A stretch of 31,933 nucleotides of DNA from a virus, in IMG/VR virus record IMGVR_UViG_3300020172_001197, positions 1-31,933 of that record. One strand, 5' to 3'. Made by a program: the position numbers and the translations under genes. A model generated the notes under the pieces. That model did not search any database, was not told the DNA's origin, and was given only the letters and a program-made list of their open reading frames with translations. This document shows, piece by piece, positions 1-31,933 of the stretch (its first letter is position 1; every line of letters starts with the position of its first letter).

Positions 1-4
1 ACAA

Positions 5-18
5 GACCTGAGGAGGTC
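5..18 (+). promoter_or_regulatory. SD-bearing hairpin, copy 0
   Basis: Stem GACCT (5-9), loop GAGG (10-13), stem AGGTC (14-18). The loop plus the 3' arm form the Shine-Dalgarno sequence AGGAGG for the ATG at 26. The same 14-mer recurs before the starts at 597, 2282 and 3783, and in a compensated form before 3125. The upstream part of the element lies outside the window. Confidence 0.75.
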
Positions 19-25
19 ATTAATC

Positions 26-202
26 ATGAAAGATATAGCAGAAGTCGTCATCAGATTGACGGCATACAATGCCCAGTTGATCCGTGAGTACGAGAAGAAC
101 ATGTACGTGGGCGAAGCCCGTGCACACTTGTTCGGCAGTATCAACGGCATCAACAAAGCCCTTGACGTCATTGAAGAGATCATGGCAAGGGAGAGTGTGT
201 GA
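26..202 (+). CDS. Small hypothetical protein, 58 aa
   Basis: This short frame starts at the ATG eight bases after the strong AGGAGG ribosome site and ends in a TGA that overlaps the next ATG (TGATG at 200-204). The product is predicted to be mostly helical, with a start MKDIAEVVIRL and an end VIEEIMARESV. No family is recognised. The placement behind the repeated SD hairpin and the coupled junction with the next gene make it very likely to be real despite its size. Function unknown. Confidence 0.72.
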   Translation: MKDIAEVVIRLTAYNAQLIREYEKNMYVGEARAHLFGSINGINKALDVIEEIMARESV

Positions 203-465
203 TGCAGTTCTACACAACAACTGAGTTGCGTTACGTCTCCTGCACACCAATCAAGACTGACTTGTTCATTGTCCACGATCCCAAAGACCTTCCCATAGGT
301 TTCTTGGGCTACACGTTAGACAACGTCTACGACTGGCTCAACGAAAATGGGTACTGGGAGTCGGGTGAGTTAGAAATCACTGATGAAGAGCAAATATTCA
401 TTGAAGTCAATCAACTTGATGGCATGCAGGACGAAGTAGTCGTCGCTGTAGAAATCAAAATGTAA
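202..465 (+). CDS. Hypothetical acidic protein, 87 aa
   Basis: The ATG at 202 shares its A with the TGA stop of the preceding gene, so translation is probably coupled; a GTG one codon upstream (199) is possible but less likely. The product is acidic and begins MQFYTTTELRYVS. No motif is recognised. Its 3' end carries a 13-base direct repeat (452-464 and 466-478) that spans the stop codon. It closes the two-gene unit led by the gene at 26. Function unknown. Confidence 0.7.
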   Translation: MQFYTTTELRYVSCTPIKTDLFIVHDPKDLPIGFLGYTLDNVYDWLNENGYWESGELEITDEEQIFIEVNQLDGMQDEVVVAVEIKM

Positions 466-481
466 AAATCAAAATGTAGGC

Positions 482-590
482 ACATCACGGGGTGTCCCCC
501 CGCCCCGTGGTGTCCTCAAAGGTCATCAGCAGGTTGCTGGTGGCTTTTGAGGGCATACAATTGCCCGTTAAACCTAGACCTGAGGAGGTC
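482..590 (+). promoter_or_regulatory. Intergenic multi-hairpin RNA element, copy A
   Basis: Four adjacent inverted repeats lie between the gene ending at 465 and the helicase start at 597. H1 pairs 482-492 with 503-513 (11 bp, one wobble). H2 pairs 511-531 with 535-555 (21 bp including wobbles, loop GGT). H3 pairs GGGCA 551-555 with TGCCC 562-566. H4 is GACCT 577-581 with AGGTC 586-590 and holds the ribosome site. H1/H2 share 511-513 and H2/H3 share 551-555, so they compete. No U-run follows H2, which argues against a plain terminator. Confidence 0.75.
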
Positions 591-596
591 AAAATC

Positions 597-2111
597 ATGA
601 ACCAAAACTTAAACGAACTTCGGGCGTTCCTTGCCACTCTTGACAAGGCGCCTGAACCCATGCACGTCTCGTCTGAATTGCATGCACTATCCAGTGCCAG
701 CGATGCAGACATTGACATTGTGCTGGATCGTGCGCTCTATCCATTTCAACGTGCTGGTGTGGCTTATGCACTCCGCCAGCGCCGATGCATCATCGGTGAT
801 GAGATGGGGCTGGGCAAAACGATTCAGGGCATCGCTGTCGTTGCTCAGGCTCACAAAGAGGGAATGAAATCTCTAGTTGTTGTGCCACCTTCACTTCGCC
901 TGAACTGGCAACGTGAATTCAAAGCGACAGCGCCATGGCTCTCAGTCGCCATCGTCACTGGCAACACTGTGACCGAAGTTCCTAAAGCAGACGTGATCAT
1001 CATTGGAGACTCCAATGTTGATCAATGGGCGACCGCTCTTTGCAATGCTCGTTTCGGTTGCCTCATCGTTGATGAAGCACACCGTGCGAAGAATGCAAAA
1101 GCGAATCGCACCAAGGGCATCGTCAGCATCGCCAAGTCAGTAAATGATAAAGGTTATGTTGTCCTGCTCTCGGGCACCATCGTCGTTAATCGTCCAGCGG
1201 AATTGGTGTCGCCTCTTACCATCATCGGTCGCCTTGACCGTGTATTCGGAGGTCGCCACTCATTCCTTCAGCGTTACTGCGACCCCATCCACAATGGCTG
1301 GGGCTGGGTGTACAACGGCGCCAGCAACACGACTGAATTGAATGCGAACATGCGTGGCACCTGCTACGTACGTCGCAAGAAAATGGACGTGCTGACTGAG
1401 TTGCCTGCGAAGCGTCGTGCACAAGTGAGTGTGGAAGTGCCTGAGGTGGCACTCATCCAGTATCGCCACGCCGAAGAGGACTTCCGTGACTTTGTCATCA
1501 CCAATGGTGGTGCACAGGCATGGGACAAAGCCTCAAAGGCTGAAGTGATCACTCGCATCAACGCACTACGCCATCTGCTTGGCAACGCCAAAGTCGCCAA
1601 CGTGGTTGAACATGTTGAGAACCTGCTCGCTGAAGATGAGCAGGTAATCGTGTTCGCTTATCACACTGACGTGATCAACACCATATGCAAAGCACTTGCT
1701 TCGCACAATGTCGTGAAAGTCGGGGGCGGTATGACGGACGACGCCAAGCAGAGCGCTGTTGATTCATTCCAATCGGGTGAGGCAAGAGTGTTCGTGGGTC
1801 AATTTCAAGCGGCTGGTGTGGGTCTTACCCTCACAGCATCCAGCAACGTGGTCATGGCAGAAATTCCATGGACGCCTGCGGATGCAGTGCAGGCAGAAGA
1901 TCGCTCACACCGCATCGGCAACACGGTAGGCACCATGGCATGGTGGCTCACTGTTGCTGACGAGGATCGTCCTACCATTGATGACCGTATGTGGGCATTG
2001 CTCAATGCAAAGCACACGACGGTAAGTGCCGTCCTAGACGGCTACGGCGTTGATCTCGGCGCTGAGGGTGGCATACTTGCTGACCTCATTGACGGGATCA
2101 TCGGCAACTGA
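597..2111 (+). CDS. SNF2-family DEAH helicase/ATPase
   Basis: A 504-aa superfamily 2 ATPase of the SNF2/RapA type that probably translocates on or remodels DNA during replication or repair. Visible motifs are Walker A GDEMGLGKT (67-75), the DEAH box (159-162), SGTIVVNRPAEL near 192-203 (motif III, with Ile where Pro is usual) and QAEDRSHRIGN (432-442, motif VI). The start at 597 is chosen because it follows AGGAGG in the repeated SD hairpin; an in-frame GTG at 492 would place coding sequence through the hairpin element and has no ribosome site. It lacks obvious accessory domains. A second, divergent SNF2 helicase is encoded on the other strand at 26681-28225. The exact DNA substrate cannot be read from the sequence. 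Confidence 0.93.
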   Translation: MNQNLNELRAFLATLDKAPEPMHVSSELHALSSASDADIDIVLDRALYPFQRAGVAYALRQRRCIIGDEMGLGKTIQGIAVVAQAHKEGMKSLVVVPPSLRLNWQREFKATAPWLSVAIVTGNTVTEVPKADVIIIGDSNVDQWATALCNARFGCLIVDEAHRAKNAKANRTKGIVSIAKSVNDKGYVVLLSGTIVVNRPAELVSPLTIIGRLDRVFGGRHSFLQRYCDPIHNGWGWVYNGASNTTELNANMRGTCYVRRKKMDVLTELPAKRRAQVSVEVPEVALIQYRHAEEDFRDFVITNGGAQAWDKASKAEVITRINALRHLLGNAKVANVVEHVENLLAEDEQVIVFAYHTDVINTICKALASHNVVKVGGGMTDDAKQSAVDSFQSGEARVFVGQFQAAGVGLTLTASSNVVMAEIPWTPADAVQAEDRSHRIGNTVGTMAWWLTVADEDRPTIDDRMWALLNAKHTTVSAVLDGYGVDLGAEGGILADLIDGIIGN

Positions 2112-2160
2112 TTGCAAGAGCATTCGCTGGCGCAACTGGTTCTGCCGACTACGAATGACA

Positions 2161-2274
2161 GGGTGCCCTCTTTCCTCGGGGGGCACCCACTTTCGCTTGA
2201 AGGTGCCATAGAGCATCGGTATCACACCGCTGTTCTATGGTGCAATCACGCACTACTAGAGACCTGAGGAGGTC
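2161..2274 (+). promoter_or_regulatory. Intergenic multi-hairpin RNA element, copy B
   Basis: H1 pairs GGGTGCCC 2161-2168 with GGGCACCC 2181-2188. H2 pairs 2203-2220 with 2226-2243 (18 positions, one mismatch and a few wobbles, loop ATCAC). H3 pairs GTGC 2240-2243 with GCAC 2250-2253, where other copies have GGGC with GCCC. H4 is GACCT 2261-2265 with AGGTC 2270-2274. The 2240-2243 arm is shared by H2 and H3. The ATG of the next gene follows at 2282. Confidence 0.72.
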
Positions 2275-2281
2275 ACAGATC

Positions 2282-3004
2282 ATGTCAACCATTACACCAA
2301 AGCAACAAAACTTCTTGCGCTCACTCTTAATTGAGCGGGCACCGTCTTTAGAGATTGATGAGGCTGGGGTTGATTCTTTAATTAAAGAGTTCAATCTTGA
2401 TCGCTTAACTGCGAAGTCCGCATCGTTCTGCATTGACCATGTCAAGAAGATCAAGGTGCTCCGATTGGATTCGGCGCACCTGCCCAATGATGCTGAACGT
2501 GTCATTGCGAACAACTACGCCAAGCCTTGTGCCCTCTGTGGCAACACAGTGCCCAAGAGCGAAGGCTTCGCAGTGCTCGTCAGTGGCACATGGAGCACCT
2601 ATCACAAAGAGGGCGAATGCCCAGCCAGTGAGGGCGCTCCAGCCCCAGTGCGAAGCCTCAACGACATCCTCAAGGATGTTCGTGACGGGTACTTCGCAAT
2701 CACGTCAAAGGGCACCAATGATCTCGTGTTCTACCGTGTCGCCACTAACAAGGGCTTCCACAACCCTTCAAAGAAGGGTGAGCGGTACGTTCAACTGATC
2801 GTTGGCGGTCATGCCAATGAGACTCTCACTGGCAAGCGGGCACAGGCTTCAGCGAATCGTCTTGCTGAACTCAGCCCACTGGAGCAACACGAAGCACAAG
2901 CCACATACGGCAAGGAAATTGGCGCATGTGGTAAATGCGGGAAGCATCTCACGGACGAAGTATCTCGTGCCTACGGCATGGGTGCGACGTGTCGTGCGAT
3001 GTAA
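2282..3004 (+). CDS. DUF6011-type zinc-binding protein
   Basis: The 240-aa product starts at the ATG after the SD hairpin (an in-frame GTG at 2237 would run through the element). It has an N-terminal helical region, a CALCG-type Cys pair in the middle, and a C-terminal module CGKCGKHLTDEVSRAYGMG followed by a final Cys, which is the pattern of the DUF6011 zinc-binding tail found in many actinobacterial and phage proteins. The central part (FAITSKGTNDLVFYRV) resembles the region that usually precedes that tail. Zinc binding is inferred from the Cys spacing. Its role is unknown; a nucleic-acid-associated function is plausible. Confidence 0.82.
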   Translation: MSTITPKQQNFLRSLLIERAPSLEIDEAGVDSLIKEFNLDRLTAKSASFCIDHVKKIKVLRLDSAHLPNDAERVIANNYAKPCALCGNTVPKSEGFAVLVSGTWSTYHKEGECPASEGAPAPVRSLNDILKDVRDGYFAITSKGTNDLVFYRVATNKGFHNPSKKGERYVQLIVGGHANETLTGKRAQASANRLAELSPLEQHEAQATYGKEIGACGKCGKHLTDEVSRAYGMGATCRAM

Positions 3005-3013
3005 AGAATCAGG

Positions 3014-3117
3014 GCGTCACGAACTACGGTTCGTGGTGCGCTCAGGGTGCACGGAGGTCTTCCCCCTTCGTCCTTCGTGCACTCTGAGGGCACTTGCCCA
3101 CCGACGCCTGAGGAGGC
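3014..3117 (+). promoter_or_regulatory. Intergenic multi-hairpin RNA element, copy C
   Basis: H1 pairs 3014-3024 with 3029-3039 (11 bp, loop TACG). H2 pairs 3041-3057 with 3072-3088 (17 bp, two wobbles). H3 pairs GGGC 3088-3091 with GCCC 3096-3099. H4 is GCCT 3106-3109 with AGGC 3114-3117; compared with the other copies both sides of one base pair changed (A-T to G-C) and the SD core stayed intact. Next ATG at 3125. Confidence 0.78.
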
Positions 3118-3124
3118 AAACATC

Positions 3125-3673
3125 ATGAATAAAAACGCAACTTTTCAAGACATCGTTGACAACAAGCAGACGCTCTGCCAATACGCAAAGCAACTGTTGG
3201 CAAACCCTGAGTTTGCTGAAGACGAAGACTGGTGGGATGCGTTGTATGTCAACGGTTTCACTTTTGACATCAACGGATACCACTGTCAAAACAACAAAGG
3301 TGAAAAGGTCATCCGATTAACGGCATACCCAGTCATGTGGGTAAACGATTACGACGGTCAGACCAACACCAGCGTTTGGTTACAACTGGTGGAAGAAAAC
3401 GTGAAGACAAAGGTGATACAAGAAGTCTTTAACTCTTCTAAAGAATTCCACAAGGAGAAGAACGACTTCATTAAAGTCATCGGGCGTTACGTGGATGAGA
3501 CCGAGACCATGGAAAAGACTTTCGGAACCATCCCTAAAGGCTTTGATGGCAACACTGAAGACTTAGAGGGCGACGAGTTCGTCCACTACTGGCTTGAGTG
3601 GGATGAAGAGATCAAGATTGGCGAAGAGTACGGCGAATTCGTCGTGCTGGACGCTATGCGACCCAAGTGGTAA
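3125..3673 (+). CDS. Hypothetical acidic protein, 182 aa
   Basis: The start is the ATG after the compensated SD hairpin of copy C. The product is strongly acidic and rich in Trp and Tyr (DEDWWDALYVNGF; FVHYWLEWDEE), soluble, with no transmembrane segment or recognisable motif. It stands alone between two structured RNA elements. Phage proteins with this composition are often host-interaction proteins, but nothing in the sequence proves that here. Function unknown. Confidence 0.75.
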   Translation: MNKNATFQDIVDNKQTLCQYAKQLLANPEFAEDEDWWDALYVNGFTFDINGYHCQNNKGEKVIRLTAYPVMWVNDYDGQTNTSVWLQLVEENVKTKVIQEVFNSSKEFHKEKNDFIKVIGRYVDETETMEKTFGTIPKGFDGNTEDLEGDEFVHYWLEWDEEIKIGEEYGEFVVLDAMRPKW

Positions 3674-3686
3674 GTAACCACTACGG

Positions 3687-3780
3687 GTACAACATCCATT
3701 TAGGATGTTGTGCTCAGAGTACATGGACGATAGTTTGTGTGCTCTGAGGGCAACAGCCCATCTAGAGACCTGAGGAGGTC
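3687..3780 (+). promoter_or_regulatory. Intergenic multi-hairpin RNA element, copy D
   Basis: H1 pairs 3687-3697 with 3703-3713 (11 bp, loop ATTTA). H2 pairs 3713-3728 with 3733-3748 (16 bp with wobbles, loop GATA). H3 pairs GGGC 3748-3751 with GCCC 3756-3759. H4 is GACCT 3767-3771 with AGGTC 3776-3780, only two bases before the ATG at 3783. The loop sequences of H1-H3 differ from copy C while the stems persist. Confidence 0.78.
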
Positions 3781-3782
3781 AT

Positions 3783-3968
3783 ATGAAATACACATTGAGA
3801 GTTACCGAGACCGTCAACCACGACTACGAGATTGAGGCTGGGTGTGAGGAAGAAGCACTGGAGATCTACCAGTCGTACGACGACGAGCAACTAAAGACGC
3901 TTGACCTTGACGGCAGTAGTGATTGGGACACACACCCTTGGGATATTTCAACGGAGGAATCAGAATGA
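3783..3968 (+). CDS. Small acidic protein, DpnD/PcfM-like (paralogue 1 of 3)
   Basis: The 61-aa product begins MKYTLRVTETVNHDYEIEA and continues with EEEALEIYQSY. A short beta-strand start followed by an E-E-A-L helix resembles the DpnD/PcfM-like small protein family (Pfam), though this is a weak pattern match. It is the first of three consecutive genes with the same layout and opens the nine-gene overlapping run behind copy D of the RNA element. It ends in ATGA, coupling it to the next gene. Function unknown. Confidence 0.72.
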   Translation: MKYTLRVTETVNHDYEIEAGCEEEALEIYQSYDDEQLKTLDLDGSSDWDTHPWDISTEESE

Positions 3969-4150
3969 AATACGAAATCATTGCATACAGCACAACCCGC
4001 TTAACTTCATACGTTACGGCTAACTCTGAAGAGGAAGCCATGCGTTTGTGGGGGTTGGGGTTAGATGATGGCACGACGGAATACTCCGAACCTACGCCAT
4101 TTGAAATAGACGAAGTAAATGAAAGACCACTAGAGGAAGTAAAAAAATGA
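3965..4150 (+). CDS. Small acidic protein (paralogue 2 of 3)
   Basis: The 61-aa product starts at the ATG overlapping the previous stop (ATGA), with the ribosome site GGAGGA ten bases upstream. It begins MKYEIIAYSTTRLTSYVTA, then SEEEAMRLWGLG, matching the strand-then-EEA-helix layout of its two neighbours. The three genes probably arose by tandem duplication and then diverged. Very acidic. No function can be assigned. Confidence 0.7.
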   Translation: MKYEIIAYSTTRLTSYVTANSEEEAMRLWGLGLDDGTTEYSEPTPFEIDEVNERPLEEVKK

Positions 4151-4311
4151 AAAAGTACACACTCACATACGAGAACGTGATTCAACACCGCCACGAAGTG
4201 GAGGCTGAATCAGTAGAAGAAGCACTCAGACTATTTGACAAGAATGAATCAGTTTGTGTGCATACGATAGAAAAATGGAACACCACAGACATAGAGGAAG
4301 TAACACAATGA
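4147..4311 (+). CDS. Small acidic protein (paralogue 3 of 3)
   Basis: A 54-aa frame overlapping both neighbours by ATGA. It begins MKKYTLTYENVIQHRHEVEA and continues VEEALRLFDKNES, the same pattern as the genes at 3783 and 3965. The ribosome site AGAGGAAG lies just upstream. It is short enough to be missed by length filters but its paralogy and two overlapped junctions support it. Function unknown. Confidence 0.68.
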   Translation: MKKYTLTYENVIQHRHEVEAESVEEALRLFDKNESVCVHTIEKWNTTDIEEVTQ

Positions 4312-4556
4312 GCATCACACACACGCACTACTACGTCATCTCGTATGACACAGGAACCAATAAATGGACATGGGATAACGAAGCCGAAGAGATGCAATTC
4401 CCTGAAGGCACCGTTGTCAACCACGACAACAATGAGTGGGGATACGCACTCATTGATGGCGAGGAATGCATTGACTTTGAAACAGAAACAAAATTAGGCG
4501 AAGACCTAGAAGTAATCATCAACTACCTAAACGAAGGATTGGAAGTATTCAAATGA
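4308..4556 (+). CDS. Hypothetical acidic protein, 82 aa
   Basis: The ATG at 4308 overlaps the preceding TGA and follows an AGAGGAAG ribosome site; in-frame upstream starts lie inside the previous gene. The product begins MSITHTHYYVISYDTG and is acidic, probably a small mixed alpha/beta protein with the ending IINYLNEGLEVFK. No known family. It belongs to the coupled small-gene run. Confidence 0.68.
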   Translation: MSITHTHYYVISYDTGTNKWTWDNEAEEMQFPEGTVVNHDNNEWGYALIDGEECIDFETETKLGEDLEVIINYLNEGLEVFK

Positions 4557-4858
4557 ACTACATGAACTATCAGCAACTGCGTGACTACGCACTCCAGTGC
4601 TCACTAGAGCACCACCTCTGCAATGTGCAGGAATTAATGGAAGAAGGAAAAACACCTGACGACATCCTCGCCATGGTGGAGGAAGGAAACGACTCCGTCA
4701 TAATCTACGAACCATACGAATGGTGCAGTGAGGAAGAACTCGTAGATGAAATAGAAAGTGTACGAGGCGTCAACGTCTACAACTTCCTGTTCGTACTGCG
4801 CCAAGTCAACAGCCAAGAGTGGTTGATCAAGTTCAAGGGTGAGGAGACTCAGTCATGA
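4553..4858 (+). CDS. Hypothetical acidic protein, 101 aa
   Basis: ATG overlaps the previous TGA (ATGA). The product has several acidic stretches (VQELMEEGKTPDDILAMVEEG; EEELVDEIES) and looks helical and soluble. No motif is recognised. It is the fifth gene of the coupled run and its stop overlaps the next ATG. Function unknown. Confidence 0.68.
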   Translation: MNYMNYQQLRDYALQCSLEHHLCNVQELMEEGKTPDDILAMVEEGNDSVIIYEPYEWCSEEELVDEIESVRGVNVYNFLFVLRQVNSQEWLIKFKGEETQS

Positions 4859-5148
4859 AGAAAGAAGTGCTGGACACCGTAGTCCACGGCGACATCATAT
4901 CTAAGCGATACAAAGGCAAGATCACTCGCTTTGTCGTGACCGCACGTACCCGATCAGGCACACACTTTTGGGTGCGTGACCTGAAATGGGGTGACGACGG
5001 TTGGTATGACGTAAACCACGATCTCACACGTTCCGCATGGTTCGCTGTGGAGCACACAAACCTGAAGTGGGGCAACTGTACGGGTTGGTATGACCTAGAC
5101 CAAGACCTCACACGATTCACTGAAGAATACGACAAGGAGGAGGCATGA
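4855..5148 (+). CDS. Hypothetical protein with internal tandem repeat, 97 aa
   Basis: The 97-aa product contains two copies of LKWG-x(3 to 4)-GWYD-x3-DLTR, beginning at codons at 4981 and 5062, 81 bases apart; the DNA of the two units is also clearly similar, so a recent in-gene duplication is likely. The N-terminal part (VVHGDIISKRYKGKITRFVV) looks like a small beta-rich fold. No family is recognised. Coupled by ATGA to both neighbours. Confidence 0.7.
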   Translation: MKKEVLDTVVHGDIISKRYKGKITRFVVTARTRSGTHFWVRDLKWGDDGWYDVNHDLTRSAWFAVEHTNLKWGNCTGWYDLDQDLTRFTEEYDKEEA

Positions 5149-5354
5149 GCGTTGAACAAGACCGAACAACAGAACTTGGTAACCAAGCGTTACGGGAAGC
5201 CCTGTTGGTTATCGGAGGAGTAGACGGGTACAGACTGGAAATGGCAGAGCAACGGATTAGCAGAGCCATAGAAATACTGGGGGGAAGTCGTCAAGAACTT
5301 TTCTCAAATGCGGAAAAATACTTATCAGAACTACAACAAAAGGAACCATCATGA
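5145..5354 (+). CDS. Hypothetical helical protein, 69 aa
   Basis: The start follows AAGGAGGAGG closely and overlaps the previous TGA. The product is predicted to be almost entirely helical (ALREALLVIGGVDGYRLEM, then AEQRISRAIEILGG). No family is recognised. It sits in the coupled small-gene run, overlapping its neighbours by four bases on both sides. Function unknown. Confidence 0.66.
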   Translation: MSVEQDRTTELGNQALREALLVIGGVDGYRLEMAEQRISRAIEILGGSRQELFSNAEKYLSELQQKEPS

Positions 5355-5623
5355 GCACATACACAGTAACTGCAACATGGGATGGAGTCGCTGAAGTCAT
5401 CGCACTCAGCGCCGACACCCGCATAGAAGCCTACGAATCTGCCATTGGCACTATCCTTCGGAAGTTTCACGACTCCGATCAAGGAAAAGTGCTCCAGCGG
5501 GTGTGGAGGTACGGAGAGATCACATTCCGTGATCCCGACGGTGAAGTCATTCAAGTACTGGAAAAGAAAATGGATGAGTACTCCTCCACCTTCAAAGCAC
5601 TGGAAAGGCTGATAGAAGCATGA
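5351..5623 (+). CDS. Hypothetical protein, 90 aa
   Basis: Coupled to both neighbours by ATGA. It begins MSTYTVTATWDGVAEVIALS, followed by RIEAYESAIG, a strand-then-helix layout loosely like the three paralogues at 3783-4311, though the similarity is too weak to claim homology. It ends with a helix (FKALERLIEA). Function unknown. Confidence 0.68.
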   Translation: MSTYTVTATWDGVAEVIALSADTRIEAYESAIGTILRKFHDSDQGKVLQRVWRYGEITFRDPDGEVIQVLEKKMDEYSSTFKALERLIEA

Positions 5624-5901
5624 TTGACAACCAAGACTCTGACCTCGTCTCTGACTACAGCACACCGCTGTACGACGATGACCAGTACAGCAAGATAGAA
5701 GTGCTGTGGGTGAGCGCCCCACAGCCACAAGGGTTCCTGATCGGATCAGGGATTGATGTGAATACGCAGGAGACCGTGGAGTGGGCTAGTAATAGCCTTG
5801 ACATGGTCTTCACTGCGGAGATGCTCAACGAGGAAGACCCCGTGTACTGCCTCGTACCATATTGGCAAGAAAGATCTAGGAGGAATAATGCGCCCGCATA
5901 G
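5620..5901 (+). CDS. Hypothetical acidic protein, 93 aa
   Basis: ATG overlaps the previous stop. The product is acidic and contains a hydrophobic central strand region (IEVLWVSAPQPQGFLIGSG). Its 3' end contains the ribosome site and start of the membrane-protein gene at 5888, overlapping by 14 bases in another frame. No family is recognised. Confidence 0.66.
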   Translation: MIDNQDSDLVSDYSTPLYDDDQYSKIEVLWVSAPQPQGFLIGSGIDVNTQETVEWASNSLDMVFTAEMLNEEDPVYCLVPYWQERSRRNNAPA

Positions 5902-6145
5902 CAGGCTTTTAATGTTCATGGGAATACTCACGATTCTTTTAATCGGAGCCAGTATGCCCAGCGACCCAACACTGGACGGGGTTCCCGATTGGTCAGACAG
6001 AATCTTTGTAGGCATCCTGTGCCTTATCTGCTTCTACAACATCATTCGGGCAATCTCGGACATGTCATACAAGACCAAGCCAAACCACAAACCACAAGTT
6101 CGTCAGCACCACCATGTTGACAAGCGTCGTAAAAAACTTAAGTAG
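5888..6145 (+). CDS. Small two-helix membrane protein, 85 aa
   Basis: The ATG follows a clear AGGAGG site (5878-5885). Two hydrophobic segments, about residues 7-23 (LLMFMGILTILLIGASM) and 39-58 (IFVGILCLICFYNII), are separated by a short acidic loop and followed by a very basic, His-rich tail (HHHVDKRRKKLK), so both ends are probably cytoplasmic. The size and topology would fit a small holin or another phage inner-membrane protein, but the lysozyme-like gene is far away at 9262-9756 on the other strand. A terminator-like hairpin follows at 6158. Function uncertain. Confidence 0.7.
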   Translation: MRPHSRLLMFMGILTILLIGASMPSDPTLDGVPDWSDRIFVGILCLICFYNIIRAISDMSYKTKPNHKPQVRQHHHVDKRRKKLK

Positions 6146-6157
6146 AAGTTGTAAACC

Positions 6158-6197
6158 AAAGTGTTACGGGGATAGATTTATCTCCGTAACACTTTTT
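6158..6197 (+). terminator. Rho-independent terminator or attenuator
   Basis: A near-perfect 16-bp stem pairs 6158-6173 with 6180-6195 (one wobble), loop AGATTT, followed by TTAATTT. It lies between the membrane-protein stop and the DUF932 gene, so it either ends the small-gene operon or attenuates read-through into DUF932 and WhiB. Confidence 0.8.
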
Positions 6198-6227
6198 AAT
6201 TTAAACCAACCAAGAGAAAGAAACATC

Positions 6228-7235
6228 ATGTCCAAAGAATCCAGCCAATGGCTCAACCAAAATGTCCTCGTAGGCATGACCTCCAAGCGTGGAAACGCAT
6301 GGCACTACAAGGAGAACGAACAAGGCTCAGAGCCAAACCACTACATCGGAGCAATCCCCATTGACGACGTCCGTCGTCGTCTCTTCCACTGGAGCGCCGT
6401 AGAAGCACCTGTCTACGTCTACGCTGGTGGCAACTATCACAACCAAGAAGACCGCAAGGCTGTCGTCCGTGACGACACCTTTGAAACTCTCGGTGTGTTC
6501 AAAGATGGTTACTCCATCCACCAGTACAGCGAGTGGCTCCTTGACACCGTGTCCAACATCATTGACGACAGCAACCTTCAGATTGGTTCTGCTGGGCTGT
6601 TGAAGAATGGTGGAGTCGCATGGGTCTCCATTGAGATGGAAGAGAACCTCACCGCTGAGGGCTTTGAGTTCCGTCCGCACCTCCTCGCCACCACCAGCCA
6701 CAACGGCACGTTGGCTACCACCTTCAAGCGTGTGTGCACCGCTGTGGTGTGCGACAACACGCTCGCCGCAGGACTTGGTGAGCAGGGTCAGGAGCACAAG
6801 ACACGCCACAGCAAGCACAGTGGCTTCAAGTTGCAGAACGTCCGTGACGCTCTCGGCATCGTTCACTCGTTCGCAGATGACTTCACCGCTGAGATCCAGC
6901 GCCTGTGTGCCATCTCGGTGACCGACTCTGAATGGGACGCCATCGTCAATCGCATCATCCCAGTGGCTTCAGAAGGCGACTCACGCCCTCAGGCAATCAG
7001 CCGTGCTCAGAACAAGCAGGAGGCAATCCGCCACCTCTACAAGTACGACGACCGCTCTGCACCTTGGGCAGGCACCGCTCTTGGCGCTCTGCAAGCCTTC
7101 AACACCTACAACCACCACCTCACAGGTAAAGACGAGTCACGAGTTGAGCGCAATGCGTTCAACGCTCTCACTGGCAAGACCAGCGAGTTTGACCGCTTCG
7201 TACTCAACGTGATTAACGAGGTGGTATACGCATGA
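6228..7235 (+). CDS. DUF932 phage/plasmid-like protein
   Basis: The 335-aa product matches the DUF932 (TIGR03299-type phage/plasmid-like) family. Cues are the N-terminal ID-x2-RRRLFHW segment, a GVFKDGYSIHQYSEWL region, and the conserved FKRVCTAVVCDNTLAAGL block with CDNT. The start at 6228 follows GAGAAAGAAAC; an upstream in-frame ATG at 6114 would read through the terminator hairpin and is rejected. The family is common in phages and plasmids and has no settled biochemical role. The gene overlaps WhiB no. 1 by ATGA, so the two are probably co-translated. Confidence 0.9.
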   Translation: MSKESSQWLNQNVLVGMTSKRGNAWHYKENEQGSEPNHYIGAIPIDDVRRRLFHWSAVEAPVYVYAGGNYHNQEDRKAVVRDDTFETLGVFKDGYSIHQYSEWLLDTVSNIIDDSNLQIGSAGLLKNGGVAWVSIEMEENLTAEGFEFRPHLLATTSHNGTLATTFKRVCTAVVCDNTLAAGLGEQGQEHKTRHSKHSGFKLQNVRDALGIVHSFADDFTAEIQRLCAISVTDSEWDAIVNRIIPVASEGDSRPQAISRAQNKQEAIRHLYKYDDRSAPWAGTALGALQAFNTYNHHLTGKDESRVERNAFNALTGKTSEFDRFVLNVINEVVYA

Positions 7236-7579
7236 TCGCCCAGCGCAGTGGGGAGGGGGATACCCCCCTTCCCACCCGTGGGGTAGAACTACCGTCCCCA
7301 AATTATGTGGATGACGGAAGATGGCGAGACCAAGCCCTCTGCCGGGAACATGGGAACGACGTGTTCTTTTTTGAAATGCGTCGGGGGCAATCCCCCAAAG
7401 CCATCCGTGAGCACATTGATCATGCCATCAGCATTTGCATTTCCTGCGAAGTACGCCTCCAGTGTTTGAACTTTGCAATACGCAGTGGAGAGCGCTATGG
7501 CGTGTGGGGTGGTGTGGACTTCAAGAAAGTCAGAGGCGCCGTCCGCAAAGAGTTACTCAGTGCAGTTAGCAACCTATAG
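7232..7579 (+). CDS. WhiB-family Fe-S transcriptional regulator no. 1
   Basis: The 115-aa product has the four Cys of a Wbl protein, C37, C69, C72 and C78, with the C-x2-C-x5-C spacing, then the turn motif ERYGVWGG (87-94) and a basic C-terminal tail. Wbl proteins bind a [4Fe-4S] cluster and act with the primary sigma factor; they are restricted to actinobacteria and their phages, so this marks the host group. Phage copies can alter host or phage transcription. The gene overlaps DUF932 upstream and its last 14 bases overlap the convergent glycosyltransferase gene. Confidence 0.93.
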   Translation: MIAQRSGEGDTPLPTRGVELPSPNYVDDGRWRDQALCREHGNDVFFFEMRRGQSPKAIREHIDHAISICISCEVRLQCLNFAIRSGERYGVWGGVDFKKVRGAVRKELLSAVSNL

Positions 7580-8669
7580 AAATATCATTTAAAACTTGTT
7601 GAAGAGCGTGGGCACCTAGGGAGATATCTCGTGTCCACGCTTTTTCACGTAGCGCAGTTCCTTCAAGCGCTCGCACTTCAGGGTCTTTCAATTCCTTGAT
7701 GTGCTTGTTCCACTGCTGTCCGTTCTTAGCAAGACGCCCGATACCCCATTCTTCTTTTAACTCCCTGTAGGCGGTCATAGGAGACCCGATCCAAGGAATA
7801 CCTGCTGATGAGTACTCCAGCAACTTTATGTCGCTCTTGGCGTGATTAAAGGGGGTATCCCGCAAAGGTGCGATGCCGATGTCCATGGTCAAAGACGATG
7901 GGTAGAGCATGCTCTCCACTAGAGGCACCGTGAACACTTCCTCTTTAGCCATTTTAAATACTTCATGTACAGGTGGGGAATACTCAGAATGCCCGCTGTG
8001 CTGAAACGTGAACTCCCCACTCCGCACCAATGGTGGAATGATGCCCCGCATGATCTCTAGGTCTCCTGACCTGTGGCTGGTGGAGCCTGCCCAGCCAATC
8101 TTCGGTACCCCAGCAACATGCTCCAGTGGGGTGAAGCGCCCCACGTCAATGGTGTTCTTAAGCACCACGATAGGGCACATCACCCAAGGCTTGATTCGCT
8201 CTCGCAGATACGAAGTGGACACAATGACAAGGTCGCTGGCGCCTAAAACCTTTTTGTAATGTCTTGTGTTTTCGTTCGGGTTTGTCTTGGGGTGAGATGA
8301 CTTGAAAGCGTCATTCCTTGGATCAAGCCCCCAGTACCAGTCGTCTAAATCATTAATTACAATCTGTCCGTATGCCCGTGCCTTGTAGATGTGATCAGCA
8401 AGGTTGGCATGCATGAGACGCTGTAGGACAATGATAGGAGGGTCTACGAAGTTGTCGTTGGCGTCTCGTATGTAGAAGTGGTCTTTCTCCCATACAAGTG
8501 TTCCAGCGCAAACTGGGGCATCTAGGCGTCCAATGAACTGCCCTAGTCGTGCCCATCCTGCGCCACCCCATTGTTCTTGACCACTAGGGGTCTTTACACG
8601 GTCACCGCTGGCGAAACCTACTGGTTCTTTATAGGCAGGGGTAGAGTTTGTGATCTTTTTTTCTTGCAT
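7566..8669 (-). CDS. Glycosyltransferase (GT4-like)
   Basis: The 367-aa product looks like a GT-B fold glycosyltransferase of the GT4 group. Cues are VPKIGWAGSTSHRSGDLE about the middle, and SDIKLLEYSSAGIPWIGS near the C-terminus, the usual nucleotide-sugar binding K-x-LEY-x2-x-G-x-P pattern, plus an N-terminal GGAGWARL loop. Such phage enzymes can glycosylate virion proteins, DNA or host surface sugars; the substrate is not visible. The start is uncertain: ATG 8669 is preferred, ATG 8723 would add 18 residues; neither has a clear ribosome site, and translation may be coupled to the overlapping small zinc-ribbon gene. Its 3' end hosts the terminator of the opposite arm. Confidence 0.83.
   Translation of the reverse strand: MQEKKITNSTPAYKEPVGFASGDRVKTPSGQEQWGGAGWARLGQFIGRLDAPVCAGTLVWEKDHFYIRDANDNFVDPPIIVLQRLMHANLADHIYKARAYGQIVINDLDDWYWGLDPRNDAFKSSHPKTNPNENTRHYKKVLGASDLVIVSTSYLRERIKPWVMCPIVVLKNTIDVGRFTPLEHVAGVPKIGWAGSTSHRSGDLEIMRGIIPPLVRSGEFTFQHSGHSEYSPPVHEVFKMAKEEVFTVPLVESMLYPSSLTMDIGIAPLRDTPFNHAKSDIKLLEYSSAGIPWIGSPMTAYRELKEEWGIGRLAKNGQQWNKHIKELKDPEVRALEGTALREKAWTRDISLGAHALQQVLNDISIGC
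7605..7645 (+). terminator. Terminator of the rightward arm, inside the convergent gene
   Basis: AGCGTGGGCAC (7605-7615) pairs with GTGTCCACGCT (7631-7641), 11 bp with one wobble, and is followed by a T run (7641-7645). The loop itself contains the perfect palindrome GAGATATCTC (7621-7630). It lies 25 bases after the WhiB stop and inside the 3' coding part of the glycosyltransferase on the other strand. Confidence 0.75.
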
Positions 8670-8770
8670 ACATGTACTGGCGGTTCCGACAAGGGCACGT
8701 AAACCGTGACCCCTTCCCCGCATGACTCACATTCATATCTAGTGGGTTTGGAATTAGTAGAGTTGCTCAT
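8618..8770 (-). CDS. Small zinc-ribbon protein, 50 aa
   Basis: A short frame beginning MSNSTNSKPTRYECESCGEG and ending with VHVCKKKRS and a tail. It has C-x2-C and a later single Cys followed by basic residues, the look of the small zinc-ribbon proteins common in actinophages, although only three Cys are present. It overlaps the glycosyltransferase start by 52 bases in another frame and sits just after the 70-aa gene at 8786. Supported by composition and position; no function known. Confidence 0.5.
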   Translation of the reverse strand: MSNSTNSKPTRYECESCGEGVTVYVPLSEPPVHVCKKKRSQTLPLPIKNQ

Positions 8771-8785
8771 GGGTACAGCGTACCA

Positions 8786-8998
8786 TTAATCTTCATCTTT
8801 TTTAACGACTGAAGAAAAGGTTCCTTGAGCACAAAGGTTGTACATGCGTCCTCCGAGGTTACCGAAGGCGCCATGGTATGAGTACATGTGACGACTACTG
8901 CGCCCCTCGTTGTACTCACGTCGGGTTTGGGTGCCAACAAGACCACGCTTCTCTTTGCGTCGCTCGTTCTTAACTGCCCATACATTATTTTGTTTCAC
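8786..8998 (-). CDS. Hypothetical basic protein, 70 aa
   Basis: The GTG start at 8998 has GGAAGG eight bases upstream and overlaps the end of the HTH gene. The product is basic with Arg/Gly-rich and Tyr-rich segments (KNERRKEKRGLVGTQTRREY; HMYSYHGAFGNLGG). A competing frame (8767-8985) shares a TAATG junction but has a less protein-like composition. No family is recognised. Confidence 0.62.
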   Translation of the reverse strand: MKQNNVWAVKNERRKEKRGLVGTQTRREYNEGRSSRHMYSYHGAFGNLGGRMYNLCAQGTFSSVVKKDED

Positions 8999-9224
8999 TG
9001 GTGGTTCCTTCCGTTTGGTTCTGTTCTGCTTTCCAAGGACGCCACTGGCGAAGGAAAGTATCTATCTCCCGCTTGTCCCACAATGGGCTGGATGCCAGCA
9101 CTTTGAATGGTTCAGGGAACCGCTTGTCTTTGCGGAGGGCATGGATGCGTTGTTTGCTTACGCCCAGCACGTCTGCGACTTCGCAGGTGCCGACAACGTC
9201 TTCAGGTCTAAGTGTGTATGTCAT
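8985..9224 (-). CDS. AlpA/MerR-like helix-turn-helix protein
   Basis: The 79-aa product carries a winged helix-turn-helix of the AlpA/excisionase (HTH_17) type: CEVADVLGVSKQRIHALRKD is the recognition region, then FPEPFKVLASSPLWDKREID, the usual wing and the W-x-x-x-x-ID end. Such proteins act as small regulators or as excisionases; no integrase is seen here, so regulation is more likely. The start ATG has no ribosome site and is six bases after a predicted -10, so the mRNA is probably leaderless. It may control its own promoter through the palindrome at 9234-9247. Confidence 0.85.
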   Translation of the reverse strand: MTYTLRPEDVVGTCEVADVLGVSKQRIHALRKDKRFPEPFKVLASSPLWDKREIDTFLRQWRPWKAEQNQTEGTTSETK

Positions 9225-9230
9225 GTTTAC

Positions 9231-9259
9231 AAACTACACCCATGTAGTACGCTGGTCAA
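9231..9259 (-). promoter_or_regulatory. Promoter with CTAC-N6-GTAG palindrome, leaderless HTH gene
   Basis: On the minus strand a -35 TTGACC (9259-9254) is followed after 17 bases by a -10 TAGTTT (9236-9231). The transcript start predicted about seven bases on coincides with the A of the HTH ATG at 9224. The palindrome CTACATGGGTGTAG (9247-9234) covers the spacer and first three bases of the -10. Confidence 0.62.
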
Positions 9260-9261
9260 CC

Positions 9262-9756
9262 TTAGTAACCCCAGTGGTGAAGCCCACCATTGTCGTACAG
9301 GTAACGTGCCACAGCGACGTTACAGCGTGGCTTGAGCAGTACAGACAGATCGCCTTTCTTACTGCCACACACTTCAGCAGTGACAGTTTGCCATGACGAA
9401 TTGATCTGCAAGATGCCACTGTCAAACGTGCCGTTATTATTCAATGTCCATACAATTTTGCCATTCCTCCAGCGAGCGTTGACTACCTGACGCTGGCACT
9501 TTGATTCACGCCAAGCGAAATAGGTAAAGAATTCAACGGGCAAACCAAACTCTTTAAAAAGCCTTTCCCATTGGGGGCATCTGTCCCCTTTGGCAATGTG
9601 GTTTTTAATCCACTGCGGAACTGGCGGGGCTTTCTTGTCGGGTTTTGCTGGGGCAACAATTGTCGTATTCGTATTCATTTTTGCAAAAGTTGGGGTGGTG
9701 CTGGATACTGCCAACATCACTGACACAGCGATTGCGGAAAAGATGCGATACCTCAA
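9262..9756 (-). CDS. Secreted lysozyme/SLT-like protein
   Basis: The product (164 aa) has a clear Sec signal peptide (about residues 1-25, RYRIFSAIAVSVMLAVSS then TPTFA) and a lysozyme-like domain with a likely catalytic Glu84 in FAWRESKC and the hallmark NNNGTFDSGILQINSSWQ (104-121), which resembles soluble lytic transglycosylase and lysozyme folds. It should cleave peptidoglycan outside the membrane. The TTG at 9756 is chosen because AAGGAG lies seven bases upstream and the signal peptide then begins properly; the ATG at 9807 would run through the hairpin. An exported enzyme fits lysis or entry. Other Cys residues could form disulfides. Confidence 0.8.
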   Translation of the reverse strand: MRYRIFSAIAVSVMLAVSSTTPTFAKMNTNTTIVAPAKPDKKAPPVPQWIKNHIAKGDRCPQWERLFKEFGLPVEFFTYFAWRESKCQRQVVNARWRNGKIVWTLNNNGTFDSGILQINSSWQTVTAEVCGSKKGDLSVLLKPRCNVAVARYLYDNGGLHHWGY

Positions 9757-9787
9757 TAGTTTTCTCCTTGATAGGGGACAAAAGCAA

Positions 9788-9823
9788 ACGCCATATACAA
9801 TGCTCATGCGCTGTATATGGCGT
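9788..9823 (-). terminator. Hairpin between WhiB no. 2 and the lysozyme-like gene
   Basis: A perfect 12-bp inverted repeat pairs 9788-9799 with 9812-9823 (CCATATACA arms, 12-base loop). Read on the minus strand it follows the WhiB stop (9840) and is followed by TGCTTTTGTC, so it could be a terminator or an operator before the lysozyme-like gene. Confidence 0.6.
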
Positions 9824-9839
9824 TACTTATAGTTTACCT

Positions 9840-10250
9840 CTAATTTGCCGAAAGCAACCTGTATTTCAACATCTCTAAATCACCCAAAGACTCAGTCATC
9901 TTGGGAATCAAGTTAATATTTATTTTATCGTTGTCTTTCGCCTCAGAAACTAAACAATCTGTGCACCGACAACCCTGTCGGTAACGTGTCCATGTTCCAT
10001 GCGGTTTAAAGACTGTGGGACGAGGTGTCGGGGATGTAAGAGCAGTGCGCTCCTGTGGTGTCAATCCACCCCACATGCCCCATCGTTCCTCTATGCCATC
10101 ATCTAAGCAAGTCACCCATACTGGACAACGCTTACAGACCTCTCTAGCGATGCTGTAGTACCGCTCAGGCACGTCCGCATCTAAAGGTGGGAACCATAGG
10201 TCAATGTGGAGGCGTTTGCAGAGGGCGTCATCTCTGTAGGTCTCGGTCAT
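9840..10250 (-). CDS. WhiB-family regulator no. 2 with extra C-terminal Cys cluster
   Basis: The 136-aa product has the Wbl Cys set C11, C39, C42, C48 and the GMWGG turn (58-62). Unusually it continues with a second small module HGTWTRYRQGCRCTDC (H84, C94, C96, C99), which looks like a zinc knuckle found alone in other actinophage proteins, then a polar tail. The first half should hold a [4Fe-4S] cluster and work with the host sigma factor; the second half may bind DNA or zinc. It overlaps the upstream gene by ATGA, so it is the downstream end of that coupled set. Confidence 0.9.
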   Translation of the reverse strand: MTETYRDDALCKRLHIDLWFPPLDADVPERYYSIAREVCKRCPVWVTCLDDGIEERWGMWGGLTPQERTALTSPTPRPTVFKPHGTWTRYRQGCRCTDCLVSEAKDNDKININLIPKMTESLGDLEMLKYRLLSAN

Positions 10251-10657
10251 GATTCGCTGGGTGGCAAATCTTCAGCAACAGATTCTCGCAGTCCACGGGA
10301 AATCTGATCAATCGCATCTTGCAGGATGTCAATGACATCTGTGCGCTGGCGATTGAGGTCTCTAGACAACCTTGCCACCTCTTGTGACATGCGGTCATAC
10401 TCCCGCATGAAGTTAAGCAATGCCTCCCACCCTGTGAAAGACACCTCAGGGATACCCATCTTTGTTTTCTCAGCGAACTGGTGGATGTTGGGAACGGGGC
10501 GCTCAAACAACAAGTTTGGAGCAGTGTCCAAGATGTGTTCTAAGCGTTGTTTCTCTGTTTCCATAGAAACATTAAGAGGAAGTGGGGGCATCTGCGGGTA
10601 CTGCTTTGCATTCTTCATCGCTCGGTTAATTGCGTTAGTCATTTCATCAAAGTCCAT
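10247..10657 (-). CDS. Hypothetical helical protein, 136 aa
   Basis: The product contains a long predicted helical or coiled-coil stretch (FMREYDRMSQEVARLSRDLN and following) and an N-terminal MDFDEMTNAINRAMKNAKQY. No family is recognised. It has a TAATG junction with the DUF6378 gene upstream and ATGA with WhiB no. 2 downstream, so these three are likely co-translated. Function unknown. Confidence 0.7.
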   Translation of the reverse strand: MDFDEMTNAINRAMKNAKQYPQMPPLPLNVSMETEKQRLEHILDTAPNLLFERPVPNIHQFAEKTKMGIPEVSFTGWEALLNFMREYDRMSQEVARLSRDLNRQRTDVIDILQDAIDQISRGLRESVAEDLPPSES

Positions 10658-10998
10658 TAGGAGATAAACCCTTCCCAGTCGTCAGCGATGCCTTCACGTT
10701 CTACACAGTCCCAGCCACAAGCGGCATAGCCAATTGCGTCCACCCAGTGGTCACGTTTCTCAGGAGACCACGTCAACCGAGACACCTTGAGAAGGAGCAT
10801 CATGGAAGCAACGTCGTGTGGTTGCAACTTGGTGCTTTCCCGACGGTCAACAATGCGACGAATGTACGTTGTCCATAACTCTGCCGTTGTGCGGAAGTCG
10901 TCAATCGGATCACCGTAAGTGTCGTTGCGGTCACCATTGACCAATGACTCCGCCTCTCTCAGAACATCAGAACGATTGTTGAGGGGTTTTGAACTCAT
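10657..10998 (-). CDS. DUF6378 family protein
   Basis: The 113-aa product matches the DUF6378 layout of phage proteins: EAESLVNGDRNDTYGDPIDD near the N-terminus, a HDVASMMLLLKVSRL helix in the middle and HWVDAIGYAACG near the C-terminus. The family is widespread in phages and has no settled biochemical function. The start follows AAGGAG at five bases and overlaps the HAD gene stop by ATGA. Confidence 0.86.
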   Translation of the reverse strand: MSSKPLNNRSDVLREAESLVNGDRNDTYGDPIDDFRTTAELWTTYIRRIVDRRESTKLQPHDVASMMLLLKVSRLTWSPEKRDHWVDAIGYAACGWDCVEREGIADDWEGFIS

Positions 10999-11564
10999 GC
11001 CATCTCCTTGTTGTAAAGATCTATCAGACGGGCAAACCCCATCAAAGTTTGTACTCGTAAGCAGTCAACGTCCTTATTCCACGACTGGTCGTAGACCACG
11101 GGAACGATGTTGGAGCACTCTTGTAAGCGCTGGATGTTGCTTGGGCTGTCCTCCAGCATGAAACCTACGGAGTCTTCGCCAACGAGGTACGAGAAGATTG
11201 TCTTGTCTTCGGTGAAGTGCAAACCATCTGCTTGGATCATCCAATGGTCAAGCCACCAAGTGGTGTCTGCCCATGCTTGGGATGGACGTGCCGTGATGAT
11301 GTGCACTTTGATGCCCATCTCTCTGATTACTTTCAAAGATGCATGGGTACCAATAGGTGGCTCACCATGCAGGAATACACCAGCATGGGATGCCTCAATC
11401 AGCAGGGCGCTGTACTCTTCAAAAGACAGCCCCCAGTCCTCGTAGAAGTGCCAGTGGGTAGGCATTGAAAGCGGGGTGTTTAGAGCCTTGGAACAAAACT
11501 TGTAAAACTCTTTGTCAAAAGGATAAATAACCCCGTCAAGGTCAAGGGCAATATCAGTAATCAT
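10995..11564 (-). CDS. HAD-family phosphatase, 5'-nucleotidase-like
   Basis: The 189-aa product has HAD motif I DLDGV with Asp8 and Asp10 near the N-terminus, motif II IITARPS (about 90-96), and motif IV with MLEDSPSN near 135-142. The overall look resembles the 5'-nucleotidase/mitochondrial nucleotidase-like HAD proteins that act on deoxynucleotides, which suits nucleotide pool control, but the substrate is inferred. The start has GGAGA four bases upstream; a promoter lies just before it at 11593-11622. Confidence 0.85.
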   Translation of the reverse strand: MITDIALDLDGVIYPFDKEFYKFCSKALNTPLSMPTHWHFYEDWGLSFEEYSALLIEASHAGVFLHGEPPIGTHASLKVIREMGIKVHIITARPSQAWADTTWWLDHWMIQADGLHFTEDKTIFSYLVGEDSVGFMLEDSPSNIQRLQECSNIVPVVYDQSWNKDVDCLRVQTLMGFARLIDLYNKEMA

Positions 11565-11592
11565 GTTGTCTCCGTACGCCGTATTTACGGGA

Positions 11593-11622
11593 AGAATACT
11601 ACCTAACGGTAGGCTGTGTCAA
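11593..11622 (-). promoter_or_regulatory. Promoter with CTAC-N6-GTAG palindrome before the HAD gene
   Basis: Minus-strand -35 TTGACA (11622-11617) overlaps the stop of the upstream gene. Two possible -10 elements follow: TATTCT (11598-11593) at 18 bases and TAGTAT (11601-11596) at 15 bases. The palindrome CTACCGTTAGGTAG (11612-11599) lies in the spacer, in the same relation to TAGTAT as in the promoter at 9231-9259. Confidence 0.6.
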
Positions 11623-13058
11623 CCTTCGTCGGCGTCAATGATTTCGGAGTACATGGCATTAGTCGCTTCAGGGCTTAAACCGCCCCCGGGCAATTGACGT
11701 GCAGTCTCTCCCGCTTTAGTGCCAAACAAACGGGACAGCACACCTGCGCCACCTCGGGCTTCCACTTCTAAGCGCACCATCTCACGATTGTCAGAGATGT
11801 TTTTAAACTTGTCTACAAGGTTAAACACTCTGTCCATTTCTTGCGACAAAGTTGGGTCAAGACCCTGTCCTTCTAGTTCTTCAGCGAACCTAGCGAACAT
11901 CACACGACCTACTTGCATCTCAATTAATGCTCGCATAGCAGACTGAAGTTGGTCTTTTGTGCGGATCTCTATAGGAAGTTTGTACGCACATTCCATATGT
12001 TCTTGAAATGCAGGGCATCTATTGCTCAAATAGCAACTATCGCACTGTCTCAAAGGGTTGGCGTTGTACCTTAAAACGGGAATCGTTTCAGGGTTCACAA
12101 CAATAGATTCCCCTTCATTATCAACGGTTTGCGACCCCATGGACACAACCTCTTCTACCCCCATAACGGGTAGTAAGATACGGTCAGTATCGTGCCGCTT
12201 ATTTGGTACCCCGATAGTAAGATTTGACCCCTGAGAAACCGCAGAAGTGAGGGGTGCCGTTCTATGGTTGATAGCAACTATTTGCCCATCTGTGGACTGC
12301 TCTGACTCGTCGTCACTGTCGTCATTCATAAGGTCATAGCCCCCAAAAGTATGTGTTTCCCATTGTTGCCAAGAACGTATAGCAAGTGTACCTACAGCGT
12401 CTACATCGTCTGCCAAGACAGCGTCGTAGTCAACGCCTAAGCGCACGATGTCAGCACGGTGTTTACGACGTGAACTCTCTTTTTGCTGTGCTGGGTACCG
12501 ACGTAAACCGTGGTTGTCCCACACTTGTGTTTCCCCATATCGGATGGCACTTGTCCATGAGCCGACTACAACAGAATCCCAATTTACTTTTTCTATTAGG
12601 TCGGGCTTGCTGGTGATTCCGATGAGACTTGCTCCCCATCGTTGAGCCAAGGAGTTGATTCGGTGGATGTTCTTCGGCGTGATCGCTTTGTCACTGATGG
12701 CTGAACGTCCGTACCGCTGGCAAATCCACGCCAGTCTTTCCAAATCCTTTTCGTCGTTCCATACGGGAACATAGCGGTCTCCTAACCATGTGCCGTCATA
12801 TTCTGCCCGACCAATAACTACAGACAGGTTGTCAGCGTGATCACGAATAAATGAGTCATAGCGGTCGGTGTCTTCGTCACCTTCAGAAGTGTATAAAAGG
12901 ATCTCTCCTCCATTAAATAGAGTTTGTAGGTCTAACTCTTTTCTTTTGGGGATAGGAAAATGGGTCAGGTTTACACCGAAACGTGTCACTCCGTTAGCGA
13001 GCAACATGTTTCGGTATGACCCTTTTTCGGCACCGCCAAAAAAGACCTTCACTCCCAT
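11619..13058 (-). CDS. Conserved phage protein with Cys cluster, 479 aa
   Basis: The product begins MGVKVFFGGAEKGSYRNMLL, with an N-terminal half that reads like an alpha/beta enzyme or barrel (repeated hydrophobic strands such as SLIGITSKPDLIEKVNWDSVVVGSW), a polar acidic linker, then a possible zinc or Fe-S cluster CDSCYLSNRCPAFQEHMEC, and a helical C-terminus with ARGGAGVLSRLFG. I do not recognise a named family or an enzymatic motif. It resembles conserved hypothetical proteins of actinophages. It is the longest unassigned gene of the window. The start overlaps the upstream gene and has AGGAG three bases upstream. Confidence 0.78.
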   Translation of the reverse strand: MGVKVFFGGAEKGSYRNMLLANGVTRFGVNLTHFPIPKRKELDLQTLFNGGEILLYTSEGDEDTDRYDSFIRDHADNLSVVIGRAEYDGTWLGDRYVPVWNDEKDLERLAWICQRYGRSAISDKAITPKNIHRINSLAQRWGASLIGITSKPDLIEKVNWDSVVVGSWTSAIRYGETQVWDNHGLRRYPAQQKESSRRKHRADIVRLGVDYDAVLADDVDAVGTLAIRSWQQWETHTFGGYDLMNDDSDDESEQSTDGQIVAINHRTAPLTSAVSQGSNLTIGVPNKRHDTDRILLPVMGVEEVVSMGSQTVDNEGESIVVNPETIPVLRYNANPLRQCDSCYLSNRCPAFQEHMECAYKLPIEIRTKDQLQSAMRALIEMQVGRVMFARFAEELEGQGLDPTLSQEMDRVFNLVDKFKNISDNREMVRLEVEARGGAGVLSRLFGTKAGETARQLPGGGLSPEATNAMYSEIIDADEG

Positions 13059-13303
13059 CCACTCCTACGCCACAACGACGGGCTGTGGGCGCTTTCCACC
13101 ATCAGACGTTCACCGATGTCGTGGTACAGGCGAAGGATTTCTACGCATAAATCGTCGCCCTGTTCAAAGGCTTCTTCTTCCTCATTTGTCCAAGGTTCGC
13201 CGTCATGGGTGGCACATACAGGTGGTCCACAGTAACTGTTTTCCATCCCGTATTGAATCCACTCGGTGTATGACATTGTAATTTTCTTATCTTCAGATGA
13301 CAT
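13049..13303 (-). CDS. Conserved phage hypothetical protein, 84 aa
   Basis: The product contains CGPPVCATHDG and FEQGDDLCVEILRLY, a pattern I associate with conserved small actinophage proteins that carry Cys-x4-Cys and a later Cys. The ATG at 13303 is preferred; a GTG four codons upstream is possible. It overlaps both neighbours in other frames by about ten bases. Function unknown; the Cys suggest metal binding. Confidence 0.74.
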   Translation of the reverse strand: MSSEDKKITMSYTEWIQYGMENSYCGPPVCATHDGEPWTNEEEEAFEQGDDLCVEILRLYHDIGERLMVESAHSPSLWRRSGWE

Positions 13304-13778
13304 CTCTTGGGTCACTCCAATTCTTTTCGGCTCTTGCTAGTGCTTGTGATTCAATCTCCTGAACTAGCGTATCCCAACCTTTGACCTGACGTTTTGTTTC
13401 CCACTCAGGGCGTACAGTATGCGGGATAGTGACAAGCAGGGTAGATATTCCACTCCTGACCACTCCTGCTACTGCCTCAGGGTCTGCGTCAATGTACCAA
13501 TCAATCTTTCCGTAGACGGCATTTAATGACAAGACACGGTCAATCTTGGACTGGGAGTCCGTGTCTTCAATGATGTCAATCGTAGAGGCTTTAAAACCCT
13601 CCCGTTTGAGCCATTCTATGAATACGGGGGTGTTAGCGATTCCGGTACCTAGAACGGCTATACGCCCATTGTAGGTCGTTACAAAGGAGTTCCATAAACG
13701 ACGCCCCTCAGGGATAGGTTGACGTGCCCCTAACTCTTTATTTGGCGCTGCTAAAACGTCAAAAGAGAAAAGGATCAC
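13293..13778 (-). CDS. HAD-like hypothetical protein, 161 aa
   Basis: The start is a GTG overlapping the upstream TAG (TAGTG). The product has a strand-Asp start (ILFSFDVL), a nucleotide-type loop IAVLGTGIANTPVFIEWL and WYIDADPEAVAGVVRSGIS, resembling HAD-like proteins seen next to HAD phosphatases in actinophages. The classic DxD nucleophile is not evident (SFDV only), so catalytic activity is doubtful. Function unknown. Confidence 0.7.
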   Translation of the reverse strand: MILFSFDVLAAPNKELGARQPIPEGRRLWNSFVTTYNGRIAVLGTGIANTPVFIEWLKREGFKASTIDIIEDTDSQSKIDRVLSLNAVYGKIDWYIDADPEAVAGVVRSGISTLLVTIPHTVRPEWETKRQVKGWDTLVQEIESQALARAEKNWSDPRDVI

Positions 13779-14242
13779 TAGTCGTACATCCCTTTTTCAA
13801 CACGAACACGGTGGGTGTAGTACTCAGCAACAGGGCAGTACATGCACACGTATTGACGAGCCTCTTTAGGTATGCCCACTTTTCGTCCAATCGTTTTGTC
13901 TTCTGAGCACCAGTCAATGCAACCTTGCTTAGGACGGTTGTGGCGATTGAAACACTTGAGAGCGTCTACCTTTAGTTCGTCACGGAAATCTCGGATGTAA
14001 ACATCCTGTTCTTTGAGTTCTTTTTTGATGGCTGTCTCAACGTCAAGTTTTGAGGCAGTCTCAGGGTCTGTACGGTAGATAAGCGCTCTACAATTGTCAG
14101 GGTCAGGAATCTGTGCGTTGTGGCGGTCACAGAGTTCACGCAACTCCATGTCGTACTCAGGAGGTCCATCATATGGACGCATCTTGTACATCACTCCGTG
14201 CGTTTTGCATACCAAAAGACGTTGATACTCTAGGTCAGCCAT
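13778..14242 (-). CDS. Conserved Cys-rich phage protein, 154 aa
   Basis: Cysteines cluster toward the C-terminus: CFNRHNRPKQGCIDWC, then YVCMYCPVAEYY; an N-terminal Cys-x2-His (CKTHG) is also present. Zinc or Fe-S binding is likely. No named family is recognised. The start follows AAGGAG by six bases. It precedes the HAD-like gene with a one-base overlap. Confidence 0.75.
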   Translation of the reverse strand: MADLEYQRLLVCKTHGVMYKMRPYDGPPEYDMELRELCDRHNAQIPDPDNCRALIYRTDPETASKLDVETAIKKELKEQDVYIRDFRDELKVDALKCFNRHNRPKQGCIDWCSEDKTIGRKVGIPKEARQYVCMYCPVAEYYTHRVRVEKGMYD

Positions 14243-14290
14243 CTTGTACTCCTTATTTTATTAATTGAATTAAAAACTTAATTGTGTCTT

Positions 14291-14491
14291 TTAGTGAAAC
14301 AAACCAGTGTTGGCGTAAGCCGTATTAACTTTGTCAACCACGTTGTACTGTGGCTGGAGTTGGGTGCGACGAATCTGTACGTTATTCATTTCTACGTCAC
14401 CACCACGGTCGGGGGTAAGAGACTTGTGTGAGCCATCACAGGCTCCCAAACGGAGATCCATATTCATTGAGCGAGAATCGTTAACTGCCAT
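14291..14491 (-). CDS. Small hypothetical protein, 66 aa
   Basis: The ATG has AGGA seven bases upstream. The product is polar and basic-leaning, with MAVNDSRSMNMDLRLGACDG near the N-terminus. It is the last gene of the low-complexity block (14291-17581) and could be a minor virion-associated protein, though that is only contextual. The 48 bases after it are AT-rich and hold an A/T-only inverted repeat but no clear regulatory signal. Confidence 0.66.
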   Translation of the reverse strand: MAVNDSRSMNMDLRLGACDGSHKSLTPDRGGDVEMNNVQIRRTQLQPQYNVVDKVNTAYANTGLFH

Positions 14492-14503
14492 ATATTAATC
14501 CTA

Positions 14504-15208
14504 TCATGTCCAGCCTGAGGAGGGTCGTGACCAAGAACGGGTCATGGTACGAGACTTTGCAGGGGAAGAAGCGGGTCTTGCGGGGTTCCACGGAGCAGGC
14601 GTTTGAGGTGGGTACATCTTGCCTAAGTTAGCGTTAATGCTCGCAGGGGAACCTTTGCCAACAAACGGAAGTGGGGCGGGCGCCGTAACAGGGGCAGGCT
14701 TAGGAAACATCTTTGTTAAGTTAGCGTTGATTGCCCCCGGAGTTCCTGTAGAACTCCAAGGCGTAGACGTGGGGGCAGCAGTTCCGTACCCATATGCGTC
14801 TGCGTATTTATTGGCTAATTGATTGGACTGTGACGCTTTAGAACCTTGTTGATAGGCACCTTGCCACATGTCTACGCCTTTGTTGTACGCCTCGGTTTGC
14901 TGGGTGTTGTAGTTTTGATACTGCTTAAAAAGGTCGGCGCCTTGTGTGCCGATAGCACGTCCCATCGTGGCGACGCCATTTTCACTACCTGCGCCATATC
15001 CTTGATAGTTTTCACCTCGCCACACTTGACCGATACCAATGGAAGGCGGATGGTAAGCGCCTCCACCTCCACCGCCCATGCGCCCAGCGGAAGGGATACG
15101 CCCTTGTGCTGTCCACCTGTTACGGCGGTTTTCCGCAAAATAGAGTTCACTGTTAACTTTGTCTGCAAACACAGCCCCCGTTGATGCACCATCCCATGTA
15201 CCTGCCAT
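14504..15208 (-). CDS. Low-complexity Gly/Pro-rich protein with internal repeat, 234 aa
   Basis: The product has a Gly run (45-50), a Tyr/Gln/Gly-rich middle (YQNYNTQQTEAYNKG) and two copies of G-(T/S)-P-x2-INANL-x-KM-(F/Y)-P at about 155-171 and 186-202, similar also in DNA. The tail is Ser/Pro/Arg-rich. The composition suggests a structural or disordered virion-associated protein. TAATG junction with the upstream gene. No enzymatic motif. Confidence 0.72.
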   Translation of the reverse strand: MAGTWDGASTGAVFADKVNSELYFAENRRNRWTAQGRIPSAGRMGGGGGGAYHPPSIGIGQVWRGENYQGYGAGSENGVATMGRAIGTQGADLFKQYQNYNTQQTEAYNKGVDMWQGAYQQGSKASQSNQLANKYADAYGYGTAAPTSTPWSSTGTPGAINANLTKMFPKPAPVTAPAPLPFVGKGSPASINANLGKMYPPQTPAPWNPARPASSPAKSRTMTRSWSRPSSGWT

Positions 15209-15516
15209 TACATACCTAAACTTTGCATTGAGTAGCGACTAGACCCGCTAAATGAATCATCTATAAAACCATTACGGAACATCACAGGAGCACCCGACAA
15301 CCACGAACGGTTTGTAGGGAAGTTGCGGTCAATATTTAAAACATCCATAATCCCCAAAGACTGCTTAACCATACCTCTTGAGTTTGTAAACAATTGTTGT
15401 GGCACCGCAGGGCGAATCTTCCTGATTGTGTCAGGGTCAGAGATAGCCGACTGCAATGCTTGATCAACAAGCATCTCAGAGCGTGATTGGTTGGGCTTAT
15501 AGGGGTACTGTGGCAT
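15208..15516 (-). CDS. Hypothetical protein, 102 aa
   Basis: Joined to both neighbours by TAATG junctions. The product begins MPQYPYKPNQSRSEMLVDQA and is basic and polar with a hydrophobic patch WLSGAPVMFRNGF. No family is recognised; it sits among probable structural or packaging-related small proteins. Function unknown. Confidence 0.7.
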   Translation of the reverse strand: MPQYPYKPNQSRSEMLVDQALQSAISDPDTIRKIRPAVPQQLFTNSRGMVKQSLGIMDVLNIDRNFPTNRSWLSGAPVMFRNGFIDDSFSGSSRYSMQSLGM

Positions 15517-15950
15517 TAGTAGCGGTTTCTGTAGGCATCCCGAATATCACTTGCGTACAACTCTTTACCTTCAGAATCCATTTCTCCTGAGTTACGTTGG
15601 TTACGGTACCTCTGGAGAGCCTCGCCAGCATCTAGTTCAGAAAAAGATTCACCAAAAGGATGGTTAATAAGGCTAGGCATAGAATGAGACATAGCAAATT
15701 CTTCTGCGGCTTTACTACCAAGATTGTCGTTTTTCATATTGCCGTCGTCGTCGTCGTATGGATTATCGTAATCCTCCATGTGCGATTCCATAGAATTAGT
15801 CAAGTAATTGCCAAGTGCTTCTGAAAGGCGTGGAAGTTCTGAACGACCTACACGACGATTTGGATGGTTGCGAGTGTCTGTTCCCTTTGGGCGGTTTGAA
15901 AAATCTTGATGTTTAATCATTTCTTGACGTTTTGACCAATCCATAGCCAT
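15516..15950 (-). CDS. HPNRR-tag protein, 144 aa (one of three)
   Basis: Residues 22-33 read KGTDTRNHPNRR, a tag shared with the two genes upstream at 15953 and 16180. The rest is acidic and polar with a DNPYDDDDG stretch and probable helices. Ribosome site AAGGAA. The tag is followed by V-x-R in this copy. No known family; the shared tag hints at a common partner or assembly role. Confidence 0.72.
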   Translation of the reverse strand: MAMDWSKRQEMIKHQDFSNRPKGTDTRNHPNRRVGRSELPRLSEALGNYLTNSMESHMEDYDNPYDDDDGNMKNDNLGSKAAEEFAMSHSMPSLINHPFGESFSELDAGEALQRYRNQRNSGEMDSEGKELYASDIRDAYRNRY

Positions 15951-15952
15951 AA

Positions 15953-16180
15953 TTATTCCTTATCTTTCTTTAAATTACTTCTAAACACAGGGTGGTCTGA
16001 AGGGAGGTCTTTAAGTTTCATAATGTCAATAGGTTCATCAATGCCTTCAACTTTTTCAGGCAACATCCCTATTGACGAAAGAAATGCAGGATGGTTTTGC
16101 ATAGGGTGCCCAAAATTAGCGTAGACAACATTGTCTACACGCCTATTTGGATGACGGGAAGTGTCTTCACCTTTTGCCAT
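15953..16180 (-). CDS. HPNRR-tag protein, 75 aa (two of three)
   Basis: The product begins MAKGEDTSRHPNRRV; residues 3-14 are the tag. The remainder (VVYANFGHPMQNHPAFLSS) shows no known domain. TAATG junction with the gene at 16180. Its length, small size and tag match the next gene, so both may be duplicates that diverged after the tag. Confidence 0.7.
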   Translation of the reverse strand: MAKGEDTSRHPNRRVDNVVYANFGHPMQNHPAFLSSIGMLPEKVEGIDEPIDIMKLKDLPSDHPVFRSNLKKDKE

Positions 16181-16407
16181 TATTTAATCCGTTTAAACCC
16201 AGCACGGTCAAGGGCAGTTCCAATGCCTTCAACAACATGACCGCTGTCCAATAAACCACTAGCAGGGTCTATTTTATTTGTACCGTGGTAATTTACGGCA
16301 GACTGTAATCCTTGTGCCATTGCGTTACCTAAGGAAGAACCAGCGCCCCGCATAGGGATAATAGGGCGACGATTTGGGTGGTCACGAGTGTCTTCTCCGT
16401 TAGCCAT
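16180..16407 (-). CDS. HPNRR-tag protein, 75 aa (three of three)
   Basis: The product begins MANGEDTRDHPNRRP with the same tag at residues 3-14, then a Gly/Ala-rich, mildly hydrophobic body (GSSLGNAMAQGLQSAVNY). The start has AAGGAAG five bases upstream. It has the same length as the neighbouring tagged gene. No recognised function. Confidence 0.7.
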   Translation of the reverse strand: MANGEDTRDHPNRRPIIPMRGAGSSLGNAMAQGLQSAVNYHGTNKIDPASGLLDSGHVVEGIGTALDRAGFKRIK

Positions 16408-16443
16408 GTTTACTTCCTTATCTCTTTAAATACATTTTACCAT

Positions 16444-16941
16444 TTAGCGCCAACGAGGGGCGAGAGACTTCAACATAGAACGGCGTTCCATGCTGATTTC
16501 TTGAGCATCTTTTCGGCTCATGTCTCGGGGGATTCCTCGGGGACCAACTTTGCCGTCATTGGTGAGGCGTACTGGTTCAGCACCTACAGGAGCAAACTTT
16601 TTACCTTTTGCTTCCATCTCTAAAGCAGTGAAAAGGTTGAATTCATCAGGCCAAATGTAGTCACTCTGATTAATCCTTTCACCTTTGTGAACACCACGGC
16701 TGTACTGCCGAGCGTTCATACGGCTTAAAGAACCAAGGATCTTGTCTTGACGGCGGTTAGCCGACATGGTGCCAAGGTACCCGTCAGGGTAGTTAGTGTC
16801 AGGCTGTGAACGATACCCCGACAACTGCGAGTCTTTAGCGTTACGGAAGACTGGAGCAGGACCGTAGGCAACTGCCGAGCCAGCCCCCGGGGCTTCTGAA
16901 GGGCTACTCCAAGAAGTAAAGGTAGGGGTTTGCTGTGCCAT
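16444..16941 (-). CDS. Hypothetical protein, 165 aa
   Basis: The product has a Ser/Pro/Gly-rich N-terminus (MAQQTPTFTSWSSPSEAPG) and a basic C-terminal half with PRGIPRDMSRKDAQEISM and MLKSLAPRWR. TAATG junction with the gene upstream. No family is recognised. It probably belongs with the other low-complexity proteins of this block. Confidence 0.7.
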   Translation of the reverse strand: MAQQTPTFTSWSSPSEAPGAGSAVAYGPAPVFRNAKDSQLSGYRSQPDTNYPDGYLGTMSANRRQDKILGSLSRMNARQYSRGVHKGERINQSDYIWPDEFNLFTALEMEAKGKKFAPVGAEPVRLTNDGKVGPRGIPRDMSRKDAQEISMERRSMLKSLAPRWR

Positions 16942-17105
16942 TAGATGTTTACTTGACCAATACCACTAGGTGAGAATCCCCCAATGGCAGAAGCACCAGT
17001 TGGTTCAATAGGGCGAATATGGTAACGAGCACCGCCACGTTCCCCAATCAAACGATTAGGCGTACGCATTGTTACTGCGGGCTGTACTTTCTTCTTTTTA
17101 GCCAT
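16941..17105 (-). CDS. Small basic protein, 54 aa
   Basis: The ATG at 17105 overlaps the previous TAA (TAATGG) and starts MAKKKKVQPAVTMRTPNRLI, a very basic N-terminus. A longer frame back to 17162 lies inside the preceding gene and is rejected. The size and charge would fit a nucleic-acid or virion-associated peptide. No family is recognised. Confidence 0.65.
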   Translation of the reverse strand: MAKKKKVQPAVTMRTPNRLIGERGGARYHIRPIEPTGASAIGGFSPSGIGQVNI

Positions 17106-17581
17106 TATCCGCCGAATTCGTCGTCTCGGTGCAAGTTGCCACTCCATGTGGGCTTTTCCCATTTGTGTGTCATACGTTGACCCGAACTGTAGTCAACTCC
17201 TCCAAAAAAACTTGCCGTTCCTGTTTCTTCATCATGATGAAAACTTGCATCAGATACGGAATACTGTGGTTTATGGTCATCACTGTAGGTTGTTACGTCA
17301 TGGCGACCTTCTTTACCTGCGGTAGGGGTTGTCCTAACGTAACCACCACCTTTTAGTAAGTAGCGTCCACGACCTGATGGTGTAGGTTGTGCGGAACCAG
17401 CATTAGACTGCGGAGCCTTAGTACCACTACTAGGTCTAAGTCCTGCTGCTTCATTAGCCCAATCGTCAGCATCAGTGTTGGCAGGTTGTGCAGGAGCACC
17501 ATCACCTGCGTAAGGGTAATCCATGCGTCCTGTGTGGTGATTTGATCCTGTGCCACCACGAAGTTTATTAAAAATGCCCAT
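17105..17581 (-). CDS. Low-complexity hypothetical protein, 158 aa
   Basis: The product is Gly/Ser/Thr/Asp-rich with no hydrophobic core for most of its length (MDYPYAGDGAPAQPANTDAD; then RGRYLLKGGGYVRT). The C-terminal half, KPQYSVSDASFHHDEETGTA, could be a small beta domain. The start has AGAGG five bases upstream and lies two bases after the SpoVS gene stop. Function unknown. Confidence 0.68.
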   Translation of the reverse strand: MGIFNKLRGGTGSNHHTGRMDYPYAGDGAPAQPANTDADDWANEAAGLRPSSGTKAPQSNAGSAQPTPSGRGRYLLKGGGYVRTTPTAGKEGRHDVTTYSDDHKPQYSVSDASFHHDEETGTASFFGGVDYSSGQRMTHKWEKPTWSGNLHRDDEFGG

Positions 17582-17583
17582 AG

Positions 17584-17874
17584 TTACCTCTGTACTGGTT
17601 TGAATGAAATAGCAGAAATAGTTTCGCCATTGTCACCTTGAATATCGTCAAAGCCAATTATAAACGATAAATCAATACCTCGTGGTGCTACAAAACCACG
17701 AGCAATTGCTGCCGCTTTTGCGGCTTGGTTGACGGCAGATGCACCGATAGCCCGCATCTTTGGGGTGTGCCCTGCGTTGACCGAGCGGGCAAGAATAGAC
17801 CCTACACTTTGAGGGTTGCTAGAACCTGATACTTTGATCACGTCCTCAACGATTGAATGCAGTTCTTGAGACAT
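17584..17874 (-). CDS. spoVS: SpoVS-family protein
   Basis: The 96-aa product matches the SpoVS (stage V sporulation protein S) family along its length: VIKVSGSSNPQSVGSILAR, then AIGASAVNQAAKAAAIARGF, APRGIDLSFIIGF and a closing beta strand. SpoVS proteins have an Alba-like fold and are thought to bind nucleic acids; in Bacillus the gene affects sporulation. A phage copy is unusual. Its ribosome site AGGAGT can pair with the last codons of the upstream gene (17918-17925). The symbol reflects the family, not proven function. Confidence 0.88.
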   Translation of the reverse strand: MSQELHSIVEDVIKVSGSSNPQSVGSILARSVNAGHTPKMRAIGASAVNQAAKAAAIARGFVAPRGIDLSFIIGFDDIQGDNGETISAISFKPVQR

Positions 17875-17878
17875 AAGT

Positions 17879-17925
17879 TACTCCTAGTAAAACAAAGATT
17901 GTGTTGCCCTTGTATTTTAGGAGTA
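17879..17925 (-). promoter_or_regulatory. Inverted repeat covering the SpoVS ribosome site
   Basis: TACTCCTA (17879-17886 on the plus strand) and TAGGAGTA (17918-17925) are an exact 8-bp inverted repeat separated by 31 bases. On the mRNA, the 5' arm is the last codons and stop of the resolvase gene and the 3' arm is the SpoVS Shine-Dalgarno sequence. Confidence 0.5.
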
Positions 17926-18279
17926 TTCAGCCTCAGTCAAGAGGTCAATAAAATCATCCAACCTCATCACAACATAAGTTTCACCTAACGCTTTTTCCCC
18001 TTTACCCTGTCTCTTCACGACTAGGGCGGGTACAGCGTTACCAAGACGTTTAGCCTGATCTACGGTGTCATTAAGCCACTGGCTCAATTGGAACTGCTTT
18101 TGGTTCTTGCACTGCACGGCTACTTTGCGAAGGGTGAAGCGACGGGCAATCCCATTGATGTCTCCCGTATCATTGCCACCTGATAAAGCAGGACGGTGGG
18201 CGTGGATAAAGCCTTTAGAAATTAAATAATCTCTTACAAGTACCTCAAATGAGGTTCCTTTTTGTTTAGCCTTGCTCAT
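17917..18279 (-). CDS. Holliday-junction-resolvase-like PD-(D/E)XK nuclease
   Basis: The 120-aa product shows GTSFE near the N-terminus (Glu12), an Asp in GGNDTGDINGI and VAVQCKNQKQF (with Gln at the usual Glu position of E-x-K), followed by a DTVDQAKRLG helix and VPALVVKRQGKG. This matches archaeal-type Holliday junction resolvases and related VRR/PD-(D/E)XK nucleases, which would process recombination or replication intermediates. The Q-x-K variant occurs in this superfamily. Overlaps the gene upstream by 14 bases. Confidence 0.85.
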   Translation of the reverse strand: MSKAKQKGTSFEVLVRDYLISKGFIHAHRPALSGGNDTGDINGIARRFTLRKVAVQCKNQKQFQLSQWLNDTVDQAKRLGNAVPALVVKRQGKGEKALGETYVVMRLDDFIDLLTEAEYS

Positions 18280-18622
18280 TCTTGCTAACCATCCTCTTTA
18301 GACGCTTAACCTGATGTTCCAAATCTTCTATCTGCTTTATCATTGCTTTCCAATCATCTCGGAACCTGTTACGGTCTTCAATTAGTTTTTCTATCTCAAT
18401 GCCCAAGTCACGGTGGGCTAGTTCAATGTTGCTTCCTTCACTCACTTTTGCTTTTCCTTTTTGTCTGCTTTTTGGATAGTTAACTGTGGCGTAGCCTTCA
18501 AGAATGTTACCCCGTTCCCGCAAACCACGGCAATACGCCAGCCATGCTTCTTTGGAGGCTTCATCCATTTTCCCCCATGTGGTGAAAACGATGCCTATCT
18601 CGGGTTCGCTCCCTACTGCCAT
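18266..18622 (-). CDS. Hypothetical coiled-coil protein, 118 aa
   Basis: The N-terminal half has a TTWGKMDEASKEAWLAY segment; the C-terminal half is strongly helical with heptad-like spacing (IEKLIEDRNRFRDDWKAMI) and a basic end. No enzyme motif. Start directly after the stop of the upstream gene. It could be a partner of the resolvase downstream, but that is only contextual. Confidence 0.7.
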   Translation of the reverse strand: MAVGSEPEIGIVFTTWGKMDEASKEAWLAYCRGLRERGNILEGYATVNYPKSRQKGKAKVSEGSNIELAHRDLGIEIEKLIEDRNRFRDDWKAMIKQIEDLEHQVKRLKRMVSKNEQG

Positions 18623-19216
18623 TTAGTCCCCTGAGTAGTTGTTGATGCTGTGCTCTGTGTAGGTGTCCCCACACTCGCAAGTGTGCGTATAAAGGATGTT
18701 CCAAGTTCCAAGAATCTTGTTTCTGTCTCCCTGTTCGGTAACTACATACTTGTGGAAGTGCGTCGTTGCAATGTGTTCCATTGCTTCTGCGTGAGTTGCT
18801 TTTTCATTTCGGTAACGAAACTGCTCGTACGCTAAAGCATGTGGGGTCGCTAGAACTTCTATGACTTCTGCTATGTGTACATCGGGAAACCGTTGGATTG
18901 TACGCAATGCAAAGTTTTTAACGTCCCCTATAGTTCCAGTAATAGTGGGGTTTCCAAAATAGATGTGAACAAACTCATTCCACTTTTCAGGGCAACTGGT
19001 TGCCATACGCATAAGGTATTCCAACTGTTGGCGACGGTCATAACTCAAGAAGTTTGGGTACCGTGAGCCATTCTCTATTTCCCATGCGTGTAAAACGCTG
19101 TGGCAAGTAGATTGTGCGTTTTGAACAAGTTTGTTGAATTCACGCTTATCTTCAGGAATAAGGGTGGGGAACAAGTTGAGCATTTTGTCTAAGTTTAATT
19201 TGGTTTGTGTGTGCAT
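18623..19216 (-). CDS. Hypothetical protein, 197 aa
   Basis: The product is helical and ends with a possible metal site HTCECGDTYTEHSINNY. No domain is recognised. The ATG at 19216 has no ribosome site; a weak promoter-like pair (TTTACT 19251-19246, TATCGT 19228-19223, 17 bases apart) would again place transcription at the start codon. Function unknown. Confidence 0.7.
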   Translation of the reverse strand: MHTQTKLNLDKMLNLFPTLIPEDKREFNKLVQNAQSTCHSVLHAWEIENGSRYPNFLSYDRRQQLEYLMRMATSCPEKWNEFVHIYFGNPTITGTIGDVKNFALRTIQRFPDVHIAEVIEVLATPHALAYEQFRYRNEKATHAEAMEHIATTHFHKYVVTEQGDRNKILGTWNILYTHTCECGDTYTEHSINNYSGD

Positions 19217-19254
19217 ACCGACACGATACCAACTAGGTGTAACAAAGTAAACCC

Positions 19255-19761
19255 CTAAGGCATATATTTTGAATGACGCCGTTCTTGGGGTGCCATAGAG
19301 ATGCGACGGCTGAGTTCCCGAGAAAGAAGTTGGGCACCACGCTCACAGCGTTCAAATACAGAATCAACCAATTTACGGTATGCCCGTGCCTCAAGATGTT
19401 TATTTTGGTACCTGATGACTTCGGGGTCTACGTCACGACGAGCCTTGGCAAGAGTAACGGTGTCGCCTTTGGTGGTGATCCCCCATTGTCCAATAAGTAT
19501 CTCTGCTTCTACAACCTTGAGGTCATTCGCAGAGCGCTCTTCAATGATCTCTGCCTGCACTAGTTCTGATTTTGCGAAAGACATCCACCCCATGAATACA
19601 CGGTAGACCTCCATTAAACTAGCGTCTGATAACTCGTCTAGGTTCTCCGGAATCTCCGGCATCTCCACTATCGGACGGTTGGGGAGGCTGAAGTTCTCGT
19701 TGAACTTCTCCATCGTTGATTTCGGGCGTGAACTGATCACTCGTCTCGTCTCTAGTTCCAT
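19255..19761 (-). CDS. Conserved helical phage protein, 168 aa
   Basis: The ATG at 19761 has GGAGAG four bases upstream and begins MELETRRVISSRPKSTMEKF. The remainder is long helices (ASLMEVYRVFMGWMSFAKSE; DVDPEVIRYQNKHLEARAY), as in coiled-coil or replication-associated phage proteins. Its first 143 bases overlap the C-terminal end of the Cas4/RecB-like gene in another frame; a longer start at 19818 would increase the overlap and lacks a proper site. No known family. Confidence 0.72.
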   Translation of the reverse strand: MELETRRVISSRPKSTMEKFNENFSLPNRPIVEMPEIPENLDELSDASLMEVYRVFMGWMSFAKSELVQAEIIEERSANDLKVVEAEILIGQWGITTKGDTVTLAKARRDVDPEVIRYQNKHLEARAYRKLVDSVFERCERGAQLLSRELSRRISMAPQERRHSKYMP

Positions 19762-20530
19762 AATCTCTCCAGCATGTTTTTGAGTAGGGGCATTGTTTGC
19801 ATGTTTTGTTTTTTTCATCCTCTATCCACGCTGGACGCATGGGAGGAATACCTGATGCTACGCACTTCTTTACCATTACACAAGCGCTAAGAATAGGTTC
19901 TACAAGTTCGGGCATGAACTTAACGGTGAACTCTTTTACTTCTTGTGTGGCTTTCCACTCATACAGAAAAACTAAATCGTGGATGCCTGTGGCATGCATG
20001 TACAGCATCGCTTGACGAACGTGCGAAGGAAAAGGTGTGCGAAGTTTCTTCCACATCTCATCGCCGTTGCCATTGCATTCTTTATACAGGTCGTAGTTCT
20101 CAAAGCGAAAGGTGCCGACTCCTAGACTTTTGATCTCAATGAGCATGTCTTTACCATTGATGTTTACATGCCCGTCTGCGTGACCTAACAGCAAGTGGTC
20201 GTCGTCTGATATCGGAAGTTCGGCTTTAACCATTACGCCTGCTTCAGTCAACCAATCCTGCCATTTACGGTGGATGAGGTGACCTTCTTCAAACACGTTG
20301 AGACGTTGAAAAGTAAACGACTCATCGTTCTTCTCATAGCCTTTAATGGTGTACCAAGATGAGCGAGGGCACCAGTCCTTCTTACAAATCTCTGAAGGGT
20401 GCAGGTGTTCTGTGTCTCGTGTTGACTTGAGGCGCTTCTCAATGAGCAGTTGATGTACAACTGGTACCAATGTGCCATTGGCTGTTAAAGACTTTTTAAA
20501 CTCTTGTAGGTACCACGGTGTGTCAGTCAT
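19619..20530 (-). CDS. Cas4/RecB-like PD-(D/E)XK exonuclease
   Basis: The 303-aa product has the layout of Cas4/AddB-type nucleases. Visible are an early Cys pair EICKKDWCPRSSWY (C49, C54), LLLGHADGHV with the catalytic Asp, MLIEIKSLG with the E-x-K pair, a downstream QAMLYMHATG helix, and CKQCPYSKTC as the C-terminal Cys set of a [4Fe-4S] cluster. It should digest DNA ends, perhaps in recombination with RecA. The tail (PSDSGDAGDSGEPRRVIRR) is polar and disordered and is the part overlapped by the next gene. Not accompanied by Cas1/Cas2, so a CRISPR role is not indicated. Confidence 0.86.
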   Translation of the reverse strand: MTDTPWYLQEFKKSLTANGTLVPVVHQLLIEKRLKSTRDTEHLHPSEICKKDWCPRSSWYTIKGYEKNDESFTFQRLNVFEEGHLIHRKWQDWLTEAGVMVKAELPISDDDHLLLGHADGHVNINGKDMLIEIKSLGVGTFRFENYDLYKECNGNGDEMWKKLRTPFPSHVRQAMLYMHATGIHDLVFLYEWKATQEVKEFTVKFMPELVEPILSACVMVKKCVASGIPPMRPAWIEDEKNKTCKQCPYSKTCWRDYGTRDETSDQFTPEINDGEVQRELQPPQPSDSGDAGDSGEPRRVIRR

Positions 20531-20897
20531 CTGTCATCTTTTCGTACGACTCCATGGCGGAATCCCACACAGGGGAATGAGGAGTAGAAGTAGTCATTGC
20601 AGTATAGAGGTCATCTGCTATTTTTCGCCATTTAGTTACTGATGGCAAATCTTTTCTTTCAGACTGTTGGTATTTACCACGAAAGTACCTGTGGCAATAC
20701 GGTCTGCAATTTTCTCTTTTTACGTTAAGGGAAAACACAACACCTGAAGCATGAAGATGGTTAAGCGCACCTGAAATAGAACCATGGTGTGCTTTTATGT
20801 TGTACTCATGGTTTAAAGAAAGTTGAAGTTCTTTCCAAGTAAGACCTTCTTGCTTAAGAATAAGTAGGTCCGAAATGCATTGGTGAAGATCAGTCAT
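20523..20897 (-). CDS. Hypothetical HTH-like protein, 124 aa
   Basis: The N-terminal half (LTWKELQLSLNHEYNIKAHH followed by GSISGALNHLHASGVV) has the look of a winged helix DNA-binding segment. Cys/His residues follow (CRPYCHRYFRGKY) and may bind a metal. The C-terminal half is helical. It overlaps both neighbours in the replication module. Role unknown. Confidence 0.72.
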   Translation of the reverse strand: MTDLHQCISDLLILKQEGLTWKELQLSLNHEYNIKAHHGSISGALNHLHASGVVFSLNVKRENCRPYCHRYFRGKYQQSERKDLPSVTKWRKIADDLYTAMTTSTPHSPVWDSAMESYEKMTDD

Positions 20898-21207
20898 CTA
20901 AGCCTGCCATTGTGATGAAGTCATCTTCAGGAATGATGACGTAACGACGCCCACCAAGATCAAACTGTAAGACAGGTGTACGGTCTTCCAAGATGGCTCG
21001 CTCACGCAACTCCACTAGGTCAGCAGACTTGATGGTGTAACTCTTCTTGTTGTCAGTGAACTTGTTCTCTAGGAGAAACTCATGTGAACGTACGTCGTTT
21101 TTACGAAGCCATCCTGAACCTGAGCCAGCATTGCGACTGCCTTTGTATAAGTCGGCTGTCCTGACCTCTTGCTTTTTAGAGGTCTTCATTATTTGGCGTT
21201 GGTTCAT
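20890..21207 (-). CDS. Small PD-(D/E)XK-like endonuclease, 105 aa
   Basis: The product shows GSGSGWLRKNDVRSHEFLLE (candidate Asp) followed by NKFTDNKKSYTI, an E-x-K-like LLENK, a helix VELRERAILEDRTPVL and a strand-rich end GGRRYVIIPEDDF. This matches the small phage Holliday-junction-resolvase-like nuclease type. It overlaps recA by ATGA, consistent with recombination. Catalysis is inferred from the motif spacing. Confidence 0.78.
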   Translation of the reverse strand: MNQRQIMKTSKKQEVRTADLYKGSRNAGSGSGWLRKNDVRSHEFLLENKFTDNKKSYTIKSADLVELRERAILEDRTPVLQFDLGGRRYVIIPEDDFITMAGLDD

Positions 21208-22232
21208 ACTGGTTCGGGGATACCTAACTTGGTGTAGACGTCGTGCTTAATTTCTTTTTGCAACATGATGTCTTCACGAAAAGCGGCAAGTACTGCATCT
21301 TTACCCTGCCACTTTTGTGAACCGTAAGAATAAAACGCACCGGCACGGGTGATGATGTCATACGTGATACCAATGTTCACCATGTCTTTGATGACGTCAA
21401 AGTCACCAAAACTAAAACCTTGCGACTGTGTGAAGTAGAAGTCAATAGTCGCTACCTTCTGCGGAGGGAACGTCTTGTTCTTAATGGTACGTGCCTTGAT
21501 GGTTTGTCCGACTGTTTCATCTTTGTCTTTCAACCATTCGTCACGCTTTACTTCAACACGAGCGAAGTAATGGAAGTTCTTAGCCTTACCACCGGGGGTT
21601 GTGCGGTTGTCTCCCCACATAACGCCAATCTTCTCACGCCACTGGTTGATGATGATGCCTGTGCATCCACGGTCTTCATCAATGAGTGAACGACGCTGTG
21701 CTTTAGAAGACTTGCGAAGGAACTTGCCAGTAAGGCGAGCACCTAAACCAACGGTGAACTCTTCCATGAGTTTCTCTGCTTCATCGTCAGGCACTAACGC
21801 TGGCAGTGAGTCAATGACAATCATGTCTACTGCACGGTTAGCCAACGCTTTGATGACAAGATCGTAAACGTGCTCCATGATGTTTGCTTCAACAACCCAC
21901 AAGCGCTCTAGGTCTACACCGATAGCACGGGCGTACTCAGGTACGTACTCTTCAGCGGCTACCCACATCGCAACAAAGTTAGGATCTTTAAGTTGATTAG
22001 CGGCAATGGTCTTGTAAGCAAGAGCAGTTTTACCTGACGACTCATCACCAATGATTTCACTCCATTGGTTCATAGGCCACCCACCACCAAGCATAAGGTC
22101 GTACGCAAGTACGCCAGTGGTGATACGTGGGAGTTCGTCTTTTACACAGTTGCCTTGAATGATGACACCGTCACCATACTTCTTGTTTACGGACGCAATA
22201 ATAGATGCGAGTGATTCACGGGTTGATGACAT
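21204..22232 (-). CDS. recA: RecA-like recombinase
   Basis: The 342-aa product has Walker A GDESSGKT (62-69), a GGGWPMNQWSEIIG lead-in typical of RecA, Walker B MIVIDSLPAL, and later Gly-rich and DNA-binding loops (RRSLIDEDRGCTGIIINQWR). It should form filaments on ssDNA and drive strand exchange, working with the ssDNA-binding protein, the Cas4-like nuclease and the resolvase-like genes nearby. The sequence is closer to phage RecA/UvsX-like proteins than to host RecA in overall length. The function is well supported. Confidence 0.93.
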   Translation of the reverse strand: MSSTRESLASIIASVNKKYGDGVIIQGNCVKDELPRITTGVLAYDLMLGGGWPMNQWSEIIGDESSGKTALAYKTIAANQLKDPNFVAMWVAAEEYVPEYARAIGVDLERLWVVEANIMEHVYDLVIKALANRAVDMIVIDSLPALVPDDEAEKLMEEFTVGLGARLTGKFLRKSSKAQRRSLIDEDRGCTGIIINQWREKIGVMWGDNRTTPGGKAKNFHYFARVEVKRDEWLKDKDETVGQTIKARTIKNKTFPPQKVATIDFYFTQSQGFSFGDFDVIKDMVNIGITYDIITRAGAFYSYGSQKWQGKDAVLAAFREDIMLQKEIKHDVYTKLGIPEPV

Positions 22233-22240
22233 ATGGTTCC

Positions 22241-22621
22241 TTAACTAATCCATGAGCCTTGGCTGGCTTGGTCATACATACCATTCCAACCACACTCATA
22301 GCAACGAGGTGCGGGGGAAGCGCCATTGACTGACGTTCCCTGTCCTTTTCCTGTTCGTGTGAATACATACGAACTTCCGCAATCAGGACATGATCTATCT
22401 TCTTTACGAGCGGCTTCACCGCCGTTTGTCAATCCTCGCTGAAGTGCTTCAGTGAAGTTTTCGGGGGGTGGGCTATTGTCTGAACGGCTTGTACGACCTG
22501 ACGCAGGGTGAGGGGCTTGTTGGGACTGCGGGAACCTAATTGGGACCTCAGTTGGGGGTAATGCAGGCTTAGGTGTTGTTGGGCGTTCGCCTGCCAGTTT
22601 TTTTGACCACCAGTCACTCAT
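22241..22621 (-). CDS. Zinc-ribbon phage protein, 126 aa
   Basis: A Pro/Ser-rich disordered N-terminus (KPALPPTEVPIRFPQSQQAP) is followed by a zinc ribbon made of CPDCGSSYVFTR and CYECGWNGMYDQ. The latter pattern is familiar from conserved actinophage proteins. The start has GAGG four bases upstream and overlaps the previous gene. Its location between polymerase and recA suggests a replication or transcription link, but no activity is evident. Confidence 0.8.
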   Translation of the reverse strand: MSDWWSKKLAGERPTTPKPALPPTEVPIRFPQSQQAPHPASGRTSRSDNSPPPENFTEALQRGLTNGGEAARKEDRSCPDCGSSYVFTRTGKGQGTSVNGASPAPRCYECGWNGMYDQASQGSWIS

Positions 22622-22982
22622 AGTCCTCACTGTCCTCGTCGTCGTCGGAAAAGAAATCTTCTAACATGATAACGACTTTATCGGAGTCAATCAACTTATT
22701 GGTGATAGCAATTCCAAAAACTGTAAGAATTTCTCGCAACTCATCTGAGTTAGATCCCAACTTATCAAAGTGTTTTAAAAATCTGATAAACCAGTCAGAG
22801 CCTTCAACAATCTCTTGGTAAATCTCTGTAGCCACAAAGATGCCCCAACGAGTCATCACGTCAGTTTTTTCAATCTCCTGTACCTCTTCAGAAGGTGGGG
22901 GGAACCCCATCTCCTGTGCGTAGTACTGCCCTTCAGGGGCAGAGAGCATAAGGTAGAACATTCGTTTATCTATTGCGTTCAT
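22614..22982 (-). CDS. Hypothetical acidic protein, 122 aa
   Basis: ATGA overlap with the polymerase stop and an overlap with the zinc-ribbon gene downstream. The product is helical and ends in a very acidic tail (DFFSDDDEDSEDYE). No family is recognised. Acidic tails of this kind occur in phage DNA-replication accessory proteins and may contact ssDNA-binding proteins, but that is only a guess. Confidence 0.7.
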   Translation of the reverse strand: MNAIDKRMFYLMLSAPEGQYYAQEMGFPPPSEEVQEIEKTDVMTRWGIFVATEIYQEIVEGSDWFIRFLKHFDKLGSNSDELREILTVFGIAITNKLIDSDKVVIMLEDFFSDDDEDSEDYE

Positions 22983-25066
22983 CAGCCTTTTGCTTCCGAC
23001 CATGAGCCAGCGACATCGCAGGAGACCTTTAGAGGCACACCTCTGATGATCTTGCCTTCTCCCATTGCATCAATGAACTTGGGAATCAGTTCATAAGCGG
23101 TTTCTTGAGGCACAGCGGCTACAAGTTCGTCGTGTACCTGTACTAACATGTGGGTGTCCGTTCCTTGTAGATCTTCTGCTACAGAGATCATAGCCCGTTT
23201 ACAGATGTCAGCGGCACTTCCTTGAACTACAGCGTTTACGGCTTGGCGCTCTGCACGAGAGCGCTTTTCGTCATCAGAAGAGCGCAGGTCAGGAAGCCTT
23301 CTATAGCGCCCTGCCATCGTCTTCACGTACCCCTTTGCCTTGCCTTGCGAGATGACTTGGCGCTTCCACTTGGTGATACCTGAGAACTGCTCGTAGTACT
23401 TGTCAATCATGTACTTGGCTTTCTTCTCTTCCAGCCCTGTAGTGCGAGCCAGTTTCATATAGCCACCACCGTAAGCGGTAAGGAAGTTGGCGCCTTTCCC
23501 AATCTGACGTTCTTCAGAAGTAACGTCGTTTACGTCCTTGTCAAACAACAGAGCAGCAGCACCAGCATGAATGTCAATGCCGTTAGTAAAGATGTTCATC
23601 ATCTGCTCGTCTTGTGAGTACATAGCCATTACACGCAACTCAATTTGGTCGTAGTCAGCCACCATAAGGGAATACCCCGGAGGCGGAATAAAGAGACTGC
23701 GAACACTGGAGTCTCGTGGGATGTTCTGAAGGTTGGGGTCACTAGATGACAACCGACCTGTGGCTGTGCGGTGCAAGTGAAACGACGGGTGCAAACGTCC
23801 CTTGTTAAGTTTCGGCAACAGCCCATCAACATAAGTTGATTTAAGTTTCTGCGTTTCAGACCAATCCAACAAAAGTTGAATGGCTGGGTGATGGTGCGCT
23901 AATCGCTTTAACGACTCAGCGTCAGTAGACGGGGAGCCTTTAAGTGTGGTCTTGAAAGGCTTAAGCCCCAAACCACCGTCACGCTTTTTATTAAACAAAA
24001 AGTCTTGCTTGTGCTTGGTGGAGTCGGGGTTGAAGCCAATGGGAGCGTACTCAGATAGCGCAAGCAACGTGTCACGCATCTTGGCGTCCAACTCTTTACC
24101 CAACACCTTAAGTTGGCGGGAGTCAACTGGGATGCCGTTGTTCTCCATCTGCATGAGAACACTGAGCACCTGACTGTCCTGCTGGAACACACGGATCAAG
24201 TCTTCTTGATTCTTTATTTGATTCCAAAGGCGGTTGTACAACATCCATGTCCAGCGCACGTCAAGGTGCACGTAACGTGTTGCGGAGTCAAATGGAACGA
24301 TGTCAATAATCTTTCCCAACTTCCCTTCACGGGCGTAAGCGCTGTGCTTGTCATAGTTGGCGGTAATGAGATTCTCTAGCGAGTACGACATCATGTTCTC
24401 ATTCAGGCTGTGCTGAAGAATCATGGTGTCCGCATAAGGACCGGGCGGGATCTTCTCGTAGTACTTAGAGATAGAACGAGCGTCAAACTTTACGTTGTGC
24501 CCAATCTTTAATAGGTTGCTAAAGAACAAAGGCTTAAGCGCTTCAAACACAACTGAGCGTGACAACTGCGGAGGCGCAGGGCTGTACACGGCTGGCTTGT
24601 GGTAGCGAGCCTTAGCAGTGGACTCCTGCCCACTCTTCAAGACCTTACGGTAACCATCAGGAGGCACTGTGGTGCCGTCACCGATCTCTTCAGGCTCTAG
24701 GAGGTAGCCGAGGTTGTGTCCCATTGGGATTGCCCATGAGTGTCCTCGTGTTGCAAGACCAATCCAAAACACTTCATTACGAAGTGGGTCAAGTGCAAGC
24801 ATGCTCCTGTATTTAGACTCAATGTTTTCCCGTGCACGCTGAACGATGTCAGGTGAGGGGTTCTTTAATTTGGAAACGTGGTATTTCCAGTCAGCCTCAA
24901 TGTGTTCAAGCAAATCAGGGTGGCGGTCAAGTATCCCCCGTGTTTCAACGTCAAATACAAAACAACCCTCTTGTTGAATAACTGCAATGAGTTCTTTAAT
25001 TTCTTCTATAGAAGACACAACATGGGGCGCAGAGCGCCCCATGTCATGCGTAATTGGTTCAGTCAC
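22982..25066 (-). CDS. polA: Family A DNA polymerase with 3'-5' exonuclease domain
   Basis: The 694-aa product has exonuclease motif I FVFDVETRG (D39, E41), motif II GHNVKFDARSI and motif III with YVHLDVRW, then polymerase motifs TATGRLSSSDPNLQNIP, motif A VADYDQIELRVMA, motif B RQIGKGANFLTAYG and motif C VQVHDELV. It is the replicative polymerase of the phage, without a 5' nuclease domain. A GTG start (25066) gives the full frame but has no good ribosome site; ATG 25042 is the alternative and would lie in a perfect hairpin at 25020-25044. The neighbouring ssDNA-binding protein gene lies nine bases upstream. Confidence 0.95.
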   Translation of the reverse strand: MTEPITHDMGRSAPHVVSSIEEIKELIAVIQQEGCFVFDVETRGILDRHPDLLEHIEADWKYHVSKLKNPSPDIVQRARENIESKYRSMLALDPLRNEVFWIGLATRGHSWAIPMGHNLGYLLEPEEIGDGTTVPPDGYRKVLKSGQESTAKARYHKPAVYSPAPPQLSRSVVFEALKPLFFSNLLKIGHNVKFDARSISKYYEKIPPGPYADTMILQHSLNENMMSYSLENLITANYDKHSAYAREGKLGKIIDIVPFDSATRYVHLDVRWTWMLYNRLWNQIKNQEDLIRVFQQDSQVLSVLMQMENNGIPVDSRQLKVLGKELDAKMRDTLLALSEYAPIGFNPDSTKHKQDFLFNKKRDGGLGLKPFKTTLKGSPSTDAESLKRLAHHHPAIQLLLDWSETQKLKSTYVDGLLPKLNKGRLHPSFHLHRTATGRLSSSDPNLQNIPRDSSVRSLFIPPPGYSLMVADYDQIELRVMAMYSQDEQMMNIFTNGIDIHAGAAALLFDKDVNDVTSEERQIGKGANFLTAYGGGYMKLARTTGLEEKKAKYMIDKYYEQFSGITKWKRQVISQGKAKGYVKTMAGRYRRLPDLRSSDDEKRSRAERQAVNAVVQGSAADICKRAMISVAEDLQGTDTHMLVQVHDELVAAVPQETAYELIPKFIDAMGEGKIIRGVPLKVSCDVAGSWSEAKG
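25020..25044 (-). promoter_or_regulatory. Perfect hairpin at the 5' end of the polymerase gene
   Basis: An exact 11-bp inverted repeat pairs 25020-25030 with 25034-25044 (arms ACATGGGGCGC and GCGCCCCATGT, loop of three), extendable by two to three wobble pairs. It falls at codons 8-16 from the GTG start, and its arm includes the alternative ATG at 25042. Confidence 0.55.
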
Positions 25067-25074
25067 AACTAGTT

Positions 25075-25809
25075 TTAATCTAGTTCTTCGTCAGCAATAC
25101 GTACAAGATCTTTACGCTTTGGAATTGCAATGATCTCGTTTGTGTACTTCTCGCTCAACAATGAAGCAAAAGTCTCATCGCTGATGTAGGAAAGTCCATA
25201 CTCTTCAAGGTCACGCTCACGTACCAATTGCAAGTTGGTGACGGTAGTTGTACCTTTACCTGTTTTGGACACTGCCCAGTAGTGCTTGCCGAGGGGGCCT
25301 GTGCGCTCATTGTTGTTGAAGTTCTTCAACTGGTCAATGACTCGTGGACCGATCTCAAATGACTTGAGCACTGGTTCTTCGCCTTCGGAAAGAAGGGCAA
25401 TGTTGAAAGCAAACCGACTAGAAGGTTTGTTGCCTGCATTGCACAGTGGGCAATCTTCTCCAAGGCAAACAAATGACTTCTGTCCAGTGCGCTCAATCCA
25501 ATGCTGACGCCATGAGGCGAATGGAGCATCTTCAATAAACTTGATGATCTGTGGATCGTCAGTCACAGTCAGACGTGAAGCGTATGCAGAGTCAGACACC
25601 TTTGTCTGCTCTACGCCTGCCCAACCTGAACGTACAACTTTACGAACTTTCGCAGGTGGCAAGTCGTCTTCGTCATCGTCGTCGCTGGACTGGGGGGTTG
25701 GTGTAGCACGCTTGCGAAGCGTTGGAAGATCTTCATCTTCCTTCGTAATTTTGCGTGCTACTGGTTTTTGGAATTCTTGTTCGTCGTCTTCAAAGTCGTC
25801 AAACGTCAT
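25075..25809 (-). CDS. gp32-like ssDNA-binding protein
   Basis: The 244-aa product has a long acidic, Lys-rich N-terminus, then a core with a zinc pattern CLGEDCPLCNAG, FAFNIALLSEG and a beta-rich body (PVLKSFEIGPRVIDQLKNF) as in T4 gp32-type and actinophage ssDNA-binding proteins. It should coat ssDNA and help polymerase and RecA, both next to it. The start is the ATG at 25809 after an A/G-rich stretch. An inverted repeat AACTAG/CTAGTT lies in the nine-base gap to the polymerase. Confidence 0.82.
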   Translation of the reverse strand: MTFDDFEDDEQEFQKPVARKITKEDEDLPTLRKRATPTPQSSDDDDEDDLPPAKVRKVVRSGWAGVEQTKVSDSAYASRLTVTDDPQIIKFIEDAPFASWRQHWIERTGQKSFVCLGEDCPLCNAGNKPSSRFAFNIALLSEGEEPVLKSFEIGPRVIDQLKNFNNNERTGPLGKHYWAVSKTGKGTTTVTNLQLVRERDLEEYGLSYISDETFASLLSEKYTNEIIAIPKRKDLVRIADEELD

Positions 25810-25825
25810 GGTCTTTGCTTCTTTC

Positions 25826-26257
25826 TTATCTTGGGTAATTGGTTTTGATGTGTTCTTTAAACTGAACCCATTGGGGTTCTCTGCTGTCTATGCAAAAGCG
25901 TTCAACAGCGTCAATCAGGAAATCTACCTGCTCAAGGCTGTAAAGCCTACGTCCTTTTGCAGGTTTTTCTCCAAAGTGCACTCCGTTGGGAGCAGGCGTA
26001 CGATACATCGCTTTAGGTATCCAACCATTGGATTCCCACATGCGTATCGTAACTGGCTTCCGCAGAAGTGCTTTTGCTAAACCACCAACAGTGAAGAAAG
26101 TTTTCTTCTCACCATTGATGGTGTAGGTCTTTGCCTTTGCACCGTTGTAACGGTCGCTGGCTTCAACATATACCGACTTTTGATTAGGTCGGTTTTTGGG
26201 CGGGCGGGTACCCGGAAAGTCGGGCAAGTCGCCAAACAGTTCCAGTGGGTCTTTCAT
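25826..26257 (-). CDS. MerR-like HTH protein, 143 aa
   Basis: The product has FTVGGLAKALLRKPVTIRMW followed by ESNGWIPKAMYRTP and KGRRLYSLEQVDFLIDAV, the usual MerR-type winged helix with the xGR-x-Y end. It may be a regulator or a replication-linked DNA-binding protein such as a terminase-like or recombination protein. No metal site or effector domain is present. ATGA junction with the gene upstream. Confidence 0.8.
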   Translation of the reverse strand: MKDPLELFGDLPDFPGTRPPKNRPNQKSVYVEASDRYNGAKAKTYTINGEKKTFFTVGGLAKALLRKPVTIRMWESNGWIPKAMYRTPAPNGVHFGEKPAKGRRLYSLEQVDFLIDAVERFCIDSREPQWVQFKEHIKTNYPR

Positions 26258-26679
26258 ACCTTAAATGCCCATGATTCTTTCTCTTCGTAAAAGCCCTGCA
26301 CAATAGGAGCCAACTCTTTGTGCTCCCATGCAAGCGCAAGCATCTTACTTTCACTTAAGACTTCTACAACCTCTTTAACGTCTTCCCAAAATCCATTTGC
26401 TTCTGCCCACTCTTTAGCAGCAGAAGTGTTAAACGAACGAGAGACACGGCGCTCACGCTTTAGTTGCATGCCTTCAATCTCTACCCAGCGGTGACCTTTA
26501 TCGTCAACGACGCCGTTAGTGTCAATGTATTCAGATAGTTCTTTCTTCATTGCATCTTGGCGTTTTGTCAGCGCTTCAATACCTTCTTTAGACTTTTTGA
26601 ATTCTTCAGCGAGCCTTTTGATGTACGCAGGGTCTTGTGCTGGTTGCTCTTGTCGTTTGATTACTCGTGGTGTTGTCAT
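26254..26679 (-). CDS. Conserved helical phage protein, 141 aa
   Basis: The product begins MTTPRVIKRQEQPAQDPAYI and has a long helix with KEGIEALTKRQDAMKKELSE, then a beta segment and a helical end. It looks like a small DNA-replication-associated coiled-coil protein; no catalytic motif is visible. GAGGT lies five bases before the ATG. The start of the gene is one base from the helicase stop. Confidence 0.74.
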   Translation of the reverse strand: MTTPRVIKRQEQPAQDPAYIKRLAEEFKKSKEGIEALTKRQDAMKKELSEYIDTNGVVDDKGHRWVEIEGMQLKRERRVSRSFNTSAAKEWAEANGFWEDVKEVVEVLSESKMLALAWEHKELAPIVQGFYEEKESWAFKV

Positions 26680-26680
26680 C

Positions 26681-28225
26681 TCATACCTCTGTGTTTGTTA
26701 GAAACTCGGAAAGAGATCCGAGGCTCAGTTGGAAGTTACCTTGTGTGTCGTACCCTTTGTCAATAAAGGCTTCGTTAATTTTTCTTTTTTGCTGAAGCAT
26801 TTCGTACTGACGTTCCTCTATGGAACCTTTCATTACGAATGAGGTAATAGTAACGTGGGGGTGTACAGATGACAACCTGATTATTCGTGCTTCTCGTTGA
26901 TCCAATTTACCGGCAGACCACGGGAGGTCAAAAGAAATGAGATAGTTGGCTTGGGGCAAGTCAACTCCGTACCCTCCGGCGTCGGAAGATAAAAAGATAC
27001 GACAATTTGGGTCTGACTGGAATCGTTGTTTAGCGGTGTCTCGTTCTTCTGCACCCATTCCACCCATGAACAGGACGCTGTCCGCAATACGTGCAGTTGC
27101 GTCCTTGATAAGCCGTAGGTTCTTTTTAAAGAACGAAAATAAAACCACTTTGTTATTTGGGTCTTCATTTAAAACGTCCTTAATGTATTCAATTACAGCA
27201 TCTAATTTTGGAGAAGCCGCATTGGTTGGAAGGATGCCACCTTTAATCACTTTGTCAGCGTACGCACTGCCTTCGTTGGAAGCAGGGTCGTTGTACAGCG
27301 ATGCAGATGCTCGTACCAACTCAGCGTTGTCACACAACATACGGAGCACCGTAAGGCGAGCCATGATCTGCCCTTGCGCCTCGTTCCCGTCTTTACCGTT
27401 GTAGTGAGACCATAGGTCAAACCCACGACCGTGTTGCGATATCGCTTTTTGAATCTCTTGCAAAAGGTCTCTAGCAATAACCTTGTACGCCGATGCGCCT
27501 GCCTTGTCAAAAGGCACAGGGATTACTTGACTAATGACTTTAGGCAATTGGTCTGCAATATCTTCTCTCGTCTTACGCACCATTGATTCCCCAAGACTGT
27601 CATTGAGTTGCTTGAGGTTGCGGTAATGCTTTGGTTTACCAAAGTGGTCACGCACAATGAAGGTGCGATCAAAAACGTCAAACTTGCCAAGGACAGTAGG
27701 GTCTACGAACTGCATGATAGAAAACAACTCTTCAGGCTTGTTCTCTATCGGTTGCCCTGTCAACGCAAAACGGTAATGGCATTTACGACTTAAGCGTTTA
27801 ATTAAACGAGATCGTTTAGCCGACGGAGATTTAATAATGGTTGCTTCATCTATGACCATTGCGTCGTACCCAATTTTTAAGAAGTACGCCTCGTCTTTAG
27901 TAAGCAGTTCAGGGTTAATGATGGTGTAGTGGCAATTGAGAGAAGTACGCCACAAGGTTGCACGTTCTTTTGGGGTGCCGTCAATAACAACAACACGAGA
28001 CGTCGTAAACTTTTTAATCTCACGCATCCATTGGTACTTGAGAGAAGACGGAACAATTACAAACACACGATCTATTTCTTTTGTGTCAAGTAACTCTTCT
28101 ATTGCAGACAATGTCGTAGGTGTCTTGCCAGCACCCATGACCATGGCAAGGAGCATCTGCCCACGGTCAACCATGCGGTCTTTAGCGTCCTCTTGAAAAG
28201 GGTACAGAGTGCCTACAAAAGTCAC
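26681..28225 (-). CDS. SNF2-type helicase with DEAT box
   Basis: The 514-aa product starts at the GTG at 28225, which overlaps the primase stop (GTGA) and has GGTGG five bases upstream; TTG 28237 and GTG 28234 are less well placed. Motifs are Walker A MVMGAGKT (28-35), DEAT (126-129) in place of the usual DEAH, LTGQPIENKPEELF (motif III) and DQREARIIR (motif VI). The last His-to-Thr change is unusual and may alter coupling of ATP hydrolysis. It lies between primase and the two small genes, so it is probably used in replication or fork restart. Confidence 0.9.
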   Translation of the reverse strand: MTFVGTLYPFQEDAKDRMVDRGQMLLAMVMGAGKTPTTLSAIEELLDTKEIDRVFVIVPSSLKYQWMREIKKFTTSRVVVIDGTPKERATLWRTSLNCHYTIINPELLTKDEAYFLKIGYDAMVIDEATIIKSPSAKRSRLIKRLSRKCHYRFALTGQPIENKPEELFSIMQFVDPTVLGKFDVFDRTFIVRDHFGKPKHYRNLKQLNDSLGESMVRKTREDIADQLPKVISQVIPVPFDKAGASAYKVIARDLLQEIQKAISQHGRGFDLWSHYNGKDGNEAQGQIMARLTVLRMLCDNAELVRASASLYNDPASNEGSAYADKVIKGGILPTNAASPKLDAVIEYIKDVLNEDPNNKVVLFSFFKKNLRLIKDATARIADSVLFMGGMGAEERDTAKQRFQSDPNCRIFLSSDAGGYGVDLPQANYLISFDLPWSAGKLDQREARIIRLSSVHPHVTITSFVMKGSIEERQYEMLQQKRKINEAFIDKGYDTQGNFQLSLGSLSEFLTNTEV

Positions 28226-29148
28226 TGCAACCACCAAGGGATGATTGAAGCGCCAACTACTGAGTCGTATATCTGTTCGTCAGTCATCTCACCGATGTCT
28301 TTGGCGTCAGGGGCTTTGCTGTAGTCCAACCAAAACATTCCGCCCTTCAAGCGAGGCATTTGTTTTAGCAACACCTTTGCTGAAGAAATACCAGCCTTGT
28401 CATTGTCCATCGCAATAATCACACGGTCTGCAACCTCCGGAATTAAACGAAGTTGCTCTTTGCTTACAAAGGCTCCAAACGTGGCAAGTGCTTGTATGCC
28501 ACTGAAAGAAGATGCAAAGCGCACAACGTCTAGCGGGGACTCTACAAGCACAGCGGTCTTTGAGTAAAAGCGCTCAATGCCAAACAGCGTCACGCTCTTT
28601 TTAACTCCGGTGGGGACGTTGTTAAACCACCCGTTTCCTTTCTCTTGCCAACCAAGAAGTTCTCCTTCAGCAGACACGATGGGAATAACAAGGGCTTTCT
28701 TTTCATTGTTCCACTTCACGCCATATGACCGCACGATGTCGGGGTCTAAGTTGCGACGAGCAGAAACCTTTGCAGGGACATTCTCAAACTTGTTGTACGC
28801 CAACCAGTCAACGTCAGGCTTGTACTCAACACGTTCAGGTGAATTCAACTGACGCATGCCCGACTCCATCAATAAACGGTGCGCCGTCATGGTGTCTTCA
28901 AAACTGCCAGTGAGTTCCGCAATCAAAGATGAGAGTGTGCCTTTAGCACCACATGAGAAACAAATCCAAAGACCTGTCTCTGCATTCATTGACCATGATG
29001 GAGAGTTGTCGGCTTTACCAACACGCTTAATGTGTACGGGGCATCGCCCTACAATCTCTGCTCCACCACTTCTTGTGAGTTCTATGCCAAGGTTGGCAAG
29101 CACATCGGTGATGCTAGTAATACCAGTTGTCGCTTCCGCTGTCGTCAT
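28222..29148 (-). CDS. DnaG-like DNA primase
   Basis: The 308-aa product has a CHC2-type zinc finger (C36, H39, C63, C66) and a TOPRIM domain with the catalytic Glu203 in VLVESPLDVVRF and the metal-binding MDNDKAG (247-253). It lacks the C-terminal helicase-binding domain of host DnaG, as is common in phages. It should lay down RNA primers together with the DnaB-type helicase. ATG 29148 is preferred; ATG 29166 would add six residues. Confidence 0.92.
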   Translation of the reverse strand: MTTAEATTGITSITDVLANLGIELTRSGGAEIVGRCPVHIKRVGKADNSPSWSMNAETGLWICFSCGAKGTLSSLIAELTGSFEDTMTAHRLLMESGMRQLNSPERVEYKPDVDWLAYNKFENVPAKVSARRNLDPDIVRSYGVKWNNEKKALVIPIVSAEGELLGWQEKGNGWFNNVPTGVKKSVTLFGIERFYSKTAVLVESPLDVVRFASSFSGIQALATFGAFVSKEQLRLIPEVADRVIIAMDNDKAGISSAKVLLKQMPRLKGGMFWLDYSKAPDAKDIGEMTDEQIYDSVVGASIIPWWLQ

Positions 29149-30382
29149 TTGCTTCTGTGTCCTCATCTATCTCGGTAAAGTCCATGTGTTCCCAGTCCCA
29201 TTTGATTCGCACTTCACCTTTAGGAGCAGAGCGAGCCAAAATAACTCGGATGATTGATTGGTTATCTATGTCAGGGTCAGACTCAACACCTAGTACAAGA
29301 TCGGAGTCTTGTACGAAAGAGGATGAGTACCCAATTGAATCAGATGTTACCTGACGTGATTTCTTATTCCCCAACTTCCATGCAAGAACTTGTGTCGTGC
29401 ATATGATTGGTATTTGGAATCTCTGCGCCATTCTCTTCAGTGAACGTGTGATGTTGGTAAGCGCTTGGGGGCTTCCCTTTGGCTCGCCGTTCTCATCGTC
29501 CATGAGGTAAACACCGTCAACAATTAGAAGCCCCGGGCGGTGTTGCTGTACCTTGCCAGCAAGCGCACTTACAGTTGTTAGAGACGAAGTATCTTCCGTC
29601 ATATAAAACTCGTGCATGTTGCGACGAGACTTCAAGGCTTTCTCTACACGGAGCATCTCTGCTGATGACAAGTTTCCGTGCATGATGTTCTTATGCGCTA
29701 CACCTGAGATAAGTGAGTCGTAACGAGCGGCTTGCTCATCAATGCTCATTTCAAATGAAACGTATAGCGGGCTGATGCCGTGGTTGTGAGCAGCGTTAGC
29801 CATGATAAGCGTAATCATTGACTTACCTTTTTTGGCTTCACCAACGAAGGTAACCAACTGTTGTGGACGTAGCCCAGCAGTGATCCTGTCCAATCCGTAG
29901 AAGCCTGTTGGCATTCCACGAAGAGCGTTAGGTGTGTTACGCATCTCTTCATAGTTGGCAAGACGTGCTTCCCATGAAGTGATTAGGTCAACGTCACGCA
30001 ACCGAGCAACTGCTACCGATGCTTTCTGTAGACCGGCGCTAAGAAGTTTGTAAGCCTCGTCAACGTCGTTCTTTTTAAGGACGGTAACTGCTTCAGTCAT
30101 CGCCTCTTGGATGTGCTGTTGCTTGTACTCTTTGTAGAGTTCGTCAATGAGTGCGGGGAACGGTTCGTTCTCCGTGTTGATTAACTTGGTGTCGCCGTAC
30201 TCTTGTTTAAACGCACGAGCAGTAGGAACCGTTTGGTATTCGTTCCAGTAGTTGATGACCCATAGCCAAATGTCTGACCACTCGCCATTGAAGTGATCGG
30301 GACGTATGCCTGCGTTGAGTATCTCAGACATGTCCCCAGTCTGAATAACCTTGCTAACAAGGAGATGTTCTGTAGAAGCCAT
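29114..30382 (-). CDS. DnaB-like replicative helicase
   Basis: The 422-aa product has Walker A GEAKKGKS (181-188), a SFEMSIDEQAARYDSLISG segment, Walker B-type LLIVDGVYLMDDE, and a CTTQVLAWK motif, typical of the RecA-like DnaB C-terminal domain, after a short N-terminal helical domain. It should unwind the fork and load primase. The ATG at 30382 overlaps the preceding TAA (TAATG). The primase start is overlapped by its C-terminus. Confidence 0.93.
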   Translation of the reverse strand: MASTEHLLVSKVIQTGDMSEILNAGIRPDHFNGEWSDIWLWVINYWNEYQTVPTARAFKQEYGDTKLINTENEPFPALIDELYKEYKQQHIQEAMTEAVTVLKKNDVDEAYKLLSAGLQKASVAVARLRDVDLITSWEARLANYEEMRNTPNALRGMPTGFYGLDRITAGLRPQQLVTFVGEAKKGKSMITLIMANAAHNHGISPLYVSFEMSIDEQAARYDSLISGVAHKNIMHGNLSSAEMLRVEKALKSRRNMHEFYMTEDTSSLTTVSALAGKVQQHRPGLLIVDGVYLMDDENGEPKGSPQALTNITRSLKRMAQRFQIPIICTTQVLAWKLGNKKSRQVTSDSIGYSSSFVQDSDLVLGVESDPDIDNQSIIRVILARSAPKGEVRIKWDWEHMDFTEIDEDTEANDDSGSDNWYY

Positions 30383-30816
30383 TAGAGGGTCCATCCACGG
30401 TCGCTAGGAACTACTCGTGCTCGTAAACCAATGATCTGAGCAAGTTCATCCGTAGGTACAAGGATAGTGCGAATAGAACGGTTAAAGCGCAAATCATATT
30501 CAAGAAAAGTTGCGTCTTCATAATAACTAACTGGAACGGAGATACCTTTGCGAGATAACCAGCGTTCAATTGGTGCAACAGCATCCTCTCCTAGAAAAGT
30601 GTAAACATCGCAACCGATGCCTAAACGACTAGTTGTGTCAATCATTGATTTAAGAGGAAGTTCATTTGCTTTCCATCGGGGAAGGTCCTTCTCCCATTTT
30701 GGAGAAGATGTTGTAAAGATTTGACGAAGACTACGGTCAGGCGGAGTAGCAAGCACGCCTTCAAACACAATTCCGTATCCACGGGTGTCATACGACATCA
30801 AGTCATTGCCCTGCAT
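30382..30816 (-). CDS. Hypothetical replication-module protein, 144 aa
   Basis: The ATG at 30816 has GGAGG five bases upstream and overlaps the DnaC-like gene by 14 bases. The product is mostly strands with a GCDVYTFLGEDAVAPIERWL segment that could be a small alpha/beta fold related to HAD or ribonuclease-like proteins, but no motif is certain. Position between the helicase and its loader suggests a replication role. Function unknown. Confidence 0.72.
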   Translation of the reverse strand: MQGNDLMSYDTRGYGIVFEGVLATPPDRSLRQIFTTSSPKWEKDLPRWKANELPLKSMIDTTSRLGIGCDVYTFLGEDAVAPIERWLSRKGISVPVSYYEDATFLEYDLRFNRSIRTILVPTDELAQIIGLRARVVPSDRGWTL

Positions 30817-31444
30817 CTAGTCCTCCAATCCGATAGTCAATCCCAGCGGTACGCAATGGGTAAGTAGACTGACGGAGGATAGAGGCAATGCGCTGAGTAA
30901 ACAACCCTCCAATTTTATCAATACGTTCTGACGACGTAAAGATCGTAGGAAGTTGTGTGTCGTAACGTGACTGTATGAGGTCGGCGGTCATCTTGATCAT
31001 GTAGTCCGTCACACGGTCTGCATTGAAGTTGTCAATCACAACAACGTCGTAGGTGCGCCGTGTGTACTTAAGCAAGTTTTCTTCGCCGTACATCTCAGGC
31101 AGTTCACCGTCACGGGAATCGTAAACCATCTCACAAAACATGTCGTACGTTAAGAACAGCCCGCTCAACTCATGTTGCTTAATAACTTCTTTAAGAGTTG
31201 CAACAGCAAGATGTGTTTTACCTGTGCCGACGTCTCCGGAAATGTAAAGACCCATGCCTTCTTCCATGTTCTGAGGCATGTTGCCCACCCACTTGTGGAG
31301 TGCTTTAACAAGTGGCTGTGTGGTGGTTGTTGTTTCAAAATTATCAAAAGAACATGAGCGATACCGTGGTGGTACCCGCAAGTTCTTTAGGCGCTCATCT
31401 AGGGGCCTATTACGCCAATACTTGGCGCTCTTCCATTCACTCAT
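30803..31444 (-). CDS. DnaC/IstB-like helicase loader
   Basis: The 213-aa product is a P-loop AAA+ ATPase with Walker A GDVGTGKT (70-77), Walker B-type VVVIDN (134-139) and a FTSSERIDKIGG segment with sensor residues, matching the DnaC-type loaders. It should place the DnaB helicase on DNA. The start has AGGAG six bases upstream. The neighbour order loader-unknown-DnaB-primase is a typical phage replication order. Confidence 0.9.
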   Translation of the reverse strand: MSEWKSAKYWRNRPLDERLKNLRVPPRYRSCSFDNFETTTTTQPLVKALHKWVGNMPQNMEEGMGLYISGDVGTGKTHLAVATLKEVIKQHELSGLFLTYDMFCEMVYDSRDGELPEMYGEENLLKYTRRTYDVVVIDNFNADRVTDYMIKMTADLIQSRYDTQLPTIFTSSERIDKIGGLFTQRIASILRQSTYPLRTAGIDYRIGGLDAGQ

Positions 31445-31479
31445 GTGTGTCTCCTGCGTTTGCGGAAAAAGAAGTGTCA

Positions 31480-31893
31480 CTAAAGGAGACGGTCATCAAC
31501 TTCAACTTCGTTATTTCCTTCTGTGGTTGTTGCTCGTTGTACTAAGTCAGCGTACTTGTCAATATCCGAAATAAACGCTCGCCATGGTGCGATGTGTGAT
31601 GGGAGTGGTCTACGGGTAATGCTTTGTACGAAGAGGTCAATCATGCCACGTATCTGTGCGCTTGTAAAGTCTTTGTCGTGGAGTATTTTAAAGTACTTCA
31701 ACATCACGGGACCATTTACGTTTGCGCCAATCCTTTTCATGTCTACGGGTATATTTTGATTAAAATATAAGACGAGACCTGTACGGGAATCGGGATCGTG
31801 CTGGCGTTTCTTTTTCGGGGAGTCTTTAGTCGGTTTTGGGTTCTCGGGGTCATCCCCAATTGCTGTCCCCCAGTCATCGGAAAACCTATTCAT
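31480..31893 (-). CDS. Hypothetical replication-associated protein, 137 aa
   Basis: The product has a basic, Pro-rich N-terminus (DDPENPKPTKDSPKKKRQHD) and a helical body (MLKYFKILHDKDFTSAQIRG then MIDLFVQSITRRPLP). Its position directly upstream of the helicase loader suggests a replication initiation role like phage lambda O-type proteins, but that is only positional. The start at 31893 overlaps the end of a further gene running off the window. Confidence 0.68.
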   Translation of the reverse strand: MNRFSDDWGTAIGDDPENPKPTKDSPKKKRQHDPDSRTGLVLYFNQNIPVDMKRIGANVNGPVMLKYFKILHDKDFTSAQIRGMIDLFVQSITRRPLPSHIAPWRAFISDIDKYADLVQRATTTEGNNEVEVDDRLL

Positions 31894-31933
31894 CTAGGAG
31901 TCGCCCATCCACAAAAACCCCGTCTTTCAGAAA
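31886..31933 (-). CDS. C-terminal fragment of a gene running off the window
   Basis: On the minus strand an open frame enters from the right edge, encodes FLKDGVFVDGRLLDE and ends in TAG at 31888-31886. It overlaps the start of the gene at 31893 by eight bases. Only 15 residues are visible, so no function can be inferred; the overlap style matches the rest of this module. Confidence 0.45.
   Translation of the reverse strand, partial: FLKDGVFVDGRLLDE

Follow-up and report, generated by a model that had tools for sequence, protein, structure and literature searches.

A two-state RNA leader in the intergenic slot of hammerhead ribozymes in uncultured actinobacterial phages

Introduction

Among the early genes of phage T7, intergenic RNase III hairpins split the polycistronic mRNA and leave structured ends, the usual substrate of the enzyme being a duplex of about two turns. 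According to one proposal, the clustered hammerhead ribozymes of phages divide transcripts into mRNAs of single genes, and in vitro cleavage has been demonstrated for hammerhead arrays (PMC3088659). Cluster K mycobacteriophages carry start-associated sequences (SAS) outside the structural genes. The SAS is the 13-bp GGGATAGGAGCCC close to the start codon, and about half of the copies are preceded by an inverted repeat. The extended start-associated sequences (ESAS) span 46-47 bp and contain SigA-like -35/-10 hexamers within a sequence-conserved inverted repeat (PMC3203893, PMC11373665). Here, a folded leader that precedes nearly every gene of one block in a group of uncultured actinobacterial phages is described and compared with these systems.

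Results

The window, i.e. the whole stretch of 31,933 nt analysed (positions 1 to 31,933 of IMG/VR virus record IMGVR_UViG_3300020172_001197), contains four copies (A-D) of the leader, all on the + strand. Single-strand folding recovered in every copy the hairpin order reported in the initial annotation, H1, H2, H3 and the SD hairpin (H4), with folding z-scores of -6.7 (A), -5.6 (B), -6.1 (C) and -7.2 (D) and equally good shuffles in 0/200. The hairpin coordinates are refined here.

In copy A, H1 together with the 2-nt linker TC occupies positions 479-514 (paired core 483-512), and the linker itself (513-514) is the predicted cut region. The long hairpin H2 (515-551, 17 bp), which can lengthen across the linker at the cost of the H1 base and H3, is followed by H3 (GGGCA/TGCCC, 551-566), by the SD hairpin GACCTGAGGAGGTC (577-590), and by a gene for a SNF2/DEAD-type helicase (597-2111) with its start codon at 597. 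Copy C is built alike, with H1 at 3015-3038, the 2-nt linker CG between H1 and H2 (3039-3040, likewise the predicted cut region), H2 at 3041-3088, H3 (GGGC/GCCC) at 3088-3099, and the SD hairpin GCCTGAGGAGGC at 3106-3117, which has just 4 bp and the same TGAGGA core as the others. It precedes a gene for a 182-aa protein lacking a family match (3125-3673, start codon 3125). Copy D consists of H1 (3687-3713, 11 bp), H2 (3713-3748, 16 bp), H3 (GGGC/GCCC, 3748-3759) and the SD hairpin (3767-3780), with a start codon at 3783; its predicted cut lies near 3711-3713. Copy B is atypical: H1 (2161-2188, 11 bp) and H2 (2202-2243) are 13 nt apart, and H3 (GTGC/GCAC, 2240-2253) overlaps the H2 base, with which it is mutually exclusive. 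Its SD hairpin (2261-2274) stands before the start codon (2282) of a gene for a 240-aa protein with a C-terminal DUF6011 (2282-3004). A fifth SD hairpin, at 5-18, belongs to a 58-aa gene starting at 26, and its leader lies beyond the left edge of the window.

About 10-13 nt separate the stop codon from H1 in copies A, C and D (window gaps, read by eye), about 6-10 nt lie between H3 and the SD hairpin, and the linker between H1 and H2, flanked by hairpins on both sides, is near-constant at 2 nt.

A covariance model of this leader, hereafter type I, was built from 36 leader copies, and its search returned about 145 copies from 30 related contigs; they lie on the strand of the following gene, with an SD hairpin directly downstream. 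The window copies, themselves among the 36 training sequences, scored 80.3 (A), 73.9 (C), 70.1 (D) and 52.1 (B) bits (E 1e-17 to 1e-10). In the alignment, 98.0% of the cells were paired and 23 of the 30 pairs had changes on both sides (shuffles 0/500); the covariation scores of the two pairing registers were 0.62 and 0.59, against 0.23-0.24 when shuffled and at most 0.13 when slid. In the SD hairpin the core is invariant and the stem co-varies, whilst the loops and the junction of type I are variable and contain no invariant unpaired core. The reading of strongly differing arms with retained pairing as selected RNA structure thus stands, with compensatory changes far in excess of shuffled and slid controls and with the hairpin order present in related genomes, the two points on which the initial annotation had staked it. 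The suggested status as an unnamed phage RNA family was likewise supported; Rfam 15 gave 0 matches above the gathering threshold in the window and eight relatives. Relaxed-threshold Rfam matches obtained for type I and for the type II leader described below were chance only. Outside the phage group, type I was not found in 91 hammerhead loci; its matches in loci chosen by SD pattern were low and are explained by the SD hairpin used to choose them.

Type I is a two-state element: formation of the H2 base excludes the pair formed by the H1 base and H3, and vice versa, and these alternatives co-vary jointly. Alignment column 68 pairs with both column 39 and column 123, via A-U/G-C and U-A/C-G changes, and H3 scored 13.8 against 10.6 +- 0.36 in cross-paired controls (0/300). 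The H2 duplex has a core of 16-17 bp and lengthens to about 20 bp in the covarying extended register. This exclusivity of H3 and the extended H2 base had been missed in the initial annotation. An outer stem P1 that would close type I into a hammerhead-like three-way junction was feasible, and strong in one slot, but its score of 10.75 did not exceed the cross-paired control (10.58 +- 0.36) and is suggestive only.

In the closest relatives of the window, the leader slot holds type II hammerhead ribozymes (Rfam RF02276), and the position of type I is interchangeable with them across related phages. The leader of the SD hairpin at 5-18 is a type II hammerhead in the relatives L126 (+3681) and L131 (+7423). 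The arrays of both contain type I leaders and hammerheads in succession, each directly before an SD hairpin, and the Rfam Hammerhead_II matches in L131 reach 28-35 bits with the core bases intact. These hammerheads share with type I the slot before the gene and its SD hairpin, the order H1-H2-H3-H4, and an exclusive H3, with N7 co-varying. In 14 of the 15 hammerheads of the group the nucleotides that follow the CUGANGA catalytic strand can capture it, versus 24 of 194 in other phages. Elsewhere in phages, 163/192 type II hammerheads lie at most 100 nt from an SD start (median 24 nt). Type I differs in its longer helices (H2 about 16-21 bp) and in its core: the relatives' hammerhead leaders contain CUGANGA, GAAA and the NUH triplet, which are absent from copies A-D, and these gave no Rfam match at either gathering or relaxed threshold.

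The leader slot of a sister group is occupied by a second unnamed RNA, the type II leader, a three-way junction in which P1 encloses P2 and P3. It has the slot and the SD hairpin in common with type I, and differs in that P1 surrounds P2 and P3, in its shorter length, and in an invariant GUG and an invariant UUCAAU (T-loop-like) loop. Both-side changes were found in 10 of its 16 pairs. H3, treated as a fixed-column helix, was 29% paired in ill-chosen columns. By eye the UUCAAU loop resembles a T-loop; cmscan of an L137 stretch returned nothing (ARAGORN covered the window alone), and the exact type II leader pattern was not present in GTDB genomes. The leader type at homologous genes varies from phage to phage: type I and the type II leader are swapped at homologous proteins 94%, 87%, 80%, 75% and 74% identical, and hammerhead and type II leader at one remote protein pair only (23-27%, E 4e-6). 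In L068, type I, the type II leader and one imperfect hammerhead occur together.

Discussion

We are somewhat inclined to regard type I as a leader that processes RNA between genes and protects the resulting ends, in function the equivalent of a hammerhead, with a predicted cut between H1 and H2. As the leader occupies the spot of the relatives' hammerheads, it probably marks the points at which one long transcript of the phage is divided into individual messages with protected ends. The processing of a set of transcripts suggested in the initial annotation is plausible. We infer the occurrence, the place and the agent of the cut alike. The rightward gene block would be transcribed as one long RNA that folds before each gene with H1 abutting the extended H2 (state 2), and a cut within or beside the 2-nt stretch between them would divide the messages from each other. 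H1 would then be the end of the upstream message, and the downstream message would begin flush with H2, followed by H3, the weak SD hairpin and the start codon. Since H3 and the H1 base need the H2 base open, they would lock in the cleaved state, free the two halves and keep both ends structured. Type I would thereby do the job of the type II hammerhead in the equivalent slot of close relatives.

As a first guess, the cutting agent may be host RNase III, with self-cleavage as the alternative. The extended H2 provides a duplex of about two turns, and as neither RNase III nor RtcB was found encoded in these phages, an enzyme of the host would be required. The T7 early-gene sites are similarly intergenic, with structured ends and a split polycistronic mRNA (for type I, by the predicted cleavage), but are single irregular hairpins that lack an SD hairpin, an H3 switch and ribozyme alternates. 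Against processing stand the lack of a conserved unpaired core or catalytic motif in type I, the single remote protein pair behind the hammerhead swap, the 13-nt H1-H2 gap of copy B, and the outer stem that is not above control. The common slot could instead reflect end protection or translation control. Leaders of this kind would be uncut 5'-UTR elements, with H1-H2-H3 shielding the message and the SD hairpin helping to set translation. Little sequence conservation within a retained structure is in keeping with a passive shield, and the SD hairpin has an invariant core and a co-varying stem; we consider this unlikely, as it leaves unexplained the cutting hammerheads in the same slot, the near-constant 2-nt linker between hairpins, and the two conserved exclusive registers.

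Guilt-by-association reasoning led to the pistol, hatchet and twister sister ribozymes, and by the same reasoning type I, which sits in hammerhead slots and shares their captured-strand design, might be a new self-cleaving class. Its variable loops and junction with no invariant unpaired core make this improbable, and the co-resident type II leader, with its invariant GUG and UUCAAU, is the better candidate. It is a tentative reading, to which we give a low probability, that new self-cleaving classes are represented by type I, by the type II leader or by both, and that these have replaced hammerheads slot by slot in one lineage, each with a hairpin of its own that takes up the catalytic or pairing strand once cleavage has occurred. 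Tandem hairpins lacking a U-run have also been argued to be terminators for some actinobacteria, and type I could on that model end the preceding gene, the next being transcribed independently. The GC-rich hairpins do lie right behind stop codons, and H1 of copy B was terminator-like in a lax scan. In copies A, C and D, however, neither H1 nor H2 is followed by a U-run, in agreement with the earlier view that H2 is not a simple terminator; the roughly 6-10 nt from H3 to the SD hairpin are too short for a downstream promoter, promoter-like sites were not in excess, and H2, H3 and H4 are conserved though downstream of any stop at H1, all of which makes termination highly improbable. Least credible, with a very low probability, is an ESAS-like DNA element, either protein-bound inverted repeats or an operator or promoter. 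Inverted repeats do recur between genes and before phage genes, and type I resembles SAS/ESAS in having a short palindrome with an SD, a few nt before the start codon. The arms, however, differ with pairing kept, and the leader is fixed in strand, coupled to the SD hairpin and replaced by a ribozyme in relatives. The window copies have the core CTGAGGAGG in a 4-5 bp hairpin and do not contain GGGATAGGAGCCC, and type I has no sequence-conserved 17-bp inverted repeat with a -35/-10 promoter. None of the four window gaps contains a promoter-like site, for which the stop-to-H1 distances in A, C and D leave little room. On the right arm of phage Anaya, with its ESAS, neither the type I model (E<=10) nor the hammerhead gave a match. 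ESAS membership was accordingly rejected, and of the interpretation in the initial annotation the selected, unnamed, non-terminator RNA is retained and the likeness to promoter-bearing, sequence-conserved ESAS is not; the slot common to hammerheads and to the second RNA of the sister phages, and the two-state pairing, had not been recognised.

New here are the two-state pairing, the leader slot common to hammerheads and a second RNA, and the captured-strand design. The captured-strand hairpin of the hammerheads is a checkable mechanism by which ribozyme cleavage would become irreversible and leave a structured 5' end. A known ribozyme and two unnamed RNAs substitute for each other before phage genes, a natural series that suggests candidates for new ribozymes or nuclease sites and through which the purpose of phage hammerhead arrays, long open, becomes directly testable.

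Type I leaders in the window and its relatives

The window is a 31,933-nt piece of an uncultured virus genome, in which the positions claimed for copies A to D of the type I leader in the initial annotation were all confirmed, and folding alone yielded in each copy four hairpins in the claimed order H1-H2-H3-H4 (z-scores, -5.6 to -7.2; 0/200 shuffles equally stable). The core of the SD (Shine-Dalgarno) hairpin H4, CCTGAGGAGG, matched the + strand at 7, 579, 2263, 3107 and 3769, and once more at 14514 outside any leader context. At 1-25, the left edge of the window cuts off a leader (truncated leader 1-18), leaving the SD hairpin and gene start. Copy B H1, followed by ACTTTCGCTT (2161-2198), was the sole terminator-like hairpin among the four leaders. 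Past copy D, at 3783-7579, the rightward genes were close-set or overlapping and leaderless, the last being DUF932 (6114-7235) and WhiB (7232-7579) genes. The WhiB gene and a remote resemblance of the window to Streptomyces, Arthrobacter, Rhodococcus and Microbacterium phages point to an actinobacterial host.

Pattern and protein scans of IMG/VR gathered approximately 30 contigs belonging to a single phage group; the length of several was 95–97 kb. Across those records that were read from end to end, the SD-hairpin core was confined to one block of co-directed genes of ca. 7–10 kb, with just one or two isolated matches outside it. The helicase gene runs across both ends of the 94,948-nt record, and this genome is therefore circular or permuted.

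Covariation and two exclusive states

The claim that pairing is kept despite differing arms was borne out by an alignment of 36 type I copies, with a consensus of H1, extended H2 and H4. In the extended-H2 register, 98.0% of cells were paired and 23 of 30 pairs had both-side changes, the independent events being fewer than the sequences since the subtypes are akin; the covariation score was 0.619, versus 0.236 for shuffled and ≤0.133 for slid partners. Copy B H2 had fresh compensating changes among the nearest relatives of the window.

A second register, in which the H1 base is lengthened and H2 shortened, was equally good (98.0% paired, score 0.593). Columns 67-69 are common to both registers, column 68 pairing with 39 (A-U 21, G-C 12) or, in the other register, with 123 (U-A 23, C-G 12), and columns 119-124 serve H3 and also pair within extended H2; the C-G version was found in more than one gene slot. 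H3 strength was 13.8 versus 10.6±0.36 in cross-paired controls (0/300 controls). Because the shared columns covary in both registers, and H3 and extended H2 overlap, the element is built for two exclusive states, one in which H2 is extended and one in which the H1 base and H3 form.

Three leader types and their exchange

Folding of the sequence 5′ of every SD hairpin identified three kinds of leader: type I, type II and the type II hammerhead ribozyme, with median z-scores, SD hairpin excluded, of -7.3 (n=48), -3.0 (n=25) and -3.3 (n=9), respectively. The type II leader (L014 274-355 and 902-983, L068 3818-3901, L185 2776-2855, and some 38 others) has the sequence CCCCAG-CGAC-UAG-GUCG-UG-CGGA-UUCAAU-UCCG-A-CUGGGG-ACU, with a variable hairpin after it. 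It forms a three-way junction with strictly invariant GUG and T-loop-like UUCAAU loop; its pairing (P1, P2, P3, H4) had both-side changes in 10 of 16 pairs. No Rfam family matches it, and it stands as a good candidate either for a new ribozyme or for a nuclease site.

The hammerheads were found in L126 and L131, the closest relatives of the window, in the order stem II strand, GAAA, stem III hairpin, GUC, stem I hairpin, CUGANGA, stem II strand. Four in L131 were matched by the Rfam Hammerhead_II model with the whole core aligned (28.2–35.1 bits, E 1e-4 to 8e-3, gathering threshold 37). A strict motif finder returned 15 in the two contigs together, and shuffled sequence totalling 2.0 Mb gave no match. 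Homologues of the gene behind the truncated leader of the window are hammerhead-led in L126 (+3681) and L131 (+7423).

Clustering of the proteins downstream of 135 leaders revealed the same gene under differing leader types. Type II and type I, respectively, preceded proteins that were 94% identical (L014+342, L185+3284), 87% identical (L138-4456, L139+4227), 80% identical (the helicase; L068+8212, L014+3909), 75% identical (L128+2601, L138-5914) and 74% identical (L241+1951, L014+3077), and the hammerhead-led gene at L131+4866 had a remote homologue (23–27%, E 4e-6) under type II in L014, L185 and L218. In L068, type I and type II leaders occur together with a single hammerhead-like one that has an additional U ahead of stem II. 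The type II leader was absent from the window, L126, L131 and L132 and common in sister phages. Since the hammerhead distribution is nearly the opposite, type II leaders and hammerheads look like lineage-specific fillers of one kind of slot.

Specificity and known elements

The type I model found ca. 145 copies above 33 bits within the phage family; the 91 loci of other phages that bear hammerheads contained none, and on 100 loci picked by SD pattern, only low scores attributable to that pattern were obtained. No Rfam family matches type I, in agreement with its proposal as an unnamed RNA family. The suggested likeness to the extended start-associated sequences of cluster K mycobacteriophages did not hold, as these (PMC3203893; promoter content PMC11373665) differ from type I in every defining feature tested.

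Clustered hammerheads flank single genes in prophages and have been proposed to cut RNA into single-gene mRNAs, with cleavage of three arrays in vitro and one in vivo (Perreault et al. 2011, PMC3088659). In our own set, 163 of 192 phage type II hammerheads were ≤100 nt from an SD-bearing start codon. Gene starts adjoin the downstream side of most phage hammerheads found, and arrays of 6–9 type II hammerheads within a few kb were seen in L354, L368, L346, L317, L323 and L286. nnCCTGAGGAGGnn SD hairpins precede genes in L144, L156, L170, L172, L236 and L243 (and L073, L086, L094), at 37–52% GC; upstream of them, apparent type I hammerheads were recognised by eye (CTAG-CUGAUGA...GAAA...GUC-CTAG), and the pairing of hammerhead and SD hairpin may recur in other phages. 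Hammerhead-like leaders with the core CUGAAUGA, which has one A extra, occur in L073 (ca. 960-1055), L026 (minus strand) and L086 (ca. 3360-3441) and are possibly slow variants. A further leader hairpin, CACGAAGCCATC...GATGGTTTCTTGGTGTT, without Rfam match at the gathering threshold, precedes SD hairpins in L073 (3400-3470, 3740-3812), L086 (4950-5020, 5230-5300) and L243 (2550-2620, 3660-3730).

Proposed processing of type I leaders

The catalytic CUGANGA strand was complementary over 6–7 nt to the directly downstream nucleotides in 14 of 15 hammerheads of the group, versus 24 of 194 in other phages, and the H3 formed by this captured strand excludes stem II and core alike. N7 is a free position in hammerheads; in nearly all of the group it tracks the stem II base (T7 with AUGAC/GUCAU, C7 with ACGAC/GUCGU).

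After hammerhead cleavage at this point, the upstream RNA would carry stem III at its 3′ end, and the 5′ end of the downstream RNA would be made up of stem I, H3 and the SD hairpin. A putative cut in the type I H1-H2 linker, which is 2 nt and ungapped in the alignment (copy B is misaligned there, its true gap being 13 nt), would produce exactly the same set of ends, and it is on this parallel that the mechanism is proposed. We conclude that type I is a genuine leader RNA of phages, as yet unnamed and with two states, that fills hammerhead slots; processing combined with end protection has the best support as its function and is somewhat probable.
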